From positions 1 to 64,000 of the forward strand of contig NZ_CAJGZM010000012.1 of assembly GCF_904846175.1 (NCBI RefSeq): 64,000 nt of DNA. The letters run 5' to 3'. Under the pieces are notes generated by a model. The model did no database searches, had not been told where the DNA came from, and worked only from the letters and a program-made list of their open reading frames with translations. The position numbers and the translations under genes were made by a program. Shown here piece by piece: positions 1-64,000 of the stretch (positions within the stretch are counted from its first letter, which is position 1; each line of letters starts with the position of its first letter). The DNA is from Psychrobacter immobilis. Its GTDB lineage: Bacteria > Pseudomonadota > Gammaproteobacteria > Pseudomonadales > Moraxellaceae.

Positions 1-51
1 GAAGTGATGTTTTTAGAAGTTTAATGTTGTATTAGGCGAATTAAATTTTTT

Positions 52-849
52 GGTGGTGTATCAGAAAGTATGCTGAGGAAATAAAAGGAGGAGTGGCAGC
101 CGAAGCAAGCTAATATATTTGAGGTTATGAAGACACAAATAGAAATCAGCTGCCCCGACTGTCCCAGTTTAAAGAAGAATGGCATCAAAAGCTATGGCAA
201 GCAGAACTACCAATGCAAGGACTGCAAACGACAATTTATTAGTGACCATGCCTTAACTTATAACGGCTGTCAATCTAAAATAGAAGACATCATAAGGCTA
301 ATGATGGTTCATAGCTGCGGCGTTAGAAACATAGCTACTATAGCCTCAGTTAGCATTGGTAAAGTGCTGAGCACCATAGGCTCATCTGTTTATAAGATAG
401 CGCCTAAGAAGCGCTACTATGAACGCTTAGAAGTTGATGAGTTCTGGACTTACGTGTATCGCAAGAAGCGTAAAGTCTGGCTCATCTACGCTTATGACCG
501 TGCTACTAATGAGATTGTCGCTTATGTCTGGGGCAAACGTGACCTAAAAACGGCTAAGAAGTTAAGAGCACGTTTAAAGCAGCTTACAGTCAGCTATGGC
601 TCTATCAGTATGGACAACTGGGATAGCTTTAAAACCGCCTTTAAAAGTGATAACAAAGGAATTGGCAAACAATATACGGTAGGTATAGAAGGTAATAACT
701 CTCGTCTTAGACGCCGATTGCGTCGGGCGGTTAGAAAGACTTGTTGCTTCTCAAAAAAGCTTGATAATCACTTTAAGGTATTCGATCTGGTGTTATTTTT
801 TGTCAATTATGGTTACCTCTGATGCCAGCATGCTTTTTAGAACACCAGC
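52..849 (+). mobile_element. IS1-family insertion sequence
   Basis: The element is bounded by imperfect terminal inverted repeats. The left end (52-75) and the reverse complement of the right end (826-849) agree at 18 of 24 positions, including the block ATGCTG at the inner end. It holds one transposase gene and is about 798 bp, close to the usual size of IS1 elements. The flanking nonamers at 43-51 and 850-858 agree at 7 of 9 positions and could be a decayed target duplication, but both are AT-rich, so this is weak. It sits directly upstream of the polysaccharide locus. Confidence 0.8.
127..822 (+). CDS. IS1-family transposase, single uninterrupted ORF
   Basis: The protein catalyses transposition of the surrounding element. 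The N-terminus carries an InsA-type zinc-finger region, with Cys pairs in CPDCPSLKKNG and CKDCKRQF (about residues 9-36), followed by a helix-turn-helix-like stretch. The C-terminal half matches InsB: DEFWTYV, then WLIYAYDR, a catalytic-type SMDNWDSFK and the RLRRRLRRAVRKT basic region that holds the last acidic/basic residues of the DDE domain. Classical IS1 makes InsAB by a programmed frameshift; here 231 residues read through in one frame, as in several IS1 relatives. It appears intact. Confidence 0.88.
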   Translation: MKTQIEISCPDCPSLKKNGIKSYGKQNYQCKDCKRQFISDHALTYNGCQSKIEDIIRLMMVHSCGVRNIATIASVSIGKVLSTIGSSVYKIAPKKRYYERLEVDEFWTYVYRKKRKVWLIYAYDRATNEIVAYVWGKRDLKTAKKLRARLKQLTVSYGSISMDNWDSFKTAFKSDNKGIGKQYTVGIEGNNSRLRRRLRRAVRKTCCFSKKLDNHFKVFDLVLFFVNYGYL

Positions 850-869
850 AAATTAGTTTTATAAAGCTA

Positions 870-898
870 TTGAATTTTTATATTGGATATAGTTATAT
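870..898 (+). promoter_or_regulatory. Candidate sigma70 promoter for the first glycosyltransferase
   Basis: TTGAAT at 870-875 and TTATAT at 893-898 are separated by 17 bases. The predicted start of transcription is about 60 bases before the next gene. It lies just outside the right end of the IS element. AT-rich DNA makes chance matches common. Confidence 0.35.
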
Positions 899-967
899 AA
901 AAAACAATCTTCATGTATTTAACTTAGGTTAATTTAGATAAATTTTTGCTACCGTAGGGTTTTACTT

Positions 968-1855
968 ATGAACAAAGTCGCATACTGTATTATGGCTCAC
1001 AATGACAAAGAACATCTTTCAAAGCTTATAAATTCCCTAGGGAATAACTGTGAAATATTTATTCATATTGATGGGTTTGTAGATGATACGAACTTTTTAA
1101 ACTTATCTAGTAAAGAAAATGTGCACTTTCTTATTCCGAGAATTAAAGTCTCTTGGGCTGGATTCTCTATGGTTAAAGTAATGATGGAACTGCTAAAACT
1201 AGCGGTTGAGCACAAAGACGAATTTTCTCACTATATCTTTTTATCAGGTAGTTGCTACCCTATCAAATCTATAGACCATATAGAAAGCTTGTTTGAAAAC
1301 AATAAAGATAAGAGCTTTATAAAATATGTAAAAATGACGGAGCACCCTTTATTATATCGTCACATACAATATCAATTCTTAATGGATAACCCCTTTCCTA
1401 TTAGAAATAAAATTACTCACAACCTACATCGTACGATGAGAAGGATTTCATTCCATACAAATATTACTAACCCTTGGAAAGATAATATAGTACCGTATGC
1501 TGGTAGCCAATGGACAGCATTGAATGCTCAATGTGCTAAATATGCGGTCTCTTTTCACGAGAATAATCCAGGGTTTCAAGATGTGATGAGATATACATAC
1601 GCTCCAGATGAGCACTACATCCATACTATTTTGGGCAATTCCCCATTGGTCTCTCAATGCACGGGGCTACAAGATTTTAAATATTTTGGATTAGACTATT
1701 TAGCGAATCTTCATCTTATTGATAACTCTTTAACTAAGTGGTTTACGATTAATGATTGGGATGAACTTAAACAGTCTGAGAAGCTCTTTATTAGAAAAGT
1801 AAGAAGTGTTGATGGATCAACCTTAGTTGACAAGATTAATCATGAAATTCTCTAA
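968..1855 (+). CDS. Core-2/I-branching-type (GT14) glycosyltransferase
   Basis: This looks like a GT14 transferase adding a sugar, often GlcNAc or xylose, to a surface glycan. What is seen: AYCIMAHND at the N-terminus, FIHIDG around residues 31-36, a VSWAGFSMV segment near 60, YIFLSGSCYPI near 92-102, SQWTALN near 180 and the conserved PDEHYIHTI near 213. This order matches the family, and 295 residues is a normal length. It is the first gene after the IS element and runs 12 bases before the EpsG-like gene, so the two are probably cotranscribed. Sugar specificity cannot be read from the sequence. The ribosome binding site is weak (TAGGG). Confidence 0.75.
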   Translation: MNKVAYCIMAHNDKEHLSKLINSLGNNCEIFIHIDGFVDDTNFLNLSSKENVHFLIPRIKVSWAGFSMVKVMMELLKLAVEHKDEFSHYIFLSGSCYPIKSIDHIESLFENNKDKSFIKYVKMTEHPLLYRHIQYQFLMDNPFPIRNKITHNLHRTMRRISFHTNITNPWKDNIVPYAGSQWTALNAQCAKYAVSFHENNPGFQDVMRYTYAPDEHYIHTILGNSPLVSQCTGLQDFKYFGLDYLANLHLIDNSLTKWFTINDWDELKQSEKLFIRKVRSVDGSTLVDKINHEIL

Positions 1856-1867
1856 CTGGTAAGCTCA

Positions 1868-2968
1868 ATGAATGGCATCTTTGTAATATTCCTCATATTA
1901 GTTTTGTTTTCATTATTAGAATCAACCAACTTAAGCACTAATATTAAGAGTTTTTTATGGTTTATAGCTTCTGTGTTGGTGCTTTTTACTTTAGGATTAG
2001 GTTATAAAGTAGGAGTCGACTGGGTTGCTTATCAAGAAAATTATTACCATAATAATTTTGAAAGTTTTGAGGCTTTGTATAGTGCATTATCAGTCTTTTC
2101 TGCTTCCTTGGGCATGAATTTTTGGTTTTTTGCAATTGCCATTAAATCTATTAATACTCTTCTATTATTGGCAATATTTAAAAGATATACGAAACTTCCT
2201 TTACTTGCAGTAACTATATTCTTCGCATTGACATACCCCTATATTAATGATGTATTAAGGCAAATCGTATCCTCAATAGTTATACTGTCTTCTTTCTTAA
2301 TCTATAAAAAACACCCTTCTTTAATTTCTATAATCTTTGCCAGCGGATTTCATGCCTCGAGTTTAACGCTATTAATTGGTAAATTAAAGTTCTTTAACTC
2401 AACTTCTAATAGATTTATTGTACTATTAGTAATAGGGTGTTTAATTGCTGGTTTGTTATTAAAAGGAATCTTAACTTCTAGTATATTAGGCTCTTTAAGT
2501 TACACTTCTATCAATAAGTTACAATTTTATTCAGAAGGCTCAAGTTTATCGAACTTATATTCATCTTTTGTCCGTTTTAGTATAATTTCCTTAGCTTTAT
2601 ATTTTCAAGCAAAAGTAAATAAAAGTAATTCTAGCGTTAATGACTGGATTTATCGTGCAACTCTATTAATGTTACTGATTGAAGCACTAACTTTGAGCAT
2701 ACCTTTAATATCACAGAGGGTAAGGTTATATTTATTACCATTTGTATGTATTGCTCTTACAAATGGAATTTCTAATTTGCCTAGAACTTTAAAGGTTGGG
2801 GTAACAACATATATCCTAAGTTATTGTATGTTATTTATATATTTATTCACTCATGGACCCTTTAAAGAATATTATCAGCTTGATATGAATATTATTATAC
2901 AGTTCTTTGAAGATTTTCCACCCAATAACTGGGAATCAGCAGCTTATAACTTCTGGCTTTATGGCTAA
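1868..2968 (+). CDS. EpsG/Wzy-like polysaccharide polymerase (membrane protein)
   Basis: A very hydrophobic 366-residue protein with about ten predicted membrane segments. The pattern near residues 38-60 (LGLGYKVGVDWVAYQENYY) is typical of EpsG-family polymerases, which join lipid-linked repeat units at the periplasmic face. A second family-like segment, YPYINDVLRQIVSSIVILSSF, lies near 118-138. Base composition is very AT-rich, as is common for Wzy genes. It follows the GT14 gene closely. Another polymerase candidate lies at 43201, so which of them polymerises the main capsule is open. Confidence 0.65.
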   Translation: MNGIFVIFLILVLFSLLESTNLSTNIKSFLWFIASVLVLFTLGLGYKVGVDWVAYQENYYHNNFESFEALYSALSVFSASLGMNFWFFAIAIKSINTLLLLAIFKRYTKLPLLAVTIFFALTYPYINDVLRQIVSSIVILSSFLIYKKHPSLISIIFASGFHASSLTLLIGKLKFFNSTSNRFIVLLVIGCLIAGLLLKGILTSSILGSLSYTSINKLQFYSEGSSLSNLYSSFVRFSIISLALYFQAKVNKSNSSVNDWIYRATLLMLLIEALTLSIPLISQRVRLYLLPFVCIALTNGISNLPRTLKVGVTTYILSYCMLFIYLFTHGPFKEYYQLDMNIIIQFFEDFPPNNWESAAYNFWLYG

Positions 2969-3302
2969 AAAAATTATTTCGGATTTTTAAAGTATAGAGA
3001 GTTAAATCGTCTATAACATTCATACTCTTTAGATTGAATTAAAAATTTCAAAATATTTCTGAAGACGTTTATGTTATTAAATCGTTTTATGAAGGTGTTT
3101 GGAGCTGCGGCCATATATTTTATAAAGAAGATCATTCTTGCTTCTAATTACAATACTAAAACATATACGTTTACTGAAATTATGATTAACTCCTTCTAAT
3201 AAGATGATTATATTATAATGTGTTCAACTTTTCATACTTATATATTTATAATAATATTTAATGTGGATATTAATAATATCTTATAAAAGGCTTGGTTTTT
3301 AT
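2969..3302 (+). other. 334-base AT-rich gap with a possible gene remnant
   Basis: No full gene is visible between the EpsG-like gene and the next glycosyltransferase. A 42-codon open frame at 3071-3199 encodes MLLNRFMKVFGAAAIYFIKK and then an NYNTKTYTFTEIM segment. It could be the stump of a deleted gene or a chance frame. The rest is AT-rich and presumably holds a promoter for the downstream genes, but I could not pick one convincingly. Confidence 0.3.
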
Positions 3303-4442
3303 ATGAAAATTCTCTTAGTAACTAATATAGTTAGCCATCACCAGTTACCAGTAGCTATTGAGTTAAGCAAAATAGTCGGTGAAAACAACTTTTTGTTCGC
3401 TGCAACCAGTCGTCCTGATAAAAAAAGACTTCAAAATGGCTGGTCAAACGAATATGTCCAGAGTTGGATTGTGCATCCAAATGAATCTGAGAATGATTCA
3501 ATAATGTACGAAAAATTTTGGCAGGATGCAGATGTGGTAATTTGTGGCGAAAGGTTGATCAATAGAATGCAAGACCGAGTTGATAAAGGTAAACTATGTT
3601 TCTACATGTCAGAACGTTGGTGGAAGCCTCCAGTAGGTATGTTTAGATTATTGAGTCTAAAATATTTAAAAATGTTTCTAGAGTTTAAGCAGTTAAGTAA
3701 GAGTAATTATTTTCATTACTTACCTATTGGTCCATTTGCTACAAGAGATATGACTTTAGTGACATCGATGCCTTCACGTGTATGGGCATGGGGGTATTTC
3801 ACAGCATTTCCTATAATGAAATCTACCATAAATGAGAGTAGAGGTTCAGATGTTACTAGTATTCTATGGATTGGGCGGATGATTAAATTGAAGCGTGTTG
3901 ACTTGCTTATTAAAGCTTTAGCAAAATTAAAAAAAGAAGGTAAAATATTTAAACTTACATTAGTTGGTAATGGCTCTGAACGAAAACGTTTAGAGAAGCT
4001 TGCAAAAAAGTTATTAGGAACTTCTTTTTATGAGTTCGAAGAATTCATACCGTCAGATGAAGTGCTTTCTTTTATGGGACAATATGACATATACGTGTTG
4101 CCTAGTAATGCGTATGAAGGGTGGGGTGCAGTAGTAAATGAAGCGATGTCTATTGGATGTGCAGTAATTGCTTCAGATAAGACAGGGGCTGGCGCTTCAC
4201 TTATTCAGAATGGTGTAAATGGACTCTTATTCAAGTCTGGCTCAGAAGATTCTTTATATGACTGTCTGACTGAATTAGTCAATAATAAAAAGTTAATAAA
4301 CGACTTCAGTGTAAAATCAAGATTAAGTATAAAAGAAAACTGGACTCCTGCTATAGCAGCAGAAAGATTTGTTCAGTTATCCTTGTCGTTAATTAATAAT
4401 GAACCATCAGCTAGTTTTAAAGGACCGCTTGAAGCAGTTTAG
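3303..4442 (+). CDS. Family 4 glycosyltransferase (GT-B fold)
   Basis: A GT4 retaining transferase that probably extends the lipid-linked repeat unit at the cytoplasmic membrane face. The N-terminal domain starts MKILLVTNIVSHHQLPVA. The donor domain has LWIGRMIKLKRVDLLIKAL, a VGNGSERKRLEKLA segment, and the EX7E-type motif in YEGWGAVVNEAMSIG, the nucleotide-sugar diphosphate site. I start the gene at the ATG at 3303 rather than an in-frame upstream ATG at 3261, because the family begins at MKIL and an AAAGG lies upstream. Acceptor and donor are unknown. Confidence 0.78.
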   Translation: MKILLVTNIVSHHQLPVAIELSKIVGENNFLFAATSRPDKKRLQNGWSNEYVQSWIVHPNESENDSIMYEKFWQDADVVICGERLINRMQDRVDKGKLCFYMSERWWKPPVGMFRLLSLKYLKMFLEFKQLSKSNYFHYLPIGPFATRDMTLVTSMPSRVWAWGYFTAFPIMKSTINESRGSDVTSILWIGRMIKLKRVDLLIKALAKLKKEGKIFKLTLVGNGSERKRLEKLAKKLLGTSFYEFEEFIPSDEVLSFMGQYDIYVLPSNAYEGWGAVVNEAMSIGCAVIASDKTGAGASLIQNGVNGLLFKSGSEDSLYDCLTELVNNKKLINDFSVKSRLSIKENWTPAIAAERFVQLSLSLINNEPSASFKGPLEAV

Positions 4443-4514
4443 TAAAAATACTATAGGTCGAGTTTAATATTCTAATTTTATTAGTAATAAAATTATTGAG
4501 GGAGTAAGAGGTCT

Positions 4515-5651
4515 TTGAACATTCTAACTTTTACGGGGCACTACCTCCCTGGCTACAAGGGTGGTGGACCTATAAAAACCATCAAAAACCTCTTTGACCA
4601 AACTGGAAGCTCTCTATCTTACAAGCTAATAACTAATGATCGAGATCTTGGCGACACTTTACCTTACAATTCGATAGATCATAATGTTTGGAATAAAGTT
4701 GGCAACGCAGAAGTGTTTTATGTGCAGTCAGGCTGTATAGGTTATAAGCAAATTACTAAAATCTTGTTTGAGAAGGATTATGAACTAATATACTTAAATA
4801 GCTTTTTTTCGCCTACATTTTCATTATTCCCATTAGTACTAGCAAAAACTCTCCGTCAAAAAGTTATTGTCGGTCCCAGGGGTGAGTTTTCAGAAGGTGC
4901 ATTGAGTTTGAAATCACGAAAAAAAAGTACTTTTATAAAGTTATATAAGCTCTTGAATTTACATCGTGGAATTATATATCAAGCATCAAGTGATTATGAA
5001 GCGGAAGATATTCGCCGAGTATTAGGTTCAAAAATAGATATTCAAATAGCGGAAGACATTGGCTCGCAAGAGTTTGCACAATATATACCTGAGCGTGAGA
5101 ACATAGCATTAAAAGCTGTTTTCATCTCTCGTATCTCCCCTATGAAGAATTTATGTTTTGCTCTAGAAGCACTTAAAAGCGTTCAAAATCCTTTAGTTTA
5201 CGATATATATGGCCCAATTGAAGACCAAAGTTATTGGCAGCATTGCCAAGGTATTATAGCTGATTTACCTTCATATATTGATGTGCAGTATAAAGGCGAG
5301 TTAACGCCTGAACAGGTAGTTCCGACATTATCACCATATGACTTCTTCTTTATGCCTAGCAAAGGTGAAAATTATGGTCATGTTATCGCTGAGGCTCTGT
5401 GTGCAGGATTGCCATTATTGATTTCTGATGCTACTCCTTGGCGTAATTTGTCTGAACAAGGTCTTGGTTGGGATTTACCACTAGACAACGCGAGCGCATT
5501 TAGTAATGCTATCAATAAACTGGCATTGATGAGCAAAGATGGTCATCATGAAATGCGGAAAAACGTACTTAAATGGGCAAAGCAAAAATTTTCTCAAAAA
5601 GATGCCATTGATTCCAATATTGCTATGTTTGAATATGCAGTTAATAAATAA
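4515..5651 (+). CDS. Family 4 glycosyltransferase, TTG start
   Basis: The N-terminus MNILTFTGHYLPGYKGGGP, with its glycine-rich acceptor loop, and the C-terminal PSKGENYGHVIAEALCAGLPLLIS identify a GT4 enzyme of capsule/O-antigen clusters. VGPRGEFSEGALSLK is also typical of this subgroup. The start codon appears to be TTG, with GGGAG about ten bases upstream; no in-frame ATG would keep the Rossmann strand. It lies 20 bases before fnlA, suggesting it works on the same FucNAc-containing repeat. Confidence 0.78.
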   Translation: MNILTFTGHYLPGYKGGGPIKTIKNLFDQTGSSLSYKLITNDRDLGDTLPYNSIDHNVWNKVGNAEVFYVQSGCIGYKQITKILFEKDYELIYLNSFFSPTFSLFPLVLAKTLRQKVIVGPRGEFSEGALSLKSRKKSTFIKLYKLLNLHRGIIYQASSDYEAEDIRRVLGSKIDIQIAEDIGSQEFAQYIPERENIALKAVFISRISPMKNLCFALEALKSVQNPLVYDIYGPIEDQSYWQHCQGIIADLPSYIDVQYKGELTPEQVVPTLSPYDFFFMPSKGENYGHVIAEALCAGLPLLISDATPWRNLSEQGLGWDLPLDNASAFSNAINKLALMSKDGHHEMRKNVLKWAKQKFSQKDAIDSNIAMFEYAVNK

Positions 5652-5671
5652 ATTAATAAGAAGGTATGTAA

Positions 5672-6706
5672 ATGTTTAAAGGCAAAACACTTTTAATCAC
5701 TGGCGGTACAGGCTCATTCGGTAACGCCGTACTAAAACGTTTTTTAGATACAGATATCGCAGAAATCCGTATCTTTAGTCGCGATGAAAAAAAGCAAGAA
5801 GACATGCGTATAGCCTACGCTAACTCTAAACTTAAATTTTACATTGGCGATGTTAGAGACTACTACAGTTTGCTTAGTGCGACCCGCGGGGTGGATTACA
5901 TTTATCATGCTGCTGCTCTTAAGCAAGTACCATCATGTGAGTTTCATCCGATGCAAGCGGTAAAGACCAATGTGCTTGGTACAGAAAACGTCTTAGAAGC
6001 CGCTATTCAAAATAAAGTAAAGCGTGTGGTTTGCTTAAGTACAGATAAAGCAGTTTATCCTATCAATGCAATGGGTATTTCCAAAGCAATGATGGAAAAA
6101 GTAATGGTGGCCAAATCGCGTAATTTAGAAGGTTTAGACACTGTTATTTGTGGTACGCGCTATGGCAACGTGATGGCGTCTCGTGGTTCAGTTATTCCGC
6201 TATTCGTGGATCAGATTTTAAAGGGTAAACCTTTGACTATTACTGATCCTAATATGACGCGTTTTATGATGACGTTAGAAGATGCGGTAGATTTAGTGTT
6301 GTATGCTTTTGAGCATGGTGAGAATGGCGATATTTTCGTTCAAAAAGCACCTGCTGCCACTATCGAAGTGCTCGCTAAAGCCCTAAAAGAGATGATGAAT
6401 TTTAATGAGCATCCTATTGTTATTATGGGTACACGCCATGGTGAAAAGGCTTATGAAGCCCTTTTAAGCCGCGAAGAAATGGCAGTGGCTATTGATCAAG
6501 GGTATTATTATCGAGTACCAGCAGACCAGCGTGACCTTAATTATGGAAAATATGTCGAAGAAGGTGATTTACATATCACCGAGATTGAGGATTACAATTC
6601 CCATAATACAGAACGCTTAGATGTGGAAGGTATGAAGCAGTTGCTCCTCAAGCTTGAGTTTGTCCGTGCTTTAACCGAAGGCAGACATGTTGATCCGGAG
6701 TCGTAA
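5672..6706 (+). CDS. fnlA: UDP-GlcNAc 4,6-dehydratase/5-epimerase, first step to UDP-L-FucNAc
   Basis: An extended SDR enzyme of the FnlA/WbjB/CapE group that converts UDP-GlcNAc to a 4-keto-6-deoxy-L-sugar. The NAD(P) motif is GGTGSFG (about residues 10-16). LSTDKAVYP follows near 125. The usual Tyr of YxxxK is Met here (Met134 with Lys138 in NAMGISK); I recall this Met as normal for the WbjB/CapE group, so it supports the assignment rather than suggesting loss of function. The RYGNVMASRGSVIP substrate loop is intact. It is followed two bases later by fnlB and then fnlC, the complete UDP-L-FucNAc set. It is paralogous to pseB at 24823. Confidence 0.9.
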   Translation: MFKGKTLLITGGTGSFGNAVLKRFLDTDIAEIRIFSRDEKKQEDMRIAYANSKLKFYIGDVRDYYSLLSATRGVDYIYHAAALKQVPSCEFHPMQAVKTNVLGTENVLEAAIQNKVKRVVCLSTDKAVYPINAMGISKAMMEKVMVAKSRNLEGLDTVICGTRYGNVMASRGSVIPLFVDQILKGKPLTITDPNMTRFMMTLEDAVDLVLYAFEHGENGDIFVQKAPAATIEVLAKALKEMMNFNEHPIVIMGTRHGEKAYEALLSREEMAVAIDQGYYYRVPADQRDLNYGKYVEEGDLHITEIEDYNSHNTERLDVEGMKQLLLKLEFVRALTEGRHVDPES

Positions 6707-6708
6707 TT

Positions 6709-7821
6709 GTGAATATTTTAGTGACTGGCTCTAACGGATTTATTGCTAAAAACCTTATTCAATTTTTATCCGAACAAAACGATATTAATATCTTGTGTTT
6801 TAACCGTAACTCTAGTGAAGATAATTTAAAAGATGCGGTTATTAGAGCAGATTGGATCATACATTTAGCGGGGGTTAATCGTCCATTAAATGAGCAAGAG
6901 TTTGTAGAGGGCAATATTACCTTAACGCAAAAAATTGCTGATTTGCTAATAGACTATAATAAAAAGACTCCAATTATTTTATCTTCATCCATTCAAGCTG
7001 AGCAAGACAATGCTTATGGTCAAAGTAAACTCGGTGGTGAGCAGGTATTAATTGATTTAAACAATGATCAAGGTAATCCAGTATATATCTGTCGTTTGGC
7101 TAATGTATTTGGTAAATGGTCGCGCCCTAACTATAACTCCGCTGTAGCAACTTTTTGCCATAATATTGCTAAAGATTTACCCATTCAAATTAATGATTCT
7201 GATGCGGTTATTCGCTTAGTTTATATAGACGATGTGGTAGAGATATTTTGGCAGATGATTCAAGGTCACTATTCGCTAGAGCAGTATTTTGTCATTGAGC
7301 CTGAGTATCAAATTAGCGTGGGTGATTTAGCGAATACTCTGCAAGAGTTTAAAGCATCACGTAATAGTCTAATTACTGCGCCAGTGGGTAAAGGTCTCAC
7401 GCGAGCTTTGTACTCTACTTATCTAAGTTTCTTAAAACCTAGCCAGTTTGATTACACCTTACCCATGCATGGTGATGAACGTGGCGTATTTGTAGAAATG
7501 TTAAAAACATCGGATGCTGGTCAATTCTCTTATTTTACTGCCCATCCAGGTATTACTCGCGGTGGCCATTATCATCATACTAAGACCGAAAAGTTTCTCG
7601 TTATCACTGGTAAAGCCTTATTTAAATTTAAGCATATCATCACTGGTGAATACTATGAGCTAGAAACTTCTGGTGAAGAAGCAAGAATTGTAGAAACGGT
7701 ACCAGGCTGGACTCACGACATCACTAATATCGGTGAGGATGAAATGATCGTTATGCTGTGGGCAAACGAGATTTTTGACCGTGAAAAACCTGATACCTAT
7801 GCTATGCCAATAACAGAATAA
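6709..7821 (+). CDS. fnlB: UDP-2-acetamido-2,6-dideoxy-hexulose reductase, cupin fusion
   Basis: The second UDP-L-FucNAc enzyme (FnlB/WbjC/CapF). Residues 1 to about 245 form an SDR reductase (GSNGFIAKN at the N-terminus, YGQSKLGGE as YxxxK). The C-terminal part, about 250-370, is a cupin with RGGHYHHTKTEKFLVI, whose histidines probably bind a metal. This bifunctional architecture and length match CapF. The start is GTG with CCGGAG eight bases upstream. It lies two bases from fnlA and ten from fnlC, so translation is probably coupled. Confidence 0.88.
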   Translation: MNILVTGSNGFIAKNLIQFLSEQNDINILCFNRNSSEDNLKDAVIRADWIIHLAGVNRPLNEQEFVEGNITLTQKIADLLIDYNKKTPIILSSSIQAEQDNAYGQSKLGGEQVLIDLNNDQGNPVYICRLANVFGKWSRPNYNSAVATFCHNIAKDLPIQINDSDAVIRLVYIDDVVEIFWQMIQGHYSLEQYFVIEPEYQISVGDLANTLQEFKASRNSLITAPVGKGLTRALYSTYLSFLKPSQFDYTLPMHGDERGVFVEMLKTSDAGQFSYFTAHPGITRGGHYHHTKTEKFLVITGKALFKFKHIITGEYYELETSGEEARIVETVPGWTHDITNIGEDEMIVMLWANEIFDREKPDTYAMPITE

Positions 7822-7831
7822 GAGTTGTATT

Positions 7832-8962
7832 ATGAATAAGTTAAAGCTAATGACTGTCGTAGGAACACGTCCAGAGATTATTAGACTGTCTCGAGTCATG
7901 CAGGCCTGTGATAAATATTTTGACCATATTATCGTGCATACTGGTCAAAACTATGACTATGAACTCAATGAAATATTTTTTACTGATTTAGGGATTCGTA
8001 AGCCTGATCACTTTTTAAATGCTGCAGGCGCAACGGGTGCTGAAACTATCGGTAACGTCATTATAGGCGTCGATAAGGTTCTAGAGGAAGTACAGCCAGA
8101 AGCATTATTAGTCCTTGGTGATACCAATAGCTGTATGGCTGTCATTCCTGCTAAACGCCGTAAAATCCCTACTTTCCATATGGAAGCGGGTAATCGCTGT
8201 TTTGATATGCGTGTACCAGAGGAGATTAATCGCCGTATCGTCGATCATACCGCAGATATTAATTTAACCTATAGTACTATTGCGCGTGACTATTTGCTTG
8301 CCGAGGGTTTACCTGCTGATCTGGTCATTAAAACAGGCAGTCCCATGTTTGAAGTTTTAAACCATTATAAAGCCAAAATTGAAGCGTCTGATATCTTAGA
8401 AACGTTAGGGCTTAAAGAGCAGCAATACTTTATTGTCAGTGCCCATCGCGAAGAAAATATCAATTCTGATCAGAATTTTTTAGATTTGGTTAATATGCTA
8501 AATGCAGTTGCAGAAAAATATCAATTTCCAGTGATCGTTTCCACGCATCCACGTACTCGCAACCGTATTGAAGAATTGAATATCAAGTTTCATCCCTTAG
8601 TTCAATTACTTAAGCCACTAGGATTTAGTGATTATAACAAGTTGCAGCTATCTGCTAAAGCGGCATTGTCAGATAGTGGCACGATTAACGAAGAATCTTC
8701 TATCTTAAACTTTCCTGCGTTAAATCTACGCCAAGCTCATGAACGCCCTGAAGGCATGGAAGAAGCTGCTGTGATGATGGTAGGGTTGACGGCTAAACGT
8801 ATTTTACAGGGTCTAGATATTTTAGAGTCGCAGACACGCGGTGAGGAGCGTACATTACGCTTGGTAGATGATTATAGTATGCCAAATGTCAGTGAAAAAG
8901 TGGTTAGAATTATTTTGAGTTATACTGATTATGTTAATCGTGTGGTTTGGAAAAAATATTAG
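7832..8962 (+). CDS. fnlC: UDP-N-acetylhexosamine 2-epimerase giving UDP-L-FucNAc
   Basis: A WecB-like 2-epimerase (FnlC/WbjD/CapG) that completes UDP-L-FucNAc. Seen: VGTRPEIIRLSRVM at the N-terminus, HTGQNYDYELNEIFF, MEAGNRCFDMRVPEEINRR, SAHREENIN and DSGTINEESSILNFP, all hallmark blocks of the GT-B-fold epimerases. Length (376) is typical. Because fnlA and fnlB precede it directly, the C-6-deoxy substrate is far more likely than UDP-GlcNAc/ManNAc, although WecB activity cannot be excluded from sequence alone. Confidence 0.88.
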   Translation: MNKLKLMTVVGTRPEIIRLSRVMQACDKYFDHIIVHTGQNYDYELNEIFFTDLGIRKPDHFLNAAGATGAETIGNVIIGVDKVLEEVQPEALLVLGDTNSCMAVIPAKRRKIPTFHMEAGNRCFDMRVPEEINRRIVDHTADINLTYSTIARDYLLAEGLPADLVIKTGSPMFEVLNHYKAKIEASDILETLGLKEQQYFIVSAHREENINSDQNFLDLVNMLNAVAEKYQFPVIVSTHPRTRNRIEELNIKFHPLVQLLKPLGFSDYNKLQLSAKAALSDSGTINEESSILNFPALNLRQAHERPEGMEEAAVMMVGLTAKRILQGLDILESQTRGEERTLRLVDDYSMPNVSEKVVRIILSYTDYVNRVVWKKY

Positions 8963-8970
8963 GAATTACT

Positions 8971-10152
8971 GTGTCTAAAAAATTATTCTTGATTACAGAG
9001 TTTTACGACTCCTCCCAAAATACAACGGGCTATCTATTTGGTAAGCTATATGAATTTCTTAGTAAACAAAAAGATTTAGATATAACTTTATTAACCAAAA
9101 AGGATGAGGATGTACTTAATCACCCTGAAGCTTTGTATGTAAAAGGGTTAAGGTTTGATAAGAAAAGCCTAGTAAGTAGATCTTCTCATGAATTACTCAT
9201 AGGGTTTAATTTCTTTAAAAACTGTGCTCAATATATTAAAAAAGACGACATAGTATTTACTGGTACAACTCCTATCTTACTACTTATTATTATCCACCTT
9301 TTGAAAAAGCTAATAGGATTTAAATGGGTGGTTTTAGTTCACGATGTGTTTCCAGAAAATTTAATTCCCGCAAAGATAATAAAAAAAGATAATCTTGGAT
9401 ACAAATTATTAAAACGTGTTTTCGATACTGTTTATGCTAGTGCTGATGATATTATTGTTATTGGTAGAGATATGAAAGATCTGGTTTATGATAAAACAAA
9501 TCATAGTAATATTACTGTTATACCTAGCTGGATTGATGAAAAAGATATTGCTTTACAACCAAAAAGTGATAACTCTATTTTAAAGGAGCTAGGTTGGCAA
9601 GATGATCAAAAAGTAGTATTTCAGTTTTTTGGTAATCTTGGAAGAGTGCAAGGCATATCAAATTTGATGAAAGCGATTAAGATGATGAAAAGGGCAGAGG
9701 ATGCTCAATTTATTTTTATCGGAGATGGTGTGTACGTCGATGAATTGAAATCGTTGATTAGTGAGTCAGATAATCAAAATATCGTCTATTATGGGCCAGT
9801 ATTTCAAGACAATAAGTCGCATGGCTTAAATGCTTGCGACATATCTATTGTTACTTTAGCAGATGGTATGCTTGGTTTAGGTGTGCCGAGTAAAGCTTAT
9901 TATTCGATGGCTGCAGACAAGCTAATATTTACCATTATGGATAAAAGCTCTGAAACATATCGGATGGTACAAGAAAATAATATAGGATGGGTGGTAGAAG
10001 CTGATAATATTGTGGCAATAGCTGAAATGTTAGATAAGGCAGTAGTCGATATTGGTATTAAAGAATTCAGTTCACCACGGAAAGTTTTAGTAGATAAGTA
10101 CTCATCTGAGCTTGCGATGAATAAAATTTTAGATATCATTCGCTCACTTTAG
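8971..10152 (+). CDS. Family 4 glycosyltransferase, WbuB-like (candidate FucNAc transferase)
   Basis: A GT4 enzyme with N-terminal FLITEFYDSSQNTTGYL, a membrane-associating hydrophobic stretch near residues 90-120 (LLLIIIHLLKKLIGFKWVVLVHDVFPEN), the donor-domain start VVFQFFGNLGRVQGISNL, and LGVPSKAYYSMAADK near the end. The WbuB group usually sits immediately after fnlABC and transfers FucNAc, which is the likely role here by position. An in-frame TTG at 8947 would overlap fnlC; the GTG at 8971 with AGGA six bases upstream is preferred. Confidence 0.75.
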   Translation: MSKKLFLITEFYDSSQNTTGYLFGKLYEFLSKQKDLDITLLTKKDEDVLNHPEALYVKGLRFDKKSLVSRSSHELLIGFNFFKNCAQYIKKDDIVFTGTTPILLLIIIHLLKKLIGFKWVVLVHDVFPENLIPAKIIKKDNLGYKLLKRVFDTVYASADDIIVIGRDMKDLVYDKTNHSNITVIPSWIDEKDIALQPKSDNSILKELGWQDDQKVVFQFFGNLGRVQGISNLMKAIKMMKRAEDAQFIFIGDGVYVDELKSLISESDNQNIVYYGPVFQDNKSHGLNACDISIVTLADGMLGLGVPSKAYYSMAADKLIFTIMDKSSETYRMVQENNIGWVVEADNIVAIAEMLDKAVVDIGIKEFSSPRKVLVDKYSSELAMNKILDIIRSL

Positions 10153-10200
10153 GTGTGTTTTGAGAGAGCGGTATTATATAAATATAATTAAGGTTAATTA

Positions 10201-11724
10201 ATGAATATATTAGTAACTGGTGCTAACGGTTTCGTAGGTCAGTCATTAGTTAACAACTTGCTGAATAATACGAAATATAAAGTTGTAGCTGGTGTTCGTA
10301 AGATCCCTGCAAAAAAGGTTAACTGTGAATACAGGCTTATAAACAATCTCGAAGATAAGCCAGTATTGAATAATTTTTTTAGAGATATAGACGTGGTCAT
10401 TCATACAGCTGCCCGTGTACATGTGATGGATGACAAGTCTGCTGACCCTTTAACTGAATTTCGTAAAGTAAATGTAGAAGGGACTTTAAATCTAGCTTGC
10501 CAAGCGGTTGAAGCAGGTGTAAAGCGTTTTATATTTATTAGCTCAATCAAAGTTAATGGCGAAGGCACAGAGCTTGGCAAACCCTATACTGAATATTCTA
10601 AGCCTAATCCTATCGATCCTTACGGTATTTCTAAATATGAAGCTGAGCAAGGCTTACTTAAGATAGCAGAGACTACATCATTAGAAGTTGTGATTATTCG
10701 TCCTACTTTAATATATGGTGAAAATGTAAAAGGTAACTTTCACTCTTTAATGAAATGGACTTACAGAGGTGTTCCTCTGCCAATAGGTGGAATTAAGCAT
10801 AACTTGCGTAGCTTAGTATCAGTTGACAACTTGGTTGATTTTATTGTCACTTGTATCGAGCATAAAGATGCTAAAAATGAAGTGTTTTTGATATCTGACG
10901 ATGATGACATATCTACCGCTGATCTGTTAGAAGAAATAGCAAAAGGTTTGGGTGTCAAAAATAAAGCAGTAAATATACCTGCGGGATTTATTAATACGGC
11001 AGCAAGTGCGATTGGCAAGTCAGGTGTGGCTCAAAGGCTATCCGGCTCATTGCAAGTGGATATCAGTAAAGCTAAAAAATTATTAGGTTGGCATCCTAAA
11101 TGCTCTACTAGTGAGTCGATTCAGGAGACTGCTAGATCTTATAAATCAGGCTTAACTGCTCCTAAGCCCATGACTTTACAGAGACCTTTAGATATCCTGT
11201 TTTCAGCAACTGGTTTAGTAGTAGCCTCACCTCTATTAATTGGTGCAACAGCTATTGGTTACTTGGATACAGGTTCGCCTTTGTTTATCCAAGAGCGGGT
11301 GGGTAAAGATCAAAAGCCATTTAACCTTATTAAGTTTCGTACGATGAAGGTGAGCACGGAGTCTGTTGCCAGTCACCTTGTTGATAATACTTCGATAACG
11401 AAATTGGGCAAAGTACTGCGTAAGACAAAGCTCGATGAGTTACCACAGCTTATCAATGTATTAAAAGGTGAGATGAGCTTGGTAGGTCCGAGACCCAACC
11501 TTTTTAATCAAAAAGACCTTATCGAGGCTAGAGATAAGATTGGTGTTTACGAGGTCTTACCGGGTATCACAGGTCTGGCTCAATTAAGTGGTATAGACAT
11601 GTCTACACCTGAACGCTTAGCTAAAAAAGACAAAGAAATGATTGATACTATCAATCTTAAAAACTATTTTTCTTATATACTGAGTACCGCCTTGGGTAAA
11701 GGTAGTGGCGACGCAGTTAAATGA
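10201..11724 (+). CDS. Fused NAD-dependent sugar epimerase/reductase and polyprenyl-phosphate phosphoglycosyltransferase
   Basis: Two enzymes in one chain. Residues 1 to about 310 are an extended SDR (GANGFVG at 7-13, SSIKVNGEG, Tyr141 and Lys145 in YGISK), like WbpV-type or UDP-HexNAc 4-epimerase/reductases. Residues about 325-507 are a monotopic sugar-phosphate transferase: RPLDILFSATGLVV is the membrane-inserted reentrant helix, FIQERVGKDQKPFNLIKFRTMK follows, and the catalytic Asp412-Glu413 dyad lies in KLDELPQL before SLVGPRPN. It would make or adjust a UDP-sugar and transfer its sugar-phosphate to undecaprenyl phosphate, starting a repeat unit. A separate PglC-like enzyme lies at 45912. 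The fused order suggests substrate channelling, which is inference. Confidence 0.82.
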   Translation: MNILVTGANGFVGQSLVNNLLNNTKYKVVAGVRKIPAKKVNCEYRLINNLEDKPVLNNFFRDIDVVIHTAARVHVMDDKSADPLTEFRKVNVEGTLNLACQAVEAGVKRFIFISSIKVNGEGTELGKPYTEYSKPNPIDPYGISKYEAEQGLLKIAETTSLEVVIIRPTLIYGENVKGNFHSLMKWTYRGVPLPIGGIKHNLRSLVSVDNLVDFIVTCIEHKDAKNEVFLISDDDDISTADLLEEIAKGLGVKNKAVNIPAGFINTAASAIGKSGVAQRLSGSLQVDISKAKKLLGWHPKCSTSESIQETARSYKSGLTAPKPMTLQRPLDILFSATGLVVASPLLIGATAIGYLDTGSPLFIQERVGKDQKPFNLIKFRTMKVSTESVASHLVDNTSITKLGKVLRKTKLDELPQLINVLKGEMSLVGPRPNLFNQKDLIEARDKIGVYEVLPGITGLAQLSGIDMSTPERLAKKDKEMIDTINLKNYFSYILSTALGKGSGDAVK

Positions 11725-11762
11725 AAAACAATATAATCTCAGTTATTTGGAAATAATCTATC

Positions 11763-13217
11763 ATGTATAAAAAGCTAAGCTTCGTCCTAAGTTTGAGTGT
11801 CTTATCATCAGTGTCGATGTTGGCATCTGCACAAAACCTGTATATGAACGATCTAAAGCTGAAGGCAGATCTTGACTGGCTGGATACTCAAGGGGTCGCG
11901 CAGATTAGCACCAGTACTTGGCCGCTGACTGCCAATGAGATCAAACGCGCTTTAAATACCGCTAATGCCCAGACGCCAGCGCAGCAGCAGATCCTGCAGT
12001 CGGTACAAATGCGATTGAATCAGAATCGAGACTCAGTAGTAAAAGGGTCAGCCGCACTGCATATACAAACCGACAGAGATCAGCTACCACAAAAATTTGC
12101 TGACGATCAACTTGCGGGTCAACAGGCAAGCGTTGGGGTATCGCTTAGCGAAGCGGAGTGGGAATTTAATTTACAAGCCAATTTAAAAAATGACAAACTT
12201 ATCGATGACAGCTCAGATGTTAGCTTCGAAGGCTCATACCTTGCTGGTACTGCTGCCAATCAATGGTTAATCGCGGGTAAAATTCCGACTTGGTGGGGAC
12301 CTGGGCATGATGGTAGCCTTATTCGAGGTGATGCAAGCTTGCCAGTTGCAGGTTTTACCATGCAGCGTGATCAGCAAACTGCGCCGACATCTCCATATTT
12401 ATCATGGGTCGGACCTTGGCAGTATCAGCTATTTGCGGGTCAGTTAGAGGATTATCAGGCCATTCCAGATACTAAGCTATTTGGCGCACGCTTAACTGCT
12501 AGCCCATGGGAATGGTTAGAAGTCGGTGCGTCACGTACCTTTATGTGGGGCGGTGAAGGTCGTCCACAAAGTTTCAGCTCTTTTACCGATGCTTTATTGG
12601 GAACAAAAGATAACAATGATGATCCTAGTGTTAGCACTGATGAAGACCCCGCGAACCAGCTTGGTGGTTTTGATGCGCGCTTAAATTTAGCACCCTTAGT
12701 GAATGTGCCTGCGGGTGTTTATGCTCAATATGTGGGTGAAGATGAAGCAGGCGGCTTGCCAGCTAAAAACATGTATTTAGCCGGTGTTGATTATGCCTCT
12801 GCTGCTTATGGCAAGCCGTATCAGCTATATGCTGAGTATACGGATACCCGCACTAGTGGTGATATTAAAGGCATCTCTTATGAGCATTACATGTATAAAG
12901 ATGGTTATTATCAGCAAGGCTTCCCACTAGGCTATGCGCTAGGCGGCGATGCGGAAAGTATCGCCCTTGGTGGTCGCTTATGGCTCGATAACCGTAACTT
13001 TATCAATGCTAAGATTCAGCATGCAAAAGTTAATCAATCGGATCGAAGTACCAATCAAGCATTTCCAGCTAACGATAAGTTGACAGGTATCGATGTCGCT
13101 TGGGAGCATCAATACAATCCTAAAGCGCTTATCTCTAGCCGAGTTTGGGCAGTAGATTCAGATATCCAGTCCACTGATGTCGGCGTAGGCGTAGGTATCG
13201 AGCTGCAAACTTATTAA
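11763..13217 (+). CDS. wzi: Wzi-like capsule assembly outer-membrane protein
   Basis: The protein has a classical signal peptide (about residues 1-23, ending ASAQ) and a mature domain rich in alternating strand patterns typical of an outer-membrane barrel. The family blocks WLIAGKIPTWWGPGHDGSLI and FMWGGEGRPQSFSSF are present, as is an N-terminal DLDWLDTQGVAQI repeat. Wzi-type proteins anchor or organise capsule at the outer membrane. At 484 residues it is normal for the family. It ends the first gene block; a strong terminator follows. Separation from wza by about 640 bases implies a different transcript for the export genes. Confidence 0.85.
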   Translation: MYKKLSFVLSLSVLSSVSMLASAQNLYMNDLKLKADLDWLDTQGVAQISTSTWPLTANEIKRALNTANAQTPAQQQILQSVQMRLNQNRDSVVKGSAALHIQTDRDQLPQKFADDQLAGQQASVGVSLSEAEWEFNLQANLKNDKLIDDSSDVSFEGSYLAGTAANQWLIAGKIPTWWGPGHDGSLIRGDASLPVAGFTMQRDQQTAPTSPYLSWVGPWQYQLFAGQLEDYQAIPDTKLFGARLTASPWEWLEVGASRTFMWGGEGRPQSFSSFTDALLGTKDNNDDPSVSTDEDPANQLGGFDARLNLAPLVNVPAGVYAQYVGEDEAGGLPAKNMYLAGVDYASAAYGKPYQLYAEYTDTRTSGDIKGISYEHYMYKDGYYQQGFPLGYALGGDAESIALGGRLWLDNRNFINAKIQHAKVNQSDRSTNQAFPANDKLTGIDVAWEHQYNPKALISSRVWAVDSDIQSTDVGVGVGIELQTY

Positions 13218-13240
13218 GTCCAAGTTGAATGTATTTAAAT

Positions 13241-13277
13241 AGGAGTGGTTACTGAGGTAACCACTCCTATTTTTTTG
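13241..13277 (+). terminator. Rho-independent terminator after wzi
   Basis: A perfect 12-bp stem (13241-13252 with 13257-13268) closes a TGAG loop and is followed by a T-rich tract. It lies 24 bases after the wzi stop codon and ends the fnl-wzi transcription block. Confidence 0.9.
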
Positions 13278-13857
13278 TCAAAAATTTAATGATTTGCTGG
13301 GGCTTATTCTCTATTTTGAGAATAGGAATAAAAATAAGATAGATTTTTATCATTCAACAGAAATGTTACGGAAAACAAGTACATATTGCCTAAATATTTG
13401 TAGAAAATTATTGGATATCACTGCTAGCCAATTCCACCAATTGCCGTTTCATAAACTCTTACATCGCCACAAAGTTAACCACTACGCCATTTTCATATAA
13501 CGCGCTACCTAGCTATTTATCTAACTAAAAGCTAATCGTATAACTACTATTAGATAACTGCTCTACGCTATTTTTTATATAACCTCTTAATCGATGTAAG
13601 TAATGCATAAGTTTTGTTGCTAATTGTTTTTAGATGGTATATAAGTATATAAGAATATACGAATATGTAAATTCTATTAGTTGTATATAACTATTAATTA
13701 GTTAACAAAAGTTTTCCATACTATGACTAATATTCTTACTAAGACGCTTTTTGTTTGTAATGTAGTTATTTAATGAGTTTGTAATAGCCTTACATCATAA
13801 AAATTACGCTATCGCTAATAGCTGTTACTTATAGCTGCAGTTTACAAGGAGTTCATT
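13278..13857 (+). other. 580-base non-coding leader upstream of wza
   Basis: No credible gene is present. It is AT-rich and holds several inverted repeats: TATTCTC/GAGAATA at 13305-13324, and TTATCTAA/TTAGATAA at 13517-13524 and 13550-13557. Its 3' end has AAGGAG at 13845-13850 for wza. I saw no JUMPstart/ops sequence (GGCGGTAG), so RfaH-type antitermination is not supported here. Confidence 0.55.
13614..13643 (+). promoter_or_regulatory. Candidate promoter for wza-wzc
   Basis: TTGTTG at 13614-13619 and TATATA at 13638-13643 are 18 bases apart, and a TGG precedes the -10 as in extended -10 promoters. Transcription from here would give a leader of about 200 bases before wza. Confidence 0.35.
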
Positions 13858-14931
13858 ATGCGCGGATATCCATCTCAATTATCGACGATAACGTGCTTAG
13901 TACTCTTCACTGTCATATCCGGCTGTAGCAGCATTAATTCTGGACTACAAGTGGGAAACTTACCGCCTAGTGGTGCCTTTGTCGCAGAAAACGGTATTAC
14001 CTTCAATGTTCAGCCATTAGACATGTCGACCTTACCAGCTAAGCAAGCTCCAGTACTCGACAATGAGCTATATAACTTGGTCAAATCCTCAGGGCCAGTG
14101 AGTTACCGTATTGAAGCAGGAGACGTCATAAGTATAGTGCTCACTGACTATCAAAATATTAGTGCATCAACATCAAGTCTGACTGTCGATCAGCAGGGTT
14201 TTATTCAGTTTCCACTGATCGGACGCCTGAAGGCGAGTGGCATGAGTGTGCCGCAGTTCACTGCCGTATTACAAGGTAGGTTGCAACGCTATCTCAAATA
14301 CTCAGACCCGCAAGTCAAAGTCATTAACTATCTTGGTAGCAAATTTTTTATCGATGGCGAAGTTACTAAATCTGGCGAGTTTTCTATTACTGATGCACCA
14401 GTTACCTTATATGGTGCTTTGTCCATGGCAGGGGGTGCCACTGCGACAGGCGATTCAAATAATATTGTATTAAATCGCCGAGGTAAAAATTATAACTTAG
14501 GGTTGCAGTCACTAAGGCAGATGGGGCTATCTGCCAACCAAATTTATATACAAGATCGCGATTCTATTCATGTCAATAGTCAAAGCCGTAATAAAGTCTA
14601 TGTCTTAGGAGAGTTTGGTCGAATCGCACCAGTCGCTATACCTGAGCAGGGACTTAGCTTAGCGCACGTATTGGGTGAATCAAGTGGTTTAAATGCGAGC
14701 ACAGCCAATGCTGCCAAAGTATATATTGTCCGTGATAACTCACAGTATAACTATACCAATATCTATTATGCCGATATGCAGACTATTACCGGCTTAGCAC
14801 TGGCAAATCGCTTTGAGATGCAGGCCAATGACATTCTTTACGTTGATCCTACGGGTCTCACTCGTTGGAACCGTGTGATCAGTGCTCTTTTACCATCAAC
14901 TTCTGCAATCAGGTCAATCACAGACTTTTAA
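13858..14931 (+). CDS. wza: Wza outer-membrane polysaccharide export lipoprotein
   Basis: Wza forms the octameric outer-membrane channel that exports capsule. The N-terminus is a lipoprotein signal with lipobox ISGC, Cys23 being the lipidated residue. A Poly_export domain follows (YRIEAGDVISIVLTDY near residues 82-97; VDQQGFIQFPLIGRLKASG), then two SLBB domains (KFFIDGEVTKSGEFSI; NKVYVLGEFGRIAPVAI) and a C-terminal amphipathic segment with DILYVDPTGLTRWNRVISALLPS, the likely outer-membrane helix. The length, 357, is close to that of Wza proteins. A clear AAGGAG ribosome binding site precedes the ATG. wzc follows after 100 bases, with no wzb between. Confidence 0.92.
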   Translation: MRGYPSQLSTITCLVLFTVISGCSSINSGLQVGNLPPSGAFVAENGITFNVQPLDMSTLPAKQAPVLDNELYNLVKSSGPVSYRIEAGDVISIVLTDYQNISASTSSLTVDQQGFIQFPLIGRLKASGMSVPQFTAVLQGRLQRYLKYSDPQVKVINYLGSKFFIDGEVTKSGEFSITDAPVTLYGALSMAGGATATGDSNNIVLNRRGKNYNLGLQSLRQMGLSANQIYIQDRDSIHVNSQSRNKVYVLGEFGRIAPVAIPEQGLSLAHVLGESSGLNASTANAAKVYIVRDNSQYNYTNIYYADMQTITGLALANRFEMQANDILYVDPTGLTRWNRVISALLPSTSAIRSITDF

Positions 14932-15031
14932 GCCATAACAATTATGGCGTTTGATAGTATCATCGCGAGCCTTAAATAACGGAATAAAAAAATAAGCTGA
15001 CTGACTAATACTAATTGATGAAGACATAGTT

Positions 15032-17302
15032 ATGGATAACAATGTTATGGATAACCATTCAAAAGACTTATCTAAACACAATACTGACAAAGATAATAAT
15101 CTACTGGGTCTGCTTTTAGTATTACTACGCGGCTGGAAGATCATTGCTCTGTTTGCAATTTTGGGTTTAATAATAGGAGTGTTATATGTTCGCTATGAAA
15201 ATCCTTCCTTTAAATCAGATGCTCTGATTCAAATCGATGAAACCTCTCAAAACTTATCAGGTCTAGGAACGAATATAGCAGAGCTATTGCCACCTGATGA
15301 TAGTTCAGTACAAGCGCAGATTAAGCTAATAAGATCCCGCATGGTCTTAGAGCCAGTGGTGGATTTGCTTCATTTGGGTATTAGGTTGAATGACCCGGCA
15401 GTGAATAAAATAGATAGAATAAGAAACAACCAAACGAACGTACAAATCAATAGTGCTGATGGCGTTGTACTTGAGACTAGTGATGGTCGAGTACAAGTTA
15501 GTGAGTTTAATGTGACAGAAGACTATTTAGATAAACCCTTCACTTTATTAAGAACTAACACAGGTTTTGTTTTGAGTAGTGGCAGTGAGAAATTTAAAGG
15601 ACAGTTAAATAAAGCTCATCGTTTCACAGGTAAAAACGGTCTCATTGAAATTACGGTCAATGAGCTACCTACTGGTGAACACTCTATCGATATTACCAAG
15701 CAATCACTGCAAATCACCACGGACTCTATCAATAGTGCTTTGTCAGTAGTGGAAGAAGGCACTAAGACCGGTATGATCGAGCTGTCTTTGTCAGGTCTAA
15801 ACCAGAAGCAAGTCAGCCTAATATTAGAACATATTGTACTGTCTTATAGTGCACAGGACCAAACGCGCAGCTCGGAACAAACGATCAAAACTATTGAGTT
15901 TATGAAAAAACAAATCCCAGCATTAAAACAAAAACTCAAAGAATCAGAAGCGATATTTAATAAATTTCGTGAGAATTCTGGCACCATTGATGTGGCACAA
16001 GAAGCGTCAATATTGCTTAGTGAAAATGCTGGACTTGATACACAAATTAGTGAGCTTAAGCTAAAAAGAGCAGATATAACTACTTACTATACCAATGAGC
16101 ATCCTTTAGTAATCCAGATAAACGAACAACTTAGCGTATTGAATGCTAGAAAGCAGCAAATCGACAATACCATCAGTGCGCTACCAGAAGTACAAAGAGA
16201 GTTTTTGACCCTCTCTGAGGATGTAAACATCGATAGAGAGATTTATCTGACTATCCTTAAAAACTACGAGCAGCTAAAAATTGTCAAAGCAGGCGAGGTC
16301 AGCGACGCCCGTATCATTGATTTGCCTATCAATACCAATAGAACCATCACCCCTAAAAAACAATTAATAATGATGTTATCCACCCTAGCAGGTGCTCTGC
16401 TAGGTGCTTTATTAGTATTTATTATGCATCTGCTTAGAAATGTTGTTAAAGATCCTGAACGTATTGAGTCTAAGACAGGGGTGCCAGTCATCGCCACCAT
16501 TCCACGCTCTGCTGTATTATCACGATTAAGTACTAACAAAAAAGCAGCCCCTCGTATGCTGGCTCATGTTGATAATAGTAGCTTGAGTTATGAAGCGATC
16601 AAAAGCCTTCGAACTAAACTTATATTGAGTATGCCAGCGGTGACTTTAGGTAGCCAAAAGGCAAAAGTACTTTTGTTAACTGGTGAAAGCCCAGGCGTTG
16701 GCAAGTCGTTGATCTCTGCTAACTTGGCAGAAGTCTTTGCTCAGCTGAACAGAAAAGTTTTGCTCATAGATGCCGATATGCGTATGGGTGAGCTGCATAA
16801 GGTTTTTGGTATAAGTCAATATGATGGCTTAGCAGATTATCTGTTGCTAGATGATAATAGTTTACAACTTAGCAAGAGCGCCGATGCTCAAATAATGAAT
16901 GATGTTTCTGATTTTAGTATAGGGAACTTTATTCATCCTAGTGGTATAGAGCATATTGACTTTATGCCACGTGGAAAGCATCCGAGTGATCCTGAATCGC
17001 TACTAATCAGCGAAAAGTTTGATACTTTGTTAACAGCATTAAAGTCTCAGTACGACTATATTATCATCGACTCACCACCATTATTGGCCGCTTCAGATGC
17101 AATGGTGTTAGCTCAGCATGCAGACAAAGTACTCATGGTAACCAGATATGATGATTCAATAGAAAAACAGTTAATCTATGCCGTTAAGCAAATGCATGAA
17201 TCTGATATCCAAGTAGATGGCATTATTCTCAACGATGTAAGGCAAGGGCTTATGAGTAAATATAGCTATAATCATCGCTATGCCTATGCCGACAGTCGGT
17301 AA
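15032..17302 (+). CDS. wzc: Wzc polysaccharide co-polymerase and BY-kinase
   Basis: An inner-membrane tyrosine autokinase that controls chain length and couples polymerisation to Wza. The N-terminal Wzz domain has a first membrane segment near residues 35-55 (GWKIIALFAILGLIIGVLYV). A long periplasmic coiled region follows, with a second membrane segment near 448-470. The cytoplasmic kinase has Walker A GESPGVGKS (about 551-559), Walker A' LLIDADMR (about 577-584) and Walker B YIIIDSPP (about 675-682). The tail has four Tyr in its last 14 residues (KYSYNHRYAY), the autophosphorylation cluster. An in-frame ATG at 15047 is an alternative start. No Wzb phosphatase is encoded nearby. Confidence 0.92.
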   Translation: MDNNVMDNHSKDLSKHNTDKDNNLLGLLLVLLRGWKIIALFAILGLIIGVLYVRYENPSFKSDALIQIDETSQNLSGLGTNIAELLPPDDSSVQAQIKLIRSRMVLEPVVDLLHLGIRLNDPAVNKIDRIRNNQTNVQINSADGVVLETSDGRVQVSEFNVTEDYLDKPFTLLRTNTGFVLSSGSEKFKGQLNKAHRFTGKNGLIEITVNELPTGEHSIDITKQSLQITTDSINSALSVVEEGTKTGMIELSLSGLNQKQVSLILEHIVLSYSAQDQTRSSEQTIKTIEFMKKQIPALKQKLKESEAIFNKFRENSGTIDVAQEASILLSENAGLDTQISELKLKRADITTYYTNEHPLVIQINEQLSVLNARKQQIDNTISALPEVQREFLTLSEDVNIDREIYLTILKNYEQLKIVKAGEVSDARIIDLPINTNRTITPKKQLIMMLSTLAGALLGALLVFIMHLLRNVVKDPERIESKTGVPVIATIPRSAVLSRLSTNKKAAPRMLAHVDNSSLSYEAIKSLRTKLILSMPAVTLGSQKAKVLLLTGESPGVGKSLISANLAEVFAQLNRKVLLIDADMRMGELHKVFGISQYDGLADYLLLDDNSLQLSKSADAQIMNDVSDFSIGNFIHPSGIEHIDFMPRGKHPSDPESLLISEKFDTLLTALKSQYDYIIIDSPPLLAASDAMVLAQHADKVLMVTRYDDSIEKQLIYAVKQMHESDIQVDGIILNDVRQGLMSKYSYNHRYAYADSR

Positions 17303-17313
17303 TATGGTGTTGT

Positions 17314-17379
17314 CCTGTTCCTGTTCCTGTTCCTGTTCCTGTTCCTGTTCCTGTTCCTGTTCCTGTTCCTGTTCCTGTT
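17314..17379 (+). repeat. Hexanucleotide tandem repeat, CCTGTT x 11
   Basis: Eleven perfect copies of CCTGTT occupy 66 bases, starting 11 bases after the wzc stop codon and ending 59 bases before the next gene. Perfect short tandem repeats of this length are prone to slippage. As the tract is non-coding, copy-number change would alter the spacing or structure of the wzc-dehydrogenase mRNA rather than a reading frame. Confidence 0.97.
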
Positions 17380-17438
17380 ATATTTTCAACCAAGCTGGTT
17401 AATCATGTTCTTCAAAAACGGTTAGGTGGTAGAACTCT

Positions 17439-18716
17439 ATGATAAATATAAACAAGCTAAAAATAGCAGTGATTGGTTTGGGATATGTCGGACTTCCTCT
17501 AGCAGTTGAGTTTGGCAAACAGCATTCAGTGGTAGGTTTTGACATTAATGCTAGCCGCATTGCGGCGCTAATGGCAGGCACAGACCATACCTTGGAGGTT
17601 AGTAATGAAGAGCTAGCTGTAGCGATACATTTACGTTATAGCTCAGATATCCAAACACTCAAAGACTGTAATTTCTTTATTGTAACCGTACCGACACCTA
17701 TCGATAGCTCAAAGCAACCTGACTTAACACCACTAATCATGGCCTCAAAGGCAGTAGGTTCATTACTAAAGAAAGATGACATTGTGGTGTATGAGTCTAC
17801 AGTCTATCCTGGCGCGACCGAAGAGGTTTGTGTGCCAGTACTAGAAGAAGTATCTGGGTTAATCCTTAACCAAGACTTTTATGCAGGCTATAGTCCTGAG
17901 CGTATCAATCCGGGTGACAAAGAGCACCGCGTAACTAATATTTTAAAAGTAACGGCTGGATCGACACCTGAAATTGCTGATTTTGTTGATGAAGTTTATA
18001 ACCTAATCATTACCGCCGGTACGCATAAAGCACCAAGTATTAGGGTCGCAGAAGCAGCCAAGGTCATCGAGAATACCCAAAGAGATGTCAATATTGCTCT
18101 GATTAATGAGCTAGCGGTAATCTTTAATAAGATGGGAATAGATACCGAAGCGGTGCTCAAGGCAGCGGGAACCAAATGGAACTTTTTACCGTTTCGTCCC
18201 GGACTTGTCGGTGGTCACTGTATTGGTGTTGATCCTTATTATCTGACTCATAAGGCGCAAGCTATCGGCCATAACCCTGAGATTATATTGGCAGGTCGGC
18301 GTTTGAATGACAGCATGGGTGAGTATGTGGTCACACAGTTGGTCAAAACCATGATCAAAAAACGCATACAAATTGAAGGCGCTAAAGTTTTGGTTTTAGG
18401 GCTCAGTTTTAAAGAGAACTGCCCAGATGTACGTAATACCAAGGTCATCGATATTGTACATGAGCTACAAAAGTACAATGTCGAGATTGATGTTCATGAC
18501 CCTTGGATAGATGCTGACGAAGCCAAGCGGGAATACAGCATTACTCCTATTTCTCAACCTTTATCAAAACAATATGACGGTATTATTATAGCGGTCGCTC
18601 ATGAGCAGTTTATCAAGATGGGCATAGAGAAAATAAGAGCATTAGGTAAAGATAGTCATGTTATCTATGATCTAAAGTATTTGTTTACTAAAGAAGATAC
18701 TGACATACGCCTTTAA
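17439..18716 (+). CDS. UDP-N-acetylhexosamine 6-dehydrogenase (TviB/WbpO type)
   Basis: An NAD-dependent nucleotide-sugar dehydrogenase that oxidises UDP-GlcNAc or UDP-GalNAc at C6 to the uronic acid. Seen: Rossmann motif [12 protein letters not shown] (residues about 10-21), [44 protein letters not shown], the central-domain [19 protein letters not shown] with catalytic Cys261, and the C-terminal domain with [15 protein letters not shown]. These blocks match the TviB/WbpO branch rather than UDP-glucose dehydrogenase. AGGTGG lies nine bases before the ATG. The neighbouring 4-epimerase completes a UDP-HexNAcA pair as in Vi antigen loci. Confidence 0.87.
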
Positions 18717-18755
18717 ACATCTAGAGTAATCAAGATAATTTGGGAGACATTGACT

Positions 18756-19799
18756 ATGAAAGTAACCGCCTATCAACAAGTTGCAGAAGCATTAGTTAAT
18801 AAACCAAAGACTTGGCTCATCACAGGGGTTGCGGGTTTTATAGGCTCAAATCTACTTGAGAATCTGTTATTACTAAATCAAAAAGTCGTAGGTTTAGATA
18901 ACTTTACCACTGGATTTCAACACAATTTAGACGAAGTTCAATCGGTGCTAACTACCGAGCAATGGCAGCGCTTTACCTTTATAGAAGGTGATATACGCAA
19001 TTTAGCAGACTGCCAAACCGCTTGCGCAGATGTTGATTATATTCTCCATCAAGCAGCATTAGGCTCAGTGCCACGCTCTATTGCAGATCCCATTAATACC
19101 AATGACACCAACATCTCAGGTTTTTTAAACATGCTGGTCGCCGCTCGCGATGCGAAGGTGGCAAGCTTTACCTATGCCGCTAGTAGCTCGACTTATGGTG
19201 ATCATCCTGCATTACCAAAGGTTGAAGAAGCCATTGGTAAGCCTTTATCACCCTATGCTGTGACCAAGTACGCCAATGAGCTATATGCCGAAGTTTTTGC
19301 TCGTACTTATGGTTTTCATACTATTGGCCTGCGTTACTTTAATATCTTTGGTAAGCGCCAGACCCCGGACGGTGCTTATGCGGCGGTGATACCTAAATGG
19401 ACAGCAGCCATGATCCAAGGCGATGATATTTATATCAATGGCGATGGTGATACCAGCCGAGATTTTAATTTTATTGAAAACGCGGTACAGGCCAATATCT
19501 TGGCAGCAACTGCCGATGATGATGCCAAAAACCAAGTCTATAATGTAGCCGTCGGTGGTCGTACCACGCTCAACACTTTATTTACAGCACTAAAAGATAA
19601 CTTAAGCATTAATGGCGTAGATTATAGCCAAGCGCCTATTTATCGTGACTTTAGAGAAGGCGATGTGCGCCACAGTCAGGCTGATATTAGTAAGATCAAA
19701 AGTGCATTGGGTTATGATCCGCAGTTTGATGTTGTTCAAGGTATAAAAAAAGCCATGCCTTGGTATGTTACTTTTTTACAAAATAGCTTGCATGGTTGA
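18756..19799 (+). CDS. UDP-HexNAc(A) 4-epimerase (WbpP/TviC type)
   Basis: An extended SDR that interconverts gluco and galacto forms of UDP-HexNAc or its uronic acid. Seen: [17 protein letters not shown] with the GxxGxxG motif, a [15 protein letters not shown] cofactor loop, [30 protein letters not shown] as YxxxK, and [23 protein letters not shown]. The long N-terminal tail before the Rossmann fold is typical of WbpP. The ATG at 18756 has GGGAG nine bases upstream; an in-frame TTG at 18750 is less likely. With the preceding dehydrogenase it supplies UDP-GalNAcA or UDP-GlcNAcA. Confidence 0.87.
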
Positions 19800-19947
19800 T
19801 ACTAAATAAAATAGAGACGTTACGTTATGATGCAGGACTGATATGAATGTTTCTGTCGTACGGTGCCTAAGCTGACAGAGGGTGCAAAAAATTGATCCCA
19901 GTCCCGCTGTATCTTTTCATATTGAACTTAATATAGTTGAATAAGTT

Positions 19948-21747
19948 ATGTTAAAAGTAATCAAACAGCTCTTTGTTCTACTGACCGATAAACAGTTAAA
20001 ACAGTTTTATCTATTGCAAGTGCTGGTGGTTATTATGGCGTTTACAGAGCTATTAGGGATTGCTTCTATAGCCCCTTTTATGGCTTTAGTTGGTGATATT
20101 AGCATACTAGAGACTAATGGTATTTTTGCGCAGTTATATAAGATGTCTGGTCTGAATAATCCTATGGATTTTTTATTCTATACTGGTGTGATAGTCCTAG
20201 TCATGTTGACGTTTTCTACTGTCATTGCTATGTTTACAACTTGGAGATTATCAATTTTTGGCGCACGTATCGGTACTGAGATTGCGGATCGTCTCTATAG
20301 CTACTATATGCAGCAAAGCTGGCAGTTTCATGCCAGCGGTAGTAGTGCACAGCTGACTAAGCAAGTATCCACTGAAGCGGCACGCATCAGTAATGACATC
20401 ATACAACCGTTAATGCAAATGAATTCCAAGCTAGTCTTAGCACTATTTATATCCATCAGTATTGTGATTTATGATCCAGTTATCGCAATATTGGGATTAT
20501 TCATATTTTCGTTAGCATACTTCGTACTATATAGATTAGTACGACAAAAATTAGAAAGTAATGGTCAACAGCTGTCTGAAGTGTCGACGCGACGTTTTAG
20601 ACTCATGAACGAAGGGTTTGGCGGTATTAAAGATGTCTTATTGCTAAATCGTAGCCATGACTTTATCACTCGGTTTCATGATAGCGGTAAAGTCTACGCT
20701 CGTGCTCGAGGAACCAATATAGCGATTAGCCAGGTACCACGATATTTTATAGAGCTTATAGCCTTTGGTGCGATGATTTCATTAGTATTGGTATTGATTA
20801 AGGTACACTCTGGTAATTTAGGAGAAATCTTACCAATCTTAGCGGTTTATGCTCTGGCAGCATTTAAGTTGTTGCCAGCTTTACAACAAATATATTCTAG
20901 TCTATCTGTTATTAAGGGTAATGTCGCTGCGTTTGAGGCTGTCAAAGATGACTTACAGCGCTCAATTGAAAACCAGAAGATAGTCAGCGAAACTTCGATA
21001 GTTACATCCATAAACCTCTATAAAAACATTGCTCTGAATGATATAGCATTTAGTTATCCTGGTAAGGATAGAGCGGCCGTGGACCGTGTCAATATGAGTA
21101 TCCCTGTCAATAGTGTGATTGGTCTGGTTGGTTCATCAGGCTCTGGCAAATCAACTTTGATAGATTTATTGCTTGGTTTGCTGACCCCGCAACAAGGCGG
21201 TATATATGTCGATAACATTCGTATCACTGCAGATAATAAACGAGCTTGGCAAGATCTATTGGGATTTGTACCACAAAGTATTTTTCTGAGTGAAGGAAGT
21301 ATCGCTGAAAATATTGCCTTTGGTATTCCGGCGAAAGACATCAGCCTAAAGCAAGTCAATAAAGCGTTAAATTTAGCCAATCTGACAGAATTTGTTCAGC
21401 AACTACCAGACGGTGTCAATACCAAAGTAGGTGAGCGCGGCGTACAGCTCTCAGGTGGTCAGAGGCAACGTATCGGTATTGCGCGCGCACTGTATCATGA
21501 AGCAGAGGTTTTAGTATTCGACGAAGCAACCAGTGCATTAGATGGTATTACTGAAAAGATAGTCATGGACGCTATCCATGAGTTCAGTGGTCAAAAGACT
21601 ATTATTATGATTGCACACCGTCTAAAAACAGTAGAGAAGTGTGATCTTATCTATTTTATGGAGCACGGTAAAATAATTGATCAAGGGACTTATCAGGAAC
21701 TTGTGGTACGTAATGTAAAGTTTAAAGAAATGGCTAGATACGCTTAG
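19948..21747 (+). CDS. PglK-like ABC transporter, candidate lipid-linked glycan flippase
   Basis: A half-size ABC exporter, permease fused to ATPase, likely to flip undecaprenyl-diphosphate oligosaccharides. The N-terminal half has about six membrane segments, beginning FYLLQVLVVIMAFTELLGIA, a start typical of PglK/WlaB relatives. The ATPase has Walker A GSSGSGKST, a Q-loop in GFVPQSIFLSEGS, signature LSGGQRQR, Walker B VLVFDEATSAL and an H-loop IAHRL. At 599 residues it is near PglK length. No Wzx-like protein is seen elsewhere in the locus, so this protein is the best candidate flippase. MsbA-like lipid A export is less likely by context. Confidence 0.8.
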   Translation: MLKVIKQLFVLLTDKQLKQFYLLQVLVVIMAFTELLGIASIAPFMALVGDISILETNGIFAQLYKMSGLNNPMDFLFYTGVIVLVMLTFSTVIAMFTTWRLSIFGARIGTEIADRLYSYYMQQSWQFHASGSSAQLTKQVSTEAARISNDIIQPLMQMNSKLVLALFISISIVIYDPVIAILGLFIFSLAYFVLYRLVRQKLESNGQQLSEVSTRRFRLMNEGFGGIKDVLLLNRSHDFITRFHDSGKVYARARGTNIAISQVPRYFIELIAFGAMISLVLVLIKVHSGNLGEILPILAVYALAAFKLLPALQQIYSSLSVIKGNVAAFEAVKDDLQRSIENQKIVSETSIVTSINLYKNIALNDIAFSYPGKDRAAVDRVNMSIPVNSVIGLVGSSGSGKSTLIDLLLGLLTPQQGGIYVDNIRITADNKRAWQDLLGFVPQSIFLSEGSIAENIAFGIPAKDISLKQVNKALNLANLTEFVQQLPDGVNTKVGERGVQLSGGQRQRIGIARALYHEAEVLVFDEATSALDGITEKIVMDAIHEFSGQKTIIMIAHRLKTVEKCDLIYFMEHGKIIDQGTYQELVVRNVKFKEMARYA

Positions 21748-21769
21748 CGTTACTGACGGGAGTTCTAAT

Positions 21770-22786
21770 ATGTACTTAAGTTTGATCATCCCATTTTTCA
21801 ATTCGGCACATAAATGCAAGAGACTGCTTAAACGTGTAACAGAAATAACGTCGAGAGATCTCGATCTCGAGGTTATTTTAGTTGATGACGGTTCAACTGA
21901 TGTCACTTATCGTTTACTTACAGATTTTAGAGATAGCTTGCCACAGGCTAATATAATCGCAATAAAACAAAAAAATAAAGGTCCTGGTGGTGCTAGGAAC
22001 ACGGGGTTGAAGCTCGCAAAAGGTGAATATGTTTGGTTCGCCGACTCTGATGATGATATAACGATAGATGCCTTAATATTTATAAAAGACAACTGCGCCA
22101 ATCAGTATGATTTTATCGATTTCAATGTTATAAGCTCAGATAATATTCCTATGAATACAATGGGCGTGGCACCAGGCAGCTACAGAGATAGACGAGAAGT
22201 TCCTCATATACTTTTGAGTAGGTTTATGTCTCAAACGTGCAAAGCTTTTAGGCGAAATTTTTTGATTGAAAACCAAGTTTATTATCCTGAGTACTGCTAT
22301 TACGAAGACATCCCATTGGCATTTACCCTCCCGCTTCTCGTCACGAGTTTTTTAAAAACAGACATCGTTGGCTATCTATATCATCAAGAATTCGCTTCTA
22401 TTACTAGAGGTAAGATAACTCTAAAATCACTTGATCGTCTCTATACATCAATTTGTGGATTGAGAGAGAGCTTAGCAGGTGCCAAAACTGATATAGAAAT
22501 CGATATCATAAAGCAGCGTTTTATTCAGCTGTACTTGATAGACAGTACTGAGATGTTCTTTAGTGTAATACCCAATAAAGAGTGGGTAACTATTTGGCGA
22601 ATTATGAGCGAATATCGCAGATTGGCTAAGCAATTTAATATAAGTCTAAGCCCATTTCATCTCATTAATGAAAAAGACTATCAGTATAAACTGTATTTCC
22701 GTGCACAGTGGTTTATGTCTTTTACACTGACAGGTGAACAGACGGCTTACTTTGAGGGGATAAGAAAAAAAGAATGGAATTTATAA
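21770..22786 (+). CDS. Family 2 glycosyltransferase (GT-A fold)
   Basis: An inverting-type GT2 enzyme. The N-terminus reads YLSLIIPFFNSAHKCKRLL; VILVDDGSTD binds the nucleotide; KNKGPGGARNTGLKLAKGEYVWFADSDDD holds the metal-binding DxD. CYYEDIPLAFTLPLL, near the middle, supplies the ED acceptor-site motif. A long C-terminal domain (about residues 200-338) is helical and undefined. A GGGAG ribosome binding site precedes the ATG. It starts 22 bases after the flippase gene and is probably cotranscribed. Substrate unknown. Confidence 0.82.
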   Translation: MYLSLIIPFFNSAHKCKRLLKRVTEITSRDLDLEVILVDDGSTDVTYRLLTDFRDSLPQANIIAIKQKNKGPGGARNTGLKLAKGEYVWFADSDDDITIDALIFIKDNCANQYDFIDFNVISSDNIPMNTMGVAPGSYRDRREVPHILLSRFMSQTCKAFRRNFLIENQVYYPEYCYYEDIPLAFTLPLLVTSFLKTDIVGYLYHQEFASITRGKITLKSLDRLYTSICGLRESLAGAKTDIEIDIIKQRFIQLYLIDSTEMFFSVIPNKEWVTIWRIMSEYRRLAKQFNISLSPFHLINEKDYQYKLYFRAQWFMSFTLTGEQTAYFEGIRKKEWNL

Positions 22787-23127
22787 ACTGATATAAAGCT
22801 ATTTACTTTACTACAAGCGCAGCGCTTTTATTCTGAACCGACTATAGATATCTACTGAACATTTATATTTCTGACTCCCAATGTATTATCCCTTCACTTT
22901 CGGTAAAAACCAAACTATAAACACAAACAGAATTAAGTAAATTACCTTATAAATATTATGCTAATGTATTTGGAATATAGAATATATTTTTTTATAAAAG
23001 AATACTTTGCAGCATAGTTTTAGTGATTAAGCATTCATATGCTGTAAGTGAGGGATTTCATTTCAGCGATATTAAGGTCAAATAAAATAAGGGATTATTA
23101 TTGATTAGGCTAAAGGAGAACCGAGTA
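22787..23127 (+). other. 341-base AT-rich gap before the DUF4910 gene
   Basis: No gene is visible. A weak hairpin, AAGCG-CAG-CGCTT followed by TTATT, at about 22815-22830 could be a poor terminator. The remainder is strongly AT-rich and probably holds the promoter of the following gene, but no convincing pair of boxes stood out. Confidence 0.35.
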
Positions 23128-24465
23128 ATGAAAAATATTGGTATAGAAATGCACAAGCTTTGTGAAAAGCTTTTCCCGATATGTCGTAGCATAACTGGAA
23201 TTGGTTTTCGAGAATCCTTAAATATTCTAAAAAACGATATGCAATTGAATGATTTGAATGTGTTTGAGGTAGCAACTGGTACCAAATGCTTTGATTGGGA
23301 AGTCCCAAAAGAGTGGAATATTAGAGACGCCTATATCATTACTCCTGATGGCAAAAAGATATGTGACTTTCAAGTTTCTAACCTTCATGCCGTTGGTTAT
23401 TCTATACCCGTAAATCAAGAAATATCGCTTGAAGAATTGCAGAAGCATCTTTACTCATTGCCAGAACAACCGAATGCGATACCCTATATAACCTCATACT
23501 ACCAAGAAAGATGGGGTTTTTGTATCGCTCAACAAGAGAGGGACATGCTCAAACCAGGTACCTATAAAGTATATATAGACAGTGATTTAGAGGAAGGAAG
23601 CCTAACCTACGGGGAGTTGATCATTCCAGGTGAAACGGAAGAGGAGGTCTTTTTATCAACCTATTTGTGTCACCCCTCAATGGCAAATAACGAGCTATCA
23701 GGACCGGTGGTAACAGTATTTTTGGCAAAGTGGCTTTTAAGCTTACCATTTAGAAAATATACTTATCGTATTATTATCATCCCTGAAACTATTGGCTCAA
23801 TCACATACCTCAGTCGTCATCATGAAGCAATGAAACAAAACATTATTGCTGGCTTTAATATTACCTGTGTAGGTGATGATAGGGCTTACTCATATTTGCC
23901 TTCCAAAACCGGTGACACATTAGCAGACCAAGTGGCAAAACATGTTTTAACCCACACACATCCAGAGTTTGTCAGTTACTCTTTCTTAGACAGAGGAAGT
24001 GATGAAAGACAGTACTGTAGCAAGGGTATAGATCTGCCTGTATGTTCAATTATGAGAACAAAGTATGGATGCTATCCAGAGTATCACACCTCTTTAGATG
24101 ATTTGGAGCTAGTCACTGCTACTGGGCTGCTTGATAGTTATGAAGTGCTAAAAAAATCGATTGAATGTCTTGAAGCTAATGAAGTACTTGCAACAAGCTT
24201 TTTATGCGAACCACAACTTGGCAAGAGAGGTTTACATCCCACAATCGGTACCAAAGACAGTAGCTTAGTTGTCAAAAATATGATGAATTTTCTGGCTTAC
24301 TGTGATGGAGTAAGCACAAATCTAGAAATAGCAGAAAAAATAAATGCCCCATTATGGGCGTTGCAAGAGACTATAAATAAGCTGAAAGCGGAAGATTTAT
24401 TGATAAGTGTTGACTTGGTGTCAGATCATAACGATATTTATGAATATTCAAAATTGCTAGTTTAA
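23128..24465 (+). CDS. DUF4910/aminopeptidase-like protein of polysaccharide clusters
   Basis: A 445-residue soluble protein resembling the DUF4910/DUF2172 proteins, which have an M28-like zinc aminopeptidase fold plus a winged-helix C-terminus. Candidate metal or active residues are seen in STYLCHPSMANNELSGP, IIIPETIGS, DRGSDERQYCSKGIDLPV and EYHTSLDDLE. The last 80 residues (GLHPTIGTKDSSLVVKNMMN onward) look like a DNA-binding-type winged helix. Such genes recur in capsule and O-antigen loci without an assigned reaction. The ATG at 23128 has AAAGGAGA eight bases upstream; an in-frame TTG at 23101 is not needed. It ends at a very strong terminator. Confidence 0.72.
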   Translation: MKNIGIEMHKLCEKLFPICRSITGIGFRESLNILKNDMQLNDLNVFEVATGTKCFDWEVPKEWNIRDAYIITPDGKKICDFQVSNLHAVGYSIPVNQEISLEELQKHLYSLPEQPNAIPYITSYYQERWGFCIAQQERDMLKPGTYKVYIDSDLEEGSLTYGELIIPGETEEEVFLSTYLCHPSMANNELSGPVVTVFLAKWLLSLPFRKYTYRIIIIPETIGSITYLSRHHEAMKQNIIAGFNITCVGDDRAYSYLPSKTGDTLADQVAKHVLTHTHPEFVSYSFLDRGSDERQYCSKGIDLPVCSIMRTKYGCYPEYHTSLDDLELVTATGLLDSYEVLKKSIECLEANEVLATSFLCEPQLGKRGLHPTIGTKDSSLVVKNMMNFLAYCDGVSTNLEIAEKINAPLWALQETINKLKAEDLLISVDLVSDHNDIYEYSKLLV

Positions 24466-24573
24466 CCTTTACATTAGTTTTTAAGCTGCTTATTTTTACA
24501 CATCGAATACTGTAACGTAGGTTTTTTCTAATTTTTTTTTGACTGTAGGTAACTGTAATTCCTGCTAACTGGT

Positions 24574-24633
24574 AAAGAGCTTTGGCTTAAATGTATGAAT
24601 AATCATATATTTAAGCCAAAGCTCTTTTTTTTG
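24574..24633 (+). terminator. Very long hairpin terminator after the DUF4910 gene
   Basis: A perfect 19-bp stem (24574-24592 with 24609-24627) continues through a G-T pair into a further 5-bp stem (24594-24598 with 24603-24607), closing an ATAA loop. Together this is about 25 consecutive pairs, followed by a run of T. It separates the flippase/DUF4910 block from the Pse operon. Confidence 0.9.
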
Positions 24634-24726
24634 ATGACTAATTTTTGTCATTTATATTACGTTTAATTTATTTTTGCTAGTTACATATTTAAGTATCGAC
24701 ATTAATAAATATATATATGCTTTATT

Positions 24727-24750
24727 TTGCATATTAATGTGTGTTATAGT
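24727..24750 (+). promoter_or_regulatory. Candidate extended -10 promoter for the Pse operon
   Basis: TATAGT at 24745-24750 is preceded by TGT, as in extended -10 promoters. The nearest good -35-like hexamer, TTGCAT at 24727, is only 12 bases away, so the -35 contribution is uncertain. It lies between the strong upstream terminator and the first gene of the operon, so a promoter must exist in this gap. Confidence 0.3.
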
Positions 24751-24822
24751 TTTGTTAAGTTTATTACAGAAAAAATTATCGAACAATATTTGGTAGCGTT
24801 GCAACTGGTAGAGGGATTTTAC

Positions 24823-25821
24823 ATGTTGACTAATAGCACTATTCTCATCACTGGCGGCACAGGTTCATTTGGTAATACCTTTTTACCCATGACCTTAGAA
24901 AAATATAATCCTAAAAAAAACATCATCTTTTCACGTGATAAGATGAAGCAGTGGGAAATGGCAAAAAAATTCGTCGGTGACGATAGAGTGCGCTTCTTCA
25001 TCAGCAATGTCCGTGATAAAGAGCGCTTATATCGTGCATTAGACGGCGTTGATTATGTTGTCCATGCTGCTGCTACTAAAATTGTACCTACTGCTGAATA
25101 CAATCCCTTTGAATGCGTAAAAACCAATATTAATGGTGCAATGAACTTAATTGATGCCTGTATTGATAAAGGCGTTAAAGGTGTGGTTGCGCTCTCTACT
25201 GATAAAGCCAGTAGCCCGATTAATCTTTATGGTGCTACTAAACTTGCTTCCGATAAATTATTCGTAGCGGGTAACGCTTATTCTGGAGAGCATGGCACTA
25301 AGTTTTCAGTGGTACGTTATGGTAATGTCATGGGTTCTCGTGGCTCAGTGATTCCTTTTTTTATGTCTATTAAAGATAAAGGTGTGCTACCGATTACAGA
25401 CGAGCGTATGACTCGCTTTATGATTTCATTAGAAGATGGCGTTAAGTTAGTTTGGCATGCATTCGAAGATATGATCGGTGGCGAGATTTACGTCAAAAAA
25501 ATACCTTCTATGAAGATGGTAGATTTAGCCCGAGTAGTTGCACCAGAAGCCAAGCAAGAGATTATAGGCATTCGTCCCGGTGAGAAACTACATGAACAAA
25601 TGATTAGTAGCGAAGACGCTTGTTACACCTATGAGTATCCTGAGCATTTCAAAATTTTGGCGCTGATACATAACTGGGCAATATGTCCAAAACGAATCAA
25701 AGATGGCAAAAAGGTACCTAAAGGTTTCGTGTACGCCAGTGACAGCAATTCAGAGTGGATGTCTGATGGCGATCTACAAGATTGGCTTGAGATAAACTAC
25801 GAAAAAATAGGGAGTATATAA
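24823..25821 (+). CDS. pseB: UDP-GlcNAc 4,6-dehydratase (inverting), pseudaminic acid pathway
   Basis: The first Pse enzyme: it dehydrates UDP-GlcNAc and inverts C5. Seen: GGTGSFGNTF NAD(P) motif at about residues 11-20, HAAATKIVPTAEYNP, Lys128 in LSTDKASSP, Tyr136 and Lys140 in YGATK, and RYGNVMGSRGSVIPFF. Unlike fnlA, the YxxxK Tyr is present, as in FlaA1/PseB. The ATG at 24823 has AGAGGGA upstream and gives a normal 332-residue protein; an ATG-less extension to 24727 is rejected. The stop is followed directly by the pseC ATG. Confidence 0.9.
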   Translation: MLTNSTILITGGTGSFGNTFLPMTLEKYNPKKNIIFSRDKMKQWEMAKKFVGDDRVRFFISNVRDKERLYRALDGVDYVVHAAATKIVPTAEYNPFECVKTNINGAMNLIDACIDKGVKGVVALSTDKASSPINLYGATKLASDKLFVAGNAYSGEHGTKFSVVRYGNVMGSRGSVIPFFMSIKDKGVLPITDERMTRFMISLEDGVKLVWHAFEDMIGGEIYVKKIPSMKMVDLARVVAPEAKQEIIGIRPGEKLHEQMISSEDACYTYEYPEHFKILALIHNWAICPKRIKDGKKVPKGFVYASDSNSEWMSDGDLQDWLEINYEKIGSI

Positions 25822-26988
25822 ATGATTCCCTATGCCCGCCAAGACATCAATCAGCAGGATATTAATGCTGTTGTTGAAGTCCTTAAATCAGATTTTTTGA
25901 CTCAGGGCCCTCAAGTTCCTGCATTTGAACAGGCCATTATAGATGCGTGTGATGCCAAGTATGCTGTTGCTGTTAATAGTGCGACATCGGCATTACATAT
26001 CGCTTGTTTGGCTTTAGGGTTAGGCAATGACGATTGGCTTTGGACAACACCTAATACTTTTGTCGCTTCAGCAAATTGTGCTCTGTATTGCGGTGCCAAA
26101 GTTGATTTTGTTGATATCGACCCTCGTACTTATAATCTTTGCGCGAAGCAATTAGAGAAAAAGCTTATTGCAGCGGAAAAGGTAGGAAAACTACCCAAAA
26201 TATTGATCCCTGTGCATTTCAGTGGTCAATCATGTGATATGCAAGCGATCCATGAGTTGGCTAAAAAATATAGTTTCAAAATTATTGAAGATGCCTCACA
26301 TGCGATTGGTGGTAAATATCAAGATGCAGCCATCGGTAATAGCCGCTATAGCGATATCACTATATTTAGTTTTCATCCGGTCAAGATAGTCACCAGCGCT
26401 GAAGGTGGCGCTGCCGTGACCAATAGGGCAGATCTAGCAGAAAAAATGTATTTACTCCGCAGCCATGGGATTACCCGTGATGAAGAGTTGATGACGCAAG
26501 ATATGGATGGCCCTTGGTATTATCAGCAAATTGCATTGGGCTTTAACTATCGAATGACAGAGTTGCAAGCCGCTCTTGGGCTATCACAAATGCAACGGTT
26601 AGAAGAGTTTGTTATCAAGCGTCACGAGCTAGCGTCTCGCTATGACGAGCTACTTCACGATCTACCAATTACCTTGCCCTGGCAGCACCCCGACAGTTAT
26701 TCAGCCAGGCATTTATACGTCATTCGTCTGCAATTAAAACAAATTAATACCACCCATCTTGATGTGTTTAACGCGCTGCGGGCGGCAGGAATTCAAGCTA
26801 ATCTGCATTATATCCCTGTACATATGCAGCCCTATTATCAAAGGCAAGGGTTTGAATCGGGTCAATTCCCTGAAGCGGAACAGTATTATAATGAAGCAAT
26901 CAGTATCCCCCTGTTTTCAGCGATGACTGAAGGGCAACAAGACACTGTATGCTCGACGCTGAAAACCATATTGAGTAAAGAATCATGA
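25822..26988 (+). CDS. pseC: UDP-4-amino-4,6-dideoxy-AltNAc transaminase
   Basis: A PLP-dependent sugar aminotransferase of the DegT/DnrJ/EryC1 family that aminates the PseB product at C4. The N-terminal MIPYARQDINQQDINAV, VAVNSATSALHIACLALGLG (PLP phosphate site), EDASHAIGG (Asp contacting the PLP ring) and FSFHPVKIVTSAEGGA with the Schiff-base Lys (about residue 190) are all present. At 388 residues it is typical. It abuts pseB and overlaps the aldo/keto reductase start by four bases (ATGA), indicating translational coupling. Confidence 0.9.
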   Translation: MIPYARQDINQQDINAVVEVLKSDFLTQGPQVPAFEQAIIDACDAKYAVAVNSATSALHIACLALGLGNDDWLWTTPNTFVASANCALYCGAKVDFVDIDPRTYNLCAKQLEKKLIAAEKVGKLPKILIPVHFSGQSCDMQAIHELAKKYSFKIIEDASHAIGGKYQDAAIGNSRYSDITIFSFHPVKIVTSAEGGAAVTNRADLAEKMYLLRSHGITRDEELMTQDMDGPWYYQQIALGFNYRMTELQAALGLSQMQRLEEFVIKRHELASRYDELLHDLPITLPWQHPDSYSARHLYVIRLQLKQINTTHLDVFNALRAAGIQANLHYIPVHMQPYYQRQGFESGQFPEAEQYYNEAISIPLFSAMTEGQQDTVCSTLKTILSKES

Positions 26989-27869
26989 ATATCCTAGCGC
27001 ACAGTCACAAGCTTGCGCTAGGAACGGCGCAATTCGGACTGAAATATGGTCTAGCCAATATGGCAGATAAAGTACCAAGAGACATGGTTGAGCAATTACT
27101 TAAAGTAGCCAGCGCATTTAACATAACCATGCTCGATACTGCTATTGCTTATGGTGACAGCGAACAAGTCTTAGGTCTGCATAACCTTACGAAGTTCGAG
27201 ATAGTAAGTAAGTTACCGGCAGTGCCGTCCAATTGTCTAAACGTAGAAGAATGGGTGCTAGAACAAACGATGTCTTCATTAAAACGTTTAAAAACGGACA
27301 AATTGAACGACTTGTTATTACATAGGCCAGCCCAGTTGCTAGGGACAAACGGAGAGAAAATATATAAGTCGATATTAAAACTCAAAGAGCAGGGCATGGT
27401 AGACCAGATTGGAGTTTCTGTTTATGGTCCTGATGAGTTATCCGAGCTTATTAAAAGGTTTGATTTTGATGTTATTCAAGCGCCTATGAATATATTTGAT
27501 AGGCGCATGGAGAATACAGGAATGCTTAAACATTTGAAGAAAACAGGCGTAACTATCCATATTAGATCGGCATTTTTGCAAGGTCTTTTATTGATGCCAA
27601 GTGAAAAGATTCCAGTATATTTTGCTCCATGGGCACCATTAATTAAACAGTACCATCAGTGGTTAAATCAACAAAGCATTTCTCCTTTGCAGGCCTGCTT
27701 AAGCTATGTTAACCAACATAGTGATATCGATAAAATCATAGTCGGAGTAGATGATATTTGGCAGCTGAAACAAATAATTGCTGCAATTGATATTCCTATC
27801 ACTGACCTTCCTGACTTCTTACAATCAGTAGATGAAGGTTTGCTTAATCCGTCGAGGTGGCAGCGATGA
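26985..27869 (+). CDS. Aldo/keto reductase embedded in the Pse operon
   Basis: An NAD(P)H-dependent reductase of the AKR superfamily with TIM-barrel blocks: KLALGTAQFGLKYG at the N-terminus, MLDTAIAYGDSEQVLG with catalytic Asp and Tyr, IVSKLPAV with Lys, and DLLLHRP with His, so the DYKH tetrad appears complete. QIGVSVYGPDEL and VIQAPMNIFDRR match family positions. It overlaps pseC and the next gene by four bases each. It is not part of the known five- to six-step Pse pathway, so it probably acts on the nonulosonate or a precursor or branch sugar. The substrate is unknown. Confidence 0.78.
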   Translation: MNILAHSHKLALGTAQFGLKYGLANMADKVPRDMVEQLLKVASAFNITMLDTAIAYGDSEQVLGLHNLTKFEIVSKLPAVPSNCLNVEEWVLEQTMSSLKRLKTDKLNDLLLHRPAQLLGTNGEKIYKSILKLKEQGMVDQIGVSVYGPDELSELIKRFDFDVIQAPMNIFDRRMENTGMLKHLKKTGVTIHIRSAFLQGLLLMPSEKIPVYFAPWAPLIKQYHQWLNQQSISPLQACLSYVNQHSDIDKIIVGVDDIWQLKQIIAAIDIPITDLPDFLQSVDEGLLNPSRWQR

Positions 27870-28765
27870 CATTAAAATTGGGGGTCATCGGCTCATCTGA
27901 AGGTAATGGACATCCTTATTCGTGGAGCGCTATTTTTAATGGTTATGATTCGGTGGAAATGGAAAAATGTGGCTATCCTGTCATACCACGTTATTTAGAG
28001 CAGCAACAATGGCCTGCGAGTCAAATCAAAGAGGCAAGAGTTACTGCTATTTGGACGCAAGATATAGCGCTTTCTCGGCACATTGCCAAAGCCGCAAAAA
28101 TCGAGCACGTTGTGACTTGTTACAAAGATATGATTGGGCAAGTAGATGCCGTTCTGTTGGCGCGTGATGATGCCTATAATCATTTGCAGTATGCCGAACC
28201 ATTCTTACGTCAAGGCATCCCTATTTATATAGACAAACCCATTGCACTATCAATTAATGATTTAGATAGGTTATATGCATTAGAGTACTGTTCAGGTCAG
28301 ATTTTCACTTGTTCAGCGCTCAGATATAGCAAGCAGTTAGCCCTAACTACGACGGATAGGCAAAGTTTAGGGCATATAAAACAGATCATCGCATTTACCC
28401 CAAGATCATGGTCTAAATATGCTGTTCATATTATTGAGCCTGTGCTGAACATGCTCTCTGAGGGTGACGAGATAGTCGAAATGATTTCTCCTGCCTGTCA
28501 TAGAAGTGATGGCTCAGGTAGCCTAGCGGTTTGTTGGAGCAGTGGTATACAGACCAATTTTTTTGCGCTTGGTAATGGACAGTCTCCAATCTCGATTAGA
28601 GTATTTGGTACGAGTGGTTGGAAGGACTTTACATTTACAGATTCATTCTCAGCTTTTAAAGCAGCTTTGCAGGCTTTTATACAAGGTATCTCAGACAAGA
28701 AGGTAATGTCAGATAGAGCATTTAATACAACAGTGGTTCAACTGCTTGAAAGAGGTTGCCAATGA
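27866..28765 (+). CDS. Gfo/Idh/MocA-type oxidoreductase, short form
   Basis: A Rossmann-fold dehydrogenase-like protein of 299 residues, shorter than the usual 330-390 of the family. The N-terminus KLGVIGSSEGNGHPYSW takes the place of the common GxGxxG motif. QVDAVLLARDDAYNHLQYAEPFL, then PIYIDKPIALS (Asp-Lys-Pro in place of the usual Glu-Lys-Pro) and ALRYSKQLAL follow. The atypical dinucleotide loop leaves cofactor binding uncertain. The ATG at 27866 has GAGG eight bases upstream. It overlaps both neighbours by four bases, so it belongs to the same coupled set. Confidence 0.7.
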   Translation: MTLKLGVIGSSEGNGHPYSWSAIFNGYDSVEMEKCGYPVIPRYLEQQQWPASQIKEARVTAIWTQDIALSRHIAKAAKIEHVVTCYKDMIGQVDAVLLARDDAYNHLQYAEPFLRQGIPIYIDKPIALSINDLDRLYALEYCSGQIFTCSALRYSKQLALTTTDRQSLGHIKQIIAFTPRSWSKYAVHIIEPVLNMLSEGDEIVEMISPACHRSDGSGSLAVCWSSGIQTNFFALGNGQSPISIRVFGTSGWKDFTFTDSFSAFKAALQAFIQGISDKKVMSDRAFNTTVVQLLERGCQ

Positions 28766-29517
28766 AAGAGACGATCTTGATTACTGGTGGTACAGGTAAA
28801 TTCGGCAGGCAATTTGTCAAGCATTTTGCAACTAAGGGCTGGCAGGTGTTATTTACGACGACCTGTCAAAATAATGCCGATAAGCTAATGGCAAAGATAG
28901 GCAGTGACTATCGTTTGATGCCGCTAATAGTTGATTTTACTAAGCCGCAAGCAGTACAGGACATCATTAACCGCGTTCAAGGTTCTGGCTATACCATTAA
29001 TCACTTGGTAAATAATGCACGTAGTTTGGGTTTTTTGCAGACAGATTCATTAGGTCAGACCAGCCGTGAAGACTTTTTAGCTGAATATTTAATGGATGTC
29101 GTCGTACCCTATGAGCTATCAATGGGGCTATTCAATATTCAGCCAAAAGAGCTAAGCACCGTCACCAATATAGGTTCTCAGTACGGCGTCGTCGCTGCCA
29201 ACCCTGCTTTATATGAGGATTATCCAAGACAATCGCCTATTCAATACAGTGTTGCTAAAGCAGCATTGATACATTTAACAAAGGAGTTGGCTGTACGTTT
29301 TTCTGATTTCGACATAAGGGTTAATTGTATTGCCTATGGTGGTGTCAGTGGACGTGTTGATGATAGCTTTGAAGCCAGATACGCAAAGCTTACGCCAAGT
29401 GGTCGTATGCTATCTGAGTCTGAAATCATAGGGCCTCTAGATTTTCTAGTTTCGGAAAACTGTAAAGCAATCAATGGTCAAACCATTCAGGCAGATGGCG
29501 GGTGGACATTATGGTGA
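28762..29517 (+). CDS. Short-chain dehydrogenase/reductase, PtmA-like
   Basis: A classical SDR of 251 residues: LITGGTGKFGRQF (cofactor motif, about residues 6-18), VNNARSLGF, NIGSQYGV with the catalytic Ser region, YSVAKAALIHL as YxxxK, and the C-terminal INGQTIQADGGWTLW typical of the FabG-like fold. Its place directly before the CMP-sugar synthetase resembles ptmA-ptmB in Campylobacter flagellin-glycan loci, where the SDR role is also not firmly assigned. AGAGG precedes the ATG. It overlaps the gene before by four bases and the gene after by seven. Confidence 0.78.
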   Translation: MKETILITGGTGKFGRQFVKHFATKGWQVLFTTTCQNNADKLMAKIGSDYRLMPLIVDFTKPQAVQDIINRVQGSGYTINHLVNNARSLGFLQTDSLGQTSREDFLAEYLMDVVVPYELSMGLFNIQPKELSTVTNIGSQYGVVAANPALYEDYPRQSPIQYSVAKAALIHLTKELAVRFSDFDIRVNCIAYGGVSGRVDDSFEARYAKLTPSGRMLSESEIIGPLDFLVSENCKAINGQTIQADGGWTLW

Positions 29518-30215
29518 AACGTAGAATAGCTATTATTCCTGCTCGCGGCGGGTCGAAGCGAATCCCGAAAAAAAACATAACCGATTTTAATGGTCTGCCG
29601 ATGATTGCATGGACGATTAAAGCGGCGAAAGAATCTAGATTGTTTGATCGAATCTTGGTATCTACCGATGATTCAACGATAGCTGAGGTGGCAATAAACG
29701 CTGGTGCGGAAGTGCCTTTTCTACGTACTGATTGCGCTGATGATTATTCCACAGTAAGCGAGGCTACGACATTTGCTTTACAGCAGGCTATGGACTATTG
29801 GCAAGAAGAGTACAACGTGGTGGTCCAATTGATGGCTAATTGTCCATTACGAACTAGTGCGGATATCCAGTTGCTAGTTGCTACATTTGAAGCAAAGAAG
29901 CGCACGGCTCAAATTAGCTGCTTTGAATATGGATGGATGAACCCGTGGTGGGCGGCAACGATTGATGATGTAGGCAGACCCACTCAGATTTTTTATGAAA
30001 CGTTGAATCAGCGTTCGCAAGACTTACCAAAACTTTATTGTCCAACGGGTTCGATTTGGATATCTACAGTGAAAGCACTGGTAACCCATAAAACATTCTA
30101 CTCACCAGATCATACATTTGAGCCTATATCATTAAAAAGCGCAATGGATATAGACAGCTATGAAGATCTAAAGATTGCCAATGCATTATTACTAGCTAGT
30201 GATTACTCATCATGA
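29511..30215 (+). CDS. pseF: CMP-pseudaminic acid synthetase
   Basis: A cytidylyltransferase of the NeuA/PseF family that activates the finished nonulosonate with CTP. Seen: IAIIPARGGSKRIPKKNI (nucleotide loop, residues about 5-22), ILVSTDDSTIAEVA, VVVQLMANCPLRTSADI and a C-terminal AMDIDSYEDLKIANALL with the metal-binding Asp pair. Length (234) is as expected for PseF. Pse rather than Neu or Leg is inferred from the adjacent pseG and pseI. The start is ATG at 29511; an in-frame GTG at 29502 and a GTG at 29514 are alternatives. Confidence 0.85.
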   Translation: MVKRRIAIIPARGGSKRIPKKNITDFNGLPMIAWTIKAAKESRLFDRILVSTDDSTIAEVAINAGAEVPFLRTDCADDYSTVSEATTFALQQAMDYWQEEYNVVVQLMANCPLRTSADIQLLVATFEAKKRTAQISCFEYGWMNPWWAATIDDVGRPTQIFYETLNQRSQDLPKLYCPTGSIWISTVKALVTHKTFYSPDHTFEPISLKSAMDIDSYEDLKIANALLLASDYSS

Positions 30216-31318
30216 CAGCGAAAAAGTACAAGATCGTCTTTCGTTGTGATGCTTCTATTCAGATAGGAACTGGTCATGTGATGCGTTGCTTGACTTTAGC
30301 TAATGAAATGGCTCAACAAGGAGCTGAATGTATTTTTATATGCCGTAGACACCACGGGAATTTGATTGAGGAAATTCAGCAGCATGGATATAAAGTGTAT
30401 TCACTTCCTTTAGAAAATGACTTGTATATTGAAACGAATAATAAAACTGTACTTGCCCACGCTGATTGGCTGGCTAGTACACAACACAGAGATGCGGAAT
30501 TAAGTATCTCGATAGTAAAGGCGATACAACCTGATTGGTTGATTGTTGATCATTACTCTTTAGATGAGAGTTGGGAAAAAGGACTGCAACCCTATTGCAA
30601 AAAGATAATGGTCATCGATGATTTGGCAGATCGAAAGCATGATTGTGACATTTTACTTGATCAAAACTTTGGTCGTGATCCGCAAGACTATGCCGCCTAT
30701 GTTAATGAAGATTGTGAATTACTATGTGGATCTAAATATGCATTACTGAGGCATGAATTTGCACAATGGCGAAGCTACAGCTTAGAGCGGCGTCAGCATA
30801 ATAAATTGGCAAGTATTTTGATTAATTTAGGTGGGGTTGATAAGGATAATATTACAACCAAAATCCTGAAAGGACTGCAAACGAAATCTTTACCTGATCA
30901 CTGTTCAATGAACATCGTTATGGGTTCGACATCACCATGGATTGAAGCAGTAAAACAACAAGCCGCAATAATGCAGTGGCGTACGGTAGTAAAGGTAGGG
31001 GTAGATAATATGGCTGAGCTAATGGCCAGTAGTGATTTGGCTATTGGCGCCGCAGGGTCAACATCATGGGAGCGATGCTGTTTGGGACTTCCAACTATTA
31101 TGCTGGTTTTAGCGGATAACCAACAGGTTATTGCTAACGCATTAGAAGCTGTGGGAGCTGCACTGACATTCGATATAACTATGTTGGAGGCTGAGCCACT
31201 AGCATTTGCTAAAGGGATAGAGTCAGTCGCACCTAAGATGAGAGAGATGAGCAAGACGGCCAGTAAAGTTACTGATGGGCTTGGAGCGTCACGCCTCTCA
31301 AGATTTTTATTTCAATAG
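30212..31318 (+). CDS. pseG: UDP-2,4-diacylamino-2,4,6-trideoxy-altropyranose hydrolase
   Basis: PseG removes UDP from the 2,4-diamino sugar before condensation. It is a GT-B fold, MurG-like hydrolase. The N-terminal RCDASIQIGTGHVMRCLTLA holds the catalytic-type His of the GTGHVMRC loop. DWLIVDHYSLDESWE, KKIMVIDDLADR and GAAGSTSWERCCLGLPTIML (donor-binding loop) are present. The ATGA overlap with pseF gives coupling. At 368 residues it is somewhat longer than the Campylobacter enzyme, which I recall as about 270-280, partly through inserts; it otherwise looks complete. Confidence 0.88.
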   Translation: MTAKKYKIVFRCDASIQIGTGHVMRCLTLANEMAQQGAECIFICRRHHGNLIEEIQQHGYKVYSLPLENDLYIETNNKTVLAHADWLASTQHRDAELSISIVKAIQPDWLIVDHYSLDESWEKGLQPYCKKIMVIDDLADRKHDCDILLDQNFGRDPQDYAAYVNEDCELLCGSKYALLRHEFAQWRSYSLERRQHNKLASILINLGGVDKDNITTKILKGLQTKSLPDHCSMNIVMGSTSPWIEAVKQQAAIMQWRTVVKVGVDNMAELMASSDLAIGAAGSTSWERCCLGLPTIMLVLADNQQVIANALEAVGAALTFDITMLEAEPLAFAKGIESVAPKMREMSKTASKVTDGLGASRLSRFLFQ

Positions 31319-31334
31319 GCCGAAAGGAAATGCT

Positions 31335-31982
31335 ATGAAAATCAGTTTCCTATGTAATGACCTTAGCCATCCCGTTAATGACTATCTATATGCATGGATA
31401 AAAAAGAACAATAGCAAACATGAGATAGAGCTAGTGCGTCAGAAAAAGGATCTGTCCGGAGGTGACATATTATTTCTCATTTCCTGTACAGAGATTATAA
31501 ATAGCCAAGATCGCATGGCTTATATTAACTGCCTAGTAATTCATGCCAGTGACTTACCTAAAGGTAGGGGCTGGAGCCCACATATATGGAGCATTATAGA
31601 AGGTAAGGAGGAGCTGACTTTAACACTGTTAGAAGCTAATAATAAGGTTGATAGTGGCAAAATATGGAAAAAATTAAATTTTCAAGTACCCAAACATGCA
31701 CTATGGAATGAAATTAATGCTCAGTTATTTGAAAAAGAAATTGAGTTAATAGATTTTGCGGTTGGTAATTTTAAGAGTGTTTCAGCTAAGTCACAAGCCC
31801 TAGATATAGAACCGACGTATTATCCAAAGCGGACACCAAATGATAGTGAAATTGATCCCTATAAAAGTATTGAGAGCCAATTTGATAAAATTCGAGTCTG
31901 TGATCCTTATCGTTTCCCCGCATATATAGAGCTTTATGGAGAGAGATATAAGCTTATTCTGGAGAAGGTAAATGACAAATAA
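31335..31982 (+). CDS. Formyltransferase-like enzyme in the PseH position
   Basis: A 215-residue protein related to the catalytic domain of methionyl-tRNA formyltransferase. IHASDLPKGRGWSPHIWSI with His70 and VDSGKIW with Asp106 match the His and Asp of the formyltransferase site; their 36-residue spacing equals that of E. coli Fmt as I recall it. The usual catalytic Asn two residues before the His is Val here. No GNAT-type PseH is found in the operon, so this enzyme probably acylates the 4-amino group (C7 of Pse) with formyl from 10-formyl-THF. The start at 31335 has AAAGGA six bases upstream. It overlaps pseI by 11 bases. Confidence 0.72.
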   Translation: MKISFLCNDLSHPVNDYLYAWIKKNNSKHEIELVRQKKDLSGGDILFLISCTEIINSQDRMAYINCLVIHASDLPKGRGWSPHIWSIIEGKEELTLTLLEANNKVDSGKIWKKLNFQVPKHALWNEINAQLFEKEIELIDFAVGNFKSVSAKSQALDIEPTYYPKRTPNDSEIDPYKSIESQFDKIRVCDPYRFPAYIELYGERYKLILEKVNDK

Positions 31983-33033
31983 TATTCATATTGATGGTCG
32001 CATCATAGGTCGTAATCAAGCCCCTTATATCATTGCTGAGATGTCGGCAAACCATAACGGCCAACTTGATATAGCTCTGTGTATTATAGAAGAGGCCAAA
32101 CGCGCCGGTGCTGACGCTATTAAAATGCAAACATACAGACCTGACACGATTACTTTAAAGTCAGACTTGCCGGATTTTCAAATTTCAGATGGTTTATGGG
32201 CTGGACGTACTTTATATGATTTGTATGATTGGGCTCATACTCCTTGGGACTGGCATAAGCCGCTGTTCGATCATGCTCGTCAGTTAGGTATTACGATATT
32301 TAGCTCTCCTTTTGACAGCACCGCTGTAGACCTACTCGAGGACCTAGGAGCACCTGCATACAAAATAGCATCTTTTGAGGCCGTTGATTTAGCATTGATT
32401 AAGTACGTTGCTAGCACTGGCAAGCCGATGATTATATCTACTGGTATGGCCAGTGCCGAAGAGATAGAAGAAGCGATAAATGCTGCACGTGTAGGCGGCT
32501 GTAAGGAGCTTGCTATTTTGCACTGTGTCAGTGGTTACCCAGCGCCTGCAGCCGATTATAACCTACGTACTCTTGCAGATATGATAGAGCGCTTTGGGCT
32601 AGTGACAGGTTTGTCAGATCACACTCTTGATAACACCACCGCAATCACAAGTGTCGCCCTTGGAGCCTCTATCATCGAGAAGCACTTCACCCTTGATCGT
32701 AATGGTGGCGGACCTGATGACAGTTTTTCATTGGAGCCTGCAGATCTGATTGCGCTATGTCGCGATACTAAGACAGCGTGGCAAGCGCTTGGACAGGTAG
32801 ATTACAGTCGAAAAGCCAGCGAAAAAAATAATATCAAGTTTCGGCGCTCATTATATTTTGTAAAAGATATGGCAGAAGGCGATACGATAGCTGAAGACTC
32901 TGTACGCAGTGTGCGTCCTGGATTTGGATTGGCGCCAAAATATCTGCATGAAGTGATAGGTAAAAAGGTAACACGGAACGTCAATGCCAGCACTGCTCTT
33001 ACTAGCGATACCGTAGAAGGATTGTTTGAATAG
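31972..33033 (+). CDS. pseI: Pseudaminic acid synthase
   Basis: A NeuB-family enzyme that condenses the 6-deoxy diamino-altrose with phosphoenolpyruvate to give the nonulosonate. Seen: APYIIAEMSANHNGQLD at the N-terminus, AIKMQTYRPDTIT (PEP site), SSPFDSTAVDLLE, MIISTGMAS, HCVSGYPAP, and EKHFTLDRNGGGPDDSFSLEP, whose GGPDDSFS points to PseI over NeuB or LegI. A C-terminal SAF/antifreeze-like domain (SLYFVKDMAEGDTI onward) is present. GGAGAAGG is a strong ribosome binding site. It ends the tightly coupled Pse operon. Confidence 0.9.
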   Translation: MTNNIHIDGRIIGRNQAPYIIAEMSANHNGQLDIALCIIEEAKRAGADAIKMQTYRPDTITLKSDLPDFQISDGLWAGRTLYDLYDWAHTPWDWHKPLFDHARQLGITIFSSPFDSTAVDLLEDLGAPAYKIASFEAVDLALIKYVASTGKPMIISTGMASAEEIEEAINAARVGGCKELAILHCVSGYPAPAADYNLRTLADMIERFGLVTGLSDHTLDNTTAITSVALGASIIEKHFTLDRNGGGPDDSFSLEPADLIALCRDTKTAWQALGQVDYSRKASEKNNIKFRRSLYFVKDMAEGDTIAEDSVRSVRPGFGLAPKYLHEVIGKKVTRNVNASTALTSDTVEGLFE

Positions 33034-33088
33034 ATTGTAAGAATATAGGTAGGAGGGTCGAACGATTAAATATATTGGAGTGTATAAG

Positions 33089-33988
33089 ATGGATGTGTTT
33101 ATCGTAAGAACTAGACTACAGTCTTTAATTGTTGAAAAGATAATAAATGTAGAGAATATAAGTAGGTATATCTTAGTATTTTGTTATCTGGATAATAAAT
33201 ATGAAGATGACTCTGAATATTATACTACTTATAAAAAAATCAGGAAAAATGCTTTTTTTACTATAAGTGTATTTTGCAGTAGTAGAATTTCAGTCAATTT
33301 TTTAAAGTTTACCGTATTACAGTTAATGGCACTTATAACCAACGGTAAGATTTTTTTAGCCGTAATTGATAGCTATCCTTTCGCACTTTCAAATATATTT
33401 TTTCCTAGTTTAGAGATTAATACATTCGACGATGGCTCATACAATGTGATTAAGTCTTCAGTGTATTTTAATGAGAACGCTCTCGCTAGAAAAGGAGTAA
33501 AAGGACTTATTTCTAAAATGGTTTTCCCTAATGGGGGAGCTAAGTATTTAAGAGATAAAACCAAGCGTCATTATACCGTTTTCCCTGATTTAGATAATAT
33601 CGTAGAAAAAGATAGGGTAGTCAATCTTGATTGGGATTGGAGTGAACTGTTAGATAGCAGGGATTTAGATAAATTGCCGATGAATACTAATACTATTTTA
33701 TTAGGAACCGCGTTTCAAGATTTCAGCATTAGGCAGCAAGTAAAGCTTAAAAAAAACGTAATGAAAATCATTGATGATGTAGGGTTGTATATCATGCATC
33801 CGCGGGAAGAGAGTTGGTTTGAAAATACAAAAGCAGTTAAATTGCATAGTCCTGCAGAAGCAGTACTAAAGTATATGCAGAGTGCTAATAATAACGAATT
33901 AACCGTATACCATGTTGACACAACCGTCTCTTATTCCTTAAAAGGTAATGAGCATATCAGATTTATTGACTTGCTTTCTGAAGTTTGA
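33089..33988 (+). CDS. GT52-like sialyltransferase relative, candidate pseudaminyltransferase
   Basis: The protein resembles the GT52 lipooligosaccharide sialyltransferase (Lst) of Neisseria in several blocks: INTFDDGSYNVIKSS (Asp114-Asp115), HYTVFPDLDNI, ILLGTAFQD with Asp211 as candidate base, and YIMHPREE with His237 as candidate acid. These correspond, from memory, to FDDG, HYTIF, LLGSPDKE and HPRQ of Lst. It follows pseI by 55 bases, which suggests that it uses the CMP-Pse-type donor. No membrane anchor is obvious. The ATG at 33089 has GGAG eight bases upstream; a GTG at 33080 is less likely. Overall similarity is modest. Confidence 0.68.
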   Translation: MDVFIVRTRLQSLIVEKIINVENISRYILVFCYLDNKYEDDSEYYTTYKKIRKNAFFTISVFCSSRISVNFLKFTVLQLMALITNGKIFLAVIDSYPFALSNIFFPSLEINTFDDGSYNVIKSSVYFNENALARKGVKGLISKMVFPNGGAKYLRDKTKRHYTVFPDLDNIVEKDRVVNLDWDWSELLDSRDLDKLPMNTNTILLGTAFQDFSIRQQVKLKKNVMKIIDDVGLYIMHPREESWFENTKAVKLHSPAEAVLKYMQSANNNELTVYHVDTTVSYSLKGNEHIRFIDLLSEV

Positions 33989-34132
33989 TTAATAGTATTA
34001 AAAAAGTAGTTTTTTATAAGCGGTTTTACTAAGTAAGATTATACGAGTTATAGAAAGTATTTCTATGAATACGAAGGAAAATATATAACAAGATTCTTAG
34101 ACAACAATCTGCTTAAAAAAGGCTAAATAATA

Positions 34133-35218
34133 ATGAAAAAAATTGCGTTTTTTTTACCAGATCTTCGGTGTGGCGGAGCAGAAAAGGTAGCTCTTTTGCT
34201 AGCTAACGAGTTTATCAAACAAGGTTTTAAAGTTGATATGGTCTTGAGTAAAGCTCAGGGAGAATTCTTATTAGAGCTAAACAGCCAAATTCGAATCGTA
34301 GACTTGAAAGCAGATCGCATACGTTATGTGTTTAAGCCCTTATTAAAATATTTTAAAAGTGAAAAGCCGGATGTGGTATTAGCATCGATGTGGCCTTTGA
34401 CTTTATTGGCAGTTGTTGCATTCAAATCAGCCAAACTATCTGGCTCGGTTTTAGTCTCAGATCATACCACCTTTTCTCAAGCTCCTTTGATGAAAAAAAG
34501 ATCAACGCGCTGGTTTTTTAAATATAGTTTAAGTTTGGTTTATCCTTTTTCTGACGCGATAGTTGCAGTATCTGATGGTGTTGCTGATGATTTGTGCGGA
34601 CTAGGTGGGCTAAGACGTAAAAGTATTACCGTTATATCTAATCCTGTAGAAATCAATACAGATCTTTGCCCAAAAGAGGAAGGCTTTAGAAATTGGAAAA
34701 ATCATAAAGGCAAAAAAATAATCGCTGTTGGGGCTTTGAAAAAGGAAAAAGACTACCCATCGCTACTAGAAGCATTTTCCCTGCTTCTTAAAAAAGAAGA
34801 TGCTTACCTAACGATATTGGGGCAAGGAGATTTATTAGCTGATCTAAAAGCTCTAGCCGTAAAGTTAGAGATAGCTGAACGGGTTAACTTTGCAGGTTTT
34901 AGTAGAAACCCTTCTGCATGGATGGCTTCATCTGACTTATTAGTTCTTTCATCTAACTGCGAAGGCTTTGGTAATGTATTAATTGAAGCCCTGAGTGTTG
35001 GTACACCGGTGGTTTCTACCGACTGTCAGTCAGGACCAAGAGAAATTCTTGAAAACGAGCGGTATGGAAGGTTAGTGCCAGTTGGTGATATTAATGCTTT
35101 AGCCAACGCTATGCATAAATCCCTTAATGACCAACATAATATAAATGCTTTAAAGAGTCGTGCAGCTGATTTTTCAGTGGATAAAATTGCGAAACAATAT
35201 ATTGGAGCTATTAAATAA
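34133..35218 (+). CDS. Family 4 glycosyltransferase
   Basis: A GT4 enzyme beginning KKIAFFLPDLRCGGAEKVALLLANEF, the characteristic acceptor loop of this subgroup. The donor domain has IIAVGALKKEKDYPSLLEAF, then NFAGFSRNPSAWMASSDLLVLSS, CEGFGNVLIEALSVGTPVVST (EX7E motif) and DCQSGPREIL. At 361 residues it is normal. Its stop codon shares one base with the ATG of the following amidotransferase, implying coupled translation. Donor and linkage cannot be read. Confidence 0.85.
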   Translation: MKKIAFFLPDLRCGGAEKVALLLANEFIKQGFKVDMVLSKAQGEFLLELNSQIRIVDLKADRIRYVFKPLLKYFKSEKPDVVLASMWPLTLLAVVAFKSAKLSGSVLVSDHTTFSQAPLMKKRSTRWFFKYSLSLVYPFSDAIVAVSDGVADDLCGLGGLRRKSITVISNPVEINTDLCPKEEGFRNWKNHKGKKIIAVGALKKEKDYPSLLEAFSLLLKKEDAYLTILGQGDLLADLKALAVKLEIAERVNFAGFSRNPSAWMASSDLLVLSSNCEGFGNVLIEALSVGTPVVSTDCQSGPREILENERYGRLVPVGDINALANAMHKSLNDQHNINALKSRAADFSVDKIAKQYIGAIK

Positions 35219-37089
35219 TGTGTGGATTATTAGGAATAGTAGATTATAAAAAAAGTATAAATGCGAGTTTATTTAATGAGATGTTAAATAGCTTGAAACA
35301 CCGTGGTCCAGATGATGAAGGTGTAGAGGTTTTTTCTTTAGATTCATGCTCTACATTTCTAGGTCATAGAAGGCTATCAATAATAGATATCAGTTCTAAT
35401 GGTCATCAGCCTATGCTCTATGAGCACCTAGCTATTATATACAACGGAGAGGTTTATAACTTCAAGGATATACGGCAGGACTTAATATCAGAAGGTTATT
35501 CGTTTGACTCAAATAGTGACACAGAAGTAATTTTAAAATCTTATCATTTTTGGGGAATAGATTGTGTAGAACGATTTAGAGGTATGTTTGCCTTTGCAAT
35601 TTACGATTCTGAACAACAAGAAATTATAATTTTCCGAGATCGTGCAGGTGTAAAGCCTTTATATTACTCTCAAACAGATAACGCATTAATGTTTTCAAGC
35701 GAATTAAAGCCTCTTATGAAATATCCTGATTTCAATAAAGAGATAGATTTCGAAGCGGTATCTTCTTATCTGCAGTTTGGATATATTCACGCTCCAAAAA
35801 CTATATTTAAAACTGTCCAAAAACTACTTCCTGGATATTATTTAAAATACGATATTGGATCAAAAGTTTTGGTAAAAGAGCGCTACTGGAATATTAATGA
35901 TTTTTATGAGAATCAAGTTGCAAGAGAGGATATTGCAGAAGAGTTAGAAGCTACTATCATTGAAGCTTTCAATCTCCGTATGATAGCAGATGTCCCTGTA
36001 GGTGTTTTCCTTAGCGGTGGCATAGATAGTTCTTTAGTAGCAGCAATCGTCCAAAAATATAGCAAAATACCTATTAATACTTTTACTATTGGGTTTGAGG
36101 ATGAGAAGTACGACGAATCTAACTATGCCAAAGAAATCGCTAAATACTTAGGTACAAATCATACCGAGCTTATTTGTAACAAAGAAGACGCTTTAGCAAT
36201 TATAACGAAGTTACCAAAGATATTCGATGAGCCATTTGCAGATAGCTCTGCTATACCAACTGTTTTAGTTTCTGAACTTGCAAAAAAACAAGTGTCAGTT
36301 GTGCTCTCTGGTGATGGGGGTGACGAATTATTCTGTGGGTACCCAAGCTACGTACTTATGGAAAAAAGGTTTAAATTGCTATCTAAAGTTCCATTTAGAA
36401 AAATATTAAGAAAAATATCTAATATATTTCCTGTTCCTATTTTTATACAAAATAAATTTAATGGAAAATTGTACAATAAAGTCATAAAATTTAAAAATAT
36501 GCTAGATCATAATGATATCGTGAATACTTTCAAAGTTGCAAATTCTGTATTTTCAAAAGATGAGATTAAGGGTTTAATAAGAGAAGGTTATTTTTTCTCT
36601 AAAGATATACCTGCTACTACATCGAACTTAGAAAAAATGATGATTTCAGATTTCAAGGGTTATTTGCCTGATGATTTAATGGTTAAAATAGATAGGTCGA
36701 CAATGAGTGCGTCTTTAGAAGGACGAGAACCCTTGCTTGATCATAAGATAATTGAATTTGCTGCAAGCTTACCAGTTTCTTATAAAAAAAATAAAGAGAT
36801 ATTAAAAAATATTCTAGGCCATTATATTCCTGAAGAGCTATTTCTTAGGAAGAAACAAGGTTTTGGTATACCAATAAATGATTGGCTCCGAGAAGATCTT
36901 AAGTATCTTGTAGACCAATACTTGGGTGAAGAGTTAATAAAAAAATATAATGTCTTTGACTATGATTATATATCAAAATTATTAGAAGCATTTTATGCGA
37001 AAAAAAACGATGATAACAAGGTTTGGGTTTTACTAATGTTTCAAATGTGGCTTTCAGAAAATATAGATTTTGTTAAATGTAATAAATAG
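35218..37089 (+). CDS. Glutamine-dependent asparagine synthase-like amidotransferase (first copy)
   Basis: An AsnB-family protein. The N-terminal class II glutaminase has Cys2 (MCGLLG), HRGPDDEG and IIYNGEVYN. The synthetase domain has the PP-loop FLSGGIDSSLVAA, FTIGFEDEKYDE and SGDGGDELFCGY, then MVKIDRSTMSASLEGREPLLD. At 623 residues it is longer than housekeeping AsnB (about 550), like copies found in polysaccharide loci that probably amidate uronic acids. Composition is strikingly AT-rich compared with neighbours and with the second copy at 41030, suggesting a separate origin. The sugar-amidation role is inference; asparagine synthesis is the alternative. Confidence 0.82.
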   Translation: MCGLLGIVDYKKSINASLFNEMLNSLKHRGPDDEGVEVFSLDSCSTFLGHRRLSIIDISSNGHQPMLYEHLAIIYNGEVYNFKDIRQDLISEGYSFDSNSDTEVILKSYHFWGIDCVERFRGMFAFAIYDSEQQEIIIFRDRAGVKPLYYSQTDNALMFSSELKPLMKYPDFNKEIDFEAVSSYLQFGYIHAPKTIFKTVQKLLPGYYLKYDIGSKVLVKERYWNINDFYENQVAREDIAEELEATIIEAFNLRMIADVPVGVFLSGGIDSSLVAAIVQKYSKIPINTFTIGFEDEKYDESNYAKEIAKYLGTNHTELICNKEDALAIITKLPKIFDEPFADSSAIPTVLVSELAKKQVSVVLSGDGGDELFCGYPSYVLMEKRFKLLSKVPFRKILRKISNIFPVPIFIQNKFNGKLYNKVIKFKNMLDHNDIVNTFKVANSVFSKDEIKGLIREGYFFSKDIPATTSNLEKMMISDFKGYLPDDLMVKIDRSTMSASLEGREPLLDHKIIEFAASLPVSYKKNKEILKNILGHYIPEELFLRKKQGFGIPINDWLREDLKYLVDQYLGEELIKKYNVFDYDYISKLLEAFYAKKNDDNKVWVLLMFQMWLSENIDFVKCNK

Positions 37090-37260
37090 TTTTTATCAAG
37101 TGATAATAAAGGTTTCGATATGATTATTTTACTTTTGTATGATTGCTTTATACCCTTAATCGAATTTAAAAAATTAAGTTCTTTAAATTCGTATAAACCA
37201 TAGGTTGGTTTTTAATTATATTTATATTGATAGGATACAATTAAAGGGAAAGGTGGGTTG

Positions 37261-38214
37261 ATGGGAAGTCAATTGTTGAAAAGAATTATGTTTTTTATGC
37301 TAGCAGAAAAATCTAGATTAGAGTCTAGAAGGGAGAAGTTGGTTAAAAATAATATAGTGACAGTTCTTAACTTGCATAGAGTGTCGCCTGACACAGGTAG
37401 TGCGTATAAGGCAATATGTCCCATATTTTTTGATAAGCTACTTGGTTATCTGACGAAAGAATTTCATATCTGTTTATTTGGTAATTTTGAAAGAATAAAA
37501 ACGCACAAACCAAAATTAATATTATCATTTGATGATGGCTACAAAGATTTTATAGATTATGCGGTACCCATATTAGAAAAGCATAATGTTCGAGTCAATC
37601 AAAATGTAATTCCTTACTGTATCGAAACCGGCTTACCACCTGTAAATGTCTTGCTACAAGACTTTATTGGAAAAGCGCCTGCTGAACTTCTAAAAAAAAT
37701 ACCTCTAGAGATAGATACTGCTATTATTAACCGTGATAAATTGGGCATAAAAGCATCTTTTTTCATTAAATACCTTCCTGAAGCTGAATTTATACCTTGC
37801 AGGGCTGAGTTACTAGGATTTCTACTAAACTATCCAGAGTTCCTTTGTGCTTCAGTAATGACCAAAAAAGATATCATGCAGATATCTCCAATGCATGAAA
37901 TTGGCGCTCACTCCTTTGAACATTTATCAATGGAAAATCAAAATGAAGAATATTTTTTAAATGATCTGAGAAAATGTAAAAAATATTTTTTAGAAAGCCT
38001 GCAACTTGATTGCGATATTTATTGTTTCCCAAATGGCAGTGCCACAGCTGAGCAGATAGTCCTCGCTAAAGAATACGGTTTCCGGAGTGTTTTATTGGTA
38101 GGTGATAAGTATAGTGATGCTACTAGCGGTGTTTTTAATAGATTTACATTTGATGTCAGTAGTATGGAAGAGGCAAAGTACAAATCATTTGGTAGAAGAG
38201 CTCTATTAATATAG
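37261..38214 (+). CDS. Polysaccharide deacetylase-family protein (NodB fold)
   Basis: A carbohydrate-esterase-4-like protein. TVLNLHRVSPD opens the fold; LILSFDDGYKDF carries the paired Asp (metal and base); IGAHSFEHLSM gives the HxxxH metal ligands; a DCDIYCFPNGS block follows. Length 317. No signal peptide is obvious, so it may act on a cytoplasmic-face lipid-linked glycan or N-acetyl sugar, which is inference. The ATG at 37261 has AAGG seven bases upstream; a TTG immediately before it is less likely. Confidence 0.75.
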   Translation: MGSQLLKRIMFFMLAEKSRLESRREKLVKNNIVTVLNLHRVSPDTGSAYKAICPIFFDKLLGYLTKEFHICLFGNFERIKTHKPKLILSFDDGYKDFIDYAVPILEKHNVRVNQNVIPYCIETGLPPVNVLLQDFIGKAPAELLKKIPLEIDTAIINRDKLGIKASFFIKYLPEAEFIPCRAELLGFLLNYPEFLCASVMTKKDIMQISPMHEIGAHSFEHLSMENQNEEYFLNDLRKCKKYFLESLQLDCDIYCFPNGSATAEQIVLAKEYGFRSVLLVGDKYSDATSGVFNRFTFDVSSMEEAKYKSFGRRALLI

Positions 38215-38345
38215 AAATTATGTTGAAGCTATAGTTTTTTTATAAATTTATTATAAGAGAAAGGTTTTAGTGTAATTTTATCGTTATGTGTTTATTACCA
38301 TAATATAGCTAGCTTTACGTACCTCTAAAATATGACGGAGTATCT

Positions 38346-39578
38346 ATGAATAACTCAGTATTGTTTATCTCTTATGATGGCTTGCTAGATCCTTTAGGTG
38401 GTAGCCAAATACTACCGTATTTATATAGTATCCGTCAGCATCCTCGTCCTTTGCATATCTTAAGCTATGAAAAACCTGAGCGTTTTAAGTCTGGCGGTGA
38501 GTTATTAAAAGCAGAGTTGGCTAGTTCTGGCATAGGATGGACACCTTTGTCTTTCACTACACGTTTTGGCAAGTTAGGCAAGCTTTGGGATTTGTCTCGC
38601 ATGTATGAAGTTGCTTTATATTTGCAGTTTAAACATCGTTTTGGCGTGATCCATTGTCGTAGCTACCAAGCCATGCAAGTTGGAGCATTACTGCGTAAGC
38701 TTACCGGAGTAAAGGTCTTGTTTGATATGCGCGGCCTCTGGGTTGACGAGAGAGTAGATGGCGATATTTGGAAGCTAGACAACAGTATTGATGCTTCAAT
38801 ATTTAAGTTATATAAGCGTGTAGAGGGTAGTCTTCTTTTGAGCGCCAGTCATATTGTGGCTCTTACAGAACGAGTAGTACCTGAACTATACAAGCTGTCA
38901 CCAGATATGTCTGCTCCCATTTCAGTGATTCCTTGCTGTGCAGACTTTGAGCATTTTATCCTACCTACTGCTAAGCAGCGTATGGCTACTCGTAAGGAGC
39001 TAGGATTACCTGAAAATGCTTTTGTACTCTCATACTTAGGTTCTTTGGGAACTTGGTATATGTTAGAAGAAATGCTACAACTGTTTGGCCAAGCAGCTAC
39101 TGAGCGAGAAGATGTACACTTTTTATTGATTACTAAGGATTGGCGAGAGGAACATGAGGCATTAATAATTGCGCTTGGCTTGTCACATTTGCGTACGCGC
39201 ATACGTGTGCATGAAGCCAAACGTGACCAAGTGCCTTCTTATATAGGTTGCTCTGATTTAATGCTTAGTTTCATTAAGCCTGCTTATTCAAAAATAGCAA
39301 GCTCACCTACTAAAATAGCCGAAGCGCTTGCGGTAGGTGTGCCTGTCGTTAGTAATGCTGGAATTGGTGACATAGATGATATGACGGCTAGGCTAAAAGC
39401 AGGTGCAGTTATAGACTTAGATAAGCCTGACAGCCTATCTGATATCGTATCCTCACTTGATAGTCTTAAGAAGATGGGAGGGCCCAATCTACGCGCGCGA
39501 GCTAAATCCGAATTAGATCTCCATGTTGCAGAATTAAGTTATAAAAAAATTTACGAGCAGCTGGAACAGACACTATGA
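38346..39578 (+). CDS. Family 4 glycosyltransferase
   Basis: A 410-residue GT4 enzyme. The N-terminal VLFISYDGLLDPLGGSQILPYL and HCRSYQAMQVGALLRKLTGVKVLFDMRGLWVDER blocks are typical of a group found in capsule loci. The donor domain has FVLSYLGSLGTWYMLEEML, then MLSFIKPAYSKIASSPTKIAEALAVGVPVVSN (EX7E region displaced toward SPTKIAE). The gene overlaps the HAD phosphatase start by four bases (ATGA). GGAG lies six bases before the ATG. Codon use looks closer to the flanking housekeeping genes than that of the AT-rich genes before it. Confidence 0.8.
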   Translation: MNNSVLFISYDGLLDPLGGSQILPYLYSIRQHPRPLHILSYEKPERFKSGGELLKAELASSGIGWTPLSFTTRFGKLGKLWDLSRMYEVALYLQFKHRFGVIHCRSYQAMQVGALLRKLTGVKVLFDMRGLWVDERVDGDIWKLDNSIDASIFKLYKRVEGSLLLSASHIVALTERVVPELYKLSPDMSAPISVIPCCADFEHFILPTAKQRMATRKELGLPENAFVLSYLGSLGTWYMLEEMLQLFGQAATEREDVHFLLITKDWREEHEALIIALGLSHLRTRIRVHEAKRDQVPSYIGCSDLMLSFIKPAYSKIASSPTKIAEALAVGVPVVSNAGIGDIDDMTARLKAGAVIDLDKPDSLSDIVSSLDSLKKMGGPNLRARAKSELDLHVAELSYKKIYEQLEQTL

Positions 39579-40258
39579 CCAATAATTCAAATGCCACCTT
39601 ATTTATAACAGATGTTTGTGGCACATTGGTCTATGACGATACAACGTTAGGCCTGCTCAGAGTACATTTTTCTCAGCAGCCTGAACGTCAATGGCGTTTG
39701 CCAATGCTTCGTGCTTTGACCGCACATTTTAGTCCGTTTCGATTAGGAATAGCAGTGATTGAACGTCTCACTGGTAAACATGTTTTAAAACACTTACTCG
39801 TCAGAATGATGGTAAACGATACGGTCAGCTCTCTCGAATTGAATGCAGAAGTTTATGCACAATGGTTATTGGATAATAGAAAAGTCCCTGCTGTTTGGGA
39901 TGTCATCACACCGGCCATAAAAGACAAACGTATAATATTGGCTTCTGCCAGTTTACAACCTATCATTTCGGCATTGGCAAAGCAGTTGGGTGTAAGGTTT
40001 GTTGCTAGTGAGCTTGAGAGTAATGATGGTGTATTAACAGGTCGTTATAGAAGTGACTTAACTGGATTGAAAATACAAGCATTAAGTGATCTTATTGGTA
40101 ATGACTTGAGTAGCAGTTTTTATGATGCTATCAGTGACAATGTAACAGATCAAGAGTTATTAAGTGGTGCAAAGAGGGCTTATGTGGTTCTGCATAAAGC
40201 GTCCCATAAGGAGCGCTGGGCAGGATTAAACGCTACTTATATAGGGCTAAACCCATGA
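39575..40258 (+). CDS. HAD-superfamily phosphatase-like protein
   Basis: A 227-residue HAD hydrolase of the phosphoserine-phosphatase-like (IB) type. Motif I is DVCGTL with nucleophile Asp13; the second Asp usual in phosphatases is Cys15 here. Motif II is ILASASLQPII. Motif III is a Lys in YRSDLTGLKIQAL. Motif IV is SDNVTDQELL, which supplies the metal Asp. It overlaps the preceding GT and the following membrane protein by four bases each. In other bacteria HAD and UbiA domains occur fused, which fits this pair. The role may be removal of phosphate from a lipid-linked sugar phosphate, but that is inference. Confidence 0.7.
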   Translation: MTNNSNATLFITDVCGTLVYDDTTLGLLRVHFSQQPERQWRLPMLRALTAHFSPFRLGIAVIERLTGKHVLKHLLVRMMVNDTVSSLELNAEVYAQWLLDNRKVPAVWDVITPAIKDKRIILASASLQPIISALAKQLGVRFVASELESNDGVLTGRYRSDLTGLKIQALSDLIGNDLSSSFYDAISDNVTDQELLSGAKRAYVVLHKASHKERWAGLNATYIGLNP

Positions 40259-41019
40259 ATATGATATATATATTGCCATTTAGTTACTTCTATAATACGC
40301 GTCTGCGTAATGGAAGTTGGGTTTTTCATGCTCTATTTGAGTGGTTAAGTGCAGCAATACTTGTGATGGCTCTTGGTAGTGTCCCACCGTTTCAAGCTTT
40401 GATACAGGCTATCTTAGTATACTTTGCATTTATCAGTTTGTATGAGATCGGCTATCTTGTAAATGACTTATTCGCGGCACGTAAAGAGAAAGATGGTCGT
40501 CGGCGCGGTCCTCAAAATGAACCTAGTATGTGGATTTTTACGTGGATTGCTTTTCGAATAATGGCTTTTATAGCATTAACTATTCTACTAAATATGCAAG
40601 AGGTATGGGCATGGTGGAGTTTCTTTTTAGCCTTGTCCATCGTATTCGCTCTTCATAATATTTTTGTTGATCGTGAGTTTAAGGTGGCAACCTTTCTTTG
40701 GTTGGCCTGGTTTCGATTTATGGCACCAGTCATATTTGTGGTAGAAAATCGTTATAGGATGGGTATCGCCCTAGCAGCAGGTATTATTTATGCTGCTTTC
40801 CGTCTTTTTGGTTATCTTGATAGTAAAGGGTTGCTAAAGATGCCTGGTCGTCAAAGAATTCGTTTTAGACTGGTATTTTTTTTAATGCCTTTGACAGGGG
40901 TCTTAGCATTAGCTCCTTACGATGAAGCTCGTGGTTTTGTTCTGCTTTGTGCTATTTATTCTATTAGCGCGTTAGCAGCTGCCGGTAGCAGTTGGTTACG
41001 CCATGGTCGTCTAGACTAA
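40255..41019 (+). CDS. Polytopic membrane protein, possibly UbiA-like prenyl/sugar-phosphate transferase
   Basis: A 254-residue protein with about seven predicted membrane segments. EIGYLVNDLFAARKEKDGRRRGPQN near residues 61-85 resembles the first Asp-rich loop of UbiA enzymes (NDxxDxxxD), but the central Asp is missing; a second loop, LFGYLDSKGL near 183-192, is likewise degenerate. The HAD partner immediately upstream and the topology suggest a relative of enzymes that attach sugar phosphates to polyprenyl phosphate. I do not recognise the family securely; an unrelated membrane protein remains possible. Confidence 0.45.
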   Translation: MNMIYILPFSYFYNTRLRNGSWVFHALFEWLSAAILVMALGSVPPFQALIQAILVYFAFISLYEIGYLVNDLFAARKEKDGRRRGPQNEPSMWIFTWIAFRIMAFIALTILLNMQEVWAWWSFFLALSIVFALHNIFVDREFKVATFLWLAWFRFMAPVIFVVENRYRMGIALAAGIIYAAFRLFGYLDSKGLLKMPGRQRIRFRLVFFLMPLTGVLALAPYDEARGFVLLCAIYSISALAAAGSSWLRHGRLD

Positions 41020-41029
41020 GGAGTATTTT

Positions 41030-42988
41030 ATGTGTGGTATTGTTGGTTTTCGCCAAGGCCTATCAAGTAACATAGAGATGCGTGCTTGTATCACGCATAT
41101 GAACGATACTCTTTATCATAGAGGTCCGGATGCTGGCGATAGTTGGCTGGATGAAACTGTTGGCTTAGCTATTGGTCATCGGCGTTTAGCCATTCTAGAG
41201 CTGTCGCCTGCAGGCGCACAGCCTATGCATTCTGTGTGTGGACGATATGTGGTGGTGTTTAATGGTGAGATATATAACCATCTGCAACTACGTCAACAGC
41301 TTAATCAAGAGGGCTTCTTACTCGAATGGAGAGGTCATTCAGATACAGAGACCGTGCTCGCTTGTTTCGTAGCTTGGGGTATAGAAAAAACACTACAAGC
41401 TATGGTAGGTATGTTTGCCATTGCTTTATGGGATAAGCAAGAGAAACTCCTGACTCTAGCAAAGGATAGGATGGGTGAAAAACCTTTATATTGGGGTTGG
41501 CAGGGCGATAGTTTATTCTTTAGTTCTGAATTAAAAGCGTTGAAAGCAAACCCTATGTTTAAAGCAGATATTAATCGTGATTCAATCACTTTACTGTTGC
41601 GTCACAACTGTATCCCTGCTCCTTATAGTATTTATCAAGGCATTAAAAAGTTGCGACCTGGTTATTGGTTACAATTACCCTTAGCAGAATTAGGAAAAGC
41701 TAAAATAGCGGTACCCAAGGCCTACTGGAGTTTTAATACTGTAGTTGAAACAGGGCTAGAAAATCCTTTTACGGGCAGTCCAAAGCAAGCCGTTGATATT
41801 TTAGAATCAGCACTTGTGGAGAGTATTGGCAGTCAAATGCAATCAGACGTGCCACTTGGCGCTTTTTTAAGCGGTGGTATAGATAGCAGTACAGTCGTTG
41901 CACTCATGCAAGCACAGAACGGGCGGCCAATTAAGACTTTTACTATTGGTTTTGAGGATGAAGCGTATAACGAGGCAACGCATGCAAAATCTGTGGCTAA
42001 GCACATTGGTACTGAACATACTGAGCTTTATATAACCGCTAAAGATGCTTTAACAGTGATACCGAAATTATCGTCTATATATTGTGAGCCATTTTCAGAT
42101 AGCTCACAAATCCCAACTTTTTTAGTCAGTCAGTTAGCAAGTCAGCATGTGACGGTTGCCTTAAGTGGTGATGGGGGTGATGAGCTATTTGGAGGCTATA
42201 ATCGCTACCTCATGGCTCAGCAAGTTTGGAATAAAAATCGTAAATTGCCTAGACCAATGAGAAGATTGGCGTCGACGACACTGACTGCTTTCGCACCTAA
42301 GAGCTGGGATGCTATGTTTACAACGCTTAATCCTATTCTACCTAAAGGATTACGATTGAGTGCTCCTGGAGATAAGGCTCACAAGCTAGCAGGTGTGCTA
42401 AATATTGATAGTGAACAGGATTTTTACCAGTCATTGACCAGTCATTGGCAGCAGCCTGAGACATTAGTCATAGGTGCAAAAGAACCTAGTACTTTGATAA
42501 GTGACATAAATTGTTGGCCGAAAACAGATAGTTTTCAACATGCGATGATGGCTATGGACGCACAGACTTATATGGCTGACGATATTTTGGTAAAGGTTGA
42601 TCGCGCTGCTATGGCTAATAGCTTAGAGACCCGAGTGCCGATGCTAGATCATCGTATTGTTGAATTAGCTTGGAAAATGCCGTTGGATTACAAAATACGT
42701 CATGGTGAAGGTAAGTGGTTGCTGAAGCAGGTGCTATTTCGTCATGTTCCTCGCCAATTGATTGAGCGGCCTAAAATGGGGTTTAGACTACCTTTACACG
42801 ACTGGTTACGAGGCTCATTACGGGATTGGGCTGAAGCATTACTAGATGAAACGCTATTACTACAGCAAGGTTATTTCTATCCCGCATCCATACGTAGGAT
42901 GTGGACAGAACATCTGAGCGGTAAATATAATCATCAAGATCAACTATGGAATATATTAATGTTCCAAGCCTGGCTTGAGACACAGTAA
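41030..42988 (+). CDS. Glutamine-dependent asparagine synthase-like amidotransferase (second copy)
   Basis: A second AsnB-family protein, 652 residues. Glutaminase Cys2 (MCGIVGFRQG), YHRGPDAGDSW, VVFNGEIYNH and RGHSDTETVLACF are present. The synthetase PP-loop is FLSGGIDSSTVVAL, with FTIGFEDEAYNE and SGDGGDELFGGYNRYL, then KVDRAAMANSLETRVPMLD. It sits directly after the HAD/membrane-protein pair with GGAG before its ATG. It differs in composition and sequence from the copy at 35218, so it is not a recent duplicate. Amidation of a HexNAc uronic acid residue is a plausible role. Confidence 0.83.
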   Translation: MCGIVGFRQGLSSNIEMRACITHMNDTLYHRGPDAGDSWLDETVGLAIGHRRLAILELSPAGAQPMHSVCGRYVVVFNGEIYNHLQLRQQLNQEGFLLEWRGHSDTETVLACFVAWGIEKTLQAMVGMFAIALWDKQEKLLTLAKDRMGEKPLYWGWQGDSLFFSSELKALKANPMFKADINRDSITLLLRHNCIPAPYSIYQGIKKLRPGYWLQLPLAELGKAKIAVPKAYWSFNTVVETGLENPFTGSPKQAVDILESALVESIGSQMQSDVPLGAFLSGGIDSSTVVALMQAQNGRPIKTFTIGFEDEAYNEATHAKSVAKHIGTEHTELYITAKDALTVIPKLSSIYCEPFSDSSQIPTFLVSQLASQHVTVALSGDGGDELFGGYNRYLMAQQVWNKNRKLPRPMRRLASTTLTAFAPKSWDAMFTTLNPILPKGLRLSAPGDKAHKLAGVLNIDSEQDFYQSLTSHWQQPETLVIGAKEPSTLISDINCWPKTDSFQHAMMAMDAQTYMADDILVKVDRAAMANSLETRVPMLDHRIVELAWKMPLDYKIRHGEGKWLLKQVLFRHVPRQLIERPKMGFRLPLHDWLRGSLRDWAEALLDETLLLQQGYFYPASIRRMWTEHLSGKYNHQDQLWNILMFQAWLETQ

Positions 42989-43200
42989 TTTATATGGATA
43001 GCAAAATGATAAATATATTTATTTTTTTGAATATAAATAGTTATTAGACTACAATCAGCAGGATACCTTTTAAAACATAGCCGTATAAAGCCAGTAGGTT
43101 AAATTAGAACGCTCCAATAGGCTAATCAGAACAGTGAATTGATAATAGCCAAAACAGACATGTCATTTGAATTTTTTATTAAAAATATAGAGACAAACTA

Positions 43201-44382
43201 ATGTCAGACCTAAGTTGGATTTATACGTATGGATTTTTAGGGACCAGACTTTTTGAGTTACCTAGTCTGCTGATATGCTTGTTGCTAATTGTCACTGTTG
43301 GCTACAAGTTTAAGGTTCCATCCAATTATCAAGTAGTCCTTGCTTTACACTGTTTGCTTCCTTTTATTCTAAATGACGTAATGTTCAGTACGTCATATAT
43401 GGGCGATCAGTTTAGATATTGGGAGGGAGTGAATGCGATAAGATCTGGAGAGCTAGGGTTGATTGAAGCATTCACAGGGGGTGATAATGTTTTTCAAGCC
43501 AGTGCTATGCTCGCCCTGTTACCATTTCCATCGCCAGTTTCTCCTATTAGTTTAGGATTCTATAATACTTTTCTCTATATTGTTTTGTTCTTCGTTTTGT
43601 ATGTCAAAAATATTTTTACAAAAGTATCAATATGGTTTTATCTGCTGTTTCCAAGCATGGCTCTATACACAGCGCTAAGCTTGAGAGAAACTCTCATTCT
43701 ATTTTTTATGGTGCTAACGGTTGTCTATGCGCGTGAGTCTAAGATCCTTAAAAGTATTTTGTTTATTATTCCTTTGTACTTAATTAAGTTTCAGAACTTT
43801 TTTATTTTAGGTCCTATTGTTCTAATGTATTTTATTTTCAATGTGGCTAGAAAGGGTATGGGGTTAGCAAAAGCAGTAACCATAAGCCTAATTAGTCTAG
43901 CTGGATTGCTTCTTGCTGCTCCGATAGCTATCCCTCAAATTAATCATTTTAGGGCGGCTATGTTTGTAGAAGATGGAGGGAAAGCTGAAGAAATTATGCT
44001 TATCTCTGGAGTAGGAGAGTTTGTTGTTGAAGGTTTGACGTCGGGTATTTACTTCTTATCTAAACCATTTTTGTGGGAAGCGAGCGGCTTTCTACCTTTG
44101 ATTCAATCATTTGAAAATTTATTTGTACTTGCCATTTTGTTTCTGATAACTCGTAAAGCTTTGATGAAAAGTCCTGATAATCTTGCTTTTTGGTTATTAT
44201 TTATGGCTTTATCGATGTCTGTATATGGCTTAGTCGTATTTAATTATGGAACAGCTGTTCGTTATAGATATCCATTCATTATGATATATGTGCTGTTCGT
44301 ATGTGCTGACTGCGAAATTCACACATTATTTTCTAACGAAAAACTTCCAAATAACATCCCACTTCCTAAAATCAATCAGTAA
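43201..44382 (+). CDS. Wzy/O-antigen-polymerase-like membrane protein
   Basis: A 393-residue protein with about ten membrane segments. STSYMGDQFRYWEGVNAIRSGE near residues 61-82 is a periplasmic loop resembling the region of EpsG/Wzy-type polymerases that follows the early membrane helices. SMALYTALSLRETLILFFMVLTV matches the conserved 'LRETL' helix seen in many polymerase-like proteins. AT-rich composition is usual for such genes. It stands 212 bases after the second AsnB gene, so it may have its own promoter. Wzy is the most likely call; a different membrane transferase is possible. Confidence 0.6.
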   Translation: MSDLSWIYTYGFLGTRLFELPSLLICLLLIVTVGYKFKVPSNYQVVLALHCLLPFILNDVMFSTSYMGDQFRYWEGVNAIRSGELGLIEAFTGGDNVFQASAMLALLPFPSPVSPISLGFYNTFLYIVLFFVLYVKNIFTKVSIWFYLLFPSMALYTALSLRETLILFFMVLTVVYARESKILKSILFIIPLYLIKFQNFFILGPIVLMYFIFNVARKGMGLAKAVTISLISLAGLLLAAPIAIPQINHFRAAMFVEDGGKAEEIMLISGVGEFVVEGLTSGIYFLSKPFLWEASGFLPLIQSFENLFVLAILFLITRKALMKSPDNLAFWLLFMALSMSVYGLVVFNYGTAVRYRYPFIMIYVLFVCADCEIHTLFSNEKLPNNIPLPKINQ

Positions 44383-44572
44383 AAATTCTTAACCACATCT
44401 CTCAAAGGTATAAATATAAATTATTTATGTCCTTCTATTGTAATTAGTCTAAAAGTTACCTATAGTATATTTATATATGTGAATATATAAATATATCTAT
44501 TAAGATAAGTTTTGGGGTGGCATTATTAATAGTCAGTTTTTTACATGACTCAAAAAATAGGTTAAATACATT

Positions 44573-45727
44573 ATGACTACTATAAAAAAGTTTTTAATAT
44601 ATTCTAACTGTTTGCATAATGTATTTAACTTTAGAGGCAAGCTTTTGGAGGCCATTGCTCAATTAGGGTATGAGATACACATTGTTTCTCCTATTTTAGA
44701 GAAGTATGCTGCAGACCATAATGAGCTTATAAATCGTGGATATCATATCCATCAGATTGCTATGCAAAGAACCGGAACTAATCCGGTCAAAGATATAAAG
44801 ACATTTATTCATAGTTATCAGCTATTAAATAGAATTAAACCAGAATATGTACTTTCTTACACTGTAAAGCCTGTGGTATATGGAACATTAGCAGCATGGT
44901 TGGCCGGAGTATCCTATCGTTTTGTGTTGTTTTCGGGATTGGGTTATACCTTTCAGCAAGTAGAAGAAACCAATAAGCGTAGCATTTTCCAAAAATTTGT
45001 ACATGTGCTTTACCAACAAGCATTAGCAAAGTCTTCTAAGGTATTTTTTCAAAATAATGATGACTTAAATTTATTAAAAAAACTCAATATAGTTCATTCA
45101 ATGACTCCTACGGTAGTGGTGAACGGTTCAGGGGTGGATTTAAATGACTTCAATGTATTTCCATTACCTAGACATGAGTCAGGCGCCGTCAAGTCTTCCT
45201 TTTTGTTGATTGCTAGACTGCTCAAAGATAAAGGAATAGTGGAATATGTCGAAGCATGCAAACAGATAAAGAGAGAATATCCTGATGCCGAATTTCATCT
45301 GGTAGGCTCGATAGATGAAAACCCAGCAGCCATTGAACAAGCACAGTTAGATCAATGGATAGCAGATGGCGACATCATCTATTGGGGTCAGGTTAAAGAT
45401 GTTCGTCCTGCCATAGCGGCCAGTTCAGTCTATGTATTACCGTCTTATCGCGAGGGCACATCACGCTCTGTGTTAGAGGCTATGTCAATGGGACGAGCTA
45501 TTATTACGACGGATGCGCCTGGGTGTAGGGAGCCGGTGACCAATGGTATAAATGGTTATCTAGTTCCCGTCCAAGCCGTTACTGAGTTGATAGATGCCAT
45601 GCGTCAGTTCATAGAGCATCCCAATCTTTATGAACAAATGGGGTCGGCCTCTAGAGTCATTGCGGTAGATAAGTATGACGTTAGAAAGGTAAACGCTCAT
45701 ATGATAGCTGAGATGGGATTAGAGTAA
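44573..45727 (+). CDS. Family 4 glycosyltransferase, PglA-like
   Basis: A 384-residue GT4 enzyme. LIYSNCLHNVFNFRGKLLEAI, VLSYTVKPVVYGTLAAWLAGV and FVLFSGLGYTFQQ are hallmarks of the PglA/WbnE group, which adds the second sugar to an undecaprenyl-linked HexNAc. The donor half has FLLIARLLKDKGIVEYVEA, WGQVKDVRPAIAASSVYVLPSYREGTSRSVLEAMSMGRAIITTD (EX7E). It precedes the PglC-like initiating enzyme, the pairing expected for the first two steps of one glycan. The neighbouring gap (44383-44572) is AT-rich without recognisable features. Confidence 0.82.
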   Translation: MTTIKKFLIYSNCLHNVFNFRGKLLEAIAQLGYEIHIVSPILEKYAADHNELINRGYHIHQIAMQRTGTNPVKDIKTFIHSYQLLNRIKPEYVLSYTVKPVVYGTLAAWLAGVSYRFVLFSGLGYTFQQVEETNKRSIFQKFVHVLYQQALAKSSKVFFQNNDDLNLLKKLNIVHSMTPTVVVNGSGVDLNDFNVFPLPRHESGAVKSSFLLIARLLKDKGIVEYVEACKQIKREYPDAEFHLVGSIDENPAAIEQAQLDQWIADGDIIYWGQVKDVRPAIAASSVYVLPSYREGTSRSVLEAMSMGRAIITTDAPGCREPVTNGINGYLVPVQAVTELIDAMRQFIEHPNLYEQMGSASRVIAVDKYDVRKVNAHMIAEMGLE

Positions 45728-45911
45728 GTTTTCATATCTGAACGAACTTAAGAAGTATCGTTTTAAGCCATACAAAGTCTAATTATTTTTATTTTAAAAA
45801 CAAGTTTATCCAATATATTCTTTTATAAGGATTTATATATTTAAATTTTAATATATAGAAAGCATTATGGGTCTGGGTATATCGTCAATTGCTCTACATA
45901 GGAGGTTTAAA

Positions 45912-46601
45912 ATGCTTAAAAGGATATTCGACGTGAGCATTGCTCTAATGGCCTTATTTTTAATGCTGCCTATTTTCATCTTGGTGGCATACAAAGTTAG
46001 GAAAAACTTTGGAGCACCTGTGTTATTTCGTCAAGCTCGGTCCGGTCTTAATGGTAAAACATTTGAGATTATTAAATTTCGGACAATGAGTGATGAGAAA
46101 GATTCTGAAGGTAATCTCTTGCCTGATGAATATCGTCTTACAAATTTTGGTAAACAACTTCGAGCCAGTAGTCTCGATGAGTTACCTCAACTATGGAATG
46201 TGCTCAAAGGTGAAATGAGTATAGTAGGGCCGCGCCCTCAGCTTATGGAATATTTGCCACTATATAGTGAAGAGCAGTTTAAAAGGCACTTAGTTCAACC
46301 AGGAGTTACGGGTTACGCGCAAATCAATGGTCGTAATAATATCAGTTGGGAAAAACGCTTTGAACTTGATATTTGGTATGTTAGTAATCAATCAATCTGG
46401 TTAGATATTCAAATATTATTTAAAACAGTGGGGCTGGTTATAACAAAGCATGGAATTTGTGCAGAGGGAGAAGCTACAATGAGTCGATTTACTGGTAATA
46501 AGCAACGAAGATATAAAGTTATAAACGCTAGTGTTAGGAGAAGCTTGTTAAGCCGTCGATGTCTGAATAGGCATTTTTCAAAGCGTAACACCAATGTTTA
46601 G
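45912..46601 (+). CDS. PglC-like polyprenyl-phosphate sugar-phosphate transferase
   Basis: A monotopic phosphoglycosyltransferase that starts a lipid-linked glycan. The reentrant helix is MLKRIFDVSIALMALFLMLP; FRQARSGLNGKTFEIIKFRTM, the Asp89-Glu90 dyad in SSLDELPQL, SIVGPRPQ and PGVTGYAQINGRNNI follow. The ATG at 45912 is set by a perfect AGGAGG seven bases upstream; an in-frame ATG at 45867 lacks this. The family usually ends near ATMSRFTGN. Here about 33 further residues, rich in Arg (RRYKVINASVRRSLLSRRCL), follow, which may mark a junction with lost DNA. It ends the polysaccharide locus. Confidence 0.85.
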   Translation: MLKRIFDVSIALMALFLMLPIFILVAYKVRKNFGAPVLFRQARSGLNGKTFEIIKFRTMSDEKDSEGNLLPDEYRLTNFGKQLRASSLDELPQLWNVLKGEMSIVGPRPQLMEYLPLYSEEQFKRHLVQPGVTGYAQINGRNNISWEKRFELDIWYVSNQSIWLDIQILFKTVGLVITKHGICAEGEATMSRFTGNKQRRYKVINASVRRSLLSRRCLNRHFSKRNTNV

Positions 46602-46729
46602 TCCAGTATTGAAAATAAGATGTATAAGCATCATGCTTTATTAAAAGTGTATTCAGTTATATAAGTTACCTAACACTTATAAAAGTGGTTATGTTATTAG
46701 CTCTTTATCGTTGGCTCTTTAAAGTGCGC

Positions 46730-46758
46730 TAGGATTTTTTAGCTCAGACAGGTACAAT
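46730..46758 (+). promoter_or_regulatory. Candidate promoter for folD
   Basis: TACAAT at 46753-46758 is a good -10 box; the hexamer 17 bases upstream, TAGGAT at 46730-46735, is a poor -35. An inverted repeat, CGGTCAA/TTGACCG (46774-46793), lies just past the likely start of transcription and could be an operator. The call is weak. Confidence 0.28.
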
Positions 46759-46798
46759 ATCAGTCTCAATTAACGGTCAAAAAGAATTGACCGCTCAT

Positions 46799-46844
46799 AA
46801 GACAGGCATGCAAAAATACTGCAGGCGCTGTCTTTACTTTTTTT
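46799..46844 (+). terminator. Terminator-like hairpin 24 bases before folD
   Basis: AAGACAG (46799-46805) pairs with CTGTCTT (46828-46834), enclosing an inner TGCA/TGCA stem, and is followed by TACTTTTTTT. It could end the polysaccharide locus transcript. Because it lies between the only plausible promoter seen and folD, it could also act as a leader attenuator. Confidence 0.5.
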
Positions 46845-46868
46845 ATCGCACCCTCTATTGGAGTTACT

Positions 46869-47774
46869 ATGTCAATTGCGTCTATTACGTCAACTGCCCA
46901 AGGATCTGCTACCGTTTTGGACGGTAAAGCACTTGCTAAACAAATAGAACAGCAACTGAGTACGCGTGTAGACGCTATTAAAGCTAAGACAGGACGTACC
47001 CCAAGCCTAGCGACGATATTGGTCGGTGACGATCCTGCTTCTGCGACTTATGTGCGTATGAAGGGCAATTCTTGTAAGCGTGTCGGCATGGATTCTATAC
47101 GAGTTGAGATGCCAAGTGTGACAACCACCGAAGAGCTAATGGCTAAAATAGACGAGCTTAATAGCAATCCAGACGTTCATGGTATTTTGCTACAGCATCC
47201 AGTACCCGCGCATATCGATGAGCGCGCTTGCTTTGAGCAGATTGATTTGGCAAAAGACGTCGATGGCGTGACTTGTTTGGGCTTTGGTCGTATGGCGATG
47301 CAGCAGTCCGCTTACGGCTCATGTACCCCGCAAGGTATCATGCATTTATTAGAGCATTATAATGTTGAACTTGCAGGTAAAGAGGCAGTGGTCGTCGGTC
47401 GCAGTGCTATCTTGGGTAAGCCAATGGCGATGATGCTATTAAATGCCAACTGTACGGTAACGATTTGCCATTCAAGAACGCAAGATCTAGAGTCGCATAT
47501 TAAGCGTGCTGATATCGTAGTTGGCGCAGTGGGTGTGCCTGAGCTGATTAAAGCTGATTGGATTAAAGCAGGCGCGGTAGTTATCGATGCAGGTTTCCAT
47601 CCAACGGATAATGGCGGCGTTGGTGATATCGAGTTGCAAGGTATAGAAAGTATTGCCAGTGCTTATACACCCGTTCCCGGCGGCGTTGGACCGATGACCA
47701 TTAATACCTTAATTCGTCAAACGGTTGATGCGGCCGAAAAGTCTGCTGGTTTAGACAATAGTGCAGTCAGCTGA
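46869..47774 (+). CDS. folD: Methylenetetrahydrofolate dehydrogenase/cyclohydrolase
   Basis: A bifunctional cytosolic enzyme that interconverts 5,10-methylene- and 10-formyl-THF, the latter a formyl donor for purines, fMet-tRNA and sugar formyltransferases. Seen: [25 protein letters not shown] with the catalytic Lys region, [52 protein letters not shown] (NADP site) and [15 protein letters not shown]. Its N-terminus is about 15 residues longer than E. coli FolD. GGAG lies upstream of the ATG. It overlaps psiE by one base. Confidence 0.95.
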
Positions 47775-48361
47775 TGAAGCCGCTGTCAGAGCAAGAACCA
47801 GAACAGCAATCAGAACAGAAAAATAGTAAAGTCCATCAAGCCCAACAAACCAATACCTCTTATGTATCAAAGCCAAAAATGGAAATACATGAGCGCATGC
47901 AACATATCGGCCGTGAGTTTGTCGATATTTCCCACTATATTATTTTGTTTTTGATTAGTGTGGTGGTGGTTTGGACAGCGGGCAAAGAGTTCTTTGTTAT
48001 TTTTCAAAAAGGCTCGGCCGATTTAAAAGATATTTTACTACTGTTTATTTATCTCGAGCTACTGGCGATGATTGGGATTTATTTTAAAACCCATCGTCTG
48101 CCAGTACAGTTTTTGATATTTATCGCGATTACCGCTTTATCACGACATCTGGTCGTCGATGTACAAGCGGTATCAGATAACTTTCATCTCTGGCTCTTGG
48201 CAACGATTTCCTTTGCCATTATGGTGCTGAGTGCCTCAATCGTTATACTGACCTGGACGGCCAAGATGTTTGGGCGACCAGAAGATTATTTGGATGATCA
48301 TCAAATGACCAGTACCGAGCATCATCTGCCGAGCGTCGATAGCAAGCATTATCGTAAATAA
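47774..48361 (+). CDS. PsiE-family inner-membrane protein
   Basis: A 195-residue protein with a polar, Gln/Glu-rich first 40 residues and about four membrane helices (YIILFLISVVVVWTAGKEFF; ILLLFIYLELLAMIGIYF; PVQFLIFIAITALSRHLVVD; LLATISFAIMVLSASIVILTW). YLELLAMIGIYFKTHRLPVQF is the characteristic PsiE block. E. coli PsiE is a phosphate-starvation-inducible protein of unknown function, about 136 residues; the N-terminal and short C-terminal extensions make this one longer. It is coupled to folD by a one-base stop/start overlap. Confidence 0.8.
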   Translation: MKPLSEQEPEQQSEQKNSKVHQAQQTNTSYVSKPKMEIHERMQHIGREFVDISHYIILFLISVVVVWTAGKEFFVIFQKGSADLKDILLLFIYLELLAMIGIYFKTHRLPVQFLIFIAITALSRHLVVDVQAVSDNFHLWLLATISFAIMVLSASIVILTWTAKMFGRPEDYLDDHQMTSTEHHLPSVDSKHYRK

Positions 48362-48427
48362 GGTTTTGTTATCTTCAATCAACATCATTGATGAATGGTT
48401 GTTAATAAATTGCTGTTAATTGTTAAT

Positions 48428-48466
48428 AAAAAAGGGTTGCCAATTGAATAGCAGCCCTTTTTTTAT
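48428..48466. terminator. Bidirectional terminator between psiE and corA
   Basis: AAAGGGTTGC (48431-48440) pairs with GCAGCCCTTT (48451-48460) with one G-T pair. A-runs on the left and T-runs on the right let it end both the plus-strand psiE and the minus-strand corA transcripts, which converge here. Confidence 0.85.
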
Positions 48467-48491
48467 CTGAAATCTGAGAAAGCCGCTTAAG

Positions 48492-49715
48492 TTACAACCA
48501 ACCCAAGCGTTTAAAATTAAGGTATAAGAAGCTACAGAGCGAAAAGATAACGGCCATGATAACAAGGTAAGAGTACTGCCAATGCAGCTCTGGCATAAAG
48601 TCAAAGTTCATCCCATAAATGCCGGCAATCGCTGTTGGCACGGCTAAAATACCAGCCCAAGCAGCAAGTTTACGTACCACCTCATTCTGTCCCATATTGA
48701 CCATGGCGAGGTAAGTATTCATGACCACGCTAAGCATTTCATTTAAGCCATTAATCGCATCTAGAGAATGCAATAAGTGGTCATTAACGTCACGGAAGTA
48801 AGGTTTAGCAGCGTGAGAAAACGGCGAGATTAAGTCGCTTTTATCGTGATTGATAAAGAAACTACAGATATCTTGTACCGGTAAAATCACCGCGCGCATA
48901 TGCACCAGTTGTGATTTTAATTCATACAGATTTCTAAGCGTTTCTTTATTAAACTCATAGGTAAAAATATTACGTTCTTGTTCACGTAGATAACTGCCTA
49001 AACGATCGGTAATCGGCATATAATTATCGACGATAAAATCGAGAATGGCATGCAGAACAAATATAGGGCCCATGCGCAGCTTTTCGGGGCGACGATGGCA
49101 GTGTTCGCGCACCGGAGCATAAGAGTTCGACGGCCCATTACGAATGGTAATCAGATAGTTTTTGCCCATAAATATCGCCGTGGTGCCATAACGAATGACA
49201 TTGTCTTCGAGCTTGGCGGTACGTAGCACCACAAATATCATGTCATTATCATAGTTCTCAACCTTGGCGCGCTGATGATCAGCAAAGGCATCTTCAATCG
49301 CCAGTTCATGTAGCTCAAAGGCATCTCTAACTTTGACCATGGTTTCCAAACTTGGGTCATAAAGACCAAGCCAGATAAATTGACCGCTATTACTTAAAGC
49401 GCGACTGACATCATTTAGTCCAACTTTACTGGTTTTTTCACCGGTTTTACGCGAGTAAGCATAGCAATTGACCACTTCGTCATCGCTCGATAAATCTATA
49501 TCCTCATAACGCTCAGAGTCGGGGTCGTAGACGGTCATCGTCTCAATCGTATCCTCGACCGTCGCATCGGCGTCGCCATAAATATAACTGTCATAGCTAT
49601 CGTAATTGTCTAAATAAGAGCGCTCATCGCCCATGCTGGTATCGATAAGGCTGACATTAGAGTCAGGTGTGATACGCGTTGTCGGTTTGACAATCAGGTC
49701 ATCATCTTGGTTCAT
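48492..49715 (-). CDS. corA: CorA-family magnesium/divalent cation transporter
   Basis: An inner-membrane pentameric cation channel. The soluble domain is recognised by IWLGLYDPSLETMVKV, HELAIEDAFADHQRAKVENYDN and the LIT-type beta strand FMGKNYLITIRNGPS. The pore end has two membrane helices and the GMN signature in IAGIYGMNFDFMPEL, then SYLVIMAVIFSLCSFLYLNFKRLGWL. About 80 acidic, Tyr-rich residues (SYLDNYDSYDSYIYGD) precede the usual start, making it 407 residues against about 320. The gene is on the minus strand, opposite to nearly everything else. Confidence 0.93.
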   Translation of the reverse strand: MNQDDDLIVKPTTRITPDSNVSLIDTSMGDERSYLDNYDSYDSYIYGDADATVEDTIETMTVYDPDSERYEDIDLSSDDEVVNCYAYSRKTGEKTSKVGLNDVSRALSNSGQFIWLGLYDPSLETMVKVRDAFELHELAIEDAFADHQRAKVENYDNDMIFVVLRTAKLEDNVIRYGTTAIFMGKNYLITIRNGPSNSYAPVREHCHRRPEKLRMGPIFVLHAILDFIVDNYMPITDRLGSYLREQERNIFTYEFNKETLRNLYELKSQLVHMRAVILPVQDICSFFINHDKSDLISPFSHAAKPYFRDVNDHLLHSLDAINGLNEMLSVVMNTYLAMVNMGQNEVVRKLAAWAGILAVPTAIAGIYGMNFDFMPELHWQYSYLVIMAVIFSLCSFLYLNFKRLGWL

Positions 49716-49822
49716 ACCTTCTCCTTTAGTCGGTGGTTAATGTTAAATAAAATAAACATTAAATTAAATAGATTATGACATGCGACTAAAATAATTTTTT
49801 CTGAACATCACTTTTCTACAAA

Positions 49823-50212
49823 CTACAATGCAAAGCGTTTCAGCGTTTCGATATCAACCAAACTTAATAAACTTTCATGACAGGCTTCAAGCTTAATCTG
49901 CGGCGCAATATCGAAGTCTAAAGCTTCGACCCAACGTAGCGCGCAGATACACCAGTAATCACCAGGCTGTAAACCGGCAAAACCATACTCGGGCAGCGGC
50001 GTGATCAAATCATTGCCACGACTGGCAGAAAAGTTTAAAAATTCACTGGTCATCTTAGCGCACACAGTATGCTGACCAACGTCATGGTTGCCGGTATGAC
50101 AAAAGCCATTGCGATAATAGCCGGTAATAGGGTCAAAACAACAGCTGGCAAGGGCAGTGCCGAGGACGTTGGTTTGGTTGATAGCAGGATTTGGGTGGTA
50201 ATCAGATGACAT
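49823..50212 (-). CDS. DUF2237 domain protein
   Basis: A 129-residue protein of unknown function. The family signature is seen in NVLGTALASCCFDPITGYYRNGFC, DVGQHTVCAKMTSEFLNFSASRGNDL and PGDYWCICALRWVEAL, with five conserved-looking Cys. It is probably cytosolic, with no signal peptide. It reads away from hisZ and toward corA, and 107 bases separate it from corA. The role of DUF2237 proteins has not been established as far as I know. Confidence 0.88.
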   Translation of the reverse strand: MSSDYHPNPAINQTNVLGTALASCCFDPITGYYRNGFCHTGNHDVGQHTVCAKMTSEFLNFSASRGNDLITPLPEYGFAGLQPGDYWCICALRWVEALDFDIAPQIKLEACHESLLSLVDIETLKRFAL

Positions 50213-50802
50213 AAGGCTTTCCGAGATAAAAGTATGCTTTAGTGTAACATGAGTCTAGCGATAAGGCGTTATGCAAGTAACAGACCGCAACGCTTCAGGC
50301 TGATAGAAACAGTAATGCTAATAAGTAGTGATGTTAAGAAACGAGATTCTAGGAAATAAGTAAGCGCGATGAGACATAATCAACATAAATAACCCTGTGT
50401 TACTCTTATCAGTGATAGGTATTACTTTTTATTTTCAGTTATTCGTGTTGAATGCATACCTTATTAATAATGAAGGCTGTAAACCTTTTGACCATGAATT
50501 AGATAGTAATTGGGGTTAATTGTCACTAGGCGAAGCTTGGCTGCTATGCTAAACTAAAGCATAAAGTGCCTTGATTATTTATCATAATTTTTTAGCGCAT
50601 AAAGATACTCGTCTTATCATCCTAACTTATACTTATTACTCACCCTTTTGCGGTCACCTAGTTTGCTTATAGATAATTGGGTCAGTGATGTTGCGCGTCA
50701 AAAATAGAAAACGCCTCGCATCCCTGCAATTGTAAATACAACCTTTTAGTACCGCATCAGTACCGCGTTTTTGGTAAGCGATACGCCAAACAAGGATTCA
50801 TT
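50213..50802. other. 590-base divergent intergenic region, DUF2237 gene to hisZ
   Basis: No gene or tRNA was seen. A small hairpin, TATGCT/AGCATA, lies at 50545-50563. Near hisZ the sequence AGTACCGC is repeated directly (about 50747-50767), and TTGTAAATACAA (about 50731-50742) is a short inverted repeat. Promoters for both flanking genes must lie here; TTGTCA at 50520 with TATGCT at 50545 has a long 19-base spacer, so it is only a weak candidate. Confidence 0.4.
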
Positions 50803-52125
50803 GTGTCTGCCAGTTCTGATTCTGCAAAACCTGCCCAGTCAAATACGACAAAACCAGAGGCGACTCAGCCTGCTGATAATCGTGCTACCGCTAATGGCCT
50901 GCCATATCTAAGCAACTTTGCCAGCGATGTTGCCAATAACAGCTGGTTGCTGCCTGATGGGGTCGTTGATGTGTTGTTTGAAGATGCACACAAGCAAGAA
51001 GTACTCAGACATCAATTGATCCAGCAGCTTATCAGCCATGGCTATCAATTGGTCAATCCGCCAATGATTGAGTTTACCGAATCTTTATTGAGTGACGCAT
51101 CAGAAGATTTAAAGCGTCAAACATTCAAGATTATCGATCAGCTGACCGGTCGCTTGATGGGTGTGCGAGCTGATATTACCCCACAGATTTTGCGTATTGA
51201 TGCGCATCATGGCGGTAGCGGAATTGCACGTTATTGCTACGCTGGCGATGTGATTCATACTTTGCCTTCAGGATTGTTTGGCTCACGTACACCGCTACAG
51301 TTAGGTGCAGAGATATTTGGTTGCGGTGAACTTGCTGCTGATATCGAGCTGATAGATGTGCTGTTTAGTATGGTAAATAGCTTAGATATGAGCGCTGCCC
51401 TACATATTGATTTGGGTCATGTGGCGATATTTAAGCGTTTAGCGGTATTGGCTGAGTTGTCAGATAATGACACCGAGCAATTGATGAATCTCTATGCAAA
51501 TAAAAATTTACCAGAGCTAAAACGTGTTTGTCAGTTGCTGACAATGGGTAATGATTTTTATGCATTGGCACGATTTGGTCATGACATGGCAAAGTTATTA
51601 GACACACTGTCAGATATTGCCAAGCAAGATACGCACATTGTGACGGCTGTCGATGAGCTGCAACGCTTAAAAGCACATTTAGAAGCGCAGTGGCAGTGCC
51701 CAGTGAGTATCGATGTGACTGAACTGTCGGGTTATCACTATCATACAGGTATTATATTTAACGGCTATATCAATAGTGAAACCCAGCCACTGGTACGTGG
51801 TGGGCGCTTTGATGGTATGCATAGCGTAGGTCAATTAAGTGCTAAGCAACCACGTGAAGCCACAGGCTTTAGTATGGATGTTAGCCGTTTGCTGGCGCAT
51901 ACGCAGCTTGAGTCACCGATTATTGTACTAGTTGATTATCAGGCATTAAATCAAGTATCAAATCATGCTGATAAAGCGCAAATGCAAATGCTATTACAGC
52001 AGGTCTCAAGTTTACGTCAGCAAGGCTACCGCGTCACTATGCCATTAACGGCTGAAGACCGTCCAGCAGCGATGACGCATCGTTTAAACTTTGCGAATAA
52101 TAAGTGGCAGCTAGAAGCGGTTTAA
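50803..52125 (+). CDS. hisZ: ATP phosphoribosyltransferase regulatory subunit
   Basis: A HisRS-like protein that lacks tRNA charging and, with short-form HisG, makes the first enzyme of histidine synthesis. Class II synthetase-like blocks are seen: WLLPDGVVDVLFEDAHKQE, MGVRADITPQILRID (motif 2-like), GIARYCYAGDVIHT, PLQLGAEIFGCG and a YHYHTGIIFNGYI strand with GGRFDGMHSVGQL. It lacks the HisRS anticodon domain; the real HisRS is encoded at 60014. The start is GTG with AAGGA seven bases upstream. Its Ser/Ala/Thr-rich first 30 residues are an extension. hisG is not in this window. Confidence 0.92.
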   Translation: MSASSDSAKPAQSNTTKPEATQPADNRATANGLPYLSNFASDVANNSWLLPDGVVDVLFEDAHKQEVLRHQLIQQLISHGYQLVNPPMIEFTESLLSDASEDLKRQTFKIIDQLTGRLMGVRADITPQILRIDAHHGGSGIARYCYAGDVIHTLPSGLFGSRTPLQLGAEIFGCGELAADIELIDVLFSMVNSLDMSAALHIDLGHVAIFKRLAVLAELSDNDTEQLMNLYANKNLPELKRVCQLLTMGNDFYALARFGHDMAKLLDTLSDIAKQDTHIVTAVDELQRLKAHLEAQWQCPVSIDVTELSGYHYHTGIIFNGYINSETQPLVRGGRFDGMHSVGQLSAKQPREATGFSMDVSRLLAHTQLESPIIVLVDYQALNQVSNHADKAQMQMLLQQVSSLRQQGYRVTMPLTAEDRPAAMTHRLNFANNKWQLEAV

Positions 52126-52245
52126 ATTTAAAAATCCGTTAAGCTAATAACCAGTTTGAATAAGCTTCATTTATTGAAACTTATTTATTAAATTTCTAAA
52201 AAATAGACAGTGAATAACATATCATTTCTTAGCACGACGTGAGTT

Positions 52246-52274
52246 TTGATAAGTTATTTTAAAATTATTATTGC
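52246..52274 (+). promoter_or_regulatory. Candidate promoter for purA
   Basis: TTGATA at 52246-52251 and TATTGC at 52269-52274 are 17 bases apart, giving a leader of about 25-30 bases to the purA ATG. The surroundings are AT-rich, so confidence is limited. Confidence 0.33.
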
Positions 52275-52298
52275 ACACACCTCAATACATCAAGGTAA

Positions 52299-53597
<1,299 letters not shown>

Positions 53598-53625
53598 TTA
53601 GTAAAACAGCTATTTATTAATAATA

Positions 53626-53660
53626 ACCTCCATTGTTTAAACGCAGTGGAGGTCTTTTTA
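53626..53660 (+). terminator. Rho-independent terminator after purA
   Basis: ACCTCCATTG (53626-53635) pairs with CAGTGGAGGT (53644-53653), one G-T pair, followed by CTTTTTA. It closes the purA transcript. Confidence 0.85.
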
Positions 53661-53838
53661 TGGGATTTTTTTAAGAATATTTATAAAATGCTTACAGTTA
53701 CTAATTACATAAAATCAAGATAAGCGCTTTCAAAAAAGATTAAGCTAATAGTGACAAGAATAGCATTATCTTTGTTAAGTAGCATTTCATGTGTGAAAAA
53801 GGATTTCCATTATCAGCAAACCATAAGAGGGACATAAC

Positions 53839-54255
53839 ATGAAAACTAATATTATGAAGCACACTATTATTAAAACCTCATTAGCCATCTTGACATCGGC
53901 AGCTTTTATGTTTCCCATGCTATCTTGGGGCGCTCAGAATTGTGATAAGCCCATCAATGATTTTGATGGTCTGTATTGCTTAACCAAAGTATATCTAGAA
54001 GCAGATAAAGAGCTTAATAATTCTTATGCAAAACTGACTAAACACTTGAATACCTCGCAAAAATCCAAATTAAAGCGTGGACAACTGGCATGGATACGCG
54101 AGCGTAATGATCAGTGTAGTTATAATAATGACGAAGGTTTTTTTGTCAATATGGGCTGCGCGACCCGTAAAACAACGACACGAGTTAACTTCTTAAATGA
54201 TCGGGTACGTGAATGTAATGCGGGTAGTTGCCGCGACAGTCGATTGGGAGAATAG
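53839..54255 (+). CDS. Secreted LprI-like (DUF1311) lysozyme-inhibitor-type protein
   Basis: A 138-residue protein with a signal peptide (about residues 1-32, ending SWGAQ). The mature part fits the LprI/DUF1311 domain: CDKPINDFDGLYCLTKVYLEADKELNNSYAKL, then LKRGQLAWIRERNDQCS and GCATRKTTTRVNFLNDRVREC. Cys residues probably form disulfides in the periplasm. Some family members bind lysozyme, but function here is unknown. GAGGGA precedes the ATG; a second ATG 15 bases on is possible. It is monocistronic, between two terminators. Confidence 0.8.
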   Translation: MKTNIMKHTIIKTSLAILTSAAFMFPMLSWGAQNCDKPINDFDGLYCLTKVYLEADKELNNSYAKLTKHLNTSQKSKLKRGQLAWIRERNDQCSYNNDEGFFVNMGCATRKTTTRVNFLNDRVRECNAGSCRDSRLGE

Positions 54256-54317
54256 TTAGTCAATCGTACATTTATAAAAACCATCGTGATGTGGCTTTCA
54301 TTTTATGTGTGCAACCA

Positions 54318-54366
54318 AGCTTTAAAATTACCTATTTTTAAGTAAGGTATTTTTAAAGCTTTTTTA
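54318..54366 (+). terminator. Terminator after the DUF1311 gene
   Basis: A 16-bp stem with one mismatch (54318-54333 with 54345-54360) is followed by TTTTTT. It lies 62 bases after the stop codon. The rest of the 311-base gap up to ndk is AT-rich promoter-type DNA. Confidence 0.85.
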
Positions 54367-54400
54367 ACCTTGCTTTTCTGAACAGTTAGCGTAATTAACC

Positions 54401-54429
54401 CTATCATTTACAGTCTCAATCATTATAAT
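54401..54429 (+). promoter_or_regulatory. Candidate promoter for ndk
   Basis: A perfect TATAAT lies at 54424-54429. The hexamer 17 bases upstream (CTATCA, 54401-54406) is a poor -35. It would give a leader of about 130 bases. TTGTGT near 54466 with TAAATA at 54490 is an alternative nearer the gene. Confidence 0.28.
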
Positions 54430-54566
54430 AGGCAGCAATCATTCGTTGGGCGCGGTATCTTCGTATTGTGTATCCGTATTGGACATGCATAAATACCTTT
54501 AGTCAGCGCAGTGATCACAGACAACATAAATTATTTAATCCCTCACTTATGTATTAGGAGCTTTTC

Positions 54567-54998
54567 ATGGCTAACGAACGTACTTTATCTATCATCAAAC
54601 CTGACGCAGTAGCTGGCAATAACATCGGCGCTATCTATGACCGTTTTGAAAAATCAGGTCTGAAAATTGTTGCAGCTAAAATGATGCAACTTGATGATAA
54701 AAAAGCAGGTGGTTTTTACGCTGAGCACGCTGAGCGTCCATTCTATAATGACCTAGTGTCATTTATGACTTCAGGTCCAGTATTGGTATCAGTATTAGAA
54801 GGTGAAAACGCTATCGCTAAGCATCGCGACATCATGGGCGCTACTAACCCAAAAGACGCGGCTGAAGGCACTATCCGTGCTGATTTCGCTAGCAGCATCG
54901 ATGAAAACGCCGTTCATGGTTCAGATTCAGCTGAATCAGCAGCACGTGAAATCAGCTACTTCTTCAATGAAGAAGAAGTGTGTGCACGTACGCGTTAA
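54567..54998 (+). CDS. ndk: Nucleoside diphosphate kinase
   Basis: A cytosolic enzyme balancing NTP and dNTP pools by a phospho-histidine mechanism. [18 protein letters not shown] at the N-terminus, [18 protein letters not shown] and [20 protein letters not shown] with the catalytic His are all present. Length 143 is exactly typical. A strong AGGAG lies before the ATG. It is a single-gene unit with a terminator about 150 bases after its stop codon. Confidence 0.97.
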
Positions 54999-55150
54999 TA
55001 TAGTAAACCAAATATAGGCTGTTACGGTGTCAGACTAGCTTAATGTATTCAATGTACGATTTGCGCTCGTCTTCCTTGTACCAGCTCTATATTTGATTCA
55101 CTATGCACTAATGGTTTATAAAATTGATTATAAATTATTAGTATGGCAAG

Positions 55151-55183
55151 ACGGCTTATATCTTTTGGTATAAGCCGTTTTAG
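55151..55183 (+). terminator. Terminator in the ndk-rlmN gap
   Basis: ACGGCTTATA (55151-55160) pairs perfectly with TATAAGCCGT (55169-55178), extended by two further pairs, and is followed by TTTTA. It lies about 150 bases after ndk. The remaining 230 bases before rlmN show no other structure and presumably hold its promoter. Confidence 0.78.
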
Positions 55184-55409
55184 CTATTATAATGGTCTAT
55201 TAATGCATTGAAATTTCAGCCATTCTCCCTCATTATAAGTTTTACTTAGCGTTATCAATCCCTTATCAGCATATTGCGTTCAGTTTTTGATAAAAAATGC
55301 GCTCATAACGGATTGCTCATGCACTCATATATAAATGTATGACTGACTGGCAACGCCCATCTCAATAATTGCAGCGCTTATCCAAATGGCTGCAAAAAGG
55401 TTACCTATT

Positions 55410-56639
55410 ATGTCCACTATTCAAACACCCATCCAACATACCCCAACAAAGTCTGCGAATAGCATTAAGCTCGTTGATGAGGCGCAAGCTAAAACCAATC
55501 TCTTGGGCATGACCCAAGCACAGCTGGCAGATTACTTTAAAAGTATCGGCGAGAAGCCATTTCGCTCGACGCAGGTTATTAAGTGGATTTATCAGCATGG
55601 CGTGACAGATTTTGAGCAAATGACCAATTTGAGCAAATCATTGCGTGATAAATTGGCAGCCAATGCTTGTGTGATTCCGCCAAAAGTGATTCACCGTCAA
55701 TATAGTGAAGACGGTACGCGTAAATGGGTTTTTGAAGTGACTGGCGGCTCGTTGGTTGAGACAGTATTGATACCAGCCGACGACAGTAAATTAAACGGTC
55801 GAAAAACCCTATGCATATCGTCGCAAGTGGGCTGTGCATTAGATTGTAGCTTCTGTAGTACCGGCAAGCAGGGTTTTGAGCGTGATTTAAGCGCCGCCGA
55901 AATCATCGGGCAATTATGGGTGGCCAATGCTTCTTATATGACCGATGAAAATGATAGTTTAGAAAATGTTGACCATAGCTTATGGGAAAATAATGTAACC
56001 AACGTCGTGATGATGGGAATGGGTGAGCCATTATTAAACTATAAACCAGTGGTTGGCTCGATGGAGTTGATGCTGAGCGACCATGCTTATGGGCTATCAA
56101 AACGCCGTGTGACGTTATCAACCTCAGGCGTCGTGCCAAAGATGTATCAATTGGCACAAGATATCGATGTGGCGTTGGCGATTTCACTGCATGCGCCTAA
56201 TGATGAGCTGCGTAACGAGCTGGTGCCAATTAATAAAAAGTATCCGCTAGAACAGTTGATTGCCGCGGCGAAAAACTATGTTTATGATGTCAATCCGCGT
56301 CATAAAAAACACGTAACGATTGAATATGTCATGCTTGATGGTGTCAATGATCGTAATGAGCATGCACATCAATTGGTGGCGTTATTGGAAGGTTTACCGA
56401 GTAAGATTAATCTGATTCCGTTTAATCCTTTCCCTCATGCCAATTACGACAAATCAAGCAATAATCGCATTCATGCCTTTAGTGACATTCTGAGCCAAGC
56501 GGGTTTTGTGTGTACCATTCGTCAAACGCGCGGTGACGACATCGATGCCGCTTGTGGGCAGTTGGTCGGGCAAGTCGCTGACAGAACGCGTCGCTCAGCA
56601 GCTTGGCAGCAAAGTATTAAAGATCGCGAAAACATTTAA
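55410..56639 (+). CDS. rlmN: Dual-specificity 23S rRNA/tRNA C2-adenine methyltransferase
   Basis: A radical-SAM enzyme methylating A2503 of 23S rRNA and A37 of some tRNAs. The cluster motif [14 protein letters not shown] (CxxxCxxC) is present, with [37 protein letters not shown] and a C-terminal [17 protein letters not shown] with the second catalytic Cys. The N-terminal helical domain begins [14 protein letters not shown]. The start at 55410 has AAAAAGG eight bases upstream; an in-frame ATG at 55386 lacks a site. It precedes the pilF-rodZ-ispG-hisS run, the usual order. Confidence 0.96.
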
Positions 56640-56907
56640 TTAATATAGTGTAAAAAATATGCCGTTAATAACGTAAGGTGGGTATTTAATGAGTGGATAT
56701 TGGAATATATGACTAATGTTAGGTACTTAAATTAAATGCTTAGCTGTCATTTTTATCTCACAACGGTAATAAAATGTAGTTATTAACAGCAATAATCGAG
56801 TGTGGCGCATTTAATGACAATAAATTGTACTTATAGAGGCTAAATCTATTAAACTTAGGCCTCGAAGATCTAACGCATTGAACCTCAGTTTTATGATGGC
56901 GGCTATG

Positions 56908-57840
56908 ATGACTTTTAAAAATCTTTGTCAGTTCAAATATCAAATCTTGTTTGCTCAAGTGGCACAGCAATCCTGCGTCAATATTGCCCAAAAGCGTGGC
57001 TCAAAATACATTTTGTTAGCCAGTGCGTTAAGCGTCTTGCTACTTAGTGGCTGTCAAAATACGCCGACCAATGATTTATTAGGCAGTGCGCCTTATCAGG
57101 GCTCGAAGCGGCCGAATGACAATCGCAATTTGGATCAGCAAGAAATTGCTCGCGTTCGCACCTCACTTGCTGCACAATATATCCGCGAAAATCAGCTTGA
57201 TGCTGCACAGCGTCAACTTGAAAAAGCCTTTGCTGCCGATAGCCGTTACGCGCCGGCCTATGATATGATGGGCGTTTTGTTGCAGCAAGAGGGCAGTCGC
57301 CTCAATCTTGAAAAAGCCGATCAGTATTTTAAAAAAGCCATTACGCTGGATAAAGATTTTGATCAAGCCCACAATAATTATGGTGTTTATCTGTCACAGA
57401 TGAAGCGCTATAAAGAGGCGGCGGCGCAGTTTGAGATTGCAGGAGCGTCGCTTGGCTACGAGGGTCGTATCGGGGCGTTAGAGAATTTAGGGCGTACCTA
57501 CCTTCAGCTGAATGATCATCCAGCTGCTGCCAAAGCATTTTTGCGCGCCTTAGATGGCAACCGCAATAGCTTAATTGCGCACTTTGAGCTAGTCGATTTA
57601 TTACTAGAGCAGCAGCGTGTGCAGCAAGCACAAAGGCTTTATGATGAAACCTTGCTATTGGTAAAAGGGCAGAGCATCAGCCCGCGTTTACTATTACAAG
57701 GCATCAAGCTTGCGGCGGCACAAAACAACATAGCAACGCGCCAGCAATTGGCACAGCAGCTTTTATCCGCTTATCCATTAAGTGATGAAGCAAAACAACT
57801 TAAGACTTGGCTTAACAATCCAGAGGCACCATGGAAATGA
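56908..57840 (+). CDS. pilF: Type IV pilus biogenesis lipoprotein with TPR repeats
   Basis: PilF/PilW is the outer-membrane pilotin-like lipoprotein needed for secretin (PilQ) assembly. The hydrophobic stretch YILLASALSVLLLSGC gives a lipobox with the lipidated Cys. Then come TPR units: ARVRTSLAAQYIRENQLDAAQ, YAPAYDMMGVLLQQEG, DQAHNNYGVYLSQMKRYKEAA, EGRIGALENLGRTYLQLNDHPAAAKAF and a further pair. The start is uncertain: several in-frame ATGs lie at 56893-56908, none with a clear ribosome binding site, and the region before the lipobox is unusually long. It overlaps rodZ by ten bases. Confidence 0.87.
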   Translation: MTFKNLCQFKYQILFAQVAQQSCVNIAQKRGSKYILLASALSVLLLSGCQNTPTNDLLGSAPYQGSKRPNDNRNLDQQEIARVRTSLAAQYIRENQLDAAQRQLEKAFAADSRYAPAYDMMGVLLQQEGSRLNLEKADQYFKKAITLDKDFDQAHNNYGVYLSQMKRYKEAAAQFEIAGASLGYEGRIGALENLGRTYLQLNDHPAAAKAFLRALDGNRNSLIAHFELVDLLLEQQRVQQAQRLYDETLLLVKGQSISPRLLLQGIKLAAAQNNIATRQQLAQQLLSAYPLSDEAKQLKTWLNNPEAPWK

Positions 57841-58652
57841 CCACCCCATCATCAAACACTCAATCTAACGCTCAGGGATCATTTGGTGCCATGTTGCAGC
57901 AAGCCCGCAAAAACAAGCAATTAAGCTTGGAGGACGCGGCCGCCGAGTTATTTATTTTAAAACGACATCTGCAAGCGCTAGAAAATGAAAACTTCTCGGA
58001 GATGCCGCAAGCAGCGTTTGCGCGTGGTTTTGCGATTAACTACGCCAAGTTTTTGGGTCTAGATCCGGTAAAAATAGCGAGTAGTTTCGATGCTGCTTAT
58101 CCAACTGAGCTAAAGTCACGCTCGAGCAATAATATTGAGTCGCCACTGCGTCCGATGGGTACCTTGCAGCGCGATACTCATAACCGTATCCGTTTTAATC
58201 CGCTGCTTATTATCGCAGTGATTGGGGTCATTATTTTAGCGATTTTCTTATTTCGTATGGTGACTAATGCCAGTAAAGAAAATAATGAGCAGCCAGTAAA
58301 TACCAGCGAAGACATCTCAGCCATAGAGCAAGCGCAGGGTGCCGCGATTAACAGCGATACTAATGGCGTCAGTGCTTCTGGTTCGGCGCTTAATTTGGGC
58401 GGCGAAAGTACGGCAGCAGCCACGCTAGACGTCAAACTGACCGATGCTGCTGTTGTAGTTATTACCGATGCCTCAGGTAGCAACCTAATGAATGGTTCTC
58501 AGACGGCTGGTGATTATCAACTATCAGGTATGCCACCATTTAATGTGCAGATTGATAATGTTAAAAATGTCAGCTTGATGCTTAATCAAGAAGCAGTTGC
58601 TTTAGACAGTTATGCAACAGGTACGCAAGCCAGTTTTGAGCTAGCACCATAA
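57831..58652 (+). CDS. rodZ: RodZ-like helix-turn-helix membrane protein
   Basis: A cytoskeletal membrane protein linking MreB to cell-shape machinery. The N-terminal HTH_25 domain runs from about residue 16 to 95 (FGAMLQQARKNKQLSLEDAAAELFILKRHLQALENENF, RGFAINYAKFLGLD). A single membrane helix follows (LLIIAVIGVIILAIFLFRMV, about 123-142), then a low-complexity Ser/Asn/Gly linker and a periplasmic DUF4115-type domain (DAAVVVITDASGSNLMNG). At 273 residues it is shorter than E. coli RodZ (337). It overlaps pilF, indicating a shared transcript. Confidence 0.88.
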   Translation: MEMTTPSSNTQSNAQGSFGAMLQQARKNKQLSLEDAAAELFILKRHLQALENENFSEMPQAAFARGFAINYAKFLGLDPVKIASSFDAAYPTELKSRSSNNIESPLRPMGTLQRDTHNRIRFNPLLIIAVIGVIILAIFLFRMVTNASKENNEQPVNTSEDISAIEQAQGAAINSDTNGVSASGSALNLGGESTAAATLDVKLTDAAVVVITDASGSNLMNGSQTAGDYQLSGMPPFNVQIDNVKNVSLMLNQEAVALDSYATGTQASFELAP

Positions 58653-58793
58653 TATTAAACAGCTTGTCATTAAATTAAATGTTGTTTAAATGACGGCTAT
58701 CTTAAAGCAGTTATTGTTAATGACATAAAAGTTGTTAGCGTTAAAAAGTAATGTTTGTTTCCAGTTTTTTCGTTCCAATGAAAGGGTTTGTCT

Positions 58794-59909
58794 ATGTCAA
58801 CGTCAGCGCCTATTAACCGTCGTCTTACTAAGAAAATATATGTCGGTGATGTCGCGATTGGTGGTGATGCACCGATTAGCGTGCAAAGTATGACCAATAC
58901 CGATACGTGTGATGTGGCAGCGACCGTTGCCCAAATCGAGCGCTGTGTTGAAGCAGGGGCGGATTTGATGCGCGTATCGACGCCGACGATGGATACGGTA
59001 AGAGCGTTTGGTGAAATTCGTAAGTTGGTTAGCGTCCCTTTAATAGCCGATGTGCATTTCGATCACAAAATTGCTTTAGCCGTTGCTGAAGCTGGTGCCG
59101 ATTGCCTGCGTATCAACCCTGGTAATATCGGTAGCGACGCCAAAGTGCGTGAAGTGGTTGCTTGTGCCAAGCATTACAATATTCCTATCCGTATTGGCGT
59201 CAATGCAGGCTCATTGGAAAAAGACATTCAGCGTAAATATACTGAGCCGACCGGCGCGGCGATGCTCGAATCAGCCATGCGCCATATCGATATATTAGAG
59301 CGCTTGAACTTTGATCAATATAAAGTGTCGGTTAAAGCCAGTAATGTATTTTTAACCTTGGATGCTTATCGTCTGATTTCTGCTCAGATTGATAATCCAC
59401 TACATTTAGGTGTCACCGAAGCCGGTGTTTATCGTACGGGCGCGGTTAAATCCGCGATTGCCTTAGGCGGTCTATTATTAGACGGCATCGGCGATACCAT
59501 TCGTATCTCCTTAGCTGCAGAGCCAGAAGAAGAGATTAAAATTGGCTTTGATATTTTAAAATCGCTAAATATTCGCTCAAATGGTGTCAACTTTATTGCT
59601 TGCCCAAGCTGCTCGCGCCAAGAGTTTGATGTCATTAGAGTGATGACGGCTTTAGAGTCGCGTTTAGAAGATATCCGTGAACCAATGAACTTGTCAGTAA
59701 TTGGCTGTAAGGTAAATGGTCCCGGTGAAGCAAAAGAAGCGGACATTGGCATTGTCGGCGCCGCACCAAAATCACTGGTCTACCGTATGGGCGAAAAGAG
59801 CCATTTGATTGATACCAATAATTTGGTCGATGAAATTGAAAGTATGGTACGTGCGCATGCTGAAGACTTGGCGAAAAAACGTGAGAATGAAATCATTCGT
59901 GTAAAATAA
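58794..59909 (+). CDS. ispG: 4-hydroxy-3-methylbut-2-enyl diphosphate synthase
   Basis: A [4Fe-4S] enzyme of the MEP isoprenoid pathway. Seen: [81 protein letters not shown], the cluster ligands in [11 protein letters not shown] and [18 protein letters not shown]. At 371 residues it is full length. The ATG at 58794 has AAAGGG seven bases upstream; a TTG at 58788 is not favoured. It lies in the conserved rodZ-ispG-hisS order, and no terminator separates it from its neighbours. Confidence 0.96.
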
Positions 59910-60013
59910 GTAAAGTAAGACGCTGAGCTATTAAAAGCTTATTTTATAAGCGTCACCAAAAGAATAATTAGTAATAGAGTACTTTGTTAAAAATTTAAGG
60001 ATGCGACCGTACC

Positions 60014-61315
60014 ATGATTAAAGCGATCAAAGGGTTTAATGATATTTTGCCTGAACAGTCCGCAAAATGGCTGCACTTAGAGTCGATATTGGCTGATGTA
60101 TTGGGTAGATACGGTTATGAGCATATTCGCCTGCCTATCGTTGAGCAAACTGATTTGTTTGCCCGTGCTATTGGCGGCGCAACCGATATCGTCGAAAAAG
60201 AAATGTATAGCTTTACTGATAAGTCTGAGCCACCAACGCCATTGGCATTGCGTCCAGAAGGTACAGCAGGGGCAGTACGCGCGGTGATTGAGCACAATTT
60301 ATTGCGTGGTGATACACCGAAACTTTGGTATATCGGTCCGATGTTTCGCTATGAGCGTCCGCAAAAAGGTCGCTACCGTCAGTTTCATCAATTGGGTGTC
60401 GAAAGTTTTGGTAGTGCGCTACCGGATGCCGATGCAGAGCTGATTGCGATGACGCATTTGATGTGGCAAGAGCTGGGTCTTAAAGACGAGATGCGCTTAG
60501 AGCTTAATAGTTTGGGTGAGATTGATGAACGTCATGCTTATCGTGAAGCACTGGTTGCTTACCTGACTGACAAACAAGAGCAGTTAGATGAGGACAGCAA
60601 ACGCCGTTTAACGACCAATCCGCTGCGTATTTTAGACAGTAAAGAGGCGAGCACCCAAGCACTATTGGCAGATGCGCCAAAGCTTGCTGAGTTTTTGGGT
60701 GCAGAGAGTAAGGCGCATTTTGAACAAGTACAAGCGTATTTGACCGCACTTGGTATTGAGTTTGAGATTAATCCGCACTTAGTACGCGGTCTTGATTATT
60801 ATAATAAAACCGTGTTTGAGTGGGTAACTGATAAGCTTGGCAGCCAAGCGACCGTCTGTGCTGGTGGTCGTTATGATGGTTTGATTGGGCAATTAAAATC
60901 TATCGGTACCCCTGATGATAAAGAGCATAATAAACCGCTGAAGTCTGAGCCAGCCGTTGGCTTTGCGATGGGACTTGAGCGTCTGTTATTGCTTATTGAA
61001 GCCGTGGCACCGATTGCAGAGTTGCCTGCTTGCGACGTTTTTGTGGTTGCTCATCCTGAAGTTTATAGTGCGGGTATTGGTTATGCGCAAGCGTTGCGTT
61101 ATAGCCGTCCCGACTTACGCATAAAAATGGCGAGCGCAACCAGCTTAAAAGCTCAAATGAAAAAAGCGGATAAGTCAGGCGCTGCATTGACAGTGATTAT
61201 CGCCCAGCAAGAGCTCGATGATAATACCATTAGCATTAAAGATATGCAGACGGGTGAGCAACAAACGGTTGCGGCAGATTGGCTATCAAATAAAGAAAAC
61301 TTTGTTCGTCATTAA
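60014..61315 (+). CDS. hisS: Histidyl-tRNA synthetase
   Basis: A class II synthetase charging tRNA-His. [16 protein letters not shown] opens the protein; [18 protein letters not shown] and [24 protein letters not shown] form motif 2; [15 protein letters not shown] is the His-specific motif; [11 protein letters not shown] and [12 protein letters not shown] is motif 3; a C-terminal anticodon domain follows ([14 protein letters not shown]). At 433 residues it is full length. An imperfect 20-base tandem repeat covers its last codons and stop. Confidence 0.97.
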
Positions 61316-61358
61316 AAAGCTTTGTTCGTCAGTAAAAGAAAATATTGTTCGACAGTAA
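61301..61358 (+). repeat. Imperfect tandem repeat across the hisS stop codon
   Basis: TTTGTTCGTCATTAAAA (from 61301), TTTGTTCGTCAGTAAAA (from 61321) and a diverged ATTGTTCGACAGTAA (from 61344) follow each other at intervals of 20-23 bases. The first copy contains the hisS stop codon at 61313-61315. The later copies also carry TAA in the corresponding place. Confidence 0.85.
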
Positions 61359-61412
61359 TCAATTATGACTTTAGCTTTGGCAATTTAATAACACTTTATC
61401 AGGTAAAAATAT

Positions 61413-62201
61413 ATGGCTCTGACACCCAATTCGCCAAATCCCGACAATTCAATGCAAGCGTTAAAGCAATATGGCAGCTATATTGTCACTGCGATTTTAT
61501 TGGCGTTGGCCGCCTATTTTGGCTGGACGTATTGGCAAAATAACCATGCGCGCGTCGATACGGTTGCCGCCGACCATTATGCCGATATTCAGCGTTTAAA
61601 TGAAGAAGTCAGCCTAGCGTCGCAAAACCCAGATTTAGAAGCAGAGGCGCAAGCATCACTTGCTGAGAGTCGTAAACAGTTAGATAAAGATATTGATGCT
61701 TTAGTAAGTACGCATGGCAACTCTGTCTATGCATGGCAAGCGCTAATGATTAAAGCGCGCCAGCAAGTGGATAACGATAACTTTAAAGGTGCTGGTGAGA
61801 CCTTTAAAAAGGCCCTAGCAATCGATTTGGGTGATGCAGGTCTACAAGCAATTACTCGTCTACGCTATGCGAAAACGCTATTAGCAGCTGGTGATGCCGA
61901 CGCTGCCTTAGCCGAGGCCAATAACAATATGCCAAGCTCGTTTGAGGCAAGTCAGCAAGAACTATTGGGTGATATTTATTTGGCGCAAGATAATAAAGAC
62001 GCGGCGGTTAAATCTTACAATAATGCTTGGGAATTGTTACGTAACCGTCAAGAAACACGTGCAGTATTGGCATTAAAGATGGAAAGTCTCGGTGTGGTAG
62101 CTGAGCCTATTGAGCCGCAAGCGGGTCTTATTCAAGAATCTACTGCGCCTGCACAGCCCGTATTAGCTGAAGAGCAAAATACGGTAGCCACTGCTGAGTA
62201 G
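61413..62201 (+). CDS. yfgM: YfgM-like ancillary SecYEG translocon subunit
   Basis: A single-pass inner-membrane protein with a periplasmic TPR-like domain. The membrane helix is YIVTAILLALAAYFGWTYW (about residues 24-42), and YADIQRLNEEVSL, VYAWQALMIKARQQVDN and LRYAKTLLAAGDADAALAEA follow in the Sec-associated TPR fold. A Pro/Ala/Glu-rich tail ends it. YfgM works with SecYEG and PpiD on envelope proteins. It lies between hisS and bamB, the order known in many gammaproteobacteria. AGGT lies nine bases before the ATG. Confidence 0.88.
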   Translation: MALTPNSPNPDNSMQALKQYGSYIVTAILLALAAYFGWTYWQNNHARVDTVAADHYADIQRLNEEVSLASQNPDLEAEAQASLAESRKQLDKDIDALVSTHGNSVYAWQALMIKARQQVDNDNFKGAGETFKKALAIDLGDAGLQAITRLRYAKTLLAAGDADAALAEANNNMPSSFEASQQELLGDIYLAQDNKDAAVKSYNNAWELLRNRQETRAVLALKMESLGVVAEPIEPQAGLIQESTAPAQPVLAEEQNTVATAE

Positions 62202-62466
62202 TAGATGTCAAAAACAGATACTACAAATATTTCGAATAACAAGCGCTGGTGCTAAATATGAGCGCCAACGCTTGAATAAGTGGCTTAACAAAGATTGTAA
62301 CACCTCAAATCGTTCTATAAACCGTTTTAAAAACTAAGTAGCGCAGTAAGTCAGTAGGGTAGTCTTAATAACGAGTGCTTATTTATGTACTGGTTATTAT
62401 TGTTCACCGTTTGCTTGCTGATAGCTAATTTATTAATGATTAATTTATTGCTAGTGAGACCCTATA

Positions 62467-63675
62467 ATGACTCAAGCTATTCGCTCAAACAGAACTATAA
62501 ATGCTAAGACTATCAAAACGACGGCCATGCATATCGCCGTCATCGCTGTGATGGCAACCGCAGTGGTTGGGTGTAATCGAGGTATCAAGCCAGTCGTCAA
62601 TGATCCTGTAAAATTGGTGCAAATTGCGCAGCCAATTAGTGTATTGCAGCCGGTTTTTAGTACTGATGTTGGTAGCAAAAAAGCCAGTAGTAAAGATCCG
62701 CTTGACCTGCAAGTGGGCTATGCCAACTCGCAAATCGTAACTGCATCGCGCGGCGGTGATTTAACGGGTTTTGATAGTGCCGGTCAACGTGTATGGTCAG
62801 TGAATGTTGGCGGCCAAATCACTGGCGGCGTTACTTTAGATGCTTTGAGCCAAACCGCTATTATCAGTACCCGTAGCGGTCTGGTGATGGCATTTGATAG
62901 TGCGACTGGTGCTAAACGTTGGCAGCAGCAATTAACCGGTTCAGTGTTAACACCGGCTTTAATCAGCAATAACCGGGTGATTTTATCGGCTAACGATGGC
63001 TTCTTGCATGGTTTATCATTACAGAATGGTCAGTCGGTTTGGCAATTCGCCACCCAAGTACCGGCTATCAGTGTGCGCGGTACGGCAGCACCAACATTGC
63101 TAGATGCTAAAACAGCATTATTAGCCACGGCTGATGGCCGTTTACATGCTATCACTGTCGATAATGGTTTACCGCAGTGGTCACGCCGTGTTGGTGTCGG
63201 TGCGGGCAGTAGTGAAGTTGAGCGCATGAGCGATGTCGACGGTATTCCTATCGTTGATAACAATCAGTTATTTGCCATCAGCTATAGCGGCCAATTGCTA
63301 GGTATTAACTTAGCCTCTCGTGAAGTGTTGTTTGTCAATGAGCTTGCCAGTCTAAAATCACTGGCGGTAAACAGTCAGCAAGTCATTGCAACGAGCTTAG
63401 ATGGCAAAGTGGTTGCCTATAATCGCAGTAATGGCGAAGTGTTGTGGGAAAGCGAAGAGTTGGCTTATCGTCACCTAACCAACCCTGTAATGATTGGTAA
63501 CTATATTGCCGTTGGTGATTTTGATGGTGTGGTGCATTTATTTGACCCTGCTAGCGGCAAAATCGTCAGCCGTGTACAGACCAAAGGCGCATTGAGTAGT
63601 TTGCAAGTACAAGGTAGCCGCTTACTAACCCAAAGCACCTCAGGGCAAGTTGCTATCTGGCAATTGGCGCGCTAA
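62467..63675 (+). CDS. bamB: BamB outer-membrane assembly lipoprotein
   Basis: A lipoprotein subunit of the BAM complex that supports beta-barrel assembly. The signal ends AVVGC with lipidated Cys36, after a somewhat long n-region. The mature chain is an eight-bladed propeller built of PQQ-like repeats: GFDSAGQRVWSVNVGGQITGG, FDSATGAKRWQQQLTG, GLSLQNGQSVWQFAT, AITVDNGLPQWSRRVG, AYNRSNGEVLWESEEL and FDPASGKIVSRVQT. At 402 residues it is typical. der (GTPase) usually follows and is probably just beyond the window. The 265-base gap before bamB shows no clear structure. Confidence 0.93.
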   Translation: MTQAIRSNRTINAKTIKTTAMHIAVIAVMATAVVGCNRGIKPVVNDPVKLVQIAQPISVLQPVFSTDVGSKKASSKDPLDLQVGYANSQIVTASRGGDLTGFDSAGQRVWSVNVGGQITGGVTLDALSQTAIISTRSGLVMAFDSATGAKRWQQQLTGSVLTPALISNNRVILSANDGFLHGLSLQNGQSVWQFATQVPAISVRGTAAPTLLDAKTALLATADGRLHAITVDNGLPQWSRRVGVGAGSSEVERMSDVDGIPIVDNNQLFAISYSGQLLGINLASREVLFVNELASLKSLAVNSQQVIATSLDGKVVAYNRSNGEVLWESEELAYRHLTNPVMIGNYIAVGDFDGVVHLFDPASGKIVSRVQTKGALSSLQVQGSRLLTQSTSGQVAIWQLAR

Positions 63676-64000
63676 ATTTTTATGAGCTTAGGCTTATTTA
63701 ATTGTACTGATTAAATAAGCCTGCTTATAATGACATGAGTACTAGTTACATCAATACAAAACGCTGCTTAGTCAGCGTTTCGTGCCTTTTGTAAATTGCT
63801 TGTTTAAGCGGTCGCTTTCGCGTACTCTATGCGACCGCTATATAGTAGGCGTTATTGCTGCGTTATTCATATATAATAGCGCTATCTATATAGTCGATCC
63901 ATTTTAGAATTTATATCTGTAGCAAGTTGCTATTAATATCTTGATATTATTTCGCACTGACTATATTCGTTATTATCTGATTTCTATCGTTTAGTTTCTA
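63676..64000 (+). other. 325-base gap after bamB with three hairpins
   Basis: No gene is visible. A perfect 13-bp stem (63690-63702 with 63710-63722) lies 14 bases after bamB but lacks a T-run. AAACGCTG/CAGCGTTT (63759-63780) follows, with a weak CGTGCCTTTT tail, then AGCGGTCGC/GCGACCGCT (63807-63839) with a 15-base loop. One or more may slow or end bamB transcription or act as mRNA 3' ends; the next gene is outside the window. Confidence 0.5.

Follow-up and report, generated by a model that had tools for sequence, protein, structure and literature searches.

A formyltransferase-family gene in the PseH slot of a Psychrobacter pseudaminic acid operon probably directs 7-N-formylation

The pseudaminic acid operon of the window, by which we mean the whole 64,000-nucleotide stretch of Psychrobacter immobilis DNA analysed here, has a formyltransferase-family gene (hereafter type A) in the slot of the acetyltransferase PseH, and we consider it highly probable that its product is a 10-formyl-THF-dependent sugar N-formyltransferase acting at the PseH step and giving Pse5Ac7Fo for a surface (probably capsular) polysaccharide. 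Pseudaminic acids are sialic-acid-like sugars carried by flagella, pili, and capsules, and the N-acyl groups on them belong to the features of the cell surface. We infer the formyl donor, the acceptor, the order of the steps, the product, and its use in a capsule as follows: type A would take the PseC product (UDP-4-amino-4,6-dideoxy-L-AltNAc) and formylate its 4-amino group, PseG, PseI, and PseF would then convert the formylated sugar to CMP-Pse5Ac7Fo, and the latter would enter a surface, probably capsular, polysaccharide. The preliminary description of this DNA had already predicted Pse5Ac7Fo, and comparison of sequences and of a predicted structure supports the prediction through 1) the fold of the protein; 2) its invariant His and Asp; 3) the lack of a PseH over cut-off in the genome; 4) the nine type A loci of our surveys, all nine GNAT-free; and 5) the tree of PseI. 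Against it stand the missing classical Asn, a fusion of type A with a GNAT domain (L090), eleven type A loci with weak GNAT matches, and the placement of one PseI (L174).

The host genome (G000; 3.12 Mb, 28 contigs, 99.94% complete) encodes the following genes in the operon, which succeed one another in the order listed:

24823..25821, + strand: pseB, UDP-GlcNAc 4,6-dehydratase (inverting); TIGR03589, 528 bits, cut-off 408
25822..26988, + strand: pseC, aminotransferase, whose product is the predicted acceptor; TIGR03588, 583 bits, cut-off 424
26985..27869, + strand: aldo/keto reductase; PF00248
27857..28765, + strand: Gfo/Idh/MocA-type oxidoreductase; PF01408
28756..29517, + strand: short-chain dehydrogenase (PtmA-like); PF13561, and NF050062 at 86 bits, far below the cut-off of 350
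29508..30215, + strand: pseF, probable CMP-Pse synthetase; TIGR03584, 175.9 bits, below the cut-off of 205.7
30212..31318, + strand: pseG, UDP-sugar hydrolase; TIGR03590, 334 bits, cut-off 154
31335..31982, + strand: type A formyltransferase, 215 residues, an open reading frame in the PseH slot between pseG and pseI; PF00551
31972..33033, + strand: pseI, pseudaminic acid synthase; TIGR03586, 498 bits, cut-off 340
33080..33988, + strand: glycosyltransferase family 52 type protein; PF07922, 41 bits

In this profile search of the window, PseB, PseC, PseG, and PseI exceed their NCBIfam cut-offs and PseF falls below its own; with that qualification, the five pse genes named in the preliminary description are indeed in the operon and PseH is absent from it. 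The type A frame runs from an ATG at 31335 to a stop at 31980-31982, starting 16 bases past the stop of pseG, and its end overlaps the start of pseI (31972). A PseG-fused acetyltransferase, of the kind found in related operons, was considered and rejected for the window, since its PseG has 368 residues without a GNAT match in Pfam. A PseH encoded elsewhere was looked for in the whole host genome, where the best match of TIGR03585 has 17.8 bits (cut-off 93.1), and PseH over cut-off was found in none of six named type A genomes picked by hand for this search (best match 57.8 bits). Genes of the Wzi, Wza, and Wzc types at 11763-17302, together with several glycosyltransferases, indicate a capsule-type locus. 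The aldo/keto reductase, Gfo/Idh-type, and short-chain dehydrogenase genes (26985-29517) lie between pseC and pseF; of the 80 named type A loci described below, 18 also have an aldo/keto reductase, and in 16 of these 18 no PseF above 100 bits was found; a frame of 679 residues with a weak PseF match is found in survey loci L043, L050, L063, and L179. Downstream of the polysaccharide genes, at 46869-47774, there is a FolD-type gene (THF dehydrogenase/cyclohydrolase), which may be a flanking housekeeping gene; FolD is a source of 10-formyl-THF.

The assignment of type A to the Formyl_trans_N superfamily, with a formyltransferase fold, is confirmed by profile and predicted structure. The protein matches PF00551 with 31.1 bits (cut-off 26.1), over profile positions 62-176 of 181 only, and among NCBIfam profiles no equivalog exceeds its cut-off: TIGR00460 (methionyl-tRNA formyltransferase) reaches 63.0 bits, below 201.5, and TIGR03585 (PseH) is absent from the matches. 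An AlphaFold2 model built with an alignment of 81 family members has a pLDDT of 95.9 and a pTM of 0.91. Its best solved match is 1zgh (Z 21.9, rmsd 3.0, 206 residues aligned), followed by HypX (Z 20.3) and WbkC (18.8), and also by Fmt and ArnA, the latter in the structure with formyl-THF and UMP (2bln; Z 18.5, rmsd 2.9, 205 aligned). The structure prediction that had been suggested as a check thus returns a formyltransferase fold in the model; the folate pocket was compared at this level of overall fold. The residues singled out in the preliminary description are where it placed them:

31536..31538, + strand: codon of Val68, in the position of the classical catalytic Asn; V, I, or L in 81/81
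31542..31544, + strand: codon of His70; invariant in 81/81
31650..31652, + strand: codon of Asp106; invariant in 81/81

The spacing of 36 between His70 and Asp106 is kept in all 81 aligned relatives, and it is also the correct classical spacing, because the alignment with ArnA is free of gaps between its His and Asp.

The site of the classical Asn deserves separate treatment. Position 68 of the type A family is Val in 77 sequences, Ile in three, and Leu in one, so the whole subfamily lacks the Asn and the change is old rather than local. An Asn is found two residues ahead of the His in the rows of ArnA, Fmt, and FdtF, as well as in the Fmt-like L032 and the ArnA-like L076; the same position is Val in 1zgh, Cys in all seven rows of a second formyltransferase type (type B, below), and Ile or Gly in the plasmid homologues L065-L068. 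Lack of the Asn is therefore nothing unusual among homologues and, taken alone, does not imply an altered reaction; the residue is also a questionable criterion for nucleotide-sugar N-formyltransferases, since it is missing in 1zgh and type B too. The earlier suggestion that Val68 points to an altered catalytic arrangement needs a qualification: a Val shared by the subfamily, at a site where other homologues also lack Asn, is in itself no evidence for it. The classical Asn may be dispensable for formyl transfer. The replacement in 81 of 81 sequences could also be taken as the mark of a degenerate or repurposed protein that has lost formyl transfer, and the second-best structural match, HypX, has the formyltransferase fold and another chemistry; we nevertheless regard such a loss as very unlikely, because the family is under strong constraint, with the His, the Asp, and the residues HAS-LP-G-GW invariant in 81/81 rows from several phyla, because these operons, otherwise complete, yielded no other candidate for acylation at N7, and because the solved 1zgh also lacks the Asn.

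Type A and GNAT acetyltransferases exclude each other in our surveys of PseI-centred loci. Of 249 genomes in the GTDB-family survey, 27 have a PseI over cut-off, and 26 operons were annotated beside that of the window (L060-L064 are outside this count). A GNAT acetyltransferase is encoded in, or fused into, the operon of 21 of the 27, without type A: 12 exceed the PseH cut-off, eight more are recognised by Pfam (some as PseG fusions), and L053 was detected by a GNAT profile built partly from proteins of this same survey. Four of the 27 have type A and no GNAT match, and two (L058 and L059) have neither. The phylum survey covered 388 genomes, and all 61 loci with PseI over cut-off were annotated, a GNAT match being one with E up to 1e-3 on either strand anywhere in the stretch. 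Type A occurs in six of the 61, none of which has a GNAT match, as compared with 35 of the remaining 55 (Fisher p 0.004 to 0.011, depending on the score threshold and ignoring relatedness). Taken together, the surveys comprise 87 loci, the window being common to both; GNAT is nearby in 0/9 loci with type A and in 56 of the other 78. In two of the nine, L166 and L167, the type A proteins are only remotely related to that of the window (29% and 35% identity) and had contributed to the search profile; leaving these loci out gives 0/7. Absence of PseH by itself proves little, because many loci without type A also lack GNAT (20 of 55 in the phylum survey, two of 23 in the GTDB-family survey). In the PseI operons of L058 and L059, which have no PseG or GNAT match, a protein of 379 residues (ATP-grasp in L058) and one of 300 residues are encoded between pseF and pseI. 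L063 (G261), with pseG and pseI each split into two reading frames and PseH intact, is apparently a decaying operon or the product of sequencing errors.

The family extends far beyond the genus. A scan of a genome collection returned 449 stretches, 363 with relatives of type A, the best 80 of which were kept; these come from Alpha-, Beta-, and Gammaproteobacteria, Desulfovibrionaceae, Bacteroidota, Verrucomicrobia, Myxococcota, and others. The closest named relatives, among the matches listed, are from Psychrobacter immobilis S3 (97%), P. luti (83%), and P. phenylpyruvicus (69%). In 79 of these 80 loci PseI is encoded no more than 300 bases from type A, and in 78 the same holds for PseG. Under a broader GNAT profile, 12 of the 80 show GNAT or PseH matches (E up to 1e-3); eleven are weak (17-68 bits) and 1.0-9.3 kb distant, and the exception is L090 (9989-11206), where type A is fused to a PseH-like GNAT domain (160 bits) in one frame of 405 residues. 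No relative was found in viral contigs. Plasmids gave four distant formyltransferases, of which two share an operon with, or adjoin, a gene for a PIG-L deacetylase. One plasmid, of Mariluticola halotolerans (L065), carries a pse operon in which a PIG-L gene accompanies a formyltransferase poorly matched by either type (87 bits for type A, 29 for type B). Among the four plasmid PseI loci scanned, out of 50 matching records, two Bacillota loci have PseH-like GNATs, one further Bacillota locus and that of Sinorhizobium NGR234 lack matches to GNAT and formyltransferases alike, and none has a PseJ-like gene. The tree of the formyltransferases has weak deep support and long branches, and we draw no conclusion from the placement of L065, L072, and L073 in it.

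Type B was found in operons that keep PseH. In L055-L057, from the genus of the window, PseH coexists with a second, 1zgh-like formyltransferase (FHMTDVPYGRGGSP) and with a PIG-L deacetylase directly 3' of pseI, a pair checked in L057 with Pfam PF21553 and PF02585. The association is tight: type B occurs in seven of the 61 loci of the phylum survey and PIG-L in exactly those seven (Fisher p 2e-9, uncorrected), and in the GTDB-family survey both occur in the same three of the 26 fetched loci, the window having neither. This makes ten type B loci in the 87 (L055-L057 and L166-L172), all with PIG-L; eight have a PseH-like GNAT and the other two, L166 and L167, have type A directly beside type B. 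A formyltransferase in a pse operon therefore need not replace PseH, and type A could in principle formylate elsewhere (at N5, on the free sugar, or on CMP-Pse) while an unrecognised acetyltransferase encoded elsewhere in the genome acetylates N7, an arrangement to which the joining of type A and PseH domains in L090 lends some weight. We find it improbable, given that type A occupies the position of PseH, that the nine survey loci with type A are devoid of GNAT, and that the PIG-L accompanying type B in 10/10 survey loci is found, at a distance of 7 kb, in just one of the 80 named loci with type A, none of which has type B. The simplest reading of these gene combinations is that PIG-L would strip the acetyl group derived from GlcNAc (C5 of Pse), that type B would formylate there, and that N7 would be served by PseH or by type A. 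We give an even chance to the corresponding two-slot rule, in which either PseH or the Asn-less type A acylates N7, and N5 is rewritten by PIG-L followed by the 1zgh-like type B. Among known sugars, the capsule of Psychrobacter marincola has an N5-modified Pse with 5-N-lactoyl and 7-N-acetyl groups, P. arcticus has Pse5Ac7Ac (both PMC7281560), and Halorubrum has 5-N-formyl-legionaminic acid, for which a formyltransferase gene was proposed (PMC6137143).

For the most part, the phylogeny of PseI agrees with a swap of the enzyme for N7 acylation alone, in which the remaining pathway would have been kept. In a tree of 87 PseI, six of the seven from loci with type A only fall in one group of 25, together with 17 PseI from GNAT loci, and the PseI of L039 (type A) is sister to that of L043 (PseH), both from the genus of the window (SH-aLRT 99). 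The PseI of L174, the seventh locus, groups with those of type B loci. PseI and type B go together only in part: six of the ten type B PseI cluster together, along with one type A PseI, and the other four are elsewhere.

How does type A relate to known systems? It shares with PseH (TIGR03585) the slot between pseG and pseI and the presumed acceptor, but PseH belongs to the unrelated GNAT family and uses acetyl-CoA instead of formyl-THF. ArnA (N-terminal domain), WbkC, VioF, WlaRD, FdtF, and QdtF have the fold of type A (Z 17-19) and nucleotide-linked amino-sugar acceptors; unlike type A, they are longer and act on other sugars, and ArnA and FdtF keep the Asn. The closest solved relative by both sequence (41.7 bits) and fold is 1zgh, a 'methionyl-tRNA formyltransferase' of Clostridium thermocellum, which differs from type A in having the GGSP motif of type B and is thus probably a sugar enzyme misnamed as a tRNA enzyme. 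PseJ (PDB 6ci2, 6ci4, 6ci5, and 6edk) resembles type A in being a formyltransferase with compact chains (192 and 217 residues) and a name from the pseudaminic pathway. PseJ of Anoxybacillus is said, from 2018 work by Reimer et al., to formylate the PseC product. The gene of PseJ, like that of type A, reportedly lies in a pse operon without PseH. Type A might then be a plain orthologue of PseJ, a point of classification compatible with its acting at the PseH step: the reaction is presumably the same and the PseJ chains align to the family profile nearly in register (chain 12-107 to profile positions 12-109). We think this doubtful, although possible, because PseJ scores 25.7 bits with that profile, compared with 77.1 for 1zgh and 58.8 for ArnA, which puts it near the bottom of the 40 PDB matches listed.

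Formyl groups on Pse are themselves not new, as the preliminary description had noted for marine and Pseudomonas glycans: Pse5Ac7Fo is reported for the marine Pseudoalteromonas distincta KMM 638 (review PMC3210612; reference list of PMC7281560) and a relative with 7-N-formyl and 5-N-hydroxybutyryl groups for the pilin of P. aeruginosa 1244 (PMC6222762). Together with the PDB chains named PseJ, this means that the use of formyl for acetyl in the Pse pathway was already known. Flagellin islands of Geobacillus without PseH, some with formyltransferase genes, are described in PMC5109656, and a formyltransferase gene in a dTDP-sugar cluster was proposed there as a stand-in for an acetyltransferase. 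The apparently new elements are how widely the Asn-less type A occurs, the exclusion of GNAT in the surveys, and the pairing of type B with PIG-L; neither the Asn-less subfamily nor the pairing with PIG-L is described in the literature covered, a partial selection with few subscription journals, and the titles retrieved under the name 'PseJ' are unrelated.

Our analysis suggests that the exchange of an acetyl-transferring for a formyl-transferring enzyme in pse operons recurs in many bacteria. Type A offers a natural system in which to ask whether formyl transfer needs the classical Asn. The combinations of the two-slot rule, if the rule is true, predict Pse5Ac7Ac, Pse5Ac7Fo, Pse5Fo7Ac, and, in L166 and L167, a di-N-formyl Pse. 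By connecting genes with the substituents at 5-N and 7-N, such a rule would allow the structures of pseudaminic acids to be predicted from genomes.
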